NCBI RefSeq assembly: GCF_038622445.1
Contig: NZ_CP152019.1
Span: forward strand, 3,756,501-3,820,500
Direction: 5' to 3'
DNA: 64,000 bases
DNA from: Sporosarcina sp. FSL K6-1522
Lineage (GTDB): Bacteria > Bacillota > Bacilli > Bacillales_A > Planococcaceae
Made by a program: the position numbers and the translations under genes. Below the pieces are notes generated by a model. It was not told where the DNA came from. It saw only the letters and a list, made by a program, of their open reading frames with translations, and ran no database searches. Shown in pieces: positions 1-64,000 of this stretch. How positions within the stretch are numbered: position 1 is the stretch's first letter; each line of letters starts with the position of its first letter.

Positions 1-2194
1 CAGTAGCTACTTCCATTTGTAGACTTTCTGTCAACGTGCGCAGTTGTTCTGTTTCATGTAAATTTTTCGCAACCGCCATTTTGGTATCGCCAATTTTCAT
101 AGTAGCTGTTTCAATGGAATCAGCCATTTGCGTCAACTGGACCTTCAAAGTTTCCAGCTCGGCTTTTCGCGTAAAGACAGATGCCTGTCCTTTCACACCG
201 CCTCCTGTAAGCGAACCACCAGCATTCACAACGTCCCCATCAATTGTCACGATACGGAAACGATAGCCAAGCATTTTCGCGATAGCAGAGGCACCAGCAA
301 GCGTTTTAACAACAATCGTGTTCCCTAACAAATTTTCCGTAATAATGGTATACGCTTTTTCCGTTTGTACGAGACCATCCGCCGTCCCAATAAACTCAGG
401 ATGTTGCGCAACCGTACTTAGCGTAGACGGTTGAATTTTCCGCGACTTCATGACATCTCTAGGAAGGAATGTCGCACGACCAGCATTTTTCGCCTTCAAA
501 TAGCCGATTGCCTTCCTCGCCTCTTGTTCTGTCGCTGTCACAATATGCTGCATTGCACCGCCAAGTGCTGTTTCAACGGCTTTGACATACGCTTTGTCAA
601 CAGAAATTAGTTCTGCAACGGCACCATCAATACCAGATAACTTGTTAGATTTTTTTGCAACAAGCACTTCCCGCACACCTGAGTAAAAACCAGAGAAATC
701 CGCTTCCATGCTTTCTAATGCACGCAAACGCCCACGCATCTCATGCTGTTTGTTGAGTGCATGTTGCATGAGTTCCTGCTGGTTTCCGAGTTCAGCTTCC
801 GCTTTTCGAGCTGCTTGTAGCGATTGTCGATAAGCCTGATCTGTTGTCGTCAACTGCTGTTTTAATTCAGCGAGCTTCTTTACCCTCGAAGCCTTCTCTG
901 TAGCTAACCCCTGAAGTCGCTCTTTTAACGTGGCCGTTTGTTGTAAAATCCTTTCAGAAGATGACTTTTCCCCTTCAAGATTTTCATCCATATGTTTCAA
1001 ATCGTTGCGGATCGTCGCTTCCTCATTCAATCGATCAATATACGATGACTTCAACTCTTCAATTTCAATTTCTGTTTCTTTAACCGACCGTTTCAAAATT
1101 TGGGAAATACCATCCATCTCTACGGATATTGCCCCATATTCTTTTTCATTCACAATCTGTTTCTCGCGTGCTAGCTTCAGTTTTCCCACTAATTCCGTAC
1201 GTTCTTTTTCGGCAGCTGCCAACTCCAGTTGCAGTCGCTCCAGTTGTTGGTCTGCATTCCGTCGTTTTTCAAGCGATAACAGACGTCGACCTTCCCATTT
1301 CTCAGTTGTAGCCGTTGCCTCGACAAGCTTCCTTTGGAGCGTTTCCACTTCTTTATCGATATCTGCAAGTTGTGTACTCAACTTGGTAGAAGCTTCTTCG
1401 GCAGTCTTCGCCTCATTTTCTAGTCGTTCTTTCTCTTGATCGAGCTGCTCAGCTTGCTCAAATTCAGCAAGGAGCTTACTGCGCAAATTCCCTGCATCAT
1501 AGTTGAGCAATAGTACATCAGCTTCTCGTGTCTCTTCCGATAGTACCTTATGCTTTTCAGCTGCTTCCGCACTATGTTTTAGCGGTTCAATTCTCGTATC
1601 CAATTCTTTTAAAATATCAAGCACTCGATCCAGATTGTCCTCTGTTTCAAACAGTTTATGCTCTGCTTTCTTTTTTCGCGTTTTATATTTCAGAACGCCA
1701 GCTGCTTCATCAAAAATACTCCGTCGATCTTCTGGACGGCTATTTAATATTTCATCAACCCGGCCTTGCGAAATAATCGAAAATGCTTCTTTTCCAAGAC
1801 CTGAGTCCATAAAAATATCATTAATATCTTTGAGCCGACATTGTTGACCGTTCAATAAATAGGCACTTTCACCTGAACGAAAAACGCGTCGACTGACACT
1901 GATTTCCGTATAATCAAGTGGAAATAATCCTTTACTGTTATCAAAAATGAGCGTTACTTCCGCAAAATTAAGTGGTTTTCGGGAATCGCTACCGACAAAA
2001 ATGACATCTTCCATTTTAGCGCCACGTAGCGATTTCGCGGACTGTTCACCTAGCACCCAACGAATAGCATCCGTAATATTACTTTTCCCGCTACCATTCG
2101 GACCGACAATGGCTGTTACACCCGGGACAAAATCAATGCCGACACGCTCTGCAAATGATTTGAAACCCATAATTTCAATTCTTTTAAGAAACAC
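1..2194 (-). CDS. smc: chromosome segregation ATPase SMC (3' part outside window)
   Basis: SMC dimers organise and help segregate the chromosome together with ScpA and ScpB. The window holds about 731 N-terminal codons. The protein starts VFLKRIEIMGFKSF and has a Walker A loop GPNGSGKS at residues 31-38, followed by a long charged coiled-coil arm. Close to the window edge there is a hinge-type segment containing GGSLTGG. The second coiled coil and the C-terminal head with signature and Walker B motifs lie outside. The GTG start is chosen because an AAGGAGAG ribosome binding site lies 8 bases upstream and the preceding rnc stop is only two bases away, so the two genes are co-transcribed as in Bacillus subtilis. 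Confidence 0.95.
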   Translation of the reverse strand, partial: MFLKRIEIMGFKSFAERVGIDFVPGVTAIVGPNGSGKSNITDAIRWVLGEQSAKSLRGAKMEDVIFVGSDSRKPLNFAEVTLIFDNSKGLFPLDYTEISVSRRVFRSGESAYLLNGQQCRLKDINDIFMDSGLGKEAFSIISQGRVDEILNSRPEDRRSIFDEAAGVLKYKTRKKKAEHKLFETEDNLDRVLDILKELDTRIEPLKHSAEAAEKHKVLSEETREADVLLLNYDAGNLRSKLLAEFEQAEQLDQEKERLENEAKTAEEASTKLSTQLADIDKEVETLQRKLVEATATTEKWEGRRLLSLEKRRNADQQLERLQLELAAAEKERTELVGKLKLAREKQIVNEKEYGAISVEMDGISQILKRSVKETEIEIEELKSSYIDRLNEEATIRNDLKHMDENLEGEKSSSERILQQTATLKERLQGLATEKASRVKKLAELKQQLTTTDQAYRQSLQAARKAEAELGNQQELMQHALNKQHEMRGRLRALESMEADFSGFYSGVREVLVAKKSNKLSGIDGAVAELISVDKAYVKAVETALGGAMQHIVTATEQEARKAIGYLKAKNAGRATFLPRDVMKSRKIQPSTLSTVAQHPEFIGTADGLVQTEKAYTIITENLLGNTIVVKTLAGASAIAKMLGYRFRIVTIDGDVVNAGGSLTGGGVKGQASVFTRKAELETLKVQLTQMADSIETATMKIGDTKMAVAKNLHETEQLRTLTESLQMEVAT

Positions 2195-2196
2195 GA

Positions 2197-2994
2197 TTAA
2201 ATCTCTCCTTCAGCCTGCCGACCCTTCAATTCTTGAATTGCATGGCGAGCTGCTTCTTGTTCGGCTTCTTTTTTCGATTTCCCTAGACCAGACCCCAGCT
2301 GCTGTTCACCAAGTCGAACAACCGTCACGAATTTCTTGGCATGAGCAGGGCCTTTTTCTTCGATGATTTCGTATAGAAGTTGACCGCTATTTGTCTGCTG
2401 AACAATTTCTTGCAGACGGCTTTTGTAATCCATCACATGCGAAAAAGCACCGACGCTGATTTTCGGAAAGACAATTTGTTCAAGGAAGGGGGTTACCGCT
2501 TCCATCCCCTGGTCTATGTACAAAGCACCTATAAATGCCTCAAAGACGTCAGCAAGAAGGGCAGGACGCATTCGGCCACCCGTCTGTTCTTCGCCTTTTC
2601 CTAGAAGTATATAATCGCCAAAACCTAGCTCATTCGAAAACTTCACAAGAGAGGGTTCACAAACAATTGCCGCACGTAATTTCGTCAGTTCTCCTTCACT
2701 CATATTAGGCTCTGTTGAATAAAGGAACCGAGACACACCTAGCTCTAACACTGCATCTCCTAAAAATTCAAGTCTTTCGTTATCGGTGAAATTTTTCCTC
2801 CGATGCTCATTCACATATGATGAATGCGTAAAGGCATTATATAGCAATGATTTATCGATAAATGGAATCGCTAATCTCGCTTGTAACTCATCAAACTTAT
2901 TCCTCACCGCTACCGGTAAAGATGCGTTTGTATTCTTTTCTCTGTAGTTGCGCTTATTGGTCATAATCGATTCTGCCTTTCGTACATAATGCAT
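2197..2994 (-). CDS. rnc: ribonuclease III
   Basis: Endoribonuclease III cleaves double-stranded RNA, including the 30S rRNA precursor. The RNase III signature [14 protein letters not shown] is at residues 72-85 and provides catalytic acidic residues. A second acidic cluster ([14 protein letters not shown]) follows, and a C-terminal double-stranded RNA-binding domain spans about residues 190-262 ([23 protein letters not shown]). At 265 residues it is slightly longer than the B. subtilis protein (249). An alternative ATG ten codons downstream (position 2964, MTNKRN) also has a weak purine-rich site, so the first ten residues are uncertain. It sits between acpP and smc, the normal Bacillales order. 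Confidence 0.95.
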
Positions 2995-3046
2995 ATAATT
3001 TTACCCTTTTCTTAGCCTTAGTGCAAAAAAGATTCATACACAACCG

Positions 3047-3095
3047 AAAAGAGACACTTTCAGTCCTTTCTAGTAGGAAAGGACGAAAGCGTCTC
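3047..3095 (-). terminator. rho-independent terminator after acpP
   Basis: On the minus strand a long stem (GAGAC.CTTTC.TCCTTTC against GAAAGGA.TGAAAG.GTCTC) is followed by TTTTC. It lies directly downstream of the acpP stop codon and separates the fatty-acid operon from rnc-smc. Confidence 0.8.
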
Positions 3096-3109
3096 CGTCG
3101 GATTACACC

Positions 3110-3346
3110 TTATTTTACTTTCGATTCGATATACGAAACTGCATTACCGACCGTTGAAATATTTTCAGCGTCATCATCGGAAATTTCCATTTCGAACTCA
3201 TCTTCTAATTCCATTACAAGCTCTACGACGTCTAGTGAATCTGCGCCGAGATCGTCACGGAAAGAAGCTTCTGGTTTCACTTCACTCTCATCGACACCTA
3301 GGCGATCGACGATTACTTTCGTTACACGTTCAAGTACTGTTGACAA
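3110..3346 (-). CDS. acpP: acyl carrier protein
   Basis: Small acidic carrier (78 residues with the start chosen here) that holds growing acyl chains on a phosphopantetheine arm. The attachment serine is Ser37 in the [15 protein letters not shown] motif. A longer frame opens with GTG at 3355, but that GTG overlaps the ribosome binding site itself (GGGGAGGTGA). The TTG at 3346 lies 7 bases behind the GGAGG core and gives [10 protein letters not shown], which aligns with B. subtilis MADTLERVTK, so TTG is taken as the start. Last gene of the fapR-plsX-fabD-fabG-acpP operon, separated from fabG by a 250-bp palindromic repeat. Confidence 0.93.
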
Positions 3347-3365
3347 ATTTGTCACCTCCCCTCAA

Positions 3366-3614
3366 GAAATGCAATGCGGAAGGCGCCGGTTTTATAGGAC
3401 GTGACCTAAGTTCACCGCTTCCTGCGGCAACGGTTACGTGACCTACATCCTGTAGGATCCCGACAGGCATAAGTCGGTGTAGCAACGTGGCGTTCTTTGC
3501 CACATAGTTAAACTGCTATCGAGGAACACAGTCTAGGAACGCCGCGTCCTGCGGCAACGACTGCGTAACTCACATCCTGTGAGCCTTCGAGGAGCTGGCG
3601 CCTGGAGCTAGACA
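3366..3614. repeat. family A palindromic repeat with two copies of module C
   Basis: Intergenic element between fabG and acpP, starting just behind the acpP ribosome binding site. It shares blocks with the elements at 10684-10867 and 60495-60737: GGCATAAG, CGTGGCGTTCTTTGCCACA, and the closing GGCGCCTGGAGCTAGACA. It carries two copies of a structured module (3414-3456 and 3541-3583), each made of two hairpins with a TCC apex on the plus strand (GGA on the minus strand). No open frame of interest is present. Confidence 0.75.
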
Positions 3615-3637
3615 CCCCAAATACACAAACACCTTTA

Positions 3638-4384
3638 TTACATTACCATGCCACCGTCAACATGGATAGTCTGTCCTGTAATATAAGCTGCATCATCTGA
3701 TAATAAAAACAGAACGGACTTCGCTACATCTGCTGGACTTCCCAACTTGCCAAGTGGAATTGCCCCAAGCATCTGACTTTTAACATCTTCGTTCAAAGCA
3801 TCCGTCATGTCTGTTGTAATGAAACCAGGTGCAACGGCATTGACGTTAATATTCCGAGAGGCAAGCTCTTTCGCCGCCGTCTTCGTAAAGCCAATGACAC
3901 CCGCTTTGGCTGCCACATAGTTTGCTTGTCCAGCATTGCCAGAAACGCCAACAATTGATGCCACGTTGACAATCTTTCCAGCGCGTTGGCGCATCATTTG
4001 ACGTGTGACACCTTTCGTACAAAGGAATACGCCTTTTAAGTTAATGCTGATGACATCATCCCACTCGTCATCTTTCATACGCATTAGTAAATTATCTCTC
4101 GTAATTCCTGCATTGTTCACAAGAATATCAATCGAGCCAAACGTCTCTAGCGTTTTATCGACCATTTCTTTCACACTATCCGCATTCGAAACGTCCGCTT
4201 GAATCGCGAAAGCTTCTCCACCAGCAGCCGTGATCAAGTTAACCACTTCGTCAGCCCGATCTTTGCTACCACTATAGTTTACAGCCACACGTGCTCCTTC
4301 TTGTGCAAGTAACAACGCGATTTCACGACCAATTCCGCGTGACGCTCCTGTAACGATTGCTGCTTTCCCTGCAAATCTTCCCAT
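3638..4384 (-). CDS. fabG: 3-oxoacyl-[acyl-carrier-protein] reductase
   Basis: NADPH-dependent reductase of the elongation cycle of type II fatty acid synthesis. It is a short-chain dehydrogenase with the cofactor loop TGASRGIG at residues 12-19, NNAG at 90-93, and catalytic Ser143, Tyr156 and Lys160 (YVAAK). It ends with the conserved HVDGGMVM. The ATG overlaps the fabD stop codon as TAATG, indicating translational coupling; an in-frame GTG nine bases further upstream is less likely. Length (248 aa) is normal. Confidence 0.95.
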
Positions 4385-5328
4385 TACGACCACCCTTTCG
4401 ATGCTTCGATTACCGCTTGTAACGTTTCTTCATCATAGACCGGTAGTACTGTAGCACTGCGATCGATTTTTTTCACCAATCCACTCAATACTTTACCTGG
4501 ACCACATTCGATGAAATGCGTAACGCCAAGTTCAAGCAGTGTACGGACAGAATCTTCCCAAAGAACAGGAGAATACAATTGTTCGACCAGATATTGTTGA
4601 ATGTCATTGTGATTTTCTACAACAGACGCATTCACATTGGCGATGACGGGAATCGCAGCGTTTTTCATTTCTACATTAGCCAATGTTGCACTTAACTTTT
4701 CAGCAGCCGGTTTCATAAGTGAAGAATGGAACGGTCCACTTACATCAAGCGGAATCGCTCTTTTTGCGCCCGCTTCTTTCAGTTGCACACATGCTTTTTC
4801 AACGCCTGCTTTCGTTCCTGAAATGACAATTTGTCCAGGACAATTCAAGTTAGCCGGTTGAACCGCAAAACCCTCCGCCGTAATAGCATCTGTTACTTCT
4901 TTAAGCTTTTCGCCATCCAAGCCTAGAATGGCAGCCATGGCACCTTCACCAGCTGGAACCGCCTCGTTCATGTACAAACCGCGATTATGGACAACTGATA
5001 CGCCATCTTCAAATGACATTACCCCCGATGCCACTAGCGCTGTATACTCTCCGAGGCTATGCCCCGCTGTATACGCTGGTGTAATGCCTTCTTCGACTAA
5101 TCGTGCCGCAATCATCGAACCGACTGTTAGAAGCGCTGGCTGAGCGTTATACGTTAGCGTCAGCTCCTCTTGAGGCCCCTCTATAATCAGTTTGCTCAAT
5201 GGAAAATTCAGCACTTGGTCCGCTTGCTCCAAAAAATGCTTGCTGCCCGCATGCGTTTCGCTGAATTCTTGCCCCATCCCAACCGATTGCGATCCTTGTC
5301 CCGGAAAAATAAATGCCACTTTTGTCAT
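4384..5328 (-). CDS. fabD: malonyl-CoA:ACP malonyltransferase
   Basis: Transfers malonyl groups from malonyl-CoA to acyl carrier protein, feeding fatty acid synthesis. It carries the family signatures GQGSQ (residues 10-14) and GHSLGEY (89-95) with nucleophile Ser91. A catalytic histidine is in SGPFHSSLM, and a late motif [13 protein letters not shown] is present. 314 residues, normal length. Its start overlaps the plsX stop by four bases (ATGA) and its stop overlaps fabG by one base, so it is tightly coupled within the FapR-controlled operon. Confidence 0.95.
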
Positions 5329-6317
5329 TGTTTATCCACCTTTCCAATCGTTTCACGAATTGTTCCACAAACATCGTACTGCGCCATTGTCCGTGCTTGG
5401 CGAACTGCATTCAAAATCGCATTGGCATTGGAAGAGCCATGCGCCTTGATGACAGGTGATTTCAAGCCAAACAAACCGGCTCCGCCGTACTCCGTATAAT
5501 CCATTTTTGTTTTCAAACCGCGCAACCCGTCTTTCACGAGCACAGCAGATAATTTGGATTTCAAAGAAGCGCCATACACTTCTTTCAGCATAGAAAAGAA
5601 GGATAATGCCGTCCCTTCAATCGTTTTCAACACGACATTTCCCGTAAAGCCGTCCGTCACCACAACATCCGCAACACCATTTAACAATTCACGTGATTCA
5701 ACGTTGCCGATGAAATTGATGGGCGCTTTTGCTAACAACTCAAATGCCACCTTCGTCAATTCGTTCCCTTTGCCTTCTTCAGTTCCGATATTCAATAAAC
5801 CAATACGCGGTTTGTCAATGCCCCGTACTTTTTCCGCATAAATACTTCCCATAATGGCATATTGCTCAAGATGAGACGGTTTCGCATCTGCATTTGCGCC
5901 CAAATCCAGCATGACAAAACCTGTGCCATCAATCGTCGGCAATGTCGGTGCAAGCGCAGGGCGTTCAATACCATCAATGCGGCCAACCACGAACAAGCCA
6001 GCTGCCATTAACGCACCTGTATTCCCCGCCGATACGCAAGCATCTGCTTCTCCATCTTTTACCGCCTGTGCCATTCTCACCATGGAGGCATCCTTTTTAC
6101 GTCGAATTGCACGCACAGGCTCATCATCTGGTTCAATTATTTCCGTACAATGGATCACCTTTAAACGAGCATGTTCCTTTAAAAAAGGAGCCATCACCTG
6201 TTCATCTCCATAAATATGTATGTGTATATCATTGAATGCATCTAGACTGTCGAGTACACCCGCAATGATTGCCTCGGGCGCATGATCCCCACCCATTCCG
6301 TCTACCGCTATAATCAT
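5325..6317 (-). CDS. plsX: phosphate acyltransferase PlsX
   Basis: Makes acyl-phosphate from acyl-ACP, the first step of phosphatidic acid synthesis in Gram-positive bacteria, acting at the membrane surface with PlsY. Opens with [15 protein letters not shown], the typical N-terminus, and contains [14 protein letters not shown] and [14 protein letters not shown]. 330 residues, normal length. Start overlaps the fapR stop by four bases and its own stop overlaps fabD by four. It is the second gene of the lipid operon. Confidence 0.95.
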
Positions 6318-6898
6318 TTCGATTCCTCCCGCTTCTTGTCAGTCGTCCGATACATATAAAATTCGCCGGTGAATACTGTTTCATCACTGACGGTCGAAAT
6401 CACTTCGACGAGCGTTCTTCTTTCCAACAAACTTTCTTTTTTCACCTCGGCGCGTGCGACTACTCGGTCCCCCGCTTTGACAGGCTTTAAAAAGTGGATG
6501 GTCGATTTCACCGTTAACGCCAAATCATCATCCATCACCGCAACAGCAAGTGAGTTTGCTTGCGCAAAAAGATGATGTCCTCGTGCAATGCCATTGCGCT
6601 GAAAGACATGATCTGCCGTCACATCGAATATGGACAACGCTCTTTTATCAAGTTCAATATCAACAATGTCGCCAATAATTTCGTCTGAATGAAGTGACTT
6701 CACTTCTTCTTGCATCGTTCTTGATGCAACCGTTTTTAGCCGTTCTCTCAATTCAGGGATGCCACACTCTAGTCGATCCAATCGTATCGTCTGGACGCTG
6801 ACCGTAAAATGCTCCGCTAATTCCCCATCTGTTAGGAACGGGTTTTCTTCAAGCAACAATCCAAGCTGTCGTTGCCTTTCCTTTTTAGGCATTCTCAA
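6314..6898 (-). CDS. fapR: transcriptional repressor FapR
   Basis: Repressor of lipid synthesis genes that is released from DNA by malonyl-CoA. It has an N-terminal DeoR-like helix-turn-helix ([19 protein letters not shown]) and a hot-dog fold ligand domain with [20 protein letters not shown]. The TTG at 6898 ([12 protein letters not shown]) is preferred because AAGGTG lies seven bases upstream and the result aligns with B. subtilis MRRNKRERQ; an ATG two codons later is the alternative. A FapR operator overlaps the transcription start region, so autoregulation is expected. Confidence 0.93.
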
Positions 6899-6914
6899 TC
6901 GTTTCACCTTCCGG

Positions 6915-6933
6915 ATTAGCACTTGGTACTAAT
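6915..6933 (-). promoter_or_regulatory. FapR operator
   Basis: ATTAGTACCAAGTGCTAAT on the minus strand matches the FapR box recalled from B. subtilis (TTAGTACC.RRTACTAAT type) in both half-sites. It starts four bases downstream of the -10 hexamer and therefore covers the expected transcription start of the fapR operon. Bound repressor would block initiation. Confidence 0.85.
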
Positions 6934-6936
6934 AGT

Positions 6937-6965
6937 AGTATATAAAGACGAAAAAAAGAATGCAA
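6937..6965 (-). promoter_or_regulatory. sigma-A promoter of the fapR operon
   Basis: TTGCAT (6960-6965), a 17-bp spacer and TATACT (6937-6942) on the minus strand. The -35 hexamer is inside the 3' arm of the recG terminator stem. Confidence 0.75.
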
Positions 6966-6990
6966 GAGGTATTCTCCTTTTGCATTCTTT
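6951..6990 (-). terminator. rho-independent terminator after recG
   Basis: Arms AAAGAATGCAA (6955-6965) and TTGCATTCTTT (6980-6990) form an 11-bp stem followed by seven T residues on the minus strand. It begins at the recG stop codon. Confidence 0.85.
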
Positions 6991-9038
6991 TAGTCAATTC
7001 TGCCACCACTAAGAGCACCTGATTGTTCGAGCTGCGACCTAAGAATCGTATATGCTTCATCTTCCCAAAAATGCGTAGATGCCAACAACTTTTCCGCATC
7101 CTCACGAGCCGTATTCAGCGCCCTGTAATCATGAACAGGATCGGCCACTTGAAACTCCGGCATACCGCTTTGCTTTTTCCCGAAAAAGTCCCCCGCCCCG
7201 CGTAATTCTAAGTCTTTTTCCGCCAAAACAAAGCCATCATTTGTTTCAGTCATGGATTGCATACGTTCTTTACCTTCTTCTGTTTTCGGATCCGCCAACA
7301 ACACACAATAGGATTGCTCTGCACCACGCCCCACACGACCTCTTAACTGGTGAAGCTGTGCAAGACCAAATCGTGTCGCATCATAAATCAACATAAATGT
7401 AGCGTTCGGTACATTGACACCTACTTCTACGACAGTCGTCGACACGAGTACATGGATATTCCCTTCGCTAAAATCCCGCATAATGGCATCTTTATCATCC
7501 GCATGGAGTCGTCCATGCATAAGGCCCACTGCATATTTGCCACTAAAATATGTTGAAAGTTGACTATGTACATCGACCGCATTTTGGACATCCAACTTAT
7601 CCGATTCCTCTATCAACGGACAAATGACGTATGCCTGACGCCCTGCTTGTAGCTCTTTTTCCATCTTCCGCAAAACCGGAAGAAGCGAATCTTCTTTTAA
7701 CCAATGTGTTTCGATTTTTTTCCTTCCTGCCGGCAATTCATCGAGAATGGATACGTCCATCTCACCAAACGCTGTGATGGCAAGCGTCCTCGGAATTGGC
7801 GTCGCCGTCATAAAGAGCACATCTGGATGGAGGCCTTTATCTCGCAAAATACGCCGCTGTTCGACACCGAAGCGATGTTGCTCATCCGTAATAACAAGTC
7901 CAGGATTTTTGAAGACAACATCCGGCTGAATCAGCGCATGCGTTCCAATTAGTAGATCCACTTCCCCTAATTCCAGTTGCTCCAGCAAATTTTTCCGCGC
8001 TTTTCCTTTTGTCGAACCCGCGAGAAATGCCACCGTCACCCCCAGTGGCTCCAACCATTCAGCAAGCGAAGCGGCATGCTGCTCAGCCAAAATTTCTGTC
8101 GGCGCCATTAATGCACCTTGAAATCCGGCTGTAATCGTAGCGTATAAGGCAATTGCCGCCACAACCGTTTTCCCAGAACCTACATCACCTTGCAATAGAC
8201 GATTCATCCGAATAGGGCTTTTAAGCTCTGCACATAATTCGTTTACAACACGCTTCTGTGCTGCCGTCAATTCAAATGGTAAAGAGGCGATGAAGTGCTT
8301 TACTTTCGCCAAGTCATAGTCAATGGCTACACCCTTTTCGGCTTCCTTCCGCGCTTTTTTCATACCGAGCATTTTCAATTGAAAGAGCAACAGTTCCTCA
8401 TAAACAAAGCGTCGTCTCGCATGCTTAACGTCTTGTGGGCTCGTCGGAAAATGCATCATTTCAAGCGCCTCTTCCATCCCTGGTAATCGATACATTTCTC
8501 GAATGTCTGCCGGAAGTGACTCTTCGTGTTGTCCTACTACCGCATCTAGCGCATTACGCATAAATTTACGAAAGGTCTTTTGATGCATAGCCCCTTTCAA
8601 ACTGTAGACCGGTTCAAAATCAGCTTGCTCTGTTTTCGGCCCATCTTTAAAATTACTCACATTGATCACTTGTCGCCCACGATCCCATTTCCCCGTAACC
8701 GTCACAACATTGCCAAGGGCGAGCCGATCCTTCAAATAATGCTGGTTGAAAAAGACCGCCTTCACAAGATGCGGTCCTGCCAGCAGTCGGACTTGTAGAC
8801 GTGATTTGTTCTTCCCTAAAAAAAGAACGGAAGGCTCACTTTCGACCCTTCCTTCAATCGTAACCCGTTCATTATGTGGTGTTTCGGTCAAATCCTTTAA
8901 TCGAAAATCTTCATGACGATAGGGAAATGCTCGTACAAGGTCTCCAATCGTCGTAATTCCCAGCGCCTCAAACTGCTGTCCCGCCACTTTTCCGACTCCC
9001 TTTATCGTCGTAACAGGATCATGAATGGACTGCGTCAC
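6990..9038 (-). CDS. recG: ATP-dependent DNA helicase RecG
   Basis: Branch-migrating helicase that remodels stalled forks and recombination intermediates. It has an N-terminal wedge/OB domain, Walker A GDVGSGKT, the box DEQHRFGVEQR, motif III TATPIPRTLA, and the C-terminal helicase block with QLRGRVGRG. The TRG-type region near LRGAGDFFGKKQSG is present. About 682 residues with the GTG start at 9038, equal to the B. subtilis length. An ATG at 9047 and a TTG at 9074 are alternatives but have poorly placed ribosome binding sites. The start lies inside the end of sdaAA, out of frame. Confidence 0.93.
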   Translation of the reverse strand: MTQSIHDPVTTIKGVGKVAGQQFEALGITTIGDLVRAFPYRHEDFRLKDLTETPHNERVTIEGRVESEPSVLFLGKNKSRLQVRLLAGPHLVKAVFFNQHYLKDRLALGNVVTVTGKWDRGRQVINVSNFKDGPKTEQADFEPVYSLKGAMHQKTFRKFMRNALDAVVGQHEESLPADIREMYRLPGMEEALEMMHFPTSPQDVKHARRRFVYEELLLFQLKMLGMKKARKEAEKGVAIDYDLAKVKHFIASLPFELTAAQKRVVNELCAELKSPIRMNRLLQGDVGSGKTVVAAIALYATITAGFQGALMAPTEILAEQHAASLAEWLEPLGVTVAFLAGSTKGKARKNLLEQLELGEVDLLIGTHALIQPDVVFKNPGLVITDEQHRFGVEQRRILRDKGLHPDVLFMTATPIPRTLAITAFGEMDVSILDELPAGRKKIETHWLKEDSLLPVLRKMEKELQAGRQAYVICPLIEESDKLDVQNAVDVHSQLSTYFSGKYAVGLMHGRLHADDKDAIMRDFSEGNIHVLVSTTVVEVGVNVPNATFMLIYDATRFGLAQLHQLRGRVGRGAEQSYCVLLADPKTEEGKERMQSMTETNDGFVLAEKDLELRGAGDFFGKKQSGMPEFQVADPVHDYRALNTAREDAEKLLASTHFWEDEAYTILRSQLEQSGALSGGRID

Positions 9039-9927
9039 TTTGAGCATTCCCTTTACCGAATATCTCCGCTTCAAGCGCTTTGCCCGTTGGTGTTGTAGCT
9101 AGTCCCCCCTTAGCTGTTTCGCGCAATGCGGATGGCATCGTTTGCCCGATTCGATACATCGCATCGATCACTTCGTCTGTTGGAATGCGGCTGACAACTC
9201 CAGCAAGTGCCATATCAGCTCCAACAAGCGCTTTCGCTGCTCCCATAGCATTACGCTTTACGCATGGGACTTCCACAAGGCCCGCAACTGGATCACAAAC
9301 GAGACCAAGCATATTTTTCATAACGATAGAAAATGCTTCAGCGCTTTGTTGTGGCGTCCCTCCTGCCATTTCAACGATTGCTGCAGCCGCCATAGAACCT
9401 GCTGAGCCTGTTTCCGCCTGACAACCACCTGCTGCACCCGAAATTGACGCATTATTGGCAACAACAAAGCCGAATGCCCCCGACGTAAAGAGATAATTGA
9501 TCATTTGTTCGCGAGTTGGATTCAGTTTGTTTTTGACTGCAAATAATGTCCCAGGTACAATTCCCGCTGCACCAGCAGTCGGCGTAGCACAAATTGTTCC
9601 CATCGCCGCATTGACTTCGTTCGTCGCGACCGCTTTACTCACCGCATCCATGATTAAATCACCTGATAATGATTTTCCAGACGCGATATAATTTTGAATA
9701 AGGACTGCGTCTCCGCCTGTTAATCCAGAAGTCGACTTTACACCTTGCAATCCTTTTTCCACGGCACTTTCCATCACCGTTAAATTATTATCCATTTGGG
9801 CAATAATTTCTTCCCGTGTACGTTTCGTAATAAGCATTTCCTGTTCAATCATAATTTCTGATATCGGCTTGTTTTGCGCTTCTGCAAGTGCAACAAGCTC
9901 CTTTACCGTACCGAATAGTACTTCCAT
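9019..9927 (-). CDS. sdaAA: L-serine ammonia-lyase, iron-sulfur type, alpha subunit
   Basis: With SdaAB it deaminates L-serine to pyruvate and ammonia using a 4Fe-4S cluster. The expected cysteines are present in TICATPTAGAAG, GGCQAETGSAG and LVCDPVAG, and the chain is rich in Gly-Ala as usual for the family. 302 residues. It follows sdaAB by 14 bases with the ribosome binding site AAGGAGG in the gap. The last codons overlap the start of recG. Confidence 0.95.
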   Translation of the reverse strand: MEVLFGTVKELVALAEAQNKPISEIMIEQEMLITKRTREEIIAQMDNNLTVMESAVEKGLQGVKSTSGLTGGDAVLIQNYIASGKSLSGDLIMDAVSKAVATNEVNAAMGTICATPTAGAAGIVPGTLFAVKNKLNPTREQMINYLFTSGAFGFVVANNASISGAAGGCQAETGSAGSMAAAAIVEMAGGTPQQSAEAFSIVMKNMLGLVCDPVAGLVEVPCVKRNAMGAAKALVGADMALAGVVSRIPTDEVIDAMYRIGQTMPSALRETAKGGLATTPTGKALEAEIFGKGNAQSDAVHS

Positions 9928-9941
9928 GTATGTTTTCCTCC

Positions 9942-10604
9942 TTAGTTCGCTAATGTCGAAACTTGCGTAACATGCGGCAATGATTGCAATTCATGTAGTA
10001 ATGTCGCATCGATGATTTGATCGACCTCGATGACCATCAATGCCATCTCCCCTTTTTCCTTCCGGCCCACTTCCATATGTGCAATGTTCATGCCTTGCAT
10101 GGCAATCACATTGGAAACGCTTGCAATAACCCCGGAACGATCATCATGTACAACAAGCAGTGCTGGGTAGTGCCCAGACAGTCTCAATGGAAACCCATTT
10201 AACTCGACGACTTCCATCGTCCCGCCACCAATCGAGATGCCGACCAATTCCATAGTCCCTTGACTATCCCCAATCACAAGACGAGCCGTATTCGGATGAA
10301 TGGCTTCTTCCTCTTCTGGAACAAACTCAAAAGTCATGCCTAACTGATTCGCATCCGTAAATGCTGTTTTGATACGCTCATCAAAAGTATCATAATCTAG
10401 CAAACCACCAATGATCGCAACGTCCGTTCCATGCCCCTTATACGTTTCCGCAAATGATCCATAAAGATGAATCCGTGCCCACTCTGGCTGGCGACCAAAT
10501 AAAGTACGTGCCACCCGTCCAATCCTCGCTGCCCCCGCAGTATGTGAAGAGGACGGCCCAATCATGACCGGCCCGATAATTTCGAAAACTGATCTGAATT
10601 TCAT
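9942..10604 (-). CDS. sdaAB: L-serine ammonia-lyase, iron-sulfur type, beta subunit
   Basis: Beta subunit of serine deaminase. It has the family motif VMIGPSSSHTAGAARIGRVAR near the N-terminus and a C-terminal ACT-like ligand-binding domain (about residues 148-218: LLVVHDDRSGVIASVSNVIA, then HMEVGR). The ATG at 10604 (MKFRSVFEI) is chosen: AAAGGGGG lies 8 bases upstream and the sequence aligns with B. subtilis MKYRSVFDI. An in-frame GTG two codons earlier is possible. Confidence 0.95.
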   Translation of the reverse strand: MKFRSVFEIIGPVMIGPSSSHTAGAARIGRVARTLFGRQPEWARIHLYGSFAETYKGHGTDVAIIGGLLDYDTFDERIKTAFTDANQLGMTFEFVPEEEEAIHPNTARLVIGDSQGTMELVGISIGGGTMEVVELNGFPLRLSGHYPALLVVHDDRSGVIASVSNVIAMQGMNIAHMEVGRKEKGEMALMVIEVDQIIDATLLHELQSLPHVTQVSTLAN

Positions 10605-10640
10605 AAACACGGCCCCCTTTAAATTAAGTCCTACATACCT

Positions 10641-10669
10641 ATTTTACCTCAAAAATTAGTATAAAACAA
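10641..10669 (-). promoter_or_regulatory. putative sigma-A promoter of sdaAB
   Basis: TTGTTT (10664-10669), a 17-bp spacer and TAAAAT (10641-10646) on the minus strand, about 37 bases before the sdaAB start. It lies between the A2 repeat and the gene. Confidence 0.55.
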
Positions 10670-10683
10670 AAAATGTTTTTAAA

Positions 10684-10867
10684 CGAAAAGCGCAAGGCGC
10701 CCGTTTAGACGCGAAAGGCATAAGGTAGGGCGACGACGTGGCGTTCTTTGCCACACAGTCGGCTTGCTTCAAGGAGCACAGTCTAAGAGTGCGCCGCTTC
10801 CTGCGGCAACGACTGCATAACTCACGTCCTGTGAGCCTCCAAGCGGCTGGCACCCGGGACCTAGACA
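10684..10867. repeat. family A palindromic repeat with one module C
   Basis: Intergenic element between fakA and sdaAB. It opens with GAAAAGCGCAAGGCGCC, contains GGCATAAG and GTGGCGTTCTTTGCCACA, and closes with a degenerate GGCTGGCACCCGGGACCTAGACA. Module C (10793-10835) holds GCCGCTTCCTGCGGC and CTCACGTCCTGTGAG hairpins. The rest of the 348-base gap between fakA and sdaAB holds only the fakA terminator and the sdaAB promoter. Confidence 0.75.
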
Positions 10868-10905
10868 ATAAGTTTATAAGGAAAGCCTATCCTTTCTTTT
10901 TCTTT

Positions 10906-10945
10906 CAAAAAAGCAGCGCGCCTCTGTTAATGGCGCACTGCTTTT
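10906..10945 (-). terminator. rho-independent terminator after fakA
   Basis: Stem AAGCAGTGCGCC / GGCGCGCTGCTT on the minus strand with a nine-base loop and a TTTTTT tail, located just after the fakA stop. Confidence 0.85.
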
Positions 10946-10952
10946 CTAGTCA

Positions 10953-12620
10953 TTACTCGACTGAAATAATATAAGGATATAACGGTTGCTTCCCATTGTA
11001 CAATTCTACTTCGATATGGTCAAAATGCTCCTCAATGTAACTAACAATCGAGGATGCCTCTTCTTCGCTAACATCTTCACCATAAAGAATTGTGACGATT
11101 TCATCATCTTTGTCAATAAGTGAGGATAGAAGCGTCTTCATAACGTCGTCAAGCGAAGGTGTTGACGTGATAATTTTGCCACCTGAGATGCCCATGAAGT
11201 CATCTTTTTGAATGTCGACACCATCAATGGATGTATCGCGTACCGCATGCGTAACTTGTCCTGTTTTAACGAATGATGCCGCCTCTTTCATCGCAGCGGC
11301 ATTGACGCTCACTTCCGCCTCTGGATTGAACGCAAGAATCGCAGCAAGTCCTTCCGGAACTGTTTTTGTCGGCACAACAGCTGCTTCGATGCCAATTACT
11401 TCAGCTGCTTGTTCCGCAGCCATAATAATATTTTTGTTGTTCGGCAAAATAAGCACTCGTTCTGCGCCAACAGCCTCAATCGCTTTGACGATATCTTCCG
11501 TTGAAGGGTTCATCGTTTGTCCACCTTCAATGACAGCTGATGCGCCTACACTTTTTAGTAATTCCGCAATCCCGGATCCCATCGCTACCGTAACAACTGC
11601 ATAAGGATGCTTAACCGCTTCTTTTTTCTCCACTTCTTGTGTCGAATGACTCTCTCCGACAATTTCAATATGCTGCTCGCGCATATTTTCAATTTTTATT
11701 TTGATCAATGAACCAAATTTCTGTCCATAATTCAGTGCATCTCCTGGTTCTTCGGTATGGATATGTACTTTTGCAACTTCCTCATCAGAGATCACTAATA
11801 GAGAATCCCCAAATTGACTTAGTGCTTGGCGGAAATTTGACTCATCATATGGGTTCGCTTGAAGTTTCTCGTCTTCAAATTTCACCATAAACTCCGTACA
11901 ATAACCAAATTCGATATCTTCGGTATTCATGAAGCCTTGTACACTGCGATGATGCTCCGCATTTACTAGATCGTCCATCGATTCAACGATTGCTCTCTCC
12001 GGAAGCGCTTCGCCTTTCAAGCATGCCAAAAAGCCCTCGTACACATAGACGAGACCTTGTCCGCCACTATCCACGACGCCAACTTCCTTTAATACTGCCA
12101 ATAGATCCGGCGTCCGTTTAAGCGATGCTTTCGATTCTTCCACAATTGCTTCCATGACTGTTACGATATCTTCAGTCGACGCAGCTTGTACTACACCAGC
12201 ATTCGCAGCATCTTTTGCGACTGTCAAAATCGTCCCTTCAACAGGTTTCATAACTGCTTTGTAAGCTGTCTCAACACCGTACTTCAAAGCAGTTGCAAAT
12301 TGCACACCGTTGACGGATGCTTCGTTTTCGATATGTTTTCCAAAACCACGAAACAGCTGTGAAAGAATAACACCCGAGTTCCCACGAGCTCCCATTAGCA
12401 AACCTTTTGACAACGCTTGTGCAGTCTTCCCTAAGTGAGCAACCGCATTTTCTGCCGTTTCTTTCGCTCCTGATGTCATGGACAAATTCATATTGGTACC
12501 AGTATCACCATCAGGTACTGGAAAAACGTTTAGCGAATCGACGTAGTCTGCATTTTGGTAAAGATTATGCGCTCCCATCTTCACCATCTCTGCAAACTTC
12601 AAACCATCTATGGACTTCAT
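10953..12620 (-). CDS. fakA: fatty acid kinase catalytic subunit (DhaL/DegV fusion, YloV type)
   Basis: FakA phosphorylates fatty acids bound to FakB partner proteins, allowing exogenous fatty acids to enter phospholipid synthesis. The N-terminal half is a DhaL-type ATP-binding domain (NVFPVPDGDTGTNMNLSM at about 31-48, then KGLLMGARGNSGVILSQL). The C-terminal half is DegV-like, with NPSTEDIVKAIE and ILPNNKNIIMAA. 555 residues, as in B. subtilis YloV. It is preceded by the Asp23-family gene with AAGGAGG in the 18-base gap, and followed by a terminator, so the pair forms an operon. Confidence 0.92.
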   Translation of the reverse strand: MKSIDGLKFAEMVKMGAHNLYQNADYVDSLNVFPVPDGDTGTNMNLSMTSGAKETAENAVAHLGKTAQALSKGLLMGARGNSGVILSQLFRGFGKHIENEASVNGVQFATALKYGVETAYKAVMKPVEGTILTVAKDAANAGVVQAASTEDIVTVMEAIVEESKASLKRTPDLLAVLKEVGVVDSGGQGLVYVYEGFLACLKGEALPERAIVESMDDLVNAEHHRSVQGFMNTEDIEFGYCTEFMVKFEDEKLQANPYDESNFRQALSQFGDSLLVISDEEVAKVHIHTEEPGDALNYGQKFGSLIKIKIENMREQHIEIVGESHSTQEVEKKEAVKHPYAVVTVAMGSGIAELLKSVGASAVIEGGQTMNPSTEDIVKAIEAVGAERVLILPNNKNIIMAAEQAAEVIGIEAAVVPTKTVPEGLAAILAFNPEAEVSVNAAAMKEAASFVKTGQVTHAVRDTSIDGVDIQKDDFMGISGGKIITSTPSLDDVMKTLLSSLIDKDDEIVTILYGEDVSEEEASSIVSYIEEHFDHIEVELYNGKQPLYPYIISVE

Positions 12621-12638
12621 TGAAATTACTTCCTCCTT

Positions 12639-13001
12639 CTACAGGTTTGTCACTCGGACTCCCTGGACAAAAATATTAACAGATTTCACAGTCATGCCGA
12701 CTGTCTTTTGCAAGACATACTTTACTTTAGATTGGACCTGGTAGGCAACTTCTGAGATTTTCGTACCATACCCAACAACTACATACATGTCAATATGTGT
12801 CTCATCGCCGACATTGCGAACGATGACCCCACGAGCGAAATTTTCTTTCCGAAGTATTTCAGTTAACCCGTCTCGGATCTGATGCCTTGAAGCCATGCCA
12901 ACAATTCCATAACATTCGATAGCCGCTTCTCCTACTACTTGGGCGATGACGTCGTTTGTAATATCGATTTTGCCATATTCGTTTTGCACTTCAACTGACA
13001 T
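12639..13001 (-). CDS. Asp23/Gls24 family envelope stress protein (YloU type)
   Basis: 120-residue protein of the Asp23/Gls24 family, membrane-associated envelope stress proteins of unclear biochemical role. It starts MSVEVQNEYGKIDITNDVIAQ and has the conserved YGIVGMASR and VVVGYGTKISEVA blocks. Located directly upstream of fakA and divergent from rpmB, matching yloU-yloV in B. subtilis. The ATG has a strong purine tract (GCAGGGGGGAC) upstream. Confidence 0.92.
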   Translation of the reverse strand: MSVEVQNEYGKIDITNDVIAQVVGEAAIECYGIVGMASRHQIRDGLTEILRKENFARGVIVRNVGDETHIDMYVVVGYGTKISEVAYQVQSKVKYVLQKTVGMTVKSVNIFVQGVRVTNL

Positions 13002-13036
13002 GGTTATGTCCCCCCTGCATCTTTTTCACTGCTTTC

Positions 13037-13042
13037 ATTGTA
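13037..13042 (-). promoter_or_regulatory. putative -10 of the yloU-fakA operon
   Basis: TACAAT on the minus strand with a weak -35 (TTTTAT, 17 bases upstream). It lies about 36 bases upstream of the Asp23-family gene and is the best candidate in this gap. Confidence 0.4.
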
Positions 13043-13151
13043 CTATATCTGTAATCAGAATAAAAGAAAGCTTCTTCGAAGGCTTGTACGACTCTCTATC
13101 CGGTTTTAAAACGTGTAAAGGTATTTTCCTTGAAAGATGTTGTAAAAAGGG

Positions 13152-13192
13152 TTGCAACACCGCATACCATATGATACATTATTATGGTATGC
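13152..13192 (+). promoter_or_regulatory. rpmB promoter overlapped by a perfect inverted repeat
   Basis: TTGCAA (13152-13157), 17-bp spacer, TACATT (13175-13180). A perfect 10-bp inverted repeat, GCATACCATA at 13162-13171 and TATGGTATGC at 13183-13192, flanks the -10 hexamer and could be an operator. Confidence 0.6.
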
Positions 13193-13241
13193 GAATACAG
13201 AAGTGAATTGCTTAATCAACATTCGCAAGGAGGTACTAATT

Positions 13242-13430
13242 ATGGCTAAAGAATGTGCTATTACAGGACGCAAAGCCCGTACAGGTAACACGCGTTCCCA
13301 CGCATTGAACTCAAGCAGACGTACATGGGGTGCGAACCTTCAAAAAGTCCGTATTCTTGTTAACGGTAAACCTAAACGTGTATGGGTCTCTGCAAGAGCC
13401 CTTAAATCTGGTAAAGTTCAACGCGTTTGA
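13242..13430 (+). CDS. rpmB: 50S ribosomal protein L28
   Basis: 62-residue large-subunit protein, [20 protein letters not shown] at the N-terminus and [12 protein letters not shown] at the end. It lacks the paired CxxC zinc motifs found in one L28 subtype, so it is the zinc-independent form. The ATG at 13242 sits 8 bases behind a perfect AAGGAGG. It is the only plus-strand gene in the first 26 kb and converges on spoVM, as in B. subtilis. Confidence 0.97.
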
Positions 13431-13504
13431 TTCCAGGAACTGTCTGACTCTATTCAGTTTAATGCAACACAACGCGTTACATCTGATATTTGAATAAGGA
13501 CAGA

Positions 13505-13545
13505 AATAAAACACCAGGCTGAATTTCTTCAGCCCGGTGTTTTTT
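13505..13545. terminator. bidirectional terminator between rpmB and spoVM
   Basis: Stem ACACCAGGCTGAA (13511-13523) against TTCAGCCCGGTGT (13528-13540), with TTTTTT on the plus side and TTTTATTT on the minus side. The left stem arm on the minus strand encodes the last residues and stop codon of spoVM. Confidence 0.85.
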
Positions 13546-13672
13546 CTCTTCTTTTCTTTTTATTCCTGTTGCTCGCAGTCGCTTTTGGTTGTTCTTCTTT
13601 TTGAAATACGACCAAACACTTTCTAACGAAACCACTCACAAATTTCGGCATCGTAAATGTATAAACTCGCAA
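13529..13672 (-). CDS. spoVM: stage V sporulation protein M (SpoVM), TTG start, extended C-terminus
   Basis: SpoVM is a tiny amphipathic peptide that recognises the curved forespore membrane and anchors the SpoIVA coat base. A TTG at 13672 opens a 47-codon frame reading MRVYTFTMPKFVSGFVRK then CLVVFQKEEQPKATASNRN and a basic end. The first 26 residues align without gaps with B. subtilis MKFYTIKLPKFLGGIVRA then MLGSFRKD, including YT, PKF, G and VR. The start has AAAGGAG seven bases upstream, and the position between thiN and rpmB is exactly syntenic. The roughly 20 extra C-terminal residues are lysine-rich and run into the shared terminator. Confidence 0.85.
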   Translation of the reverse strand: MRVYTFTMPKFVSGFVRKCLVVFQKEEQPKATASNRNKKKRREKTPG

Positions 13673-13685
13673 TTCCCCACTCCTT

Positions 13686-14339
13686 TCAGGAATCTGAACT
13701 CCTTACCATTAAGCATATGCCTTCTCTAAAGGAGATAGTACAGACTTCTGTAGCGGGTTCGTTGCTAGTAAATTTCGTCATGCCTGTTTCAAGCCGTTCA
13801 TCCACTGTTTCATATTTAAATCCTGTCAGCGTCAATCCACTAACACTGCCTCCAAATGGGAAAAATGAAATATAGGGCAAACGCTCCTCGGCAGTAATCC
13901 TATGGACACCTGGCTTAAGCATCGACAACTCATTCGTCGTGTTGTGGATAGCAAATGTTGTATGTGTATGTTGCGTTTGAAGTCGATAGAGGAGATGCAA
14001 AGCAGATTCCATATGATCCAGTCGCCCTGCAGTAACCCCTGTTAAAATCACCCGTTTAGGCTGATACGTAAGCGCACGCGTTACCGCAAGTTCCGTATCG
14101 GTTTCGTTCTTCTCCGAACCGTATTGATCCATTATCTGAACTATATCCGCAATCGCATCATATTCGTTCTTCGTAACCGAATCGAAATCACCAACCGCTT
14201 CATGTGGCGTAATCCCTCTCTTCAACAGATGTAGCGCCCCTCTATCCACCCCAATAAACACCGTATCTTCTTGTAGATACTGCGTCAAATCTGGAATTTC
14301 CGCTTCAGGTCCTCCCGCGCATACAACCACATATGTCAT
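13686..14339 (-). CDS. thiN: thiamine diphosphokinase
   Basis: Transfers pyrophosphate from ATP to thiamine to give thiamine diphosphate. Motifs include VGDFDSV, GSEKNETDTELA and the LTGVTAGRLDHM block, all typical of the family. 217 residues, normal length. Its start overlaps the rpe stop by four bases (ATGA) and its stop codon lies within the ribosome binding region of spoVM. Confidence 0.94.
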   Translation of the reverse strand: MTYVVVCAGGPEAEIPDLTQYLQEDTVFIGVDRGALHLLKRGITPHEAVGDFDSVTKNEYDAIADIVQIMDQYGSEKNETDTELAVTRALTYQPKRVILTGVTAGRLDHMESALHLLYRLQTQHTHTTFAIHNTTNELSMLKPGVHRITAEERLPYISFFPFGGSVSGLTLTGFKYETVDERLETGMTKFTSNEPATEVCTISFREGICLMVRSSDS

Positions 14340-15004
14340 CGCTTCACCGCTCCTTCACCAGCTGCTTTAATGCGCTGTAAAGCCTCCGCACGATCCGGCG
14401 CGCTATAGATCGCCGATCCAGCTACAAGAATGGTTGCACCTGCTTCAACACAAGGTACGATTGTTTCTTCGTTCACACCGCCGTCAATTTCAATTTCAAT
14501 GGGTAGCTGACGTTCACGAATGATATCCGCAAGTTGCTTCACTTTCGGAAGAACGGAATGGATGAATTTCTGACCGCCAAATCCTGGATTAACCGTCATA
14601 AACAATACCATGTCCACTTCTTCTAGAACATGTTGAATGGCTTCAACCGGTGTATGCGGATTCAAGACAACACCCGATTTCACACCCGTCGACTTAATTA
14701 ATTGCAGCGTGCGATGCAAATGCGTACATGCTTCTACGTGAACCGTAATATAATCCGCTCCCGCTTTCGCAAATTGCTCAATATAAGCATCGGGATTTTC
14801 AATCATCAAGTGAACATCCAACGGTAATTTCGTTACAGGTCTTAGTGCCTCTACAACGATCGGCCCCATTGTAATATTCGGAACAAAATGACCATCCATC
14901 ACATCAATATGAATAAGTTCTGCGCCTGCCGCCTCTACCTCTCTTACTTCATCGGCAAGTTTTGAAAAGTCCGCTGCTAAAATTGAAGGTGCTATTTTAA
15001 TCAT
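14336..15004 (-). CDS. rpe: ribulose-phosphate 3-epimerase
   Basis: Interconverts ribulose 5-phosphate and xylulose 5-phosphate in the pentose phosphate pathway. It has the N-terminal KIAPSILAADF, metal and catalytic residues in HIDVMDGHFVPN, the VNPGFGGQKF loop, and EIDGGVN near the end. The ATG at 15004 is chosen (GAGGT nine bases upstream, MIKIAPSIL aligns with B. subtilis MIKVAPSIL); an ATG three codons earlier is possible. Either start lies within or next to the cpgA stop. Confidence 0.94.
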   Translation of the reverse strand: MIKIAPSILAADFSKLADEVREVEAAGAELIHIDVMDGHFVPNITMGPIVVEALRPVTKLPLDVHLMIENPDAYIEQFAKAGADYITVHVEACTHLHRTLQLIKSTGVKSGVVLNPHTPVEAIQHVLEEVDMVLFMTVNPGFGGQKFIHSVLPKVKQLADIIRERQLPIEIEIDGGVNEETIVPCVEAGATILVAGSAIYSAPDRAEALQRIKAAGEGAVKR

Positions 15005-15890
15005 GTTTATCATACCTCGGCTTCCTGTCCAATATTTCTTGCATAAATTGCAAATAATGATCGTAACGGTGACACGGAATTTCTCCTGTCTCCACTTTTT
15101 CTTTCACTGCGCACTTTGGCTCTTTCAAATGCAAGCATCCACGGAACTTACACTCCGCTGCTACTTCAGCCATATCTATAAAATAATGGGAGAGTTCTTC
15201 CTTGTCAATATGATCGAAATCAAGTGAGCTAAAGCCCGGCGTATCCGCAACAAGACCACCTAAAATATCAAGCAACTCCACATGACGTGTCGTGTGCTTT
15301 CCACGGCCGAGCGCTTCCGAAATTTCACCCGTTTTTAAATCCAGTGCCGGTAATACCGTATTCAATAATGTGGACTTACCAACACCTGACTGCCCCGCAA
15401 GGACAGTCGTCTTCCCTTCCATATAAGGCTGCAAGATGTCTGTCAGCTGTTCATCGTCGATAAATGTGATCACGACATCATAGCCGATTTGCTGATAGTA
15501 AGCTGCCGCCTCTTCCACCATCCGCAGTTCCTCAGCAGTTGCTAAGTCTTTTTTCGTCAAGCAAATGACGGGCTTGATACCAAATGATTCCACCACAACG
15601 AGAAATCGATCGAGCAAATGTGGACTAAAAGCCGGCTCCACCATCGAAAACACCAGCAACGCCTGATCGATATTAGAAATCGGCGGGCGTACCAACTCAT
15701 TACGCCGCTCATGGACAGCCGTAATGAGCGCATCATTATCCCCATCAGGTACATACGTCACGATATCGCCCACTAGAGGATGTATACCCCGATTTCTAAA
15801 AACTCCACGACTCTTACACTGTATTAATTCTCCATCTTGCTCCACATAATAAAACCCACTAATCGCTTTTCTAATTTGGCCTTCTGGCAT
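14997..15890 (-). CDS. rsgA: small ribosomal subunit biogenesis GTPase RsgA (CpgA)
   Basis: Circularly permuted GTPase that acts late in 30S maturation. An OB-fold precedes the G domain, where the order of motifs is permuted: G4 CLTKKD comes before G1 GQSGVGKST and G3 DTPGFSS. A zinc finger follows (CKFRGCLHLKEPKCAVK). Start ATG at 15890 (MPEGQIRKAISGFYYV) matches the B. subtilis N-terminus and has GAGGG upstream. It follows prkC by 13 bases, the classic prpC-prkC-cpgA arrangement; PrkC phosphorylates CpgA in B. subtilis. Confidence 0.95.
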   Translation of the reverse strand: MPEGQIRKAISGFYYVEQDGELIQCKSRGVFRNRGIHPLVGDIVTYVPDGDNDALITAVHERRNELVRPPISNIDQALLVFSMVEPAFSPHLLDRFLVVVESFGIKPVICLTKKDLATAEELRMVEEAAAYYQQIGYDVVITFIDDEQLTDILQPYMEGKTTVLAGQSGVGKSTLLNTVLPALDLKTGEISEALGRGKHTTRHVELLDILGGLVADTPGFSSLDFDHIDKEELSHYFIDMAEVAAECKFRGCLHLKEPKCAVKEKVETGEIPCHRYDHYLQFMQEILDRKPRYDKHD

Positions 15891-15903
15891 CCAATCCCTC
15901 TTT

Positions 15904-17925
15904 CTAGTTAAGGTCACCGTAATTGAACGAGTCTTGGGCAATCAGCTCACCGTCACGCAAAACCTTGTAGGCCCCTCGCTGCCCTTCCGCCAATTCAATT
16001 TTCAGTTGCTTCTGTGTCGTTTCAGTAATCGTAAATTGTTCAAATACCTTCTCTATCGAATGCGTCCGATCCTGTATATAAATTTGAATAACTTGCGGCG
16101 TCCTGACTGGTGGCGAAGTTGGCGGCTCTACTTCTACATCTACTTCCGTCTCTTCGTCCTCCACATCCTCGTCGTTTACGTTCGGTACTGCCGGTTCTTT
16201 GTATTCAATCGTCACTTGCTTAAAAGACGTTTTAATCGGCTTGTTTTCTTCGCCTTTTGAAATGACAACTTCTACTTTGTCGCCTTTCAAAATTTCAGTA
16301 CCTGCTAAGGGCACTTGCGAAATAATATGTCCTTTCGCGATCGTAGGAGAATAGACTTCTCGCACAACTTTAATGTCAATGCCTAAAGTTGCAGCATAAT
16401 CCGTCCATTGCTTCTTATCAAAGCCTTGCAAATTGCCCAGTCGCTGCGTCTCTGGTCCTTTACTCACTGTGAATATCAGATCCGTGTCACCCGGGACAAC
16501 TTCTTCACCCGCTTCATGACTTTGTTTAAGAATCGTTCCTGCTGGCTCATCATCAAAAACTTGATCGGGCCTAATAGATTTAAATTCTAACGGCGCCAAC
16601 AAGTTACGCACGGTTTCATAATCACGCATTGTGTAATTTTCAAGCTGCATCGTTTCTTTCCCCGTACTAATATAAAGATTAACTTCAAAGCCAACTGCTC
16701 GCTTCGTTCCCGCTTTAGGGTCTGTCCGAATCGCTTGCCCCGCTTCAAATTCGTCAGAGAGCTCTTCGATTCTTTTCCCAACCTTGAATCCCTCTTGCTC
16801 CAACGCTTCCACTGCCACCGTTTCTTCAACCCCTGCAACTTCTGGAATCTCCTCTTTTTTAGGGGATAAAATCCCTGGCAAAAAGATCACTACTAAAAGT
16901 ACTAATGCGAGTACACCAACAATAGCCCCTGCAATAATAGGCCACTTTTTCCGTCTCTTCTTCACTGTTGCAGGTGGCTCGACAACAACAGGTTCGATTT
17001 TCTTGGTTGCTTCCACATTTTCAAACTTCACATCGTCCTTCACAATGGGAATGGCCCGTGTTTTATCATCATCGAACGGAACAGCAAATTTCGGCTCCTC
17101 TGCCCGTTCGGGATCTAGGACAGTCAGTAAATCATCATACATCTCATCTGCAGAACGATAACGATTCGCGGCATCTTTTGTCGTTGCTTTTAAAATAACG
17201 TTTTCTACACTTTGCGGAATCTCAGGGAACATCGCTCTTACTAATGGTGTTTCTTCTTGTAAGTGCTTTAACGCAATCGCAACCGCGGTCTCCGCTGAAA
17301 ATGGTAATTCTCCCGTTAACAATTCGTAGAACACAATCCCGAGCGAATAAATATCCGACTTCTTCGTTGCCATTCCACCACGTGCTTGTTCCGGCGACAA
17401 GTAATGGACTGTGCCGATTACCGAGTTTGTTTTCGTATACGCGGTCGCATTTAGCGCCATCGCAATGCCGAAATCCGTAATTTTCACATTGTAATCTGCA
17501 TCCATCAAAATATTTTGCGGCTTAATATCACGGTGCACAATGCCATTGTGATGCGCATTTGCAATCGCTGACACTAGCTGTTGCATAATTGGTAACGCCT
17601 GTTTCGGCGGCAGTGGACCGTTCGTCTGGATAAACTGCTTTAACGTCTGACCCTCGATGTACTCCATCACTAAATAATGAAGTTCACCATCCTCACCTAC
17701 GTCAAAAATATCCACAATATGCGGATGTGTCAGGCTGGTCGCTGACAGCGCTTCCCGTTGAAACCTTCTCTTCAATTCTTCTTCATGTGCAAAATCATAA
17801 TTCAGCACTTTAATGGCAACGTCGCGGTCCAAGATGACATCGTGCGCAAGATACACTTTCGACATCCCGCCATCGCCAATGCTTCGAATGATTTCATAAC
17901 GTCCCCCGACCCTGCTTCCAATCAT
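15904..17925 (-). CDS. prkC: serine/threonine protein kinase PrkC with PASTA domains
   Basis: Membrane kinase that senses muropeptides and promotes germination and stationary-phase responses. The cytoplasmic kinase domain has GDGGMSKVY, HRDIKPQNIL and DFGIA (about residues 1-270). A linker leads to one transmembrane helix at about 330-355 (IIAGAIVGVLALVLLVVIF). Outside are three PASTA repeats (about 362-565) and, after an acidic linker, an Ig-like C-terminal domain. 673 residues. The ATG overlaps the prpC stop by four bases, coupling the kinase to its phosphatase. Confidence 0.96.
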   Translation of the reverse strand: MIGSRVGGRYEIIRSIGDGGMSKVYLAHDVILDRDVAIKVLNYDFAHEEELKRRFQREALSATSLTHPHIVDIFDVGEDGELHYLVMEYIEGQTLKQFIQTNGPLPPKQALPIMQQLVSAIANAHHNGIVHRDIKPQNILMDADYNVKITDFGIAMALNATAYTKTNSVIGTVHYLSPEQARGGMATKKSDIYSLGIVFYELLTGELPFSAETAVAIALKHLQEETPLVRAMFPEIPQSVENVILKATTKDAANRYRSADEMYDDLLTVLDPERAEEPKFAVPFDDDKTRAIPIVKDDVKFENVEATKKIEPVVVEPPATVKKRRKKWPIIAGAIVGVLALVLLVVIFLPGILSPKKEEIPEVAGVEETVAVEALEQEGFKVGKRIEELSDEFEAGQAIRTDPKAGTKRAVGFEVNLYISTGKETMQLENYTMRDYETVRNLLAPLEFKSIRPDQVFDDEPAGTILKQSHEAGEEVVPGDTDLIFTVSKGPETQRLGNLQGFDKKQWTDYAATLGIDIKVVREVYSPTIAKGHIISQVPLAGTEILKGDKVEVVISKGEENKPIKTSFKQVTIEYKEPAVPNVNDEDVEDEETEVDVEVEPPTSPPVRTPQVIQIYIQDRTHSIEKVFEQFTITETTQKQLKIELAEGQRGAYKVLRDGELIAQDSFNYGDLN

Positions 17926-18680
17926 GGCTGGGTCACCTCCATACCGGTAGGACCAATTAAAATAACAGAAATATTATCTTCTCCACCCATTTGGTTTGCT
18001 AAGTCCACAAGCTCTTCCGTCTTGTCACGCAAATTAGCGTCAGACAACACAATCTCCTGCATTAATTGCTTATCTACTTTGTTGCTCAAACCGTCCGTGC
18101 ACAGCAACAAATACGTTTCTTCATCCAAGTCAATTGAATAAAGATCTGGCTCAATCGTTCTTTCCGAACCGACTGCTTTCATAATCCAATTGCGCTGCGG
18201 ATGGACCGCAGCCTCTTCTTCTGATATTTCACCGCTATCAAGTAGTATATTCACATAGGAATGGTCTTTGGTTACTTGACGCACACCTTCTTTATTAATC
18301 GCATAGACACGGCTATCCCCGATATGTGAAACTAAACACGAACGCCCTTGAATAAGCGCCGCTTCAAGCGTAGTACCCATCCCTTTGTATTCCTCATTGT
18401 TATTTGCGGTATCGTACAATAAGCGGTTCACATGAAGAACCGCTTCTATGAGCCATTCCGCACGATCCTCTTGCTCTTTCAACTGTGAAAGATCTAGTTT
18501 CATAAATTGTTCACCAATGACTTGAATGGCCGTCGAACTCGCAAAATCGCCACCACGATGACCACCCATACCATCCGCAATGACCGCAAGAAGAACTCCA
18601 TCTGGAAGCGTATAGACCGCTGCACTATCTTCGTTGACTGTTCTTTTTCTGCCGATATCCGTCAGTACTTCGAATTGCAA
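17922..18680 (-). CDS. prpC: PP2C-family protein phosphatase PrpC
   Basis: Manganese-dependent phosphatase that reverses PrkC phosphorylation. It has RKRTVNEDSAA, IADGMGGHRGGD, GDSRVYAI, LCTDGLSNKV and GGEDNISVILI, the full series of metal-binding PP2C motifs. The start is TTG, 8-9 bases behind AGAGGGG. 252 residues, as in B. subtilis. In B. subtilis rlmN lies between rsmB and prpC; here only 32 bases separate them. Confidence 0.95.
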   Translation of the reverse strand: MQFEVLTDIGRKRTVNEDSAAVYTLPDGVLLAVIADGMGGHRGGDFASSTAIQVIGEQFMKLDLSQLKEQEDRAEWLIEAVLHVNRLLYDTANNNEEYKGMGTTLEAALIQGRSCLVSHIGDSRVYAINKEGVRQVTKDHSYVNILLDSGEISEEEAAVHPQRNWIMKAVGSERTIEPDLYSIDLDEETYLLLCTDGLSNKVDKQLMQEIVLSDANLRDKTEELVDLANQMGGEDNISVILIGPTGMEVTQP

Positions 18681-18712
18681 CGTGTATCCCCTCTTTCTTG
18701 CTTCACGCTTCC

Positions 18713-20071
18713 TTACACGGTCTTTTTTCGAAAAGCCGCCACAAAGAAACCATCGCTTCCAAAATGTTGTGGAAGCACTTGAAGCATATCGTCTTCAATC
18801 ACCAATTTTTCCATGCCTGTCAATTTCGCTAACGGAACTTTCTCCATATCTGAATGACGCGCAAGGAACCCTTCTACCATACCGTGATTTTCTGTGCGCT
18901 CTACTGTACACGTACTGTATACAATTAAGCCATCCGGTTTAATCAATTCATACGCTGTATCCAATAAATCCGCTTGAATATCCGTCAATCCGTGGAAATC
19001 AGCTTCTGTCTTATTATACTTGATCTCAGGCTTTCTACGAATTACCCCTAGACCACTGCACGGTGCATCGACTAAAATACGGTCAAATGAAGCCGCCTCA
19101 TACTGTTCAGCAAGTTTACGACTATCTCCACTTTTCGCTTCAATAGACGTCAATCCTAGCCTGTTGGCATTCGCTTCAATCAGCGCCAGTTTATGCTGAT
19201 GGACATCATGCGCGAACACTTCACCTTCGTTCTTCATCTTTTCAGCGATATGGGTCGTCTTCCCGCCTGGTGCTGCGCACATATCGAGTACTTTCATCCC
19301 CGGTGCTACGTCCAGTGCAAGTATCGGCAACATCGAGCTTTCATCCTGAATCGTAATCCAGCCTTTTTTATAAGCTTCCGTACTTGCCGGATTACCACTT
19401 ATCGAAATAATACATTCAGGTACTACTTCTCCATGTCTCACTTCAATACCTTCCGATTCAAGCAAGGCAATTGCCTGCTCCTTCGTCGTTTTCGCTGTAT
19501 TGACACGTAACGTCATCGCTGCCGGGTTGTTGTTTTCATGTGCCATCACGGTTGCTTCTTCAATCCCGTATTGTTCACACCATCTTGCAATCAACCACTC
19601 TGGATGACTTGTTTCAATCGCGATTTTTGCAATCCCATCTGCCATATCATCCAACGAACGCACGCCGCTACGCAAGATCGAACGAAGAATGCCGTTCACA
19701 GTCGGTGCGATACGTTTATGGCCACGTCTTTTAGCGATTTCAACCGCTTCATGAACGACAGCATGCGGTGGAATTTTCGTCAGGTAAACAATTTGATAAA
19801 TTGACAAACGTAGAAGCTCTCGTACCCAACCGTCCAATTTTCCACGTACAAACGGTTCAAGATAATAGTCAAGCGTCATGCGGTGCTGAAGTGTGCCATA
19901 TGTCAACTCCGTCAATAAGCCACGATCTTTCGCTTCAATACCATACTTCTCAATCGTTCTGTGCAGTAATAAATTGCTGTACGCTTGGTTATTATTGATT
20001 TCCATTAGAATGGAAAGGGCTGCATCGCGGACATTGCCGTTCCATATTTTCTTTTTCGGTCTTGTATTCAT
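18713..20071 (-). CDS. rsmB: 16S rRNA (cytosine-967 C5) methyltransferase RsmB
   Basis: SAM-dependent methyltransferase of the Sun/NOL1 family. The N-terminal NusB-like RNA-binding domain occupies about residues 10-140. The catalytic domain contains [35 protein letters not shown] and [11 protein letters not shown], including both conserved cysteines. ATG at 20071 overlaps the fmt stop by four bases and has AAGGAG upstream; an earlier ATG eight codons away is less likely. About 452 residues. Confidence 0.95.
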
Positions 20072-21009
20072 TCGAATTGGTCTCCTTCGTTCCATTTAGA
20101 TCCGGTTCCACGAATGAAAACATCCGCTGACATCCGTTTTTTGCCGGCTGGTTGGAGATCCGTAATGGCAAGCGCGACATCGTCACCTGTTTTGACAATG
20201 ATGCGATCTTGTTCGATTTTAATAATTGTACCGGGCGCTGCCTCGACTTGTGAGGCAACTTTCTCACTCCACCAGACTTTGACGTTTTCTCCTTGGAATA
20301 CGGTATAGGCAACTGGCCAAGGGTGCAGTCCACGAATTTTATCGTAGATGGCTTTCCCGCCTGTAGACCAGTCAATGCGTTCTTGTTCACGGGAAATGTT
20401 ACGTGCAAACGTCACGCGTGATTCGTCTTGAACGATACGTTCGTTTGTGCCATTTATAATAGAAGGCAACGTTTCTTTTAATAAGTTTGTACCTGCTTCA
20501 GACAATGCATTGAACATGCTACCTGTATGATCTGTTTCGGAAATTGGTACGACTACTTGTGAAATGATATCGCCTGCGTCCAATTTTTCGACCATATACA
20601 TAATCGTGACGCCTGTTTCCGTTTCACCGTCCATGATTGACTGATGAATCGGTGCGCCCCCTCGGTATTTAGGTAGCAGGGAAGCATGGACATTAATACA
20701 GCCAAGGCGTGGTGCTTCTAGCAATTCTTTCGGTAAAATTTGACCAAATGCCGCCGTCACGATTAGCTCTGGTTGCAGTGCAATGATTTTTTCCAATTCA
20801 GCAGAACCTTTTAGTTTTTCAGGCTGAATAACCGGTAATCCAAGTCGCAATGCCTCCGCCTTTACAGGTGGAGGCGTTAATACGCGCTTCCGTCCAACTG
20901 GTCGATCTGGCTGCGTAACGACCGCCGCAATGGTATGTCCTGCTTCATGTAACATCGTTAGGACTGGAACTGAAAAGTCCGGCGTTCCCATAAAAACGAT
21001 TCGCGTCAT
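20068..21009 (-). CDS. fmt: methionyl-tRNA formyltransferase
   Basis: Formylates initiator Met-tRNA using 10-formyltetrahydrofolate. It has [14 protein letters not shown] at the N-terminus, the active-site region [19 protein letters not shown] and [10 protein letters not shown], and a C-terminal tRNA-binding barrel. 313 residues. Its start overlaps the def stop by four bases, so the two enzymes of N-formyl-methionine metabolism are coupled. Confidence 0.96.
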
Positions 21010-21512
21010 GATAATTCACCTTCCAACTCGTCTTCATCCACTTCTTCAAATTCCGATGGATCTACCACTCGTATAATTTTCGAGTCGAATAGCACACCAT
21101 TTAAATGGTCAATTTCATGCAGAATGGCACGCGCCTCATAATCTTCTGCTTCGATTTCGTATAATGAACCGTCACGTTCTTGCGCTTCTACGCGTACAAA
21201 GAAAGGTCTTTCGACTTCGCCGTACAGTCCTGGGAAGCTGAGACAACCTTCGACTTCAATTTCAGAACCACCGATTGCTGTTACAACTGGGTTGACCATT
21301 TCAATGACATCTTGTCCTTCGCCCATATCAACGATTGCAACGCGAATGGCTTCCCCGACTTGTGGTGCTGCCAAGCCGATGCCGTCCGCCGCCACCATTG
21401 TGTCATGCATATCATCTAGGAGCTTTGCCAGTTTCTTATCAAATTTCACGACTTCTTTACATTTCTGTTGGAGAACCGATGCCGGATGCTCCACAATTTC
21501 ACGTATTGCCAA
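21006..21512 (-). CDS. def: peptide deformylase
   Basis: Metal enzyme that removes the formyl group from nascent proteins. All three motifs are present: [16 protein letters not shown] (metal cysteine) and HEIDHLNG (two histidines and catalytic Glu). The acidic C-terminal tail is slightly long (168 aa). The start is TTG, seven bases behind AGAGG. It is separated from priA by about 216 bases that hold a palindromic element. Confidence 0.95.
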
Positions 21513-21566
21513 TTCAATTCCTCTTTTCTGATGATCTGTCTATATAAGTTGAACTTATGATTGCCA

Positions 21567-21678
21567 CCTAATCTCCAGCGTAGGCGCCTTACAAGCGGTC
21601 GCCGAAGCCATAAGACTGGCAGTGGTTTTCTGCCTGGCTTATGGCGGGAGGCATCCGCAAGCGCCGGGCGGTATTAGG
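21567..21678. repeat. long imperfect palindromic element
   Basis: Nested inverted repeat between def and priA. Outer arms CCTAAT (21567-21572) and ATTAGG (21673-21678) enclose GGCGCC / GCGCCGG segments and a central strong hairpin, GCCATAAG.CTGGCA against TGCC.GG.CTTATGGC (21607-21645). The layout resembles the family A elements but the sequence is divergent. It has no T tract, so it is not a normal terminator. Confidence 0.65.
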
Positions 21679-21728
21679 AGAATGCTTTTATTCAATATAT
21701 AAGTTAAAACAAAAAAATTCTTTTCTTT

Positions 21729-24140
21729 TTAATAAATAGACGCCGGTTCCATATCCACAGTCATCGTAAGACCTGCTTTGATCCAGTCTGTCCGGTAGTA
21801 CTTAATGAGCTGTTGCAAGGTTTCAATCAGCTTGGGCTCTTTTTTGTATTTTATCAAACATTGGTAACGATATCTATTGTTCACACGGCTAATCGCAGAA
21901 GCGGTAGGCCCAATGATAACGGTATTTGATGATAAATTCCCCTTCAAAAATCGGGTACCTTTATCTGCAAAGTCCGCAACTTTCAATAAATCTTCATGTG
22001 TGAACTGCACAAGCGTAACATAATAAAATGGCGGGTAGCCGTATTGCCTCCTTGCCGCCATCTCCAGATTATAAAAAGGCTCATAATGCTGAGCTTTCGC
22101 TAAATCAATAGCATAGTGTTCAGGCGTATACGTCTGAATGAATACTTCCCCTGGTAATTCGTGACGACCTGCTCGCCCACTAACTTGTGTCATGAGCTGA
22201 AACGTTTTTTCCGCCGCACGGAAATCCGCTAGATGGAGTGTGGTATCCGCTGCTAGTACGCCAACAAGGGTAATATTCGGAAAATCGAGTCCCTTGGCAA
22301 TCATTTGTGTCCCAAGTAAAATATCCGCCTGCCCTTCACTAAATTGCCGCAGCAACCGTTCATGAGAGCCTTTTTGCCTTGTCGTATCGACATCCATACG
22401 AATGACACGCGCTTCCGGGAACAACTTCGCAATTTCTTCTTGCGCTTTTTGTGTTCCCGTTCCAAAAAAGCGAATGTATTCACTTTCACATTCAGGGCAT
22501 ACGAGCGGTACTCGTTCTTCATGGCCACAGTAATGGCATTTCAGCATTTCATTGGCACGATGATACGTCAGGGAAATATCACAGTTTGGACATTCCACGA
22601 CCGTGCCGCAATCTCTGCATAAGACAAAGGATGAAAAACCTCGTTTATTCAAAAATAAAACGGTTTGCTCTCCTCTATGTAGCCGCTCCCGCACCGCATC
22701 CGCTAATGACACGGAAAACATCGAACGATTGCCCGTCTTCAACTCTTCACGCATATCGACAACCGTGACGGTAGGCAATTCCTGATCCTTTGCACGCCTC
22801 TTTAACGTCAACAATGTGTAGACATCTTTGGACGCACGCGCATACGACTCCAGCGACGGTGTCGCACTGCCTAAAATGACAGGACAACCGTAGTATTCTG
22901 AGCGCTTAATCGCCACATCTCTAGCATGATAACGCGGCGTGTCTTCTTGTTTATAGGTCGATTCATGTTCTTCATCAAGAATGATAATGCCAATATTTTC
23001 AAAGGGCGCAAAAATCGCCGAACGTGCACCGACCACGACTTTGACTTCGCCCCTCTTGATTTTCCGCCATTCATCGTATTTCTCTCCAGCGGACAATCCA
23101 CTATGCATTACCGCAACCAATGGCCCGAAACGTTCTTTAAAGCGCGATGTCATCTGTGGCGTCAATGAAATTTCAGGTACAAGCACGATGGCCTCTTTCC
23201 CTTGCTCCAGTACATGGTTAATCGCCCGCAAGTAAACTTCTGTTTTCCCACTTCCCGTTACACCATGTAGTAGAAAAGTCTCCGCTTGGCCATGATCCGC
23301 ACTAGTCGTTATGGCATCGAGTGCCAGCTGTTGTTCTCCAGTCAGTTCCATGGGAATCGCAGTGTCTTTTAGCTGCGGTGCTTCCGGTTCACGGTAAACT
23401 TCGGCATACGCTTCAGATGCGGCTCCTCTTTCGATAGCTGCTTTGAGCACGGCTGGCTGAATCCCCGATTGCTCCATCAATTGTTTCGCACTCACCGTTT
23501 GGCCAGCACGCTCTAACATCCAACGTAGCAATTCCGCTTGCTTTTTTGCGTTTGCGTGAATCGTATCAAGCACGTTTTGCAAGATGTCAGCCTCAGCGAT
23601 TTGAATCATACGTACCTTTTTTACAGCCGTCTTCTGATTCACTACTGTATCGACCGTGATAATACCTTGTCCTGCATAGCGTCGGACCGACCGTAACAGT
23701 TCTGGCGTGTCCGCCTCTGCCAACGGTACCCGTTGTCTGCCTGCTAAAAATCGAAGAAAATCCACTTCCTCAATGCTCTCAGGCTCCTCCACAACGATGA
23801 ACTTCTCATATTTTGCACGCATCGCAGCCGGCAACATCACTTGAAGTGCGTCAATTTCATAAGCCAATGTCTGCGTCGCAAGCCAACGAGATAGATCAAG
23901 AAGCTCTCCAGAAATGACAGGCTCTAGATCAATCAATTCATGAATCGACTTCAACTTACCGCTTTCCAGCCCACTCTCTTCTTTCAAACCTGTCACATAG
24001 CCAAGTACTTTTCTTGGCCCGAACGGAACTTTGACTCGACAACCCGCTTCAATAACGACCTCAAGATGTGCAGGAACGACATAGTCAAACGGGCGATCAA
24101 TCGGATAAGCCGATACATCGACAATGACTTCAGCGATCAT
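21729..24140 (-). CDS. priA: primosomal protein N' (replication restart helicase PriA)
   Basis: Recognises stalled forks and reloads the replisome. The N-terminal 3'-DNA-binding domain (AEVIVDVSAYPIDRPFDYVVP) is followed by helicase motifs GVTGSGKTEVY, DEEHE, GSATPSLES and QVSGRAGR. A two-zinc cluster is built from CRDCGTVVECPNCD, CHYCG and CPECES. ATG at 24140 overlaps the coaBC end and aligns with B. subtilis MNFAEVIVDVS; a GTG four codons upstream is possible. About 803 residues. Confidence 0.95.
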   Translation of the reverse strand: MIAEVIVDVSAYPIDRPFDYVVPAHLEVVIEAGCRVKVPFGPRKVLGYVTGLKEESGLESGKLKSIHELIDLEPVISGELLDLSRWLATQTLAYEIDALQVMLPAAMRAKYEKFIVVEEPESIEEVDFLRFLAGRQRVPLAEADTPELLRSVRRYAGQGIITVDTVVNQKTAVKKVRMIQIAEADILQNVLDTIHANAKKQAELLRWMLERAGQTVSAKQLMEQSGIQPAVLKAAIERGAASEAYAEVYREPEAPQLKDTAIPMELTGEQQLALDAITTSADHGQAETFLLHGVTGSGKTEVYLRAINHVLEQGKEAIVLVPEISLTPQMTSRFKERFGPLVAVMHSGLSAGEKYDEWRKIKRGEVKVVVGARSAIFAPFENIGIIILDEEHESTYKQEDTPRYHARDVAIKRSEYYGCPVILGSATPSLESYARASKDVYTLLTLKRRAKDQELPTVTVVDMREELKTGNRSMFSVSLADAVRERLHRGEQTVLFLNKRGFSSFVLCRDCGTVVECPNCDISLTYHRANEMLKCHYCGHEERVPLVCPECESEYIRFFGTGTQKAQEEIAKLFPEARVIRMDVDTTRQKGSHERLLRQFSEGQADILLGTQMIAKGLDFPNITLVGVLAADTTLHLADFRAAEKTFQLMTQVSGRAGRHELPGEVFIQTYTPEHYAIDLAKAQHYEPFYNLEMAARRQYGYPPFYYVTLVQFTHEDLLKVADFADKGTRFLKGNLSSNTVIIGPTASAISRVNNRYRYQCLIKYKKEPKLIETLQQLIKYYRTDWIKAGLTMTVDMEPASIY

Positions 24141-25344
24141 GTAGTTGTTCACTTTCCTCTTTCATGATTGCTGCAAGCAACACATTGGCAAGTTCTTTTT
24201 TCGGCATCGCATGGAATGGTTGATGCGTCCCATTTTTCGATAATAGCGTCACGACATTTGTATCTTTGCCAAATCCGGCATCGGGATCTGTCACATCATT
24301 AACGATGATATAATCCAGGTTTTTACTTGCTAATTTCCCCTTGCCATAGTCAACCGCATCATTCGTTTCTGCCGCAAATCCGACAAGAACTTGGTGCGTT
24401 TTCATCGTCCCAAGCGTTTTCAAAATATCCGTCGTCCGTTCGAGCTCAATGGCAGAATCGCCCGCTTGTTTTTTCATTTTTTGCGGGTGAACATCTTTCG
24501 GACGATAATCGGCAACTGCTGCCGCTTTAATAACGATGGCTGCATCATCGAATTGCGCACGAACCGCTTCCAACATTTCCGCCGCACTTTCTACATCAAT
24601 CACCGTTACACCTGCTGGCTTCGCCAAACCGACTGGCCCTGAAATGAGGTAGGTTGACGCGCCAAGTGCCTCTGCGGCTTCCGCCATGGCATAGCCCATT
24701 TTTCCGCTAGAGAAATTCGATACATAGCGCACCGGGTCAATCCGTTCACGCGTTGGCCCAGCTGTGATGACTACCTTTTTCCCTGCGAGCGGAAGATGTC
24801 TCGGTGTTGTAAAGTGTGCGGTAATCAATTCCACAATCTTCTCGGGCTCTTCCAAGCGTCCTTTCCCTACATAACCACATGCTAAAAACCCTTCGGACGG
24901 TTCGATAAATCGATAGCCATCTGCATGCAGTCGATCAATATTGCGAATAACAGCTTTATTTTCATACATATGAACATTCATAGCAGGCGCAATCCACACA
25001 TCCGCCGTCGTTGCCAGTAGCGTCGTCGTCACCATATCGTCCGCAATGCCATTCGCTAGCTTACCAATGACATTCGCTGTCGCCGGAGCAACAACAACAA
25101 GATCAGCCCAATCAGCCAGGTCAATATGCGCAATCACGCGTGAATCTTTTTCATCAAATGTATCAAAATAGACATCATTGCGCGACATCGCCTGAAATGT
25201 CAGCGGTGTCACAAATTCCTTCGCCGATTCCGTCATCATCACTTTGACTTCTGCCCCCGACTGCGCTAGTTTACTAACGAGTGCAACAGCTTTATAGACT
25301 GCAATGCCGCCTGTCACACAAAGAAGGATTTTTTTATTCAACAA
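24130..25344 (-). CDS. coaBC: bifunctional phosphopantothenoylcysteine decarboxylase / phosphopantothenate-cysteine ligase
   Basis: Two consecutive steps of coenzyme A synthesis. The N-terminal CoaC flavin domain has VTGGIAVYKA, HIDLADWAD, APATANVIGK and PAMNVHMY; the C-terminal CoaB domain has VVITAGPTRERIDPVRYVSN and KAAAVADYRP. The TTG at 25344 is preferred (MLNKKILLCVTGG aligns with B. subtilis MLNGKNILLCVSGG); an ATG four codons earlier has no spacing from its ribosome binding site. About 404 residues. It is followed by priA with an 11-base overlap. Confidence 0.94.
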   Translation of the reverse strand: MLNKKILLCVTGGIAVYKAVALVSKLAQSGAEVKVMMTESAKEFVTPLTFQAMSRNDVYFDTFDEKDSRVIAHIDLADWADLVVVAPATANVIGKLANGIADDMVTTTLLATTADVWIAPAMNVHMYENKAVIRNIDRLHADGYRFIEPSEGFLACGYVGKGRLEEPEKIVELITAHFTTPRHLPLAGKKVVITAGPTRERIDPVRYVSNFSSGKMGYAMAEAAEALGASTYLISGPVGLAKPAGVTVIDVESAAEMLEAVRAQFDDAAIVIKAAAVADYRPKDVHPQKMKKQAGDSAIELERTTDILKTLGTMKTHQVLVGFAAETNDAVDYGKGKLASKNLDYIIVNDVTDPDAGFGKDTNVVTLLSKNGTHQPFHAMPKKELANVLLAAIMKEESEQLHDR

Positions 25345-25450
25345 TATGGTCCCCATCCTTTCTAAAATGACAAACTCCCAAAGAAAAACTCGTTTCTAAG
25401 GGAGTATCACGCTTACCTATTTAGATTCTAACAAGTGTTAAAAACGACTA

Positions 25451-25675
25451 TTAGATTTCGTCTTCATAGACAATTGAATCGTCTTGTTTCTTTTTCGCTA
25501 ATACGCCGGCTGCAACTTCTTCAAGCGCCTTACCGACATTCTTGTGCGACTTGTAGGAAATAAGAAGTTTGTTGCCTTCTTCCTGCATTTCACGCGCACG
25601 TTTTGAAGCAAGTGTAACGAGCGTGTATTTGGAATCAATTTTATCTTTTAATGAATCGAGTGATGGTGTTAACAT
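25451..25675 (-). CDS. rpoZ: RNA polymerase omega subunit
   Basis: Small RNA polymerase subunit that assists assembly of the beta-prime subunit. 74 residues: [20 protein letters not shown], then the conserved [11 protein letters not shown] and KALEEVAAG. It starts two bases after the gmk stop (TAACTATG) with AAAGGGGA upstream, in the normal gmk-rpoZ-coaBC order. Confidence 0.95.
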
Positions 25676-25677
25676 AG

Positions 25678-26313
<636 letters not shown>

Positions 26314-26373
26314 CTAGTCTGTTTTGCGATATTGATTCGCCGTAAACATGCTGGCCCAATCTTTTGATTGATC

Positions 26374-26483
26374 AAATACGATTCAGCGTATTTGTGCCCG
26401 GATTTTTATCGAGCAAGCTCGATAAACTCCTTTTAAAAATCTGTGGCATCCGCCGGAGGCTTTAACTTTATTCAGCTGGGCTA
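26374..26483. repeat. family B palindromic repeat (divergent copy)
   Basis: Part of the 348-base gap between gmk and rqcH. It has the family B plan: a palindrome (AAATACG / CGTATTT), GTGCCCGGATTTTTATCGAGC, its complement GCTCGATAAA, then AAATCTGTGGCATCCGCCGG and AGGCTTTAACTTTATTCAG. The other bases in the gap hold no recognised gene; a TATAAT hexamer at 26580-26585 on the minus strand preceded by TGG is a possible gmk extended -10. Confidence 0.65.
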
Positions 26484-26643
26484 GGATTTTCCAATGAATA
26501 GTCTACATACTTTGTAAACAGCAACCATTTAGATAAAGTAGCAATTTCTACTGAATGAAGTTAAAACAATCTGTTCGTAATTATACCATACCTCACGCAT
26601 AGAGTGGTAAAATGGAGCAAAACGAATTGAAAGAGGAATCAGC

Positions 26644-28335
26644 ATGGCATTTGACGGTTTATTTACCACGGCGATGGTGCAAGAATTGCAAGTTTTGAAG
26701 AGTGGACGCATTTCCAAAATCCATCAGCCTAACGCACAAGAAGTTGTGTTCCTAATCCGCGCTGGCGGCAAAAATCACAAACTTCTCATCTCTATCCATT
26801 CATCCTACTCGCGCGTCCAACTGACGGATGAAGCCCTTGCAAACCCTGCTGAGCCACCGATGTTTTGCATGGTGCTACGCAAACATCTAGAAGGCGGCAT
26901 GATTACCGCTATTGGCCAATACGGCACAGACCGCATTATTACATTTGACATCCAGGCGAAAAATGAAATCGGAGACGACATTCGTAGAAAGTTGTACGTT
27001 GAGATTATGGGGAGACATAGTAACTTGCTCGTTGTTGACCCAGAACGTGACATGATTATCGATAGTATGAAGCATTTACCACCTTCTGTGAACAGCTATC
27101 GAACAATATTGCCTGGGCAACCTTTCATACCTGCCCCACCTCAAGACAAAATCGATCCATTTGCGGTGACAGCGGAACAATTCATTGACCTATTGCCACA
27201 ATTCGAAAGTGCACGTGACATCGTTCAGGCATTTTCAGGCTTTTCACCCGTCAATGCGACAGAGCTACTGCATCGTTTAAAAGATGTTGAGGTGAATGAA
27301 GCTTATAGCGTTTTCACGACATTTCTTGCTGCATTTAAAGGAATCGCTGGTAGTCCTAACATTGCAGAGATTGGCACAAAAACGGTGTTTTCCGCGGCTA
27401 CACTCTCACATGCAGATAAAACACTTGCCACCTACGACACACTTGGCGATTTGCTCGACAAAGTGTACTTTGCGCGAGCCGAAAGAGAACGCGTGAAATC
27501 ACAAGCTGCAGATCTTGAACGCTGGCTTGACAACGAAATCGCCAAACTCGTGTTAAAAACTAAAAAGTTGAGCAAGGAACAGGCAGCCGCTGGCAAGTTG
27601 GATACGTTCCAACTGTATGGTGAACTGTTGACGGCGAATAGCTATGCCATCCAAAAAGGAGCGTCAGAGGCGGTTGTCGACAATTACTACGAAGAAGGAA
27701 CAACCGTGACCATTCCGTTGGACCCAAGAAAATCGCCGATCGATAATGCGCAACGATTCTATACTCGCTATGCGAAAGCGAAAACAGCGCTCATTATGAT
27801 TGCAGAACAGCTCGAAAAAGCCGAAGAGGACATTGCCTACTTTGAAATGATTAAACAGCAAGTGATGCAAGCATCCCCTGAAGACATTGAAGAAATACGT
27901 GAAGAGCTCGCAGAACTCGGTTTCTTAAAAGCACGTAAACTGAAAAAGAAAAGCAAACCGAAGAAGCCAACCCCTGAATCGTACGTTTCTTCTGCAGGTG
28001 TGAAAATTTCGGTAGGCAAAAATAATAAACAAAACGACTACTTAACATTCAAAATTGCATCGAGAGATCAAACATGGCTCCATACGAAAGATATCCCGGG
28101 ATCGCATGTCGTCATCCATGATGCGAATCCCGATGAAGAAACAATTCGCGAAGCAGCAATCTTATCTGCTTATTTCAGTAAAGCACGCGGTTCTTCCTCT
28201 GTACCTGTCGACTACACGGAAGTGCGCCATGTGAAAAAGCCCAATGGCTCGAAACCGGGATTTGTCATCTACTTTGAACAGAAGACGATGTTTGTTACGC
28301 CCGATGAAGATGTTGTGATGAAATTACGTAAATAA
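26644..28335 (+). CDS. rqcH: ribosome-associated quality control factor RqcH (NFACT family)
   Basis: RqcH binds 50S subunits carrying obstructed peptidyl-tRNA and recruits tRNA-Ala for C-terminal alanine tailing. The N-terminal NFACT-N domain is followed by the central coiled coil and the NFACT-R domain (SVGKNNKQNDYLTFKIA, then WLHTKDIPGSHVVI). The Asp-Arg pair needed for tailing is present in GTDRIITFDI. 563 residues; start MAFDGLFTT aligns with B. subtilis MSFDGMFTY. Plus strand, divergent from gmk, and the first gene of a small plus-strand block. Confidence 0.95.
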   Translation: MAFDGLFTTAMVQELQVLKSGRISKIHQPNAQEVVFLIRAGGKNHKLLISIHSSYSRVQLTDEALANPAEPPMFCMVLRKHLEGGMITAIGQYGTDRIITFDIQAKNEIGDDIRRKLYVEIMGRHSNLLVVDPERDMIIDSMKHLPPSVNSYRTILPGQPFIPAPPQDKIDPFAVTAEQFIDLLPQFESARDIVQAFSGFSPVNATELLHRLKDVEVNEAYSVFTTFLAAFKGIAGSPNIAEIGTKTVFSAATLSHADKTLATYDTLGDLLDKVYFARAERERVKSQAADLERWLDNEIAKLVLKTKKLSKEQAAAGKLDTFQLYGELLTANSYAIQKGASEAVVDNYYEEGTTVTIPLDPRKSPIDNAQRFYTRYAKAKTALIMIAEQLEKAEEDIAYFEMIKQQVMQASPEDIEEIREELAELGFLKARKLKKKSKPKKPTPESYVSSAGVKISVGKNNKQNDYLTFKIASRDQTWLHTKDIPGSHVVIHDANPDEETIREAAILSAYFSKARGSSSVPVDYTEVRHVKKPNGSKPGFVIYFEQKTMFVTPDEDVVMKLRK

Positions 28336-28340
28336 TAAAC

Positions 28341-28386
28341 GGCTGTTGATTCCACTAAAAATGGAGTCCACAGCCATTTTATTTTT
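28341..28386 (+). terminator. rho-independent terminator after rqcH
   Basis: Stem GGCTGT..ATTCCA against TGGAGTCCACAGCC followed by ATTTTATTTTT, directly after the rqcH stop. Confidence 0.8.
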
Positions 28387-28618
28387 CTATACTATTTTCT
28401 CCTGTACTTTTATCGCCACGAAAATAAGCGGATAATTGAACAACTCGAACATCTTGTGTGTTTAATTCGTGATAGATGTCTCTGCTATCTCGAAACGAAA
28501 TGTATTGGTCTCGTTCGCTACGAATCAGCTCTTCTGCACTTTCTTGAGACTCCATATGAATAAATCTTCTAATATAATGACTCTCATCAAAAAAGTAGGT
28601 GACTTTAAATTCTTGCAC
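28379..28618 (-). CDS. uncharacterised 79-residue protein
   Basis: No family recognised. The frame can open at an ATG (28639), but GAGGAGG lies within it and is placed 8 bases before a GTG at 28618, giving MQEFKVTYFFDESHYIRRF; that start is preferred. The protein is charged, soluble-looking, with no membrane segment or signal. It may fold as a small alpha/beta domain (alternating KVTYFF and VRVVQLSAYF strands around a charged helix EESAEELIRSERDQY-like region). Monocistronic, converging on rqcH and sharing its terminator region. Confidence 0.65.
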   Translation of the reverse strand: MQEFKVTYFFDESHYIRRFIHMESQESAEELIRSERDQYISFRDSRDIYHELNTQDVRVVQLSAYFRGDKSTGENSIEK

Positions 28619-28780
28619 TTGGCTTTCCTCCTCATTCATTCTTCGTGATCTAATTCAATGAACTTCAAAGTTCTATTATGCACATGAAAACCCGTTCAAT
28701 ACAGATGATGCAATTTCAGTTCACAAGTGGTAGAATTTTCTTATTAGACTGTCACTACAACTAGAAAGTGGGTACATATC

Positions 28781-29449
28781 GTGAGGTATAATGTAATCGA
28801 ACTCAAAAACTTTTCAATCGGATTACCGAAAAAAATGACTTACGGGCAGGAAAAAGAACTCGACACTGGCATATGCAAAGAAACCACTGAGGAAGCCTTT
28901 TTAACAGTAGATGGCTTTCAAGGCGACGGCGTAGCAGATTTGCGTTTCCACGGTGGCCCCGACCGCGCAGTTTGTCTGTATCCGCATGAGCATTATGCAC
29001 GTTGGGAACAGGAGCTCAAGAATCCCTTACCACCGGCTACCTTCGGAGAAAATTTAACCGTTACCAATATGCTAGAGCAAGACATACATATCGGGGATAT
29101 CTTTCAGCTTGGGGATGCTGTTGTCCAAATTACACAAGGCCGGATTCCGTGTAGCACGATTACAAAAAGAACCGGGCAACCTCCCCTTCTTAAAAGAATG
29201 ATTGAAACAGGCTTCACAGGGTATTTATGCCGCGTCCTTGAAGAAGGTACCGTTCGCAAAGATTCCACTATGACATTACTCGAAGCGCACCCAAAACAAG
29301 TATCCATCCTTTTCGCAAATCAGATTTATTTTCATCAGCAAAAGAATATTGAGGGCATTCAAAAAATATTGGACGTGCCAGAATTAGCGCATGAATGGCG
29401 CGAACGCTTGGAGAAGCGGTTGGAAAAATTGACAAATCTCGTACAGTGA
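28781..29449 (+). CDS. MOSC domain-containing protein
   Basis: MOSC domain proteins are sulfur-carrier or molybdenum-cofactor-linked proteins; YiiM-type members handle N-hydroxylated compounds. Visible are GFQGDGVADLRFHGGPDRAV, YPHEHYARWE, FGENLTV and, after IHIGDIFQLGDAVVQITQ, the conserved cysteine in GRIPCSTI. 222 residues. Starts at GTG with a modest ribosome binding site (AAAGTGGG). The specific substrate cannot be told from sequence. It has its own terminator. Confidence 0.88.
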   Translation: MRYNVIELKNFSIGLPKKMTYGQEKELDTGICKETTEEAFLTVDGFQGDGVADLRFHGGPDRAVCLYPHEHYARWEQELKNPLPPATFGENLTVTNMLEQDIHIGDIFQLGDAVVQITQGRIPCSTITKRTGQPPLLKRMIETGFTGYLCRVLEEGTVRKDSTMTLLEAHPKQVSILFANQIYFHQQKNIEGIQKILDVPELAHEWRERLEKRLEKLTNLVQ

Positions 29450-29454
29450 ACATG

Positions 29455-29496
29455 CGATTCCACGCGTAAAAATGCGAGTGGAATCGTGTTTTTTTC
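29455..29496 (+). terminator. rho-independent terminator after the MOSC gene
   Basis: Stem CGATTCCAC..GC against GC.AGTGGAATCG followed by TGTTTTTTT, directly after the stop. Confidence 0.85.
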
Positions 29497-29594
29497 ATTT
29501 TAGGGGTCGAGCTAACTAGCCACCGAATAACTCCCTCAACACAGTCATACATTGGTGAAGCTGAATAATCGAGCATTTTATGGGAGGTATTTGA

Positions 29595-30404
29595 GTGGGC
29601 TATTATGTTAAAGTGGAAAAAAACGTGAATATTTATGTAGAAGATATAAATCCCGCTTCGCATAAGACCATTTTGTTTATCCACGGTTGGCCAGCAAATC
29701 ATCAGATGTTTGAATACCAGTTCGACCATCTCCCTGCAATGGGCTATCGGTGCATTGGGATGGATATTCGCGGCTTCGGCAAGTCGAGTCGGCCATGGGA
29801 CGGCTATTCTTATGACCAATTGGCAGATGATGTTCGAAGAGTGATTGATGCATTGGGGTTGGAGAATATTACGCTTGCAGGACATTCAATGGGTGGAGCC
29901 ATCGCTATTCGCTATATGGCTCGACATGGTGGACACGGCGTTACAAAACTTGCACTTATCGGAGCAGCAGCGCCTGCATTTACAAAAAGAGCAAATTTCC
30001 CTTATGGTAAAACGATAAAAGAAGTAAACGATTTAATAGAAGGGACTTATACGGATCGGCCCGATATGCTAAGGGGGTTTGGCGACATTTTCTTCGCTCG
30101 ATACTTGACGGAGAGCTTTAAAAACTGGTTTCAAGGGCTTGGATTAGTCGCATCCGGAAACGCAACAGCTAAGTGTTTAGTTTCTCTTCGCGATGAAGAT
30201 CTACAGCAAGACTTACCTTTCATTCAGATTCCGACGATTATTCTCCATGGAAAACAAGATAAGGTATGTCCTTTCGTTCTAGGAGAGTTAATGCATGCCG
30301 CCATTAAAAATTCCACACTCGTCCCTTTTGAATACAGTGGCCACGGATTATTTTACTGCGAATTGGAAAAGTTCAATCGCGAGCTCGCGCAGTTTATTGG
30401 ATAA
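29595..30404 (+). CDS. alpha/beta hydrolase
   Basis: 269-residue alpha/beta-fold hydrolase similar to non-heme chloroperoxidase/esterase-type enzymes. It has the oxyanion loop FIHGWPANH, the nucleophile elbow GHSMGG (Ser about 99), an acid in HGKQDKVCP and the catalytic histidine in SGHGLFYCE. No signal peptide, so cytoplasmic. Start is GTG behind GGGAGG. Substrate is not predictable. Both it and the MOSC gene occupy a site that in B. subtilis holds sulfur assimilation genes between pyrE and yloA. Confidence 0.88.
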   Translation: MGYYVKVEKNVNIYVEDINPASHKTILFIHGWPANHQMFEYQFDHLPAMGYRCIGMDIRGFGKSSRPWDGYSYDQLADDVRRVIDALGLENITLAGHSMGGAIAIRYMARHGGHGVTKLALIGAAAPAFTKRANFPYGKTIKEVNDLIEGTYTDRPDMLRGFGDIFFARYLTESFKNWFQGLGLVASGNATAKCLVSLRDEDLQQDLPFIQIPTIILHGKQDKVCPFVLGELMHAAIKNSTLVPFEYSGHGLFYCELEKFNRELAQFIG

Positions 30405-30442
30405 AAAAATGATTCCACAATTCTTACCCCTGTGGAATCACT
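30402..30442. terminator. terminator between hydrolase gene and pyrE
   Basis: Perfect 10-bp arms TGATTCCACA (30410-30419) and TGTGGAATCA (30431-30440). On the minus strand a TTTTTTT tail follows, ending the pyr operon; the plus side has a weaker CTTTTCT tail. Confidence 0.85.
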
Positions 30443-30449
30443 TTTCTAC

Positions 30450-31081
30450 TTACTTCAACAATCCAGCTTTCAACTTCCCGTGCCACTCCAACAAACTGCC
30501 AATCGACTCTTCGCTAATTGCACCGCTTTCTTGCGCCGCTTCAGTTAGTGCGCCAAAGTCTGTCAAGCTTGTGTACGTCAGTCCTGCAGATGCAAATGTT
30601 TCGTCTGCACTTTGGAGTTCGTATGTAAAGATGGAAACAACACCAGTTACCGCAATGCCTTCTGAGCGAAGTGCTTCCGCCGCATTTAAGCTACTGCCAC
30701 CTGTTGAAATCAAATCTTCAATGATAACCGCTTTATCAGCAGCATCGATCTTGCCTTCGATTTGACGGCTACGGCCATGTCCTTTTGCTTTCGAACGAAT
30801 ATACACCATTGGCAAACCAAGAATGTCTGCTACCCATGCCGCATGTGGAATGCCTGCTGTTGCTGTTCCTGCAATCACTGTCGTCTCTGGATATTTTTCA
30901 CGTACCAAATCAGCAAGTCCTTGTGCAATCTGTTTGCGTCCAACTGGATCAGACATTGTCAAACGGTTATCACAATAGATTGGTGATTCAATACCAGATG
31001 CCCATGTGAATGGTTCGCTGGGGCTTAATTCAACTGCACCTACGTTTAATAAAATTTTTGCGATATCTTTTTTCTCAGTCA

Positions 31082-31082
<1 letters not shown>
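30450..31082 (-). CDS. pyrE: orotate phosphoribosyltransferase
   Basis: Converts orotate and PRPP to OMP. PRPP loop KAVIIEDLISTGGSS and the KAKGHGRSRQIEGK catalytic loop are present. ATG at 31082 overlaps the pyrF stop by one base (TGATG). About 210 residues. Last gene of the pyrimidine operon, followed by a terminator. Confidence 0.96.
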
Positions 31083-33472
<2,390 letters not shown>

Positions 33473-33476
<4 letters not shown>

Positions 33477-36400
33477 AGCTGTTTCCCCATTTCCTCCGTT
33501 TGGAACGTCATTGATTCGATAACACGTAACATCGCATCTGCTGTATCAAGTGAAGTGAAGCAAGGTACGCCATTTTCAACTGATTCACGGCGAATTCTAA
33601 AGCCGTCACGTTCTGGCTGTTTGCCTTTTGTCAGCGTATTGATGACAACTTGTGCTTCTCCTTTTTGGATCACATCTAGCAATGTTGGACCTTCAGAACC
33701 GATTTTATCGACGATTTTCACAGGAATGCCTGCATTTTTCAAGACTCTCGCAGTACCTTCTGTCGCCAAGACACGGTAACCAATTTCCGTAAAGCGTCGT
33801 GCAATACCAACCATTTCTTCTTTATCTTTATCCGACACAGTCATTAGGACTGAACCGTATTCTTTAATTTCCATACCAGCTGCTACAAGGCCTTTGTACA
33901 ATGCTTTTTCAAGTGTCGTATCTTTCCCCATAACTTCCCCAGTCGATTTCATTTCAGGCCCGAGTGTAATGTCTACTCGGCGTAGTTTCGCGAATGAGAA
34001 TACTGGTACTTTGACGTAGACGCCTGCTGGAACTTCTGCAAGTCCATTTTGGTAACCTTGTTCAATGATGGACTGCCCAAGAATTGCTTTTGTTGCGATA
34101 TTCGCCATTGGGACATCCGTAATTTTACTTAAGAACGGTACTGTTCGACTTGAACGTGGATTCACTTCGATGACATACACTTGTCCTTCAGAAATAACGA
34201 ACTGGATGTTCAACAAACCAACGATTTTAAGGCCTTTTGCTAAGCGTGTTGTGTAATCTACAATTGTTTCGATTTGTGAAGCTGACAAGCTTTGTGGTGG
34301 GTAAACAGCGATGGAATCCCCTGAGTGAACACCCGCGCGCTCGATATGCTCCATAATCCCTGGAATCAAGACGTTTTCCCCGTCACAAATACCATCCACT
34401 TCAATTTCAATACCTGTTAAATAACGGTCAACAAGAATTGGATGATCTGGGCTTGTTTCTACTGCATGTTCCATATAATGAAGTAACTCTTCTTCACGGT
34501 AGACGATTTCCATCGCACGTCCTCCAAGTACATAAGAAGGTCTAACGAGTACAGGATAACCGATTTCATTGGCAATGACGACTGCTTCTTCTACTGACAT
34601 AGCCGTTTTTCCAAGTGGTTGTGGAATACCGATTTCGCGCAATGCACGTTCAAACTTATCACGGTTTTCCGCACGGTCAATGTCTTCTAACGTTGTGCCT
34701 AAAATTTTCACGCCGCGCGCTTCGAGCCCTTCTGCTAGGTTGATAGCTGTCTGTCCACCGAACTGAACGATAACGCCTTCTGGCTGTTCAAGGTCGATAA
34801 TATGCATAACATCTTCCAGTGTTAACGGCTCGAAGTATAACTTATCGGAAATCGAGAAATCCGTTGATACCGTTTCTGGGTTGTTATTGACAATGATTGC
34901 TTCATAACCCGCTTGTTGAATTGCCCATACAGAGTGAACTGTCGCATAGTCGAACTCGACACCTTGTCCGATGCGAATTGGGCCTGATCCTAGGACGATC
35001 ACGCTTTTCTTGTCTGTTTTAATCGACTCATTTTCCTCTTCATACGTTCCGTAGAAATACGGTGTGTCCGATTCGAATTCACCTGCACATGTATCGACTT
35101 TTTTATAGACCGGAATAAGTCCTTGCTCTTTACGCCAATCGTACACTGCACGCTCATCCGTGTTCCATAATGCTGCAATCGTTACGTCAGAGAAGCCCAT
35201 ACGTTTCGCAGTGCGTGAAGTCGCAAAGTCAAACGGATTCGCTTTGAGTACAGCTTCAAATTGAACGATTTTCTCAAGCTTGCGCAGGAAGAAAACGTCA
35301 ATTTGACTCCAGTCATGAATCGTCTCAACCGTAACGCCTCTACGCAGCGCTTCACCGATGAAGAACAAGCGCTCATCACCTGCACGACGAATCCGTTTTT
35401 CAATCCATTCATCCGTCATGTCAGCACCATTTTTCAAAGATAAATCGAATTGTCCCATTTCAAGTGAGCGTACAGCTTTTAAGATAGACTCTTCAAACGT
35501 CCGACCTATCGCCATCACTTCACCCGTTGCTTTCATTTGCGTTCCCAGGTTACGTTTTGCAGCTTCGAATTTATCGAACGGCCAGCGTGGAATTTTAGTT
35601 ACGATGTAGTCTAATGTTGGTTCAAAGCAAGCGTATGTTGTCCCTGTTACTGGGTTCATCATTTCATCCAGCGTCAAGCCAACTGCGATCTTCGCAGCCA
35701 ATTTCGCAATCGGATAGCCCGTTGCTTTTGACGCAAGCGCAGAAGATCGGCTAACACGTGGATTTACTTCAATAATGTAATAGTTGAAGCTATGTGGATC
35801 AAGTGCCAACTGAACGTTACAGCCACCTTCGATACCTAGTGCACGAATAATTTTCAATGACACATTACGTAGCATTTGGTTTTCCCGATCTGTCATCGTC
35901 TGACATGGTGCCGCTACAATCGAGTCACCTGTATGAATACCTACCGCATCAAAGTTTTCCATGTTACAAACAACAATGGCGTTGTCCGCTGAGTCGCGCA
36001 TTACTTCATATTCAATTTCTTTATAGCCAGCGATGGATTTTTCTAGTAGACATTGTGTCACAGGACTATATTTCAAACCGCTTGTAACGATTTCTTCAAG
36101 CTCTTCATCGTCGTGACAAATTCCGCCACCCGTACCACCTAGCGTGAATGCTGGACGTACAATAACGGGATAGCCGATTCTCTCAACAAATGCATAAGCC
36201 TCTTCAAGGTTATGAATGATGTCACTTTCTGGAACAGGTTCACCCAATTCATTCATCAACGTACGGAATAGATCACGATCTTCCGCTTGGTGGATGGCAT
36301 CGAGCTTTGTGCCGAGAATTTCAATGTTCAGTTCGTCTAAAATGCCTGATTCATGCAATTCAATCGCCATGTTCAGACCCGTTTGTCCACCAAGTGTTGG

Positions 36401-36661
36401 TAGCAACGCATCTGGACGCTCTTTTCGAATGATACGGCTAACGAATTCAAGTGTAATCGGCTCGATGTAGACTTTATCCGCCACTTCTGTATCTGTCATA
36501 ATCGTTGCAGGGTTCGAGTTGATAAGAATCACACGGTAGCCCTCTTCTTTTAATGAAAGACATGCTTGTGTTCCTGCATAGTCAAATTCTGCGGCCTGTC
36601 CAATGACAATTGGACCTGACCCGATTACTAGTATAGTTTCAATATCTTGACGTTTAGGCAT
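33473..36661 (-). CDS. carB: carbamoyl phosphate synthase large subunit
   Basis: Makes carbamoyl phosphate from bicarbonate, ATP and ammonia. Two homologous ATP-grasp halves are complete: [20 protein letters not shown]-type start and [14 protein letters not shown] in the first, [18 protein letters not shown] and [15 protein letters not shown] in the second. An MGS-like regulatory domain ends the protein. 1062 residues. Its ATG overlaps the carA stop by eight bases. The partner CarA appears to lack glutaminase activity, so this subunit may draw on free ammonia. Confidence 0.96.
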
Positions 36662-37757
36662 TGAAATTCTCCTTTCGGCTGCTCGTTTTCATAACATTTG
36701 TGAAGCGGTCAAACAGATGATTCGAATCTTCTGGTCCTGGTCCAGCTTCTGGATGGAACTGTACGGAAAATGCTTCGTATACAGTGCTTGTTAAGCCCTC
36801 GACAGAATTGTCGTTAAGTGCACGATGCGTAACTTCAAGATTAGTTCCTGCAAGTGACGCTTCAACAACTGCATAGCCATGTCCTTGTGAAGTCAATTCT
36901 GTGCGTCCAGTTGTCAGGTCCTTCACAGGGTGATTCCCGCCGTAATGACCGTTTTTCAACTTCTCTGTACGTGCGCCACAAGCAAGAGCGAGTAGCTGAT
37001 GACCAAGCCCAATTCCGAAAATCGGTGCTTTTCCGAGCAATTCTTTAATCGTTTTGACTGCCTCCGCAACGTCTTCAGGATTTCCTGGTCCGTTTGATAG
37101 AACAATTCCATCTGGGAATAGTGCCAGAATATCTTTTGTAGGTGTGTTATAAGGGACAACGATTACGTCACAGTTACGCTTATTTAGCTCGCGTAAAATT
37201 CCGTGTTTCATACCGTAGTCAATGAGGACAACGCGCTCTTCACTACCAGGGCTTGGATATGGTTTTTTCGTTGATACGCGTGCAACCAAATCCGTTGGCA
37301 ATGTATGCGCAACAGCCTCTGCAACGGTTTGTTCGATGTTCACTTCTTCTCCAGCTGCTGTCAAGATGCCTTTTAGTGGGCCTTTATCGCGTAGTAAGCG
37401 TGTCAACTTTCTCGTGTCAATTCCTTGAATACCTGGAATTCCTTTTAATGTTAACAGTTCACAAAGTGTCATGCCACTGCGGAAGTTAGATGGCTCGTCT
37501 TCTAGTTCACGAACGACAACACCGCTAGCTACAGGTTCGATGGATTCATAGTCATCCCGATTGATGCCGTAATTCCCGATCAGTGGGTACGTCATTACGA
37601 TAATTTGTCCACAAGCTGATGGATTGGAAATCGTTTCTTGGTAGCCCGTCATGCCTGTTGTAAAAATCGTTTCGCCGATTGAAGCCGCATCAGAACCGAA
37701 TGCAATCCCTTCAAAAATTGTTCCATCTTCTAAAATGAGCATGCGTGTTTTCATCAT
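36654..37757 (-). CDS. carA: carbamoyl phosphate synthase small subunit, catalytic cysteine replaced
   Basis: Normally the glutaminase subunit that hydrolyses glutamine and feeds ammonia to CarB. The 367-residue chain is full length, with a CarA N-domain ([27 protein letters not shown]) and a class I amidotransferase domain. However, the nucleophile position reads GIGLGHQ, with Gly250 (codon GGG, 37008-37010) instead of Cys. Other glutamine-site residues also differ: SQGHGY where QNHG is usual, SNGPGNP for SNGPGDP, and PEAGPGP for PEASPGP. The His and Glu of the triad remain in FHPEA. ATG at 37757 overlaps the pyrC stop by four bases with GGGAGG seven bases upstream. Read as a CarA that no longer uses glutamine. 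Confidence 0.93.
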
Positions 37758-39031
37758 TGTCCATCCTCCCAAACGACTTGTCCGCCGTAAATTGTTGTTA
37801 CAGGCCAGCCTGCACATTTCCAGCCATCAAATGGTGTGTTTTTACCTTTTGATACAAATGTTGTGCGATCAATTTCTTGCTCTTTATTCAAATCGATTAA
37901 TACAAGATCCGCTGTCGCGCCTACTTCTAGTTTGCCATATGGCAACCCGAATACGTCAGCAGGTTTTTGCGTCATCCAATCAATGAGTTGCTTCAATGTC
38001 CAAGTCCCTTTTTTCACGAAGTTCGTGTAAAGAAGTGGGAATGCCGTTTCAAAGCCTGTAATGCCAAATGGAGCAGTTTTCATGCTATTGGCTTTTTCTT
38101 CTGCCGTATGTGGTGCATGGTCTGTTGCGATGAAATCGAGCGTTCCATCAAGCAAACCTTCACGCAATGCCTCCAGATCTTCGAGTCCACGAAGAGGTGG
38201 ATTCATTTTCCAATCTGCATTGTCGCCAGGGATGTCTTCTTCAGATAGTAGCAAGTGATGCGGGCTTACTTCTCCCGTTACATGAATGCCTGCTTTTTTC
38301 GCATCGCGAATTACACGAACAGACTCTTTCGTACTGACGTGACACACATGATAATGTGCACCCGCTGCTTCTGCTAGCAAGATATCCCTTGCAATATGCA
38401 CCGACTCTGCGATAGAAGGGATACCTGGAAGTCCAAGTTCTTTGTTGCGTTTTCCTTCGTGCATGGCACCGCCGTAGATAAGTGTGTTGTCTTCACAGTG
38501 CGCAACAATCGGCATATTGATTTTCGCCGCGTCTTGCATCGCTTCGTACATCATGCCCGCCTCTTGAACACCTACACCGTCATCTGTGAAAGCAAATGCA
38601 CCATGCTCTTTTAATTCAGCCAAGTTCGTCCGCTCTTTCCCCGCTTCACGAATCGTAATGGATGCGTAAGGAAGGACACGGATACGTGCATTTTTCTCGA
38701 TCAAATCATTGACAAGTGTCAAATTCTCTTTCGTGTCAGGTACAGGACGTGTATTTGGCATCGCACAGATTGTTGTGTAACCGCCTTTTGCCGCTGCATG
38801 TGTACCACTTTCAATCGTTTCTTTATGCTCGCCACCTGGTTCGCGAAGATGCACGTGAACATCGATGAAGCCCGGTGCGAGAAATAATCCTTTACCGTCA
38901 ATTGTTTCTGCATTGCTTTTATCAAGCTCGCTACCAATTGCCGAAATTTTATCACCTGTGATTTTAACATCCCCCGTGATCAATTCCCCTGCTTCGTTTA
39001 ACATTTGTACACCTTGGATAAGTTTTTCCAT
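37754..39031 (-). CDS. pyrC: dihydroorotase
   Basis: Zinc amidohydrolase that cyclises carbamoyl aspartate to dihydroorotate. Metal motif [10 protein letters not shown], further ligands in AHCEDN and HVCHVST, and the catalytic Asp in ATDHAPH are all present. 425 residues, class I type. Two bases separate it from pyrB (AAGGAAG within the pyrB end serves as ribosome binding site). Confidence 0.96.
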
Positions 39032-39032
39032 G

Positions 39033-39911
39033 TTACTTCCTTCCTTTCATAATCAATTCTAGTACGGCTGCCCGTACATACACACCATTTTCCATCTGTG
39101 TAAAGATTCTTGACTTAGCACTTTCAATTAGACTATCTGCTATTTCAACGCCCCTGTTAAAAGGACCTGGGTGCATAATGATTGCGCGATCTTTCATTTG
39201 TGCTGCACGTTGTTCTGTTAGTCCGTATTGCTCATGATAGCTTTCTGGTGTAAAACGTGCTTCTCCGTCATGCCTTTCATGCTGCACGCGCAGTAGCATG
39301 ACCACATCACTCGCGCCAATTACCTCATCCCATGAATCAACACTATGGAATTCGCCTGCCCATTCAGCTGGGCAAAGGAAGGTGACATTTGCACCTAATT
39401 TCGATAAGGCATCCGCATTGGAGCGGGCTACGCGACTATGTGCAATATCTCCTGCAATAAGGACGTTCAATCCTGTAAATGAACCAAATTGTTCTCGTAT
39501 CGTAAACAAATCAAGCAGTGATTGCGTCGGATGCTGACCTGAGCCATCTCCTCCATTAATAATCGACACGCTTGTCCGACCGACTAATTCCTTATAGTAA
39601 CCATCTTCGGGATGCCGGATGACGAGTGCATCTACGCCAATTGCTTCCAGCGTCTTTACTGTATCATACAATGTTTCCCCTTTTAATGTGCTGGAGAAAC
39701 TTGATTCAAACGGTAAGACATCAAAACCCAATTTGCGTTCCGCCATTTCAAAGCTCATCTTTGTGCGCGTACTTGGTTCGAAAAATAAATTGCTTATCGT
39801 ATATTTCCCGGGAAATTGCTCGATTCCCGATTGTTTAAACGCCTCTGCTCGTTCAAGAAGTGTCATAATTTCTGCTTCTGTTAGTTGCTTCATCGATACT
39901 AGGTGATCCAT
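39033..39911 (-). CDS. pyrB: aspartate carbamoyltransferase
   Basis: Condenses carbamoyl phosphate and aspartate. Carbamoyl phosphate loop [13 protein letters not shown], second loop [17 protein letters not shown] and LLRVQHER are visible. 292 residues, slightly shorter than B. subtilis. It follows a PyrR-type attenuator, so pyrB and downstream genes are controlled by UMP. Confidence 0.95.
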
Positions 39912-39975
39912 TATGCTTCCTCCTCAAGTGAAATGCCTAGGTTCCAGTGCATGGCGCCTTTGCTTTGTTTCTTTC

Positions 39976-40110
39976 TAAAAAGAGCCTTTCCGTTGAACGG
40001 AAAGGCTCGTTAAGCATGACTATCCAGCATTCGCCACTTATCGTGGGAAAGGGAGTCAAACGAACCTTTCTTTGCCTCTCGGGACAGTGTTAAAAGGTCT
40101 TCTATTCTAT
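39976..40110 (-). promoter_or_regulatory. PyrR-dependent attenuator upstream of pyrB
   Basis: Minus-strand leader with a PyrR-binding motif TGTCCCGAGAGGCA (40073-40086), close to the consensus ARUCCNGNGAGGYU, followed by a terminator with arms GAGCCTTTCCGTT / AACGGAAAGGCTC (39982-40008) and TTTTTAG. PyrR bound to UMP is expected to stabilise the anti-antiterminator and favour termination. Confidence 0.85.
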
Positions 40111-40124
40111 TTCTCTACTTCATC

Positions 40125-40256
40125 TAATCAATTACGTCTTGGCGTAATTGCGTCCAGATTTTTTCGAGCTCGCTCGAAAAGCTCCTCTCAAAATCTGTGA
40201 CATCCGCCGGAGGCTTTGGCTTGATTCAGCCAGGGTTTCGGCTGAATCAAGCCAAG
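40125..40256. repeat. family B palindromic repeat overlapping the pyrP 3' end
   Basis: Starts with AATTACGTCTTGGCGTAATT, then GCGTCCAGATTTTTTCGAGC and the complementary GCTCGAAAA, then AATCTGTGACATCCGCCGG and AGGCTTT. It ends in a strong stem, GGCTTGATTCAGCC against GGCTGAATCAAGCC, whose distal arm contains the last codons and the TGA stop of pyrP. It lies between pyrP and the pyrB attenuator. Confidence 0.75.
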
Positions 40257-41521
40257 CTTTCATTCGTTTTTCCTGGTAATACTAAATTGAGTACAACGCC
40301 AACGATTGCCGCTAGTGCCATTCCTTCAATTTGGAAAGTGTCACTGAATCTGATCGATGCTCCTCCGATTCCAATAATGAGGATTACGGATGCAATGACG
40401 AGGTTACGCTGATTGCCAAAGTCAATTTTGTGATCGACGAGCATACGCAAACCAGACGAAGCGATGATTCCGAATAACAGAATCGATACCCCTCCAAGTA
40501 CTGCTGTTGGGATAGTCGCAATGAGTGCCATTACTTTCCCTAAAAAGGAAATGGCGATAGCAAATACTGCCGCTCCCAAAATCACATAGACACTATAGAC
40601 ACGTGTTAAGGCAAGTACACCGATATTTTCACCGTATGTCGTTTTCGGTGGGCCACCGACAAGACCACTGATAAGTGTTCCTATCCCGTCTCCTAGTAAG
40701 GAACGATTCAATCCAGGATTTTGTATGTAATCTCTGTCAACGATTTTACCGAGTACAAGCTGATGACCGATATGCTCGGAAATCGTCACGATTGCGATGG
40801 GTACCATCACTAGTAGAAGTGTTGGTGTAATCACAAAGTCATAATCGATGCCCGGAATGAGCATTTCTGGTATGGCAAACCATTTTGCTTCTAGCACTTT
40901 TGTAAAATCCAATATGCCAATCGCCGCTGAGTAGATGTAGCCAACGATAATACCGATAAGGATTGGCATTAAGTTGATAATCCCTTTAAAAAACATTAAG
41001 CAAATGATTGCCGCTGCTAGTGTGACAAGTGCCGCTGAGAAGTGCAACATGCTGTAGACAGATTCACCGTCAATGGTAATTGTGCTTGCCATATTAATAG
41101 CAGTTGGTGACAAAGCTAAACCGATTACGATGATAACAGGTGCCACAACAATCGGTGGCAACACTTTCATAATCCACTTGTAGCCCGTCTTCCAAATGAG
41201 CAGTGAGATGATGCCGTACACAAGCGCAACAAACATACTACCAATCATCGCACTGCCGATACCGCCCGTTTTCGTTGCAACTTGAATCGGGATGATGAAG
41301 GCGAAGGATGAGCCTAAGTAAGCTGGTACTTGGAATCGCGTCACGATGATAAACACGATCGTTGCAATACCGCTTGTTAACAAAGCGATTGCTGGGCTTA
41401 GTCCAACTAGTTGAGGTACTAAGATCGTTGCGCCAAACATCGCAAACATATGTTGCAAACTAAGAATGAGCCATTTACTCGCTGCTGGTTTTTCATGGAC
41501 ATCCAATACTTTTTCATTCAT
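40247..41521 (-). CDS. pyrP: uracil permease
   Basis: Membrane uracil:proton symporter of the NCS2 family. About twelve hydrophobic segments, starting LQHMFAMFGATILVP, with family motifs in AMIGSMFVALVYG and PVVVAPVIIV-like and TYGENIGVLALTRVYS, and a GVSILLFGIIASSGLRML helix. ATG at 41521 (MNEKVLDVHEK) has GCGGAGG upstream; the frame stays open further upstream only because of overlap with pyrR. About 424 residues. Second gene of the operon, 28 bases after pyrR, without an attenuator between them. Confidence 0.94.
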   Translation of the reverse strand: MNEKVLDVHEKPAASKWLILSLQHMFAMFGATILVPQLVGLSPAIALLTSGIATIVFIIVTRFQVPAYLGSSFAFIIPIQVATKTGGIGSAMIGSMFVALVYGIISLLIWKTGYKWIMKVLPPIVVAPVIIVIGLALSPTAINMASTITIDGESVYSMLHFSAALVTLAAAIICLMFFKGIINLMPILIGIIVGYIYSAAIGILDFTKVLEAKWFAIPEMLIPGIDYDFVITPTLLLVMVPIAIVTISEHIGHQLVLGKIVDRDYIQNPGLNRSLLGDGIGTLISGLVGGPPKTTYGENIGVLALTRVYSVYVILGAAVFAIAISFLGKVMALIATIPTAVLGGVSILLFGIIASSGLRMLVDHKIDFGNQRNLVIASVILIIGIGGASIRFSDTFQIEGMALAAIVGVVLNLVLPGKTNESLA

Positions 41522-41549
41522 GCTTGATTGCCTCCGCACTGCCTTTTTT

Positions 41550-42360
<811 letters not shown>

Positions 42361-42394
42361 AATCGGCAGAGAGCTTGAACTTTCGCCAATTCAA

Positions 42395-42540
42395 GTAAAA
42401 AACCCTCCTGCCTTGGATGGCGGGAGGGTATATGTGCAGAAAAAACCGTACGAAGACACTACGCGCAGTAGCCCTTCAGTACATCCGTGCAACCTTCCCA
42501 GCCTCTCTGGACTGATGTTAAAGGTATCGCTATTCAATTT
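42395..42540 (-). promoter_or_regulatory. PyrR-dependent attenuator upstream of pyrR
   Basis: The minus-strand leader contains AGTCCAGAGAGGCT (42500-42513), a full match to the PyrR-binding consensus ARUCCNGNGAGGYU, and ends in a terminator with arms ACCCTCCCGCC / GGCAGGAGGGT (42402-42429) followed by TTTTTT. It controls the whole operon. The terminator is separated from the pyrR start by the inserted repeat. Confidence 0.9.
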
Positions 42541-42548
42541 CTTTGTTC

Positions 42549-42578
42549 AGTATACCGCTGGAAGTTAGGAGTTGTCAA
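42549..42578 (-). promoter_or_regulatory. sigma-A promoter of the pyr operon
   Basis: Consensus TTGACA (42573-42578), 18-bp spacer, TATACT (42549-42554) on the minus strand. The -35 hexamer is formed by the last sense codons of rluD. Confidence 0.8.
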
Positions 42579-43485
42579 CGCCTTTTCGCACTTTCTCGAC
42601 AAGTGCCTGAAAATCCTCCGGCAGTGGACTTGTAAACTCCATATATTCTCCCGTTGTAGGGTGGTTGAATCCAACCGTTCCCGCATGCAAAACTTGCCCG
42701 CCAAAATCGAGCGTTTTTTTCGGTCCGTATTTCGGATCGCCAACGAGTGGATAACCAATGTATTTCATATGCACACGTATCTGGTGCGTTCTACCTGTTT
42801 CCAATCGACATTCCACAAGTGTGTAATTGCCAAATCGCTCAAGCACTTTAAAATGCGTCACCGCATGCTTCCCTTTATCGGTAATGGCCATGCTTTGACG
42901 ATCGCGTTGATCACGACCAATTGGTGCATCAATTGTGCCATTATCATGTGGGATATGCCCATGCACAAGTGCCGTATAAACTCGTGTCACTGATCTTGCA
43001 ACGAGCTGATCCACTAGAGACACATGCGCCACATCATTTTTAGCAACCATTAATAGCCCTGATGTATCTTTATCAATTCGGTGAACAATTCCTGGACGCA
43101 TGACACCGTTAATGCCCGATAAATCTGTACAATGATGCATTAAGCCGTTGACGAGTGTCCCTGACGGATGCCCTGGCGCTGGATGCACAACCATCCCACG
43201 CGGCTTATTGACCACAAGGACATCTTTATCCTCAAAGACAACTTCCAGGTTTAAGTCTTCCGCAACGATATCGAGTTCTTCTGGTGTTGGTTCCTCTACC
43301 ACAATACAATCGCCTTGTTTCACTTTATAATTCGGCTTCACTTGAACGCCATCTACGAGGACTAGCCCTTCTTTCAGCCATTGCTGGACTTGCGTTCGCG
43401 ACCATTCTGCATTAACGGTCGTCAATGCTTTGTCGATTCGACTACCTGCATGTTCCTCTGTTATTTCAATTTCAAACTTCTCCAT
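42565..43485 (-). CDS. RluD-type 23S rRNA pseudouridine synthase (YlyB type)
   Basis: RluA/RluD-family synthase converting uridines to pseudouridine in 23S rRNA. An N-terminal S4 RNA-binding domain (about 12-75) precedes the catalytic domain with HRIDKDTSGLLMVAKN, where the aspartate is the nucleophile, and ETGRTHQIRVHM. 306 residues. Its ATG overlaps the lspA stop (TAATG). The exact target uridines are inferred only from family membership. Confidence 0.93.
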   Translation of the reverse strand: MEKFEIEITEEHAGSRIDKALTTVNAEWSRTQVQQWLKEGLVLVDGVQVKPNYKVKQGDCIVVEEPTPEELDIVAEDLNLEVVFEDKDVLVVNKPRGMVVHPAPGHPSGTLVNGLMHHCTDLSGINGVMRPGIVHRIDKDTSGLLMVAKNDVAHVSLVDQLVARSVTRVYTALVHGHIPHDNGTIDAPIGRDQRDRQSMAITDKGKHAVTHFKVLERFGNYTLVECRLETGRTHQIRVHMKYIGYPLVGDPKYGPKKTLDFGGQVLHAGTVGFNHPTTGEYMEFTSPLPEDFQALVEKVRKGVDNS

Positions 43486-43961
43486 TACGACACCTTTTTC
43501 TTATTCTTTTTTTCATCGATAATGATGTGAATAATCACCATCACCACACCAACAGTTAGTGCTGCATCAGCTATATTGAAAATCGGGAAGTCATAGTTCA
43601 CGACTGGAATCATGACATCAACAAAATCGACCACTTCTTTACGCCACAACCGGTCGATAAAATTGCCGATTGCCCCACCAAGCAGGAACATTAAACTAGC
43701 CGCAAAAAGAGGTTGCCCCTTTGCTTCTTTATGAAAATAATAAGCAATCGCCACTACAACGACGACTGTCACAATATAAAACAACCACATTTGCCCTTCT
43801 AGCATGCCCCATGCGGCTCCTCTATTCCGATGCGAGAGCAGGCCTAGGTAAGGGTCTGCAATACTAATGCGTTCACCAAGCTCCATGTTTTTAACGACAA
43901 GCCACTTCGTCAACTGATCTAAAATAATGACGAATGCCGCCAATCCGTAATAAATAAACAA
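43485..43961 (-). CDS. lspA: lipoprotein signal peptidase
   Basis: Membrane aspartic protease that removes signal peptides from prolipoproteins. Four hydrophobic helices are visible and the two catalytic Asp are in GGAIGNFIDRL and FPIFNIADAALTVG. The KNMELGERI and NRGAAWGML segments are typical. 158 residues. The start is TTG behind GGGGGTATCGGGA. It heads the lspA-rluD-pyr gene row. Confidence 0.94.
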   Translation of the reverse strand: MFIYYGLAAFVIILDQLTKWLVVKNMELGERISIADPYLGLLSHRNRGAAWGMLEGQMWLFYIVTVVVVVAIAYYFHKEAKGQPLFAASLMFLLGGAIGNFIDRLWRKEVVDFVDVMIPVVNYDFPIFNIADAALTVGVVMVIIHIIIDEKKNKKKVS

Positions 43962-44030
43962 TCCCGATACCCCCGTCCAACAGATTACGTATTATTTTAC
44001 CACATAGAGATACAGCGATGCCACTCACTA

Positions 44031-44476
44031 TCAATTACGCCTCGGTGTAATTGCGTCCAGACTTTTTTCGAGCTTAGGGCCTACAGGAAGTAGGTCATGC
44101 AACTGTTGTCGCAGGACGCGGCGAACTTCGGTTGCCTTCCAAAGCTCCTCTAAAAAATCTGTGACATCCGCCGGCCGACAAAAACGCCATTTCCACTTCC
44201 TGTGGCATTATCGGCACTAGTACTTCCTGCACGACGAAGGTCATGCAGGCGGTGCCAATCTAACAGCGAAGGGTTCGTTTTGCCGTATTTCTGCGCTTTT
44301 TTGCAGAAATTAAGGCACCGTTCTTTAGACGTGGCGACCTTAGCCTGCGTACCTCTATCGTTCAGCCGGCGTTTGAATACCCACTGAAAACCGCATTCAT
44401 CTGGCCACCTATCAAGGTGGGAGTTTGCTGTAGCTGACGCTTCGCTTTCAGTACAAAAAGATTTGCTGAATGAAGA
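44031..44476. repeat. large composite family B repeat (modules C, E and D)
   Basis: Fills most of the 570-base gap between lspA and ileS. In order on the plus strand: palindrome AATTACGCC / GGTGTAATT (44033-44052); TTTTTTCGAGC; module C (44080-44122) interrupting the TCGAGC stem; AATCTGTGACATCCGCCGG; a hairpin-rich module E (about 44185-44355) with CCACTTCCTGTGG, CCTGCACGAC / GTCATGCAGG and TTTCTGC / GCAGAAA stems; and module D (about 44356-44476). The minus strand stays open for 117 codons across it but the reading looks like structured non-coding DNA. Confidence 0.75.
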
Positions 44477-44521
44477 TAAAAAGCGGCTGTAGCGAATCTT
44501 CATGAAAGACCCGCTACAGCC
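44476..44521 (-). terminator. rho-independent terminator after ileS
   Basis: Stem GGCTGTAGCG / CGCTACAGCC followed by GCTTTTTAT on the minus strand, just behind the ileS stop. Confidence 0.85.
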
Positions 44522-44531
44522 ACTATAGGTA

Positions 44532-47294
44532 TTACGCGTAATACTTGTTCACAACGTCCGCACAGCGCGCACAGATTGTTGCATGTGTTTCATCCTGACC
44601 AACTGTTTCAGAAATCGTCCAGCAACGGTCACATTTGTCACCGTCAGCTTGTTCAACGAGGACTTTAACTGTATCTAATTGCAACGTGCCCTCAGGCATA
44701 TTTGAAGAGTCGCCTTCCACAAACTTCGAAACGATGAAGAATTGTGCGAAATCGATATCCTCTGCCGCAAAGATTCCTTGTAAATTCTCAGGAAGTGCAA
44801 CCGTCACTTTCGCCTCAAGCGATTTCCCAATGACTTTTGCATTTCTTGCTTCTTCCAATGCTTTCAACACATCATCACGAACGAGCATCAATGTCGCGAA
44901 GCGTTCACGCAATGCTTGTGCTTCATCTCCAAGATCTTGCGCTTCCGGCATATCTGTCAGCTGTACACTTTCCTCGTGCTCATGCTCGATATATGCCCAC
45001 ATTTCGTCTGTTGTATGCGGTAAAATTGGCGTCAATACTTTCAACAACGCAATCAGTGTTTCATACATCACTGTCTGCATTGCACGACGATGATGATGGT
45101 CAACACCTTCGATATAGACAACATCTTTCGCAATATCAAGATAGAACGAGCTCAGTTCACCCGTACAGAAGTTGTTGATTGCGTGGTAGACGCTTGCGAA
45201 CTCATAGTTGTCATATGCTTCGCGAACTTCTTTGATTAAATCCTGTAATTTCACATAGACGTATTTGTCTACTGGACGTAAATCAGCAAATGCCACTGCA
45301 TCTGTCGCCGGATTAAAGTCCGATGTATTCCCATGTAGGAAACGTAACGTGTTACGGATTTTACGATACACTTCTGACACTTGTTTAAAGTTCGAATCAG
45401 ACACTCGTACATCCGCTGTGTAATCAACAGACGATACCCAAAGGCGAAGAATATCTGCACCAAGCTGGTTCATAATTTTCGAAGGGACAATGACATTTCC
45501 GAGTGATTTACTCATTTTACGTCCATCTTTATCCAGCGTGAAACCATGGCTTAGTAGACCTTTATAAGGTGCATGGCCATTGATGGCAACACTTGTTGTC
45601 AATGAAGAGTTAAACCAACCACGATACTGGTCAGATCCTTCCAAATACAAGTCCGCTGGGTAAACAAGGTCATCGCGTTCTACTAACACACCTTGGTGTG
45701 TTGAACCTGAGTCAAACCAAACGTCCATAATGTCCGTTTCTTTTGTAAAGAGACCATTCGGGCTACCTTCATGTGTAAAGCCTTCTGGTAGAAGATCTTT
45801 CGCTTCTCTTTCAAACCAAACGTTTGAACCATGTTCGCGGAACAATTCTGAGACATTGGCAATCGTTTCATCTGTAATGATTGCTTCGCCGTTTTCTGCG
45901 TAGAAGACCGGAATTGGAACACCCCATACGCGCTGACGAGAAATACACCAATCTCCACGATCGCGCACCATATTATACAGACGCGTCTCACCCCATGATG
46001 GCGTGAATTTCGTATTGTTGATTGCATCAAGCAATTCTGTACGGAATGACTCGATAGAAGCAAACCATTGTGCAGTCGCACGGTAGATAACCGGCTTCTT
46101 TGTACGCCAATCATGCGGATACGAGTGCGTGATGAAGGATAATTTCTTCAATGCGCCTACTTTTTCAAGCGCCTCCGTTACAGCTTTATTGGCATCTTCG
46201 TAGAACAAACCTGCGAAACCAGGTGCTTCTTCTGTCATAACCCCACGGTCATCAATCGGTGAAAGTGCGTCAATACCGTAAGATTTCGACACGTAGAAGT
46301 CATCTTCCCCGTGACCAGGCGCTGTATGAACACAGCCTGTTCCCGCTTCAGCCGTTACGTGTTCGCCAAGCATAACTAATGAATCACGCTCATACAATGG
46401 ATGCTGTGCCACAACGCGGTCCAATTCTGAACCTTTCAGCTCGCGCTCAATCGTATGGTTTTCCCAGCCAAGTTCTTCTGCCACGAAAGCAACAAGATCT
46501 TTCGCGATAAGAATTTTCTCTTCGCCTGTATTGACAATTGCATACGTGAATTCTGGGTGTACAGAGATCCCAAGGTTTGCCGGAATTGTCCATGGTGTCG
46601 TTGTCCAGATGAGGAATTTTACATCTGTATCAAGAACGCCTAAGCCATCTTTGACAGGGAATGCAACGTAGATCGATGGTGATTTTTTATCTTGGTATTC
46701 GATTTCTGCCTCTGCAAGTGCAGATTCACTTGATGGAGACCAGTAAACCGGTTTTAGTCCTTTATAGATGTAGCCCTTTTTCGCCATATCACCAAAAACT
46801 TGGATTTGACGCGCTTCAAATGCAGGCTTTAGTGTGATGTATGGGTTATCCCAATCACCGCGAACCCCAATCCGCTTGAATTGTGTCCGCTGGTTATCGA
46901 TTTGTCCATAGGCATAGTCTTCACACATCTTACGGAATTCAGCGAGTGAATGCTCTTTGCGCTTCACGCCTTTATTAACGAGCGCTTGCTCAATCGGTAA
47001 ACCATGTGTGTCCCAACCTGGAACGTACGGTGCATGGAAGCCCGTCATTGATTTGTGACGAACAATCATATCTTTTAATACTTTGTTCATCGCATGGCCC
47101 ATATGCAGGTCGCCGTTTGCATATGGTGGTCCATCGTGCAATACGAAGAATGGACGTCCTTGCGTGCGCTCTTGCACTTTTTTGTAGATGTCCATCTCTT
47201 CCCATTTCTCTTGCATCTTCGGCTCGTTAGTTGGTAAACCTCCACGCATTGGGAAGTCTGTTTTAGGCATTAGTAATGTGTCTTTGTACTCCAT
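44532..47294 (-). CDS. ileS: isoleucyl-tRNA synthetase
   Basis: Class I aminoacyl-tRNA synthetase. HIGH-type motif [16 protein letters not shown] at about residues 56-71, the CP1 editing domain with [12 protein letters not shown] and [15 protein letters not shown], the KMSKS loop [12 protein letters not shown], and a C-terminal zinc cluster (CDRCW and CARC). 920 residues. ATG at 47294 has AAAGGAGG upstream. An isoleucine T-box precedes it, so uncharged tRNA-Ile should induce it. Confidence 0.96.
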
Positions 47295-47369
47295 CTGTAT
47301 TCCTCCTTTTAATGTGGAACAGTGTGCATAAGCCGACCATGACAATTCACTCGACTTATTTGTCCCTGA

Positions 47370-47650
47370 AAAACAAAAAAAATCCCCATCCCAAAAAGGG
47401 ACGAAGAATTATTCTCGCGTTACCACCCTACTTGCAACAAACGAATTTGTTGCCACTCAGACACCATAACGGGGTGTTTCCGGGACTGCGTACATTCTTC
47501 CGCAATCCAGCTCAAGAGTGATTTTCATCCCTGTTTCATTGACCAGGCTCTCACCATCCCCGGTTCGCTGCATACTGAAATCAGAAATTACTGTCTCTTT
47601 CGACGCCTATCTTCTATATAGCAATTATTATGAATCAAAACAACATCTGC
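47370..47650 (-). promoter_or_regulatory. T-box riboswitch (Ile) of ileS
   Basis: The minus-strand leader contains stem I elements (GGTGAGAGCCTGG), a specifier loop with ATC (47520-47522) in GAAAATCACTCTTGAGC, the T-box AGGGTGGTAACGCG (47416-47429) that pairs with the tRNA acceptor end, and a terminator with arms CTTCGTCCC / GGGATGGGG and TTTTTTTT (about 47378-47408). The specifier and the downstream ileS agree. Confidence 0.92.
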
Positions 47651-47672
47651 TAAAACATTATATATGGTCACA

Positions 47673-47702
47673 ATTATATGTGCGAACGAAGTCAAAAGTC
47701 AA
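47673..47702 (-). promoter_or_regulatory. sigma-A promoter of ileS
   Basis: TTGACT (47697-47702), 18-bp spacer, TATAAT (47673-47678) on the minus strand, located upstream of the T-box. Confidence 0.75.
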
Positions 47703-47753
47703 GCGCCGATTCTTCACATCACAGCTACTCATTACGACTACTCCAAAACAGTT

Positions 47754-48263
47754 TTACTCTTCTTTTCCCGCTGCGATTTCTAATTGCTCCGCATCCAGTT
47801 CATATTCAAGTAAATTATCCCAGTCTTCCGCTTCAATCAAATCGAGTTGTGCTTCGATAAGCATTTTAAAACGTGTGCGGAACACTTTCGATTGTTTTTT
47901 CAGTTCTTCCACTTCCACTGATACTTTTCGTGCACGCGAAAGGGCTTCATTAACAATTCGATCTGCATTTTTCTCTGCTTCTTTAACGATCAGTTTGGAC
48001 TCTTTCATCGCATTTCGGCGGACATCTTCCGAAGCTTCTTGTGCAACCATAATCGATTTATGCAACGTCTCTTCAATCGAATTAAAGTGAGAGACTTGCT
48101 CTTGTGATTGTTTCAAACTATTTTTCAATGCCTTGTTTTCTTCAAGTACATTTTCATAGTCTTTCATTACTTGTTCTAGAAATTCATTTACTTCGTCTTC
48201 GTCATATCCACGAAATCCACGGCCGAATTCTTTGTTATGTATATCAAGTGGTGATAGAGCCAT
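47754..48263 (-). CDS. divIVA: cell division initiation protein DivIVA
   Basis: Coiled-coil protein that marks negatively curved membrane at poles and septa and positions division and sporulation factors. The conserved N-terminus MALSPLDIHNKEFGRGFRGY is followed by long heptad coiled coils (about residues 30-140). 169 residues. The ATG at 48263 is the one with a correctly spaced GGGGAG; upstream in-frame ATGs are too close or lack a site. Confidence 0.95.
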   Translation of the reverse strand: MALSPLDIHNKEFGRGFRGYDEDEVNEFLEQVMKDYENVLEENKALKNSLKQSQEQVSHFNSIEETLHKSIMVAQEASEDVRRNAMKESKLIVKEAEKNADRIVNEALSRARKVSVEVEELKKQSKVFRTRFKMLIEAQLDLIEAEDWDNLLEYELDAEQLEIAAGKEE

Positions 48264-48297
48264 CTGATGCATCTCCCCTTTAACATGTTCAATTTCT

Positions 48298-48326
48298 ATT
48301 ATACAGTTTGAGCCCCGAGAAAACAG
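48298..48326 (-). promoter_or_regulatory. putative divIVA promoter
   Basis: Perfect -10 TATAAT (48298-48303) with a poor -35 CTGTTT 17 bases upstream, on the minus strand between ylmH and divIVA. Confidence 0.45.
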
Positions 48327-48353
48327 CCTTTTCTCAAACAATTATCTGAAAAG

Positions 48354-49130
48354 TTATTCCAACTTCCCCATCATCAACCGAATTTTATCTTTACGCGTCC
48401 GTCCCTCGATAGCCAACACTTTAAATCGACCTGCTCCTCTGAGCGATAGCATGTCCAATTCATGCAGTTCGAAAGACGGCTGGTTGCGCACAGCCCAGTT
48501 CACTTTAATCTTTTCACCGTGAATGAGAGATGCTGATTTTTGACGCGAAATATTCATCAATGCCGCAACGACGACGTCCAAACGCAATGAGCTAACAATA
48601 TGCATCTCTTCAACCCAAGTATCCGTTGAATCGATAAATGTATGTGCATCTTGAACTGCTTCCACGGTCACTTTTACTTTACCGACCGAGATGAAATTCG
48701 CCGTCATATAATCCTTCAATTCATCTGCAATCGCGAACTGCACCTCGTCATCGCCGATTCGAATATCGCCAAACTTCGAACGGTCAATACCGAGGGACAT
48801 CATCGATCCAAGCACATCCTTATGCTCCAAGGTCAGAAACTTCGATGCATACTTTACGTTAACGACCGTGATTTGATAGTCATCTACATTCGGAACATAA
48901 TAATCCGGATAGAGCAAAACCCGCTGCCGTTCCGCTTCAGAAAAAGCACCAGAAGATGCAACCAATAATCCAGTTCCCCCAGCTACCGCCTCTACAATAA
49001 ATCGCTGCCTCGGATCTAGAAACCCAGTCAACTTAGGTGCATAGGTATCTTCCACCTCGCGAACCCAGCCAATAGCCGTTTCGATAAAAGGCTGCTCCTC
49101 TTTTCTAAAATGTTGCATGATCGTTTCCAT
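48354..49130 (-). CDS. ylmH: S4-domain RNA-binding protein YlmH (RqcP2 type)
   Basis: 258-residue YlmH family protein. The C-terminal S4 domain (about 180-250: LRLDVVVAALMNISRQKSASLI, then GEKIKVNW) binds rRNA/tRNA; B. subtilis YlmH can support ribosome quality control tailing together with RqcH, whose gene is also in this window. The N-terminal two thirds are the YlmH-specific domain with LTGFLDPRQRFI. Start METIMQHF follows AAGGGG by nine bases; a start at the fifth codon is possible. A terminator lies just upstream. Confidence 0.92.
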   Translation of the reverse strand: METIMQHFRKEEQPFIETAIGWVREVEDTYAPKLTGFLDPRQRFIVEAVAGGTGLLVASSGAFSEAERQRVLLYPDYYVPNVDDYQITVVNVKYASKFLTLEHKDVLGSMMSLGIDRSKFGDIRIGDDEVQFAIADELKDYMTANFISVGKVKVTVEAVQDAHTFIDSTDTWVEEMHIVSSLRLDVVVAALMNISRQKSASLIHGEKIKVNWAVRNQPSFELHELDMLSLRGAGRFKVLAIEGRTRKDKIRLMMGKLE

Positions 49131-49144
49131 CTAACTCGGCCCCT

Positions 49145-49172
49145 TAAAGAAAAATCCTCACCTAAGTGAGGA
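49145..49172 (-). terminator. intercistronic terminator between ylmG and ylmH
   Basis: Stem TCCTCAC / GTGAGGA with a four-base loop and TTTTTCTTT on the minus strand. It would reduce ylmH expression from the sepF-ylmG transcript. Confidence 0.75.
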
Positions 49173-49208
49173 CCACATCGTTATTTTAAGCATTTACCCA
49201 AATATGAA

Positions 49209-49499
49209 TCACGAAACGAATTTCAAAATCAAATTGAATACTTCGCGAACACCGCTTCTGATCAATAGATTTAACACTAAAATCGCAACAATTGGCGAGA
49301 AATCAATCATCCCTAGTGGTGGGATAAAACGTCTGAAGAACGCCAAGTAAGGTTCAACGATTTTTTCAAGAATTTTACCAAACTTTGTTTCCCGAGTAGA
49401 AGGAACCCAAGACATCAAAATGTAAATAAATAGGAGTATCAAATACAGGTTAATTGCTTGATTGATCCACGTATAAAGTAACAAAATCGTTTCTATCAT
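49209..49499 (-). CDS. ylmG: YggT family membrane protein YlmG
   Basis: 96-residue membrane protein with two hydrophobic segments separated by a conserved loop (SWVPSTRETKFGKILEKIVE then PYLAFFRRFIPP). YggT members sit next to division genes in many bacteria; their molecular role is unclear. Follows sepF by 27 bases. Confidence 0.9.
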   Translation of the reverse strand: MIETILLLYTWINQAINLYLILLFIYILMSWVPSTRETKFGKILEKIVEPYLAFFRRFIPPLGMIDFSPIVAILVLNLLIRSGVREVFNLILKFVS

Positions 49500-49525
49500 G
49501 CTAACTCGTACACCTCATTCAATTT

Positions 49526-49978
49526 CTATCGTTCAAAGTAATCGGTAATTGCACCCGCAACTTCCACATTGTCAGGCACACAAAGAAAAATATCTGTGCC
49601 AATACGCTGAATATCGCCACCAAGCGCATAGACTGTACCACTCAGGAAGTCGACAATTCGAATTCCCTGATCGCGTTCAATCCGTTGCAAATTAACGACA
49701 ACGGCTCGCTTGTTTTTCAAATGCTCGGAGATATCTTGAGCCTCAGCATAAACACGTGGTTCGACAAGGATAACTTTAGACGATTTTTGGACACTTTGCA
49801 AACTAACCACCGTCCCCGTTTGTTGCCCTTCCCCTACCGATTGCTTGCGCATGGGTACTTTCTTTGGCTGTGGTTCTTGCTGAGCAACGCGTGGTTCCTC
49901 ACGTCTTGGCTGTTGTTGTACTTCCACTTCCTCGTCATCAAGATAAAACCATTTCTCAAACTTATTTTTTATGCTCAT
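49526..49978 (-). CDS. sepF: cell division protein SepF
   Basis: Membrane-binding partner of FtsZ that shapes the Z ring. An N-terminal amphipathic helix ([17 protein letters not shown]) is followed by a low-complexity Gln/Pro/Arg linker (about 20-55). The C-terminal SepF domain has [20 protein letters not shown] and VVVNLQRI, then [17 protein letters not shown]. 150 residues. Start overlaps yggS by four bases. Confidence 0.95.
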
Positions 49979-50679
49979 GCGTCTCCCTCGCTCTCCGCTC
50001 CTCCGACAAGCGCTGTCCCAATTCTGACATGGGTAGCACCTTCTTCGATTGCGATACTATAGTCGTTTGACATTCCCATAGACAATTGTGTACAAGGTGC
50101 ATATTGCAATTGCAGTGCTGAGATTTCATCACGTAGTTCTCTTAACGAGCGAAAAACAGTACGAATCATCGCCATATCCTCTGTGAAAGGTGCCATCGTC
50201 ATCAAGCCAATGACACGAACTTTATCGTAATTCGCTACTTCTTCGATGAACTGTTGAAGTTCATCAGGCGCGACGCCTGATTTAGTCGCCTCTCCTGATA
50301 CATTAACTTGAATGAAACAATCGATGGGCTGACTAGCTCGTTTTTGAATCTCTTTGACGAGACTGAGTCGATCCACAGAATGTAAATAATCCACTCGATT
50401 AATGACGTCTTTCACTTTTCGGCTTTGAACATTCCCGATAAAGTGCCAAGTTGCGCCCGTTTCAATCTCTTGCTGTTTCGCAAGTAGCACTTCCGGGCGA
50501 TTTTCGCCTAGCTGATCAAAGCCAGCCTCTATCATCTCAGACGCTCTTGCTGCTGAAACTTCCTTTGTAACAGCAACAACCGTAATCGCTGATCTGTCAC
50601 GTCCCGCCTGTTGACAGGCAGCTTGTATATTTTGTTCAATTTCCTGAATCCGTTGTTGTAAATTAGCCACGTTTATCAC
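49975..50679 (-). CDS. YggS family pyridoxal phosphate homeostasis protein
   Basis: Cytoplasmic PLP-binding protein (B. subtilis YlmE) that buffers vitamin B6 and amino acid pools. PLP lysine in VVAVTKEVS, then [12 protein letters not shown]-like [32 protein letters not shown] and [11 protein letters not shown]. 234 residues. Start is GTG (a second GTG three codons later is possible); neither has a strong ribosome binding site. In B. subtilis ylmD precedes it; here it does not. Confidence 0.93.
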
Positions 50680-50746
50680 TACTTTTCATCAATAGTTCTT
50701 TCCATTGTACCAATCGAACGCTTACATATCAATGAAAAATCATTTC

Positions 50747-50986
50747 TCACGATCCTTTTTTGCCGACAAGGATGATATCTTTTCCGATTGTCGTAACATC
50801 TTCAAGTCGAACTTTTTTCGACTCCTTATCTTTCCCTTCAAAAAAGCTACTACGTTCCCCTCCCCCGATATGCAAAGAATCAATTTTCCCACTCGCAATA
50901 TCGATGGTAGCATCTTGAACAAACCCTAGAAAAGTCCCTTTGGTCGCATCAATGACTTCCTTCTTTTGAATTTCCGAAAACTTCAT
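50747..50986 (-). CDS. ylmC: YlmC/YmxH family PRC-barrel sporulation protein
   Basis: 79-residue PRC-barrel-like protein of the YlmC/YmxH family, often placed next to sigG. MKFSEIQKKEVIDATKGTFL, then VRLEDVTTIGKDIILV. The ATG at 50986 follows AAGGAGG by seven bases. Its role is unknown beyond association with sporulation loci. Confidence 0.85.
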   Translation of the reverse strand: MKFSEIQKKEVIDATKGTFLGFVQDATIDIASGKIDSLHIGGGERSSFFEGKDKESKKVRLEDVTTIGKDIILVGKKGS

Positions 50987-51013
50987 CACAACCCCTCCTT
51001 ATAGTGACTATAT

Positions 51014-51072
51014 GTGCCTGCAGGATGCCGGTATGCAACTTGCACCATGGGATACGGCGAACTTAAGTTACC
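51014..51072. repeat. isolated degenerate module C
   Basis: Lone copy of the module seen inside family A and B repeats: CCTGCAGGATGCCGG (51017-51031, one arm mismatch), then TATGCAACTTGCACC and GGCGAACTTAAGTTACC. It lies between the sigG terminator and ylmC without the flanking scaffold. Confidence 0.55.
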
Positions 51073-51073
51073 T

Positions 51074-51113
51074 AAAAAAAGAAAAACGCAATGCCAATAG
51101 CACATTGCGTTTT
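51074..51113 (-). terminator. rho-independent terminator after sigG
   Basis: Arms AAAACGCAATG and CATTGCGTTTT with a nine-base loop, followed by TTTTTCTTTTTTT on the minus strand. Confidence 0.85.
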
Positions 51114-51156
51114 CTTGTTATCAACTATCCACAAATAGTATCTTTTATGCAGCAAA

Positions 51157-51942
51157 TTATATTTTCTGATCCATGCCATCTCGAATAATTTTCACCGCAT
51201 TTTTTTCCAATCGCGATATTTGTGCCTGTGAGATGCCAAGCTCTTTCGCAATTTCAGTCTGCGTTTGTCCCAAATAAAATCGCTTAGAAAGAATGGCCTG
51301 TTGCCGTTCATCCATACCCGATACCGTCTCTTTAACAGAGACATACGTCAACCAGCGCTCTTCTGAAACCGTTTTATCTTGTAGCTGGTCCATCATAAAC
51401 ACTGGGTCTCCTCCTTCACCATTAATTGGCTCATGGAGTGACATCGGATCTTGTATAGCATCAAGCGCAAACAGAATATCGTCTGCGGGAATATCCGTTA
51501 TCTCCGAGAGATCTGAAAGCTTAGGCTCGCGTTGATGATCATTGATGAATTGCTCTTTCGCTTTAATGGCCTTATAAGCAATATCCCGAAGTGAACGAGA
51601 TACGCGCACGGAGTGATGATCCCGTAAATGCCTTTTAATTTCTCCAATAATCATCGGCACTGCATACGTTGAAAATCGGACATTGTGTTTCAAATCAAAG
51701 TTATCAATGGATTTCAAAAGGCCGATACACCCCACTTGAAAGAGATCATCCGCCTGTTCTCCGCGATAAGCAAACCGCTGAACGAGACTTAATACCAGTC
51801 GCAAATTACCAATCACAAGTTCTTCTCTCGCCGAATGATCCCCACTTTGTAACCTAATGAAAGTTGCTTTCATCACTTCATTCGTGAGTAATGGTAATTC
51901 GGACGTATCAATTCCGCATATTTCCACCCTTGTACGTACCAT
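51157..51942 (-). CDS. sigG: RNA polymerase sporulation sigma factor SigG
   Basis: Late forespore sigma factor. N-terminal VEICGIDTSELPLLTNEE-like segment, region 2 DDLFQVGCIGLLKSIDNFDL then FSTYAVPMIIGEIKRHLRD, region 3, and region 4 helix-turn-helix QTEIAKELGISQAQISRLEK. 261 residues. ATG has a good GGAGG eight bases upstream. Downstream of sigE and spoIIGA as in B. subtilis. Confidence 0.95.
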   Translation of the reverse strand: MVRTRVEICGIDTSELPLLTNEVMKATFIRLQSGDHSAREELVIGNLRLVLSLVQRFAYRGEQADDLFQVGCIGLLKSIDNFDLKHNVRFSTYAVPMIIGEIKRHLRDHHSVRVSRSLRDIAYKAIKAKEQFINDHQREPKLSDLSEITDIPADDILFALDAIQDPMSLHEPINGEGGDPVFMMDQLQDKTVSEERWLTYVSVKETVSGMDERQQAILSKRFYLGQTQTEIAKELGISQAQISRLEKNAVKIIRDGMDQKI

Positions 51943-51979
51943 TCGCGTTTCCTCCGTATTCTATAGATGACTGTACAAA

Positions 51980-52008
51980 TAGTCTGTCCGCAGTCACCCA
52001 GAATATGC
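51980..52008 (-). promoter_or_regulatory. candidate forespore (sigma-F/G) promoter of sigG
   Basis: GCATA (52004-52008) and CAGACTA (51980-51986) with 17 bases between, similar to the forespore pattern GHATR / CATNNTA with one mismatch in the -10. About 40 bases before the sigG start. Confidence 0.4.
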
Positions 52009-52035
52009 GGGAAATGCCTTCTCCAATTTCACCCA

Positions 52036-52746
52036 TCATGCAATTGGATGATTCAATCTGTCTCGCAAATCAGTAATGATTTTCTTTTCGAGTCGTGAAA
52101 TATAAGACTGTGAAATGCCAAGCATTTCCGCCACTTCCTTTTGTGTCATTTCGATTTGACCCGTCAATCCAAAACGACATTCCATAATATAGCGCTCGCG
52201 TTCATCTAATGTCATAATTGCTTCAATCATATGCTGTCGCGCAATTTTCTTTTCAACATCGTCAATGATAATATGCTCGTCTGTTCCAAGAATATCCGAC
52301 AACAGCAATTCATTCCCATCTGCATCTGAGTTCAGCGGCTCATCGAAAGAAATTTCCGAACGCGTTCGATTGGTTTTACGCAAATGCATTAAAATTTCAT
52401 TTTCAATACAACGTGATGCATAGGTGGCTAATTTAATATTTTTATCGACCTTAAAGGTTTCGATCGCCTTAATAAGCCCGATAGCACCTATGCTAATTAA
52501 ATCTTCGATATGTGTATTGGTATTATCAAAACGACGGGCAATATATACAACGAGTCGCAAGTTCTTTTCAATCAACGTATCGCGCGCCTGCATATCACCT
52601 TCCATAAAAGCCCGAATCGTTTCAGCCTCTTCTTCTCGGGTCAATGGCTTCGGAAGCGATTCATGACCTCCGATATAGTATGTACCATTTTTCCGTTTAA
52701 AAAAGGTAGCAATCACCGACATCCACTTCTTCAACTCATGCAACAT
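52036..52746 (-). CDS. sigE: RNA polymerase sporulation sigma factor SigE (pro-form)
   Basis: Mother-cell sigma factor made as an inactive precursor. ATG at 52746 (AAGGGGGA upstream) gives an N-terminal pro-sequence [21 protein letters not shown] before [11 protein letters not shown], comparable with the cleaved region in B. subtilis. Regions 2 ([19 protein letters not shown]) and 4 ([20 protein letters not shown]) are intact. About 236 residues. It overlaps the spoIIGA end by 11 bases, coupling protease and substrate. Confidence 0.94.
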
Positions 52747-53590
52747 GGACAGTTCCCCCTTCTTGATTGATGGATTCCATTGCAGATACATGTAAAATGG
52801 CTTGTGCACCGTCCGGATAACGACGGTCGTTTTTCGTTAACACTACATAACCCGGTTCCAACCTACCGCTCTTACCTACTGTCCACTGGTCAAACTTCAA
52901 ACCTACCGCCCACGACTGACCTTGCACCGTCATCAATCGAATTAAACGCAGCGACTTTTGATAAGCTGACGGAAATGCCGCCATCGAAGGTGTCCCTTGT
53001 GGATCCCAAGCAAGCAATGCTTCCGATAGATCCGCAGGGATATGTGCTTCCACTGCTTTAAATGACAAAAAATGAACAGGTGCGCCTGATAACGGCTCTG
53101 TACAGCTATTGCCCGAATCGACGTACACCTCTAACTCAATATCCGCATCCCATATCGACAGGGTGGACGATGCTCTCAACGTTGATAAGCGACGAAACGT
53201 TCGGACATCGAGCCATTTCTTTTTCATGAAATACAAGGCAACATAAGCAACTACTGCATAAGTTAAAACCGTCAGCGATGTGCCAATTGCTTGGATACGA
53301 AATTGAAAAGCCGTTAATACGCCCCCCGCAAATGCCGCCCCTATCAGTACCATGAGCGCTGATTTTTTCCATGGCTCAAAATTTTTACCGAAAGCGCAAA
53401 TGGTCATACAAACAAAAGAAGCAATCACGACAGCAACAGATGATGGAAAAATAGCGACAGGCAATGCGCCTGCAAAAGCAGCAAACAAGAGACGTCTTCG
53501 AGCAGCTTGAACGTTCCCCACCTTGTTTGCAAATGACAACACTGCATAATTAAACAGCATATTCACACCTACAATGAGTTCACCGTACAT
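52736..53590 (-). CDS. spoIIGA: sporulation sigma-E processing peptidase SpoIIGA
   Basis: Septal membrane aspartic protease that processes pro-SigE after the SpoIIR signal. The N-terminal half has about five membrane helices ([13 protein letters not shown], then several Ala/Val-rich segments). The C-terminal protease domain has the catalytic motif [15 protein letters not shown]. 284 residues, slightly shorter than B. subtilis. Sequence diverges in the linker but the gene position before sigE is diagnostic. Confidence 0.93.
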
Positions 53591-53714
53591 GGCCCACCCT
53601 CCCTTGAAACTAACGATAACATCTGCACATTGAAATGTTTGTCGGAACGGGGATGAAATTCCATGAAATCATCGACAGATATTGCATGTATAATCCACTC
53701 TTCTACACTCACTA

Positions 53715-54028
53715 TCAATTACACCTCGGCGTAATTGCGTCCAGATTTTTTCGAGCTTGGGGCCAACAGGATGTTGGTCATGCAGTCGTTGCGAATCGAA
53801 CAGCGAAGGGTTCGATTTGCCGTGTTTCTGCGCTTTTTGCAGAAATTAAGGCACCTTTCTTTGGACGTGGCGACCTTAGCCTGCGTACCCCTTATCGTTC
53901 AGCAAGCGTTTGAACACCCCCTGAACAGAAAAACAAAACCACATTCATCTCGCTACCTGTCGAGGTGGGAGTTTTCTGTAGCTGACGCTTCGCTTTTAGT
54001 ACAAAAAGATTTGCTGAATGAAGATAAA
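53715..54028. repeat. composite family B repeat (modules C, E and D)
   Basis: Fills much of the 562-base gap between spoIIGA and ftsZ. Palindrome AATTACACCTCGGCGTAATT, TTTTTTCGAGC, a module C hairpin CCAACAGGATGTTGG (53763-53777), a shortened module E with GAATCGAAC / GGTTCGATT and TTTCTGC / GCAGAAA stems, and module D (about 53893-54025). The closing GCTCGAAAA and CATCCGCCGG parts of the scaffold are missing. The spoIIGA promoter must lie at 53591-53714, but no convincing -35/-10 was found there. Confidence 0.75.
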
Positions 54029-54067
54029 CAAACATGAGATATGAAGATAAAAGCACTTCTTTACGAA

Positions 54068-54109
54068 CAAAAAACCACCCTATCAGTCCATAAAGGACCT
54101 ATAAGGTGG
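54068..54109 (-). terminator. rho-independent terminator after ftsZ
   Basis: Stem CCACCTTAT.GGTCC against GGAC..ATAGGGTGG followed by TTTTTTG on the minus strand. Confidence 0.85.
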
Positions 54110-54152
54110 CTTCCTCGATTGTTATTTGACACGCATCATCTCTACAACTTAA

Positions 54153-55331
54153 TTAGCGGCGACGATTGCGTAAAAATGTTGGGATATCAAGCGCATCCTC
54201 TTGCTGGTTACTTTGTTGCTGGCGGGCCGGTGGTTCCTGTTGTTGGAACTGCGGCGCCTCTTCTCTACGCGGTTCACGCACTCCCTGTGGTGCCGATGAA
54301 GCCGGTTGCTGTTCACGTACCTGCGGGCGGCTTGCGCCGAATCCTGCACTTCTAGCAGGTCGTGCATTGACGAGTTGCTCTTCGTTAAAGCCAGTCGCAA
54401 TTACCGTTACAATAATTTCATCTTTCAAATTATCATTGATGACCGAACCGAAGATCATATTGACATCTTCATCCGATGCGGAAGCAACGATATCTGCGGC
54501 TTCTTGCACTTCAAACAAGCTCAAGTTTGAACCGCCTGTAATGTTCATCAATACGCCTTTTGCTCCATCAATTGAAGTTTCAAGCAATGGGCTTGAAATC
54601 GCTTTTTTCGCAGCTTCTGCTGCACGGTTTTCGCCTGTTGACATCCCGATCCCCATAAGCGCTGAGCCTTTGTTAGACATAATTGTTTTAACGTCAGCAA
54701 AGTCCAAGTTAATAAGCCCTGGTACAGCGATGAGATCGGAAATACCTTGAACCCCTTGACGAAGAACGTTATCCGCCTCGCGGAACGCTTCGAGCATCGG
54801 TGTATTTTTGTCGACAATTTCAAGGAGCTTATCATTCGGAATCACGATGAGCGTATCTACAGATTCTTTCATCGTCGTGATGCCGCCGATTGCTTGCGTA
54901 GAACGTTTCCGTCCTTCAAATGTAAACGGTCTAGTCACAACCCCAACAGTAAGTGCTCCGAGATCTTTAGCAATTTGTGCAATGACAGGTGCCGCACCCG
55001 TTCCCGTACCGCCACCCATACCCGCTGTAACGAATACCATATCTGCTCCGCGCAATGCTTCTTCTAGTTGCTCTTTGCTTTCTTCAGCTGCTTTTTTCCC
55101 GACCTCTGGGTTTGCACCCGCTCCAAGACCACGCGTTAACTTACCGCCTATTTGTAATTTCACCTCAGCACTTGAAAGGTTCAACGCCTGTGCATCTGTA
55201 TTCACAGCAATAAACTCTACACCTTGTACACCATGTTCAATCATTCGATTGACCGCATTATTTCCACCGCCACCCACACCGATTACTTTAATAACCGCGA
55301 GCGCGTCAACATTTGTATCAAACTCCAGCAT
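54153..55331 (-). CDS. ftsZ: cell division protein FtsZ
   Basis: Tubulin-like GTPase forming the division ring. GTP-binding signature [17 protein letters not shown]-terminal [17 protein letters not shown]7 loop [11 protein letters not shown], a Gln/Ala/Arg-rich linker (about 318-380) and the conserved C-terminal peptide [11 protein letters not shown] that binds FtsA, SepF and others. 392 residues. Follows ftsA by 46 bases. Confidence 0.97.
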
Positions 55332-55377
55332 TGTCTCTCCTCCTAATCCATTTCGAACATTCTATCTATCATCGTAA

Positions 55378-56661
55378 TCATTCAAAGAAATTATCGAATA
55401 CTTTCTTTGCCTTACTAAAAATTCCCGGTGATTTTTCTTTATTCGGATCTGCCATTTTTTTCTTAGAAGCAGTGTCCAGTAGTACTTCTTCAACCGCTGT
55501 AACAGTTGGTGTATCTGCAACATGACCAAAATACGTATCCTGCATATCAGCATAACGAATGAGCCCAACTGCAGTCGTATACATCGGTTCCCTTACACCT
55601 ATATATTCAGGGGTATGAATACGAACACGCGTCTTGAGCACGTGCCTCGCCAACTGAAGAAGTCCATCTAGCTTCGTAATTCCCCCAGTCAACACGATAC
55701 CACCTGGTAAATCACGAATCCCCATTTTATAAAACTCCTCTAAAATGAGATCGAATAGTTCCTCTAGCCGCACACCAATAATTTCTGATATATAGCGCTG
55801 ACTATATTGATCCTTTGAGTCAGCTCCAATAACCGGCACTTCAAACAGTTCATCATCTGATGCATCGTCGTAAAATGCATGTCCATATTGGTGTTTAATT
55901 TTCCTTGCCTGCTCTGTTGGCGTTTTCAATATAATTGAAAGATCTTTTGTAATATGATCTCCACCTACAGGTACAACCGCAGTTGCCATCAAACGATTTT
56001 CTCCAAAAATGGCGATTGTTGTGGAACCACCACCAATATCAATGAAGGCCGTTCCGTGATTTTTCTCGTCTTCTGTCAAGGCAAATGTGCCTGCCGCCAG
56101 TGGCTGTAGGTAAATTTCGCGAATGACAAGCCCTGCGCGTTCCACACAACGTAAAATATTGTGAACGAGTGTTTTTGAAGTCGTAATGAGTGTGCCATCC
56201 AACTCAAGACGCACGCCAATCATGCCACGCGGATCTTTTATTTCATCGTAGTCATCGACGATAAATTGTTTTGGTATAATATTGACAATTTCACGTTCAG
56301 GTGGCACAGACATAACTTGTGCCGATTGCATAACCCGATCGAGATCATCGTCCGTTATTTCCCGATTTTCGGAGTTTACTGCGACAACTCCTTTGACATC
56401 TTGTAACAATACACCATTGGCAGGGATGCCTAGTATAACTTCTCGAATTTGCATACCAATCATCCGTTCCGCCTGATCAATGGCTTTGCGAATGGATTGT
56501 ACAGTTGCATCGATGTCGATGATTGTCCCTTTACGAATTCCTGCCGATTGAACATTCCCAACCCCGATAACGTGCAACACACCTCCGCCTACTTCACCAA
56601 TCAACACTTTTACGGATGAAGAACCTATATCGAGTGATACATATAACTCTGATTGACTCAA
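55378..56661 (-). CDS. ftsA: cell division protein FtsA
   Basis: Actin-like protein that tethers FtsZ to the membrane. Phosphate-binding loop DIGSSSVKVLIGE near residue 10, the second IDIGGGSTTIAIF block, GGIVLTGGITKLDGL, and a C-terminal amphipathic helix (GIFSKAKKVFDNFFE). 427 residues. A candidate sigma-H promoter lies between it and sbp. Confidence 0.96.
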   Translation of the reverse strand: MSQSELYVSLDIGSSSVKVLIGEVGGGVLHVIGVGNVQSAGIRKGTIIDIDATVQSIRKAIDQAERMIGMQIREVILGIPANGVLLQDVKGVVAVNSENREITDDDLDRVMQSAQVMSVPPEREIVNIIPKQFIVDDYDEIKDPRGMIGVRLELDGTLITTSKTLVHNILRCVERAGLVIREIYLQPLAAGTFALTEDEKNHGTAFIDIGGGSTTIAIFGENRLMATAVVPVGGDHITKDLSIILKTPTEQARKIKHQYGHAFYDDASDDELFEVPVIGADSKDQYSQRYISEIIGVRLEELFDLILEEFYKMGIRDLPGGIVLTGGITKLDGLLQLARHVLKTRVRIHTPEYIGVREPMYTTAVGLIRYADMQDTYFGHVADTPTVTAVEEVLLDTASKKKMADPNKEKSPGIFSKAKKVFDNFFE

Positions 56662-56737
56662 TTACTAGCACCTCCTATTGCAACTCTAACCTTTTCTATT
56701 TCTCATTCTATTGTATCACAAACCTATTGTCTTAAAT

Positions 56738-56766
56738 ATTTTCGACATATCCTACTTAAATCCTTT
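56738..56766 (-). promoter_or_regulatory. candidate sigma-H promoter of ftsAZ
   Basis: AAAGGATTT (56758-56766), 11-bp spacer, GTCGAAAAT (56738-56746) on the minus strand. This fits the recalled sigma-H pattern RNAGGAWWW / RNNGAATWW with one mismatch. B. subtilis ftsAZ also has a sigma-H promoter. The -10 region also contains TGTCGAA, the core of a Spo0A box. Confidence 0.6.
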
Positions 56767-57136
56767 ATTCTGAAGTACTTGCATTCGAATTCTTTCCTCG
56801 TTCCGTCCATTTTGTCAAAAGAATCCTTCTGATCACGGCGATATTTTGGAATAACCGAACACCAAATGCAAACACTGCAGCAAGGTACAAGTCTACACCA
56901 AGATGAACCCCTAAAAACGCCAGGATAGCAGCAAGTGCAACATTGAAAAAGAATCCTGATACAAATACCTTATCATCGTACACTTGTTGTAGATGTGCGC
57001 GAATTCCTCCAAAAAGTGTGTCCAATGCGGCAAGGACAGCAATTGATAAGTAATTACTATAAATCTGCGGAATATGAATATCCGACAACAGTCCCAGTGA
57101 AATTCCGAGAACGAGTCCAAGCAAAGGCAACCACAT
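56765..57136 (-). CDS. sbp: small basic protein Sbp (DUF1290)
   Basis: 123-residue membrane protein with four predicted hydrophobic stretches (WLPLLGLVLGISLGLL; YLSIAVLAALDTLFGG; SGFFFNVALAAILAFLG; LYLAAVFAFGVRLFQNI). Function unknown; always next to ftsA in Bacillales. Two bases separate it from the upstream ylxX stop. Confidence 0.9.
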   Translation of the reverse strand: MWLPLLGLVLGISLGLLSDIHIPQIYSNYLSIAVLAALDTLFGGIRAHLQQVYDDKVFVSGFFFNVALAAILAFLGVHLGVDLYLAAVFAFGVRLFQNIAVIRRILLTKWTERGKNSNASTSE

Positions 57137-57138
57137 AG

Positions 57139-57858
57139 TTATTCCCCTTTCGGCAATTCCTGTAAAAAGTGATTTTCAAACTTTTCCGACCATCCTCGAA
57201 TTTCCACATCTACCGTCGGCTTCGTAATATCCAAAATCAAATTATCGAGATAAAAATCATCGTGGATTGTCGATGCTAGTAAATAATTGTATAACTTTTC
57301 ACTATCCGACAATGTAGGTGAAATGATTTTTATCGAGAATGGGGGGGTAGCAACATGCAAACCATTCACAGCCGTCAGGCCATTAATATCACGAATGGAA
57401 CTCAATGTATGAAATCTTTTCCCGTCAATCTCAAGGATAATTCCCTTAAAGCGGTTCAACTCATTGACAAAATGCGTAAGCAAATCTGACGAAATACCGG
57501 TAATCGGCGTTCCGAATGCAACACTTTCTGGTGATGGCCGCACTTCAATCGTAATACCTGGCCCTATTGCTTGTGTCATACCTGCTTGTTGAAAAAGCTT
57601 GTCCACTGTTTCCGCTAATGCCTTTCCTGTATCTTCTTCACTCAATGTTTTGTAGGTACTGATTGTCTTATCGAATTCGCGAATTTCAGATAGCAATTCT
57701 GAATGCAATTGTTTTTCCGTAGCCAGCTCGTTACGAATGGCCCAAATATCCCGCGTATCACGTTCTTTCGGACTTTTCACCGTATTAAATTGGACGGCGG
57801 TCATAAATCCGACAATCAGTAGAATGCATGCAAACTTCCAATGGATTGTTTTTCCCAT
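57139..57858 (-). CDS. ylxX: DUF881 family protein YlxX
   Basis: 239-residue DUF881 protein. One N-terminal membrane helix (FACILLIVGFMTAVQF), a coiled-coil stretch, then the extracytoplasmic DUF881 domain (GPGITIEVRPSPES, LNRFKGIILEIDGKRFHTLSSI). Molecular function is unknown. It is the second of two adjacent DUF881 paralogues in the division cluster. Confidence 0.88.
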   Translation of the reverse strand: MGKTIHWKFACILLIVGFMTAVQFNTVKSPKERDTRDIWAIRNELATEKQLHSELLSEIREFDKTISTYKTLSEEDTGKALAETVDKLFQQAGMTQAIGPGITIEVRPSPESVAFGTPITGISSDLLTHFVNELNRFKGIILEIDGKRFHTLSSIRDINGLTAVNGLHVATPPFSIKIISPTLSDSEKLYNYLLASTIHDDFYLDNLILDITKPTVDVEIRGWSEKFENHFLQELPKGE

Positions 57859-57883
57859 CCGTCCAACCTCCTAGCCGTAAAGT

Positions 57884-58600
57884 TTAGCCTTCATCTCGTA
57901 TCGCGGTTAACTGAATTTCCTTAGACTGTTCTGTCGTCACAACAATATTGTCACGAGTCAAACCGTCTATCACACCGCCCTTTAAATTTAATGCGGAAGA
58001 TAGTACCTCCATATCGCCAATTGCCTCAATGACGAAAGGTGCGGGAAACGTTCTCCCATCTACTGTAATCACAGGGCCTGTACATTTGATATAGGAACTC
58101 GATGTAATTCTCTGCCCGTTAATCGCCAATCCTTGTGCACCCGAAATACGCAACTCATTCACCACACGAAGCACATGACTTTCATGAACAATATAATCAT
58201 TAGGATTCTGTTCAACAGGATCATAGTCAGCATCCTGTAACGTAATGCGAACTCCTTGTCCTACGGCTGGAATGATACCTAACAGCAAGCGAAGGTCTTC
58301 AGCCTCTTCAACGAGGACTTCATGATTCTTTTCTCTCGTAGAGAAAGAACGTTCAAATTCACGTATTTCCTCTTGCTTGGCAAGCAATTCATCCGATAAT
58401 TCCTTGTTGCGCTCTTGCTGAGCGATCAAATCTTCTCGATATTGTTCTTCTTGAAGAAAGGCTTCAGATTGATGATTTTCGTTGTCATCATGCATACCGA
58501 GCGTTCGATACGAAAAAGCGAGGATGAAGCCAAGTACCAGAAAGACTACCGAAAATAAGATGTGCCTCCCCCGCTTCTTGTATTCCTCATTCTTCCTCAT
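57884..58600 (-). CDS. ylxW: DUF881 family protein YlxW
   Basis: Paralogue of the next gene: short basic N-terminus, one membrane helix (ILFSVVFLVLGFILAFSY), a coiled coil of about 70 residues rich in Glu/Gln, then DUF881 (GVRITLQDADYDPVE, LVNELRISGAQGLAINGQRI-type block). Start chosen at ATG 58600 (MRKNEEYKKRGRH); starts up to five codons earlier overlap divIB further and cannot be excluded. About 238 residues. Confidence 0.87.
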   Translation of the reverse strand: MRKNEEYKKRGRHILFSVVFLVLGFILAFSYRTLGMHDDNENHQSEAFLQEEQYREDLIAQQERNKELSDELLAKQEEIREFERSFSTREKNHEVLVEEAEDLRLLLGIIPAVGQGVRITLQDADYDPVEQNPNDYIVHESHVLRVVNELRISGAQGLAINGQRITSSSYIKCTGPVITVDGRTFPAPFVIEAIGDMEVLSSALNLKGGVIDGLTRDNIVVTTEQSKEIQLTAIRDEG

Positions 58601-59369
58601 CAACCGGATCACCATCCTCTTTTATCAACCCGTATACTTTACTAAATGGCGTGAAATATGTACCTACTTCCACATCAATGACACCTTTTTCTAAGCCATT
58701 CAATTGGGCAGTAATCTCTGGATAATACATCATCTTGTCGGCAAATGTTGAAATCACGGCACGAACCTCAAAGCCATCATCCATATAGACCCGCAGGCTA
58801 TCGATATCATCCTTCGTCCCTTCGAAAGTGATTTCCGATATCAGATGATACACATCTTCATCCAACTTCATCAATTGTTTGGTCATTCGCTTGCGAATGG
58901 CCTCGTCTTTAAAGCCATTCAGAATAGGTGCTTTCGCTAATAACGATTCGGTTGCAAAAAGCTCACCATTTTCCAGCAGTAAACTATATTGCCCTTTTTC
59001 TTCGATATATGCGACTGTATCCCATTCAGAAATGTGGATGTCCACATCTCGAAGCCATTTTCGTTTGACCGTCACCTGCTCTACACCAGCCAGCGCACCA
59101 AGACTCTTTTCAATCTCATCAATGCTGAATCCCCAAAGTGCATCTCCGACTGCAAGACCGCTTTGCTCTTCGTAAAATGGTGACTCATGGAGCACCGTTT
59201 CATTAATCGTTAGTTTTCCTACTTCACTAAGCGCCGATTGAAAATAGAGCGTAACGAGGAGCGCTAGTACAAATACAAATAGCACAAACGAAAATTTCTT
59301 ATTCGTCCTTCTGCGGCGCTTCTTTCGCATAGATGGGATGCGCTCTTCAATATCTATTACTTTTTCCAT
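58587..59369 (-). CDS. divIB: cell division protein DivIB/FtsQ
   Basis: Bitopic division protein of the DivIB-DivIC-FtsL complex. Basic cytoplasmic N-terminus (MRKKRRRRTNKK), one membrane helix (FVLFVFVLALLVTLYF), POTRA domain (GKLTINETVLHESPFYEE, then VTVKRKWLRDVDIHISE) and beta domain. 260 residues. ATG has GGAGGAG upstream. Confidence 0.94.
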   Translation of the reverse strand: MEKVIDIEERIPSMRKKRRRRTNKKFSFVLFVFVLALLVTLYFQSALSEVGKLTINETVLHESPFYEEQSGLAVGDALWGFSIDEIEKSLGALAGVEQVTVKRKWLRDVDIHISEWDTVAYIEEKGQYSLLLENGELFATESLLAKAPILNGFKDEAIRKRMTKQLMKLDEDVYHLISEITFEGTKDDIDSLRVYMDDGFEVRAVISTFADKMMYYPEITAQLNGLEKGVIDVEVGTYFTPFSKVYGLIKEDGDPVDEEE

Positions 59370-59390
59370 TTCCGCTCCTCCTTCTCCCCC

Positions 59391-60476
59391 CTATTTCCTA
59401 CCTGACGCAAAATGGAGTATCGTGCCAGCTGCTATCCAAGTCGTCATCAATGACGAGCCCCCATAACTGATAAACGGCAACGTCACCCCTGTTACAGGCA
59501 ATAGCCCCGACACAACCCCAACATTCAAAAACGTTTGAAAAATAATCATCGAGCCCATCCCCGCTACCATCAATAAGGCATAGCGCCCCGGTGTTCGAAT
59601 TGCAATCCCGAATGCGGATATTAATAGCACCGCAAACAGTAGCAAAACGATTGTCGCACCGATGAAGCCTGACTCTTCTGCAATAATTGAAAAAATGAAA
59701 TCATTTTGTGGCTCAGGTAAATACAAATATTTTTGGCGACTGTTCCCATAACCATGGCCAACCAAACCACCAGGCGCAATGGCAAAAAGCGACTGAATCC
59801 CTTGGAAACCCGTACCTTGAGGATCACTCCATGGATCAATATAGGATTTTATCCGATCCAACCGATACGGCGCCGCAGCAATAAGTGCGATAAAAGCACC
59901 AATGCCCCCCACACCGAGAAAAGTGAAAAATTTTAACGGATAACCCGCGATGAACAAAATCACAAAAGCGGACACGATCATAATGACTGCTGAGCCTAAA
60001 TCTGGCTGTAGCATAATCAGCGTTGCCGGAAGTAAAATCAATCCAAAATGACTGAACCGAAATATTTTCTTGCCACTCGTATCATTCAAACTACATGCCA
60101 GTTTTCCGATAAGTGCAACTTTGACAAACTCGGCTGGTTGAAGACTAAACGGACCTAGTGCAATCCAACTTTGTGAACCATTGCGGACAGCACCAACACC
60201 TGGAATAAGGACAGCAACAAGTAACAGTACCGCCAAAATATAACAATAGGTCCATGTCTTTGGGTTAGATGTCAATGGGCTTTTCATAATAACAAGCGCT
60301 ATCCCGATAGATACGGTCATGTAAATTCCCTGTTTGACAATGAATGGTGAGGAATCTGCATAATGAACCAATCCCCAATACGAACCTGCCGAATGGACAA
60401 AAGCCAATCCTATCAATGACAGCGCCACGGCCGAAACGATAAATGACGTTTTTAACTTCCCTTCCAGTGAACGCAT
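59391..60476 (-). CDS. spoVE: SEDS glycosyltransferase SpoVE/FtsW type
   Basis: Peptidoglycan polymerase of the SEDS family; by position it corresponds to SpoVE, which makes spore cortex with SpoVD. Ten or so hydrophobic helices, with LIPGVGAVRNGSQSWIALG, LQPAEFVKVALIG, YGNSRQKYLYLPEPQNDFIF and PVTGVTLPFISYGGSS. 361 residues. Whether it serves sporulation only or division too cannot be decided here. The start has a closely spaced GGAAGG. Confidence 0.92.
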   Translation of the reverse strand: MRSLEGKLKTSFIVSAVALSLIGLAFVHSAGSYWGLVHYADSSPFIVKQGIYMTVSIGIALVIMKSPLTSNPKTWTYCYILAVLLLVAVLIPGVGAVRNGSQSWIALGPFSLQPAEFVKVALIGKLACSLNDTSGKKIFRFSHFGLILLPATLIMLQPDLGSAVIMIVSAFVILFIAGYPLKFFTFLGVGGIGAFIALIAAAPYRLDRIKSYIDPWSDPQGTGFQGIQSLFAIAPGGLVGHGYGNSRQKYLYLPEPQNDFIFSIIAEESGFIGATIVLLLFAVLLISAFGIAIRTPGRYALLMVAGMGSMIIFQTFLNVGVVSGLLPVTGVTLPFISYGGSSLMTTWIAAGTILHFASGRK

Positions 60477-60494
60477 CCTTCCACAAAGTTATAA

Positions 60495-60616
60495 AGAAAA
60501 GCGCAAGCGCCTTGGAAGGGGTGACAGGCGTTGGAGGGCTTGAAGATAAAGGCGCTTTTTGCCTTTATCAGCAAGACCGAAACGACCCAAGCCCCTAGGC
60601 GCTGGAGCCTAGACAA
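60495..60616. repeat. family A repeat, short form
   Basis: First of two head-to-tail copies between murD and spoVE. Opens GAAAAGCGCAAGCGCC, carries a 9-bp stem GATAAAGGC / GCCTTTATC (60545-60569) and closes TAGGCGCTGGAGCCTAGACA. Confidence 0.75.
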
Positions 60617-60619
60617 TAA

Positions 60620-60737
60620 GAAAAGCGCAAGGCACTCGCTTAGATGCGACCGGCATAAGACGAGTCGACGGCGTGGCGCTCTTTGCCACAGAGTCGGCTT
60701 GGCTTATGCCCCGAGCATCTGGCGCCTGGAGCTGGAC
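60620..60737. repeat. family A repeat, long-stem form
   Basis: Second copy, directly after the first. GAAAAGCGCAAGGC, GGCATAAG / CTTATGCC outer arms, GGCGTGGCGCTCTTTGCCAC core and closing GGCGCCTGGAGCTGGACAG. Together the two copies fill most of the 309-base gap between murD and spoVE; nothing else was recognised there. Confidence 0.75.
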
Positions 60738-60785
60738 AGATTTCCAAGTCGAAAAACGTATTCTCTCTTATCCGTTAAGCAATCC

Positions 60786-62141
60786 TTAGCGATCCAATTG
60801 CATAACAGCCTCTATGAACTGATCTCCCCGTATTTCAAAGCTAGGATATTGATCCCAACTAGCACAAGCTGGGGAGAGCAGAACAATATCCTCTTCCGCA
60901 GTAAACGCGTATGCTAGGTTGACCGCATTCTTCATATCCCCAGCATGAACGATTTTATCTATCCCACATGAAGCGGCAAATTGACCAAACTTCTCCGCCG
61001 TTTCTCCGAGTGTCACGACCGCTTTCACGTTGCCCATAAACGGTTGTAACTCGTCAAACGAATGCCCACGATCCAAACCACCTGCTATTAAAATGGTCGG
61101 TACATCAAACGCGGCGAGTGCACTCTTCGTAGCCAGTGTGTTTGTTGCCTTTGAATCATTAAAAAACTTTCGACCTTTTAACTCTGTGACAAATTGCATC
61201 CGATGGCGAACACCCGTAAAGGAACTGAGGACGTTTTCAATTGCCGACTTATCGCAACCCGAAAGAATGGCTGCTGCCGTTGCTGCAAGGATATTTTCTA
61301 AGTTATGCATGCCAGGTAGCTTGATAATCGAGCGATCTACATAAGGTTCTCCATTCCAATAGATTTTCTCCGCATCTGCAGATATCCCTTGATCTTTTTT
61401 CCCAAGTAGTGAAAAGGGGATTTTTTGAGCAACTGCATGCGCTACATAAGCCTGTAGCTCTGGTTGGTCCGCATTGTAAATGACATACTCATTCTGGGTC
61501 TGATTTTTCAAGACATTGGCCTTCGCTAACGCATACGCTTCTGACGTTCCATGATAGTCTAAGTGCGCATCATATAAATTCGTCCATACAGCGATTTTCG
61601 GACAAAATTTCTCCGTTCCCATCAACTGAAAAGAAGATGCCTCTAGTACAATAATATTGTCCTCTGTCGCTTTCTCAGCCACCGCACAAGAAACGGTTCC
61701 AATATTCCCCGCAATTAATGGCTGGCGCTGACCAATATTCAACATATGGTAAAGCAATGTCGTTGTTGTCGTCTTACCGTTCGAGCCTGTTATCGCGATG
61801 ATTGGTGCTTCACTTATCCGATACGTAAGTTCAATCTCCGTCCAGACCGGAATCGCTTTTGCGAGTGCTTCAACGAGGACTGCATTACTATAAGGTATGC
61901 CTGGATTCTTGACAATTAGGTCAAATCCTTCATCGAGAATCCCCTGTGGATGACCCCCACAAATGACACGAATTCCTTGCAATCGGAGCGCCGCTGCTTC
62001 CTCATTGCCTTCTTCGGGTGCTGCATCATTGACAACGACATTGGCTCCCGCATCATGTAAAATCTTTGATGCAGCGTAACCACTTCTAGCAAGCCCGAGG
62101 ACGAGAATACGCATTCCTTTAAACTGCTCTAGATTTTTCAT
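60786..62141 (-). CDS. murD: UDP-N-acetylmuramoyl-L-alanine:D-glutamate ligase
   Basis: Adds D-glutamate to UDP-MurNAc-L-Ala in the cytoplasm. N-terminal RILVLGLARSGYAASK, ATP loop ITGSNGKTTTTTLLY, middle-domain LEASSFQLMG and HLDYHG, and C-terminal FNDSKATN, then GGLDRG and LSPACASWDQY. 451 residues. Directly follows mraY, with no other gene between. Confidence 0.96.
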   Translation of the reverse strand: MKNLEQFKGMRILVLGLARSGYAASKILHDAGANVVVNDAAPEEGNEEAAALRLQGIRVICGGHPQGILDEGFDLIVKNPGIPYSNAVLVEALAKAIPVWTEIELTYRISEAPIIAITGSNGKTTTTTLLYHMLNIGQRQPLIAGNIGTVSCAVAEKATEDNIIVLEASSFQLMGTEKFCPKIAVWTNLYDAHLDYHGTSEAYALAKANVLKNQTQNEYVIYNADQPELQAYVAHAVAQKIPFSLLGKKDQGISADAEKIYWNGEPYVDRSIIKLPGMHNLENILAATAAAILSGCDKSAIENVLSSFTGVRHRMQFVTELKGRKFFNDSKATNTLATKSALAAFDVPTILIAGGLDRGHSFDELQPFMGNVKAVVTLGETAEKFGQFAASCGIDKIVHAGDMKNAVNLAYAFTAEEDIVLLSPACASWDQYPSFEIRGDQFIEAVMQLDR

Positions 62142-63113
62142 TTACAACACCTCCAACAAGACAGGGATGATCGCAGCAAAGAAGGCTACTCCCCAAAATA
62201 CAATTACAATTTTCCATTCAGACCAACCTGAAAGTTCAAAATGATGGTGGATTGGGCTCATTTTAAAGACCCGTTTACCTGTTAGCTTAAAGCTAATCAC
62301 CTGGATGATGACCGATAATGTCTCAATGACATAGACAATCCCAATCACTAATAACAGAAATTCTTGTTTAATCAAGACGGAGAGCATAGCGAGTGCCCCA
62401 CCGAGCGCCAATGACCCAGTATCGCCCATAAATACTTTTGCCGGTTTAACATTGAATAATAGGAAGCCTAGCATAGCCCCCGTCACGACAAATGCAAACA
62501 ATGCAATATCGAGCTGACCGTAGAACAAGGCATGCACACCAAATGCTGCAAAAGCAATCGATGATGTCCCAGCTACAAGTCCGTCCAAGCCATCCGATAA
62601 ATTGACCGCATTGGAAAATCCAACAAGCCAGAAAATCAAAAATGCCACATAAAAAATCCCGAGTTCGATTTTAAAATCTGTGAAAGGAATTTGAACTGCC
62701 GTATCAAACGGCCCTAATTTTAAGAGGAAAAATGCAGCAACTGCGACAATAATTTGCCCGATCAGTTTCTGGATAGACGTCAGCCCAAGATTTCTCTTCA
62801 CGACAACAATAATAAAGTCATCTAAGAAACCGATGATGCCGAAACCGACGAACACAAGCAATAATACGATTGTCTGTGTCGTCAACACATCGTATATGTA
62901 TGAAAGAACGAGCGTGGAAATAATAATCGAACCAATGAAGATTAGACCACCCATCGTTGGCGTACCAGCCTTTTGCTGATGGGTTTTCGGCCCTTCTTCC
63001 CGGATACTCTGCCCGAACTTCATTCTCCTCAGTGTTGGGATAATGACAACTCCCAGTATTGCCGAAATGCCAAATGCGACAGCAATCGCCGTCAATGTTG
63101 TAACCAGTGTCAT
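62142..63113 (-). CDS. mraY: phospho-N-acetylmuramoyl-pentapeptide transferase
   Basis: Polytopic membrane enzyme that makes lipid I from UDP-MurNAc-pentapeptide and undecaprenyl phosphate. Motifs EEGPKTHQQKAGTPTMGG, GFLDDFIIV, NAVNLSDGLDGL, FMGDTGSLALGG and MSPIHHHFE are all present. 323 residues, about ten membrane helices. The spoVD-type gene precedes it by about 70 bases. Confidence 0.96.
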   Translation of the reverse strand: MTLVTTLTAIAVAFGISAILGVVIIPTLRRMKFGQSIREEGPKTHQQKAGTPTMGGLIFIGSIIISTLVLSYIYDVLTTQTIVLLLVFVGFGIIGFLDDFIIVVVKRNLGLTSIQKLIGQIIVAVAAFFLLKLGPFDTAVQIPFTDFKIELGIFYVAFLIFWLVGFSNAVNLSDGLDGLVAGTSSIAFAAFGVHALFYGQLDIALFAFVVTGAMLGFLLFNVKPAKVFMGDTGSLALGGALAMLSVLIKQEFLLLVIGIVYVIETLSVIIQVISFKLTGKRVFKMSPIHHHFELSGWSEWKIVIVFWGVAFFAAIIPVLLEVL

Positions 63114-63183
63114 GATTTTTTCTCCTTCTACCTTCTAATGTGGCCTCTTTACTTACGCCACATTAGACGTTGCTTTTCAATAG

Positions 63184-64000
63184 TCATTCTGTATATAAAT
63201 GAATAACATCATCCATCGTAACGAGTGTATCGGCGGCTGGCAACTGATATTTTACTTTTTCACCAGAACCATGCCATTGAATACGATACGTATACAACTG
63301 CCTGCTAATCATTCCTTTTGTCATTCCTGTCAAATCGGGAACTCGATAGGTCAACGGATCTCCCCATCTATACTCTTTTTCGAGCTGTCCTTCTCTTTTT
63401 GTCACGCCTGCAAGTGGTGCAATCTCTTCCATGATTCGACCAACAATTGGCGCGGCAATAACGCCACCAAATTGAACCGAATTTTTCGGGCTATCAACGG
63501 CCACATAGACGAGTAACTCTGGATCATCCGCCGGTGCAAACCCAATGAACGACACGATATAATCGCCGTCCTTATAATTGCCGTCCACCACTTTCTGAGC
63601 GGTCCCTGTCTTGCCACCAACACGCAGCCCATCTGTAAAGGCATTGCGGCCTGAACCATTGGCAACAACCGATTCAAGCGCTTCACGCACTTGCTTGGAT
63701 GTTTCTTCGCTGATTACTCTTCTTTGCATTTCTGGAATGAACGATTGTAACGCCTTTCCTTTATCATCTGTTATTTCTTTGACAATATACGGTCGATACA
63801 AATAGCCTCCATTAATGGCTGCCGCCACGGCTTGCACTTGCTGAATAGGTGTAACCGAAATTCCTTGCCCAAATGCGGTTGTCGCCTGTTCAACAGGTCC
63901 AAATTTTTCTTTCGAAAAGAGAATCCCTTTTGATTCACCAGCAATACCCGATCCGGTTGATTGCCCAAAACCGAAATCACTTATGTATTGCAAAAGCTTA
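63184..64000 (-). CDS. spoVD: SpoVD-type penicillin-binding protein (5' part outside window)
   Basis: C-terminal 270 residues of a class B transpeptidase, open to the window end (the frame continues upstream as KLLQYISDFGFG). The KTG box GGKTGTAQKV is present; the SxxK serine and SxN motif lie outside. One PASTA-like domain ends the protein (RVPDLTGMTKGMISRQL). A single PASTA and its place before mraY favour SpoVD over PBP2B, which usually has two. Sporulation cortex synthesis with SpoVE is the likely role. Confidence 0.85.
   Translation of the reverse strand, partial: KLLQYISDFGFGQSTGSGIAGESKGILFSKEKFGPVEQATTAFGQGISVTPIQQVQAVAAAINGGYLYRPYIVKEITDDKGKALQSFIPEMQRRVISEETSKQVREALESVVANGSGRNAFTDGLRVGGKTGTAQKVVDGNYKDGDYIVSFIGFAPADDPELLVYVAVDSPKNSVQFGGVIAAPIVGRIMEEIAPLAGVTKREGQLEKEYRWGDPLTYRVPDLTGMTKGMISRQLYTYRIQWHGSGEKVKYQLPAADTLVTMDDVIHLYTE

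Follow-up and report, generated by a model that had tools for sequence, protein, structure and literature searches.

In Bacillus subtilis, the genes of the division/cell-wall (dcw) cluster follow the order spoVD-murE-mraY-murD-spoVE-murG-murB-divIB. Spore formers with an L-Lys wall are reported to make a diaminopimelate cortex, and therefore wall chemistry must switch inside one cell. The same division between a Lys vegetative wall and a diaminopimelate cortex is found in Bacillus sphaericus, for which Linnett and Tipper reportedly described in the 1970s two amino-acid-adding enzymes, one for L-Lys and then, in sporulation, one for meso-diaminopimelate. That work dealt with activities, whereas the present analysis of Sporosarcina offers candidate genes, a locus, a putative promoter and a phylogenetic range. 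A cortex-specific assignment of a murE gene was not found among the papers listed in the literature searches, which is a weak negative as most subscription journals lay outside the search. The second of the two MurE described below (MurE2), if it is the cortex ligase, would put a name on the long-missing gene for the known B. sphaericus activity, and naming a candidate gene makes the switch in wall chemistry testable.

The window (the whole stretch of Sporosarcina sp. FSL K6-1522 DNA that was analysed, 64,000 nucleotides) carries on its minus strand a spoVD-mraY-murD-spoVE-divIB cluster, with no MurE, MurG or MurB among the window ORFs in between (Table 1). The genes that remain are in the same order as in B. 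subtilis, whereas the three that B. subtilis has inside its cluster all lie outside it here. We take the 70-base spoVD/mraY junction to be the site of murE in B. subtilis, and the 21-base spoVE/divIB junction to be that of murG and murB; both gaps were recomputed from the ORFs and bear out the earlier note, which had described these direct junctions. SpoVD is presumably the sporulation-specific class B PBP and SpoVE a SEDS protein. The full spoVD ORF encodes 650 aa (genome 3819684-3821636), and upstream of it the cluster goes on as four genes, which we take to be mraZ-rsmH-ftsL-PBP.

Table 1. Coordinates of the cluster in the window and of the two murE genes in the genome.
Feature	Coordinates	Strand	Basis or context
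spoVD, 3' part, cut by window edge	63184..64000	-	window ORFs
spoVD/mraY junction, 70 bases	63114..63183	.	gap recomputed from ORFs
mraY	62142..63113	-	window ORFs
murD	60786..62141	-	TIGR01087, 416.3 bits (cut-off 211.95)
spoVE	59391..60476	-	window ORFs
spoVE/divIB junction, 21 bases	59370..59390	.	gap recomputed from ORFs
divIB	58587..59369	-	window ORFs
MurE2	genome 3843241-3844680		beside ylbF, divergent from ACT-less aspartokinase gene; DNPR motif
MurE1	genome 3969456-3970991		beside prfC; DDPR motif

The genome is a single contig of 4,393,196 bases (100% complete) and encodes two MurE, one MurG and one MurB outside the cluster. The absence of these genes from the cluster is thus not a sequencing gap, and murG and murB are each located elsewhere as a single gene, as had been expected. 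B. subtilis uses one MurE for both wall and cortex, whereas this genome has two. Three further Mur-ligase-like genes (genome 2821050-2829700) were considered as extra MurE and rejected; their best match is MurF, with scores of 252.7, 255.3 and 248.1 below its cut-off of 288.6. The earlier note had proposed comparing the gene order with that of other family members, and reading 1.5 kb either side of murD in 30 of the 200 searched family genomes gave the same arrangement throughout: the interval from the mraY side to divIB yielded no murE, murG or murB in any of the 30, which represent 19 genera, and none has the B. subtilis-type cluster. The arrangement is a family trait rather than a peculiarity of the strain. 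In the stretch read, spoVD was matched directly before mraY in 22/22 genomes from sporulating genera or from g2, as against 0/8 from genera negative for SpoIVA, taken here as the marker of spore formers; spoVE was likewise absent between murD and divIB in 8/8 of the latter.

MurE1 passes the UDP-MurNAc-tripeptide synthetase model TIGR01085 (470.7 bits, curated cut-off 257.3), and its best PDB match, the closest characterised structure, is the L-Lys MurE of Staphylococcus aureus (4c12, 437.7 bits; next match 310.7; E. coli MurE 1e8c 297.7). Its motif is DDPR in 43/43 loci, corresponding to 30 distinct genomes, with the Asn changed to Asp and the Arg kept; S. aureus MurE differs in having DNPA, and Sporosarcina differs from S. 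aureus in having sporulation genes and a second MurE. In S. aureus, murE presumably adjoins prfC, and prfC was within the same fetched locus for 19 of 20 MurE1 loci and for 10/10 loci of the f9 relatives (staphylococcus-like, by our inference). The tree places MurE1 with the DDPR/DNPA enzymes of f9, f16 and f38 (SH-aLRT 99), and MurE1 was found in 176 of the 200 family genomes, sporulators and non-sporulators alike. The suggestion that an L-Lys-type ligase is encoded elsewhere thus agrees with the motif and the best structural match, although it missed the second, DNPR-type MurE. MurE1 fails the NCBIfam L-Lys model NF010628 (394.1 bits, cut-off 536) and passes the diaminopimelate model NF001126 (518.5 bits, cut-off 373); the NCBIfam names would make MurE1 and MurE2 both diaminopimelate ligases.

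MurE2 also passes TIGR01085 (407.1 bits, cut-off 257.3) and NF001126 (404.3 bits, cut-off 373), and the latter does not discriminate it because MurE1 passes too. After a fusion protein (8f5d, 259.4), its best PDB matches are named diaminopimelate ligases (2wtz, 233.7; 7b6o, 223.9), and S. aureus 4c12 reaches only 146.5 bits. The Asn and Arg of the DNPR motif bind the distal carboxylate of meso-diaminopimelate (PMC3829189). Over 51 MurE2 loci, representing 48 genomes at most as three were read twice, the motif was DNPR in 46, DNAR in 3, DNSR in 1 and DNCR in 1, with Asn and Arg in all 51; the replaced Pro occurs in g13, g18 and g19. In the 18 of 20 loci with both neighbours in view, murE2 is flanked by ylbF and a ylbC-like gene, and the aspartokinase gene lies beside it in 6/12 genera (missing in g10, g13, g14, g15, g18 and g19). 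In a quick tree with SH-aLRT support only, MurE2 sequences form one clade (94) that stands apart from the diaminopimelate MurEs of the Bacilli cluster type; support for its placement is weak, and for MurE2 as a relocated Bacilli cluster murE this tree, with its weak branch, gives no support. A simple loss of diaminopimelate-type MurE function is refuted by this second MurE, which carries DNPR, lies outside the cluster and is tied to sporulation. The earlier note had named a meso-diaminopimelate-type murE elsewhere, together with a diaminopimelate wall, as the finding that would count against it: a gene with that signature does exist, and an L-Lys wall is not refuted by it.

The tie to sporulation comes from the distribution of MurE2, counted within this family only. 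Of the 200 family genomes, every one of the 151 that are SpoIVA-positive and lie outside g2 had a MurE2 match at E<=1e-70, as against 0/45 of the SpoIVA-negative ones (for 25 of these 45, the genera were deduced from the full positive list). The threshold was chosen after the gap had been seen, with no best MurE2 match between 3.2e-74 and 1.3e-61. MurE2 thus behaves as a sporulation-specific gene, present in spore formers and absent from non-spore-formers, with g2 treated apart. Three of the four g2 genomes have weak SpoIVA matches, and only the one with a strong match (G020, 4.9e-87) has a diverged MurE2 copy, at the same locus. When mapped on a tree built from mraY+murD of 30 family genomes, the 8 SpoIVA-negative rows call for four changes, and starred branches force all four; this gives at least four independent losses of sporulation in the family. 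Among 200 genomes sampled across the class, three from outside the family also match the MurE2 query at E<=1e-75 (5.2e-81, 2.0e-77 and 2.2e-76; 39-42% identity). These matches equal those of the weaker family members, and MurE2 can thus not be defined by score alone.

The region upstream of murE2 may carry a sigma-K-type promoter. A sigma-K-like -10 element, CATANNNTA, is present there in 12 of 13 representatives (12 genera), against 0.51 expected from shuffles and 9/249 control ORF regions. The full -35/-10 arrangement, AC-N16/17-CATANNNTA, occurs in 6/13 upstream regions (0.041 expected; controls 0/249). The sigma-K consensus is given as KCACM / GCATANNNTA in PMC3416734. The g11 region lacks CATANNNTA and has CATACGATG instead, and the match in g3 is not at the position common to g1 and g4. 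The -10-like element recurs in two kinds of upstream region, those that border on the aspartokinase gene and those that do not. A sigma-E promoter was also considered and gave one -10 match (L088) and no full match.

The data show which genes are present and where they lie, the residues of their motifs, the association of MurE2 with a sporulation gene and its absence where that gene is lacking, and a conserved upstream element; from these we propose substrates, timing, cell compartment and the role of the aspartokinase as follows. The two MurE would be split by cell type, to which we assign a probability of roughly 0.8. MurE1 would add L-Lys for the vegetative wall. MurE2, probably expressed by the mother cell at a late stage under a sigma-K-type promoter, would add meso-diaminopimelate to the same UDP-MurNAc-dipeptide, and SpoVD/SpoVE-type machinery would then polymerise the diaminopimelate cortex. 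Where present, the divergent aspartokinase, which is ACT-less and so lacks the usual regulatory domain, may supply the aspartate branch (diaminopimelate and dipicolinate). We also think it somewhat probable that this family of spore formers alters the third stem-peptide residue by developmental gene switching. MurE2, joined in half of the genera by a neighbouring unregulated aspartokinase, would be a retained mother-cell diaminopimelate module, and the vegetative ligase would have been swapped, for L-Lys-type MurE1 in most genera and for a third, motif-less MurE type in g2 and g4. If so, the chemistry of the cortex would be more tightly constrained than that of the vegetative wall.

Other assignments fit parts of these data. 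One relaxed ligase, MurE1, might make both precursors, with the choice following the levels of lysine and diaminopimelate, as has been suggested for Thermotoga, and with MurE2 a redundant or specialised extra. MurE1 has the same DDPR motif as the Thermotoga Lys MurE, which uses diaminopimelate in vitro and adds Lys in vivo (PMC9434261); as DDPR keeps the carboxylate-binding Arg, MurE1 might accept both amino acids. Lysine incorporation by S. aureus MurE has likewise been ascribed to high cytoplasmic lysine (PMC3829189). A relaxed MurE1, however, leaves unexplained both the restriction of MurE2 to SpoIVA-positive genomes (151/151 outside g2 vs 0/45) and the conserved element upstream of it, and we consider it improbable. 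Equally improbable is a MurE2 that joins another amino acid or substrate in sporulation, for example in a spore-coat or germ-wall peptide. Its position outside the Bacilli diaminopimelate MurE clade and the replaced Pro in three genera would suit such a role, but the motif Asn and Arg and the TGTNGKT, GGxRDxxKR and GKGHE columns (x columns vary) are invariant in 17/17 aligned MurE2, and an aspartokinase gene adjoins murE2 in half of the genera.

The co-occurrence could also have arisen secondarily, from linkage or from genome size, the locus degrading along with other dispensable genes and having no cortex role. Shared loss is conceivable as the ylb neighbourhood has sporulation genes, such as ylbJ. 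This seems very unlikely given the at least four independent losses, the retention of MurE2 by every SpoIVA-positive genome outside g2, and an upstream element that persists whether or not the aspartokinase gene is there.

The split of duties between MurE1 and MurE2 offers an explanation for the gene order: the cluster could lose murE because two genes elsewhere had assumed its two functions. On this point, family f38, a related one (Jeotgalibacillus-like, by our inference), offers a comparison. Like Sporosarcina, it has SpoIVA in 12/12 genomes and, again in 12/12, a DDPR-type MurE1 plus a DNPR-type MurE. Unlike in Sporosarcina, its DNPR enzyme groups with the Bacilli cluster enzymes rather than with MurE2, and its gene sits between spoVD and mraY in all 12. 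Exit from the cluster is therefore not a necessary result of having an L-Lys-type ligase, a link that f38 rules out as it has a DDPR MurE1 and yet keeps the cluster murE. The family represents a state in which the L-Lys-type ligase and the cluster copy stand side by side.

The division and cell-wall cluster of FSL K6-1522, whose genes we presumptively name after the usual order of such clusters and the look of their sequences (murD was named by NCBIfam instead), lacks murE, murG and murB, as the earlier note had read it: spoVD and mraY are separated by 70 bases, and spoVE and divIB by 21. The comparison with other Planococcaceae (the family) that it had proposed returned the same absence, with no murE, murG or murB between the mraY side and divIB in any of 30 family genomes, for which 1.5 kb was read either side of murD. 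Its expectation that murG and murB are encoded elsewhere also held: the genome is a complete single contig of 4,393,196 bases, and one of each was located outside the cluster. No other mur gene was seen in the 3.4 kb read around murG, which passes NF009102 (433.8 against a cut-off of 339) and scores slightly under the cut-off of TIGR01133 (236.2 against 250.25); murB (NF010480, 365 bits against a cut-off of 259) likewise lies apart from other mur genes. The missing genes are a true, family-wide gene-order trait, in itself unsurprising. Its interest is the destination of murE: the genome has two such genes, their signatures complement each other, and one is linked to sporulation.

Features of FSL K6-1522 considered in this section
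Feature	Genome coordinates	Strand	Position
spoVD, mraY, murD, spoVE, divIB, two DUF881 genes, sbp-like gene, ftsA, ftsZ		minus	in the window
spoIIGA, sigE, sigG		minus	further on in the window
PBP gene, ftsL, rsmH, mraZ			upstream of spoVD, beyond the window
murE1	3969456-3970991	minus	between prfC and the M42 peptidase gene
murE2	3843241-3844680	minus	beside ylbF
aspartokinase gene (244 aa)	3844791-3845525	plus	divergent from murE2
AC-N17-CATACGATA	3844740-3844767		upstream of murE2
inverted repeat CATAC-N6-GTATG	3844733-3844748 (L012:9734-9749)		murE2/aspartokinase divergent region
murG	2911980-2912399 (domain match)		
murB	1142794-1143090 (domain match)		
ATP-grasp-like protein cluster	2819140-2829700 (L011:5141-15701)		

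A Mur ligase domain search of the genome returned nine places, comprising two MurE, MurF and MurD (named by NCBIfam), MurC and FolC (named solely from the look of their sequences) and three MurF-like genes. MurE1 and MurE2 both pass TIGR01085, share 32% identity and differ at the specificity motif, which reads DDPR in MurE1 and DNPR in MurE2. Planococcaceae such as Sporosarcina are reported to have an L-Lys wall. The suggestion of an L-Lys-type murE outside the cluster stands in part, as MurE1 (DDPR, S. aureus-like) fits it, but a second murE with DNPR is also present.

In the PDB, MurE1 scored highest with the L-Lys ligase of S. aureus (437.7 bits, then 310.7, with E. coli 1e8c at 297.7); the same S. 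aureus enzyme scored 146.5 bits with MurE2. The top matches of MurE2 were a fusion protein (259.4) and then enzymes named diaminopimelate ligases (233.7 and 223.9 bits). DDPR was present in MurE1 at 43 of 43 fetched loci (30 distinct genomes), while the 51 fetched MurE2 loci (at most 48 genomes) read DNPR in 46, DNAR in three, and DNSR and DNCR in one each; a 17-row MurE2 alignment showed no variation at TGTNGKT, GKGHE, the block GGxRDxxKR or the D, N and R of this motif. MurE1 does not reach the L-Lys model NF010628 (394.1 against a cut-off of 536), which counts against the L-Lys reading, and the diaminopimelate model NF001126 accepts both proteins alike; the assignment of MurE1 as a probable L-Lys ligase therefore rests on the motif, the relationship to S. 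aureus and the wall type of the group. According to the accessible text of PMC3829189, MurE of E. coli and M. tuberculosis holds the distal carboxylate of meso-diaminopimelate through the Asn and Arg of DNPR; in the L-Lys ligase of S. aureus the motif is DNPA, and that enzyme relies chiefly on the Asp and on a Glu from another part of the protein. The Thermotoga enzyme, with DDPR, is described in an excerpt of PMC9434261 as adding Lys in vivo and accepting diaminopimelate in vitro.

We compared 200 family genomes, with counts read from result tables. The spore-formation marker SpoIVA (PF09547) was present in 155, including 151 outside genus g2, and all 151 had a MurE2 match at E<=1e-70, a threshold picked after the gap between 3.2e-74 and 1.3e-61 was known. 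None of the 45 SpoIVA-negative genomes (g6, g7, g8, g9, g12 and g16, the genera of 25 genomes being fixed by elimination from the full list of positives) had such a match, their best being 1.3e-61 or weaker. The four g2 genomes (SpoIVA at 1.9e-12, 4.9e-87, 2.0e-56 and 1.1e-40) had none at E<=1e-70 either; G020, the one at 4.9e-87, encodes a diverged MurE2 (436 aa, DNPR) at the same ylb locus, together with a 223-aa relative of aspartokinase in which neither of two kinase motifs sought was present. MurE1 was found at E<=1e-90 in 176 of the 200; the other 24 were four g2, 16 listed g4 and, assigned by elimination from the table, three further g4 and one fragmented g10 genome (G184). The g4 genomes carry SpoIVA. 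In a class-wide sample of 200, the MurE2 query matched 13 genomes at E<=1e-75, ten of the family and three others (39-42% identity), and in one of these three the matching enzyme has DNPR and is encoded next to a spoVD-like gene.

Both spoVD and spoVE were present in 22 of the 30 surveyed genomes (sporulating genera and g2), shortened in two from g2, and all eight genomes of SpoIVA-negative genera had the order mraY-murD-divIB, lacking spoVE between murD and divIB and, in the sequence read ahead of mraY, any match to spoVD. On an mraY+murD tree of 30 family genomes and three rows of f38, a related family, four changes are required to account for the eight SpoIVA-negative rows, and starred branches force four; g2 would add a fifth, incomplete one. 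G008 and G012 lie on long branches of this tree. In the g2 genomes G001 and G038 (loci L165 and L167), spoVE matches are shortened, as is spoVD in G038, and SpoIVA matches are weak; sporulation is apparently being lost there.

Among 20 fetched murE2 loci (9 kb each, one only 4.2 kb), murE2 lay between ylbF and a ylbC-like gene in all 18 with both in view; L078 and L080 showed only the ylbC-like gene. The aspartokinase, which in FSL K6-1522 aligns to no more than the opening portion of its top-scoring aspartokinase model (positions 3-245 of 405), adjoins murE2 in g1, g3, g4, g5, g11 and g17 and was missing there in fetched loci of g10, g13, g14, g15, g18 and g19. Within 110 bases of the murE2 start, CATANNNTA occurred in 12 of 13 representatives (12 genera; shuffled sequences gave an expectation of 0.51), and the full AC-N16/17-CATANNNTA in six of 13 upstream regions (0.041 expected). 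Control regions upstream of other ORFs at the murE1 and murE2 loci had 9/249 and 0/249, respectively; across both strands of the 64-kb window (128,000 positions), CATANNNTA alone occurred 21 times and the full pattern was absent. In g3 the matching site differs from the g1/g4 position, which there reads CATACGATG. The sigma-K consensus is given as KCACM / GCATANNNTA in the available part of PMC3416734. The inverted repeat in the divergent region overlaps the predicted murE2 -10.

The f38 family, presumably Jeotgalibacillus-like, had SpoIVA, a DNPR murE between spoVD and mraY and a DDPR MurE1-like gene beside an M42 peptidase gene, each in 12 of 12 genomes. In f9, which we infer to be staphylococcus-like (DNPA motif), prfC adjoins murE in 10/10 fetched loci, and a further family, f16, has DDPR in 5/5. 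A quick MurE tree (99 rows, SH-aLRT support) grouped MurE1 with the L-Lys-like enzymes of f38, f9 and f16 (99), the f38 copies falling among MurE1 rows, and this group adjoined the Bacilli cluster diaminopimelate enzymes. MurE2 formed one clade (94), the long-branched G020 copy being its neighbour. This clade fell outside both and grouped, with weak support (85), with MurE of proteobacteria and a single Pseudogracilibacillus MAG. In the simplest history, an L-Lys ligase would have arisen and settled beside prfC, the cluster murE would at first have been kept for the cortex, as in f38, and, we infer, MurE2 may later have replaced it in the family.

Linnett and Tipper reportedly described Bacillus sphaericus as having Lys in its vegetative wall and diaminopimelate in its cortex, with two distinct enzymes for adding them. 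Our literature search, of partial coverage, found no paper assigning the cortex ligase to a gene. Among the references in the accessible portion of PMC10653849 is one whose title concerns a meso-diaminopimelate-hydrolysing peptidase linked to sporulation in B. sphaericus. Spore cortex genes are treated in a survey of sporulation genomics, whose available text never mentions murE (PMC3533761).

Genera without MurE1 have a further MurE type with ITATNGKTS (L118, L119 and L137 in g2; L120-L123 in g4). This third type was present in all four g2 and six g4 genomes examined, with neither DNPR nor DDPR in the seven sequences read; two pass TIGR01085 (295.1 and 279.9) and neither NF001126 nor NF010628. 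It is a candidate vegetative ligase in g2 and g4, perhaps acting with L-ornithine, an idea that comes from the chemotaxonomy of presumed relatives. Where DNPR would stand, two further MurE-like clades read DDLN (L124-L130 and L132; g2, g4, g7 and g12) or DHPG (L134-L136 and L312-L317; g7, g12 and f38), and G183 (g7) has an extra MurE1-related gene (L131:3256-4716) with NNPG at the motif columns that groups with f38 MurE1. In FSL K6-1522, the ATP-grasp-like protein cluster includes the three MurF-like ligases (732, 458 and 462 aa), all scoring under the murF cut-off, the longest with an extra N-terminal part weakly matching ATP-grasp models; the cluster may encode a pathway for a peptide polymer or for the spore coat.
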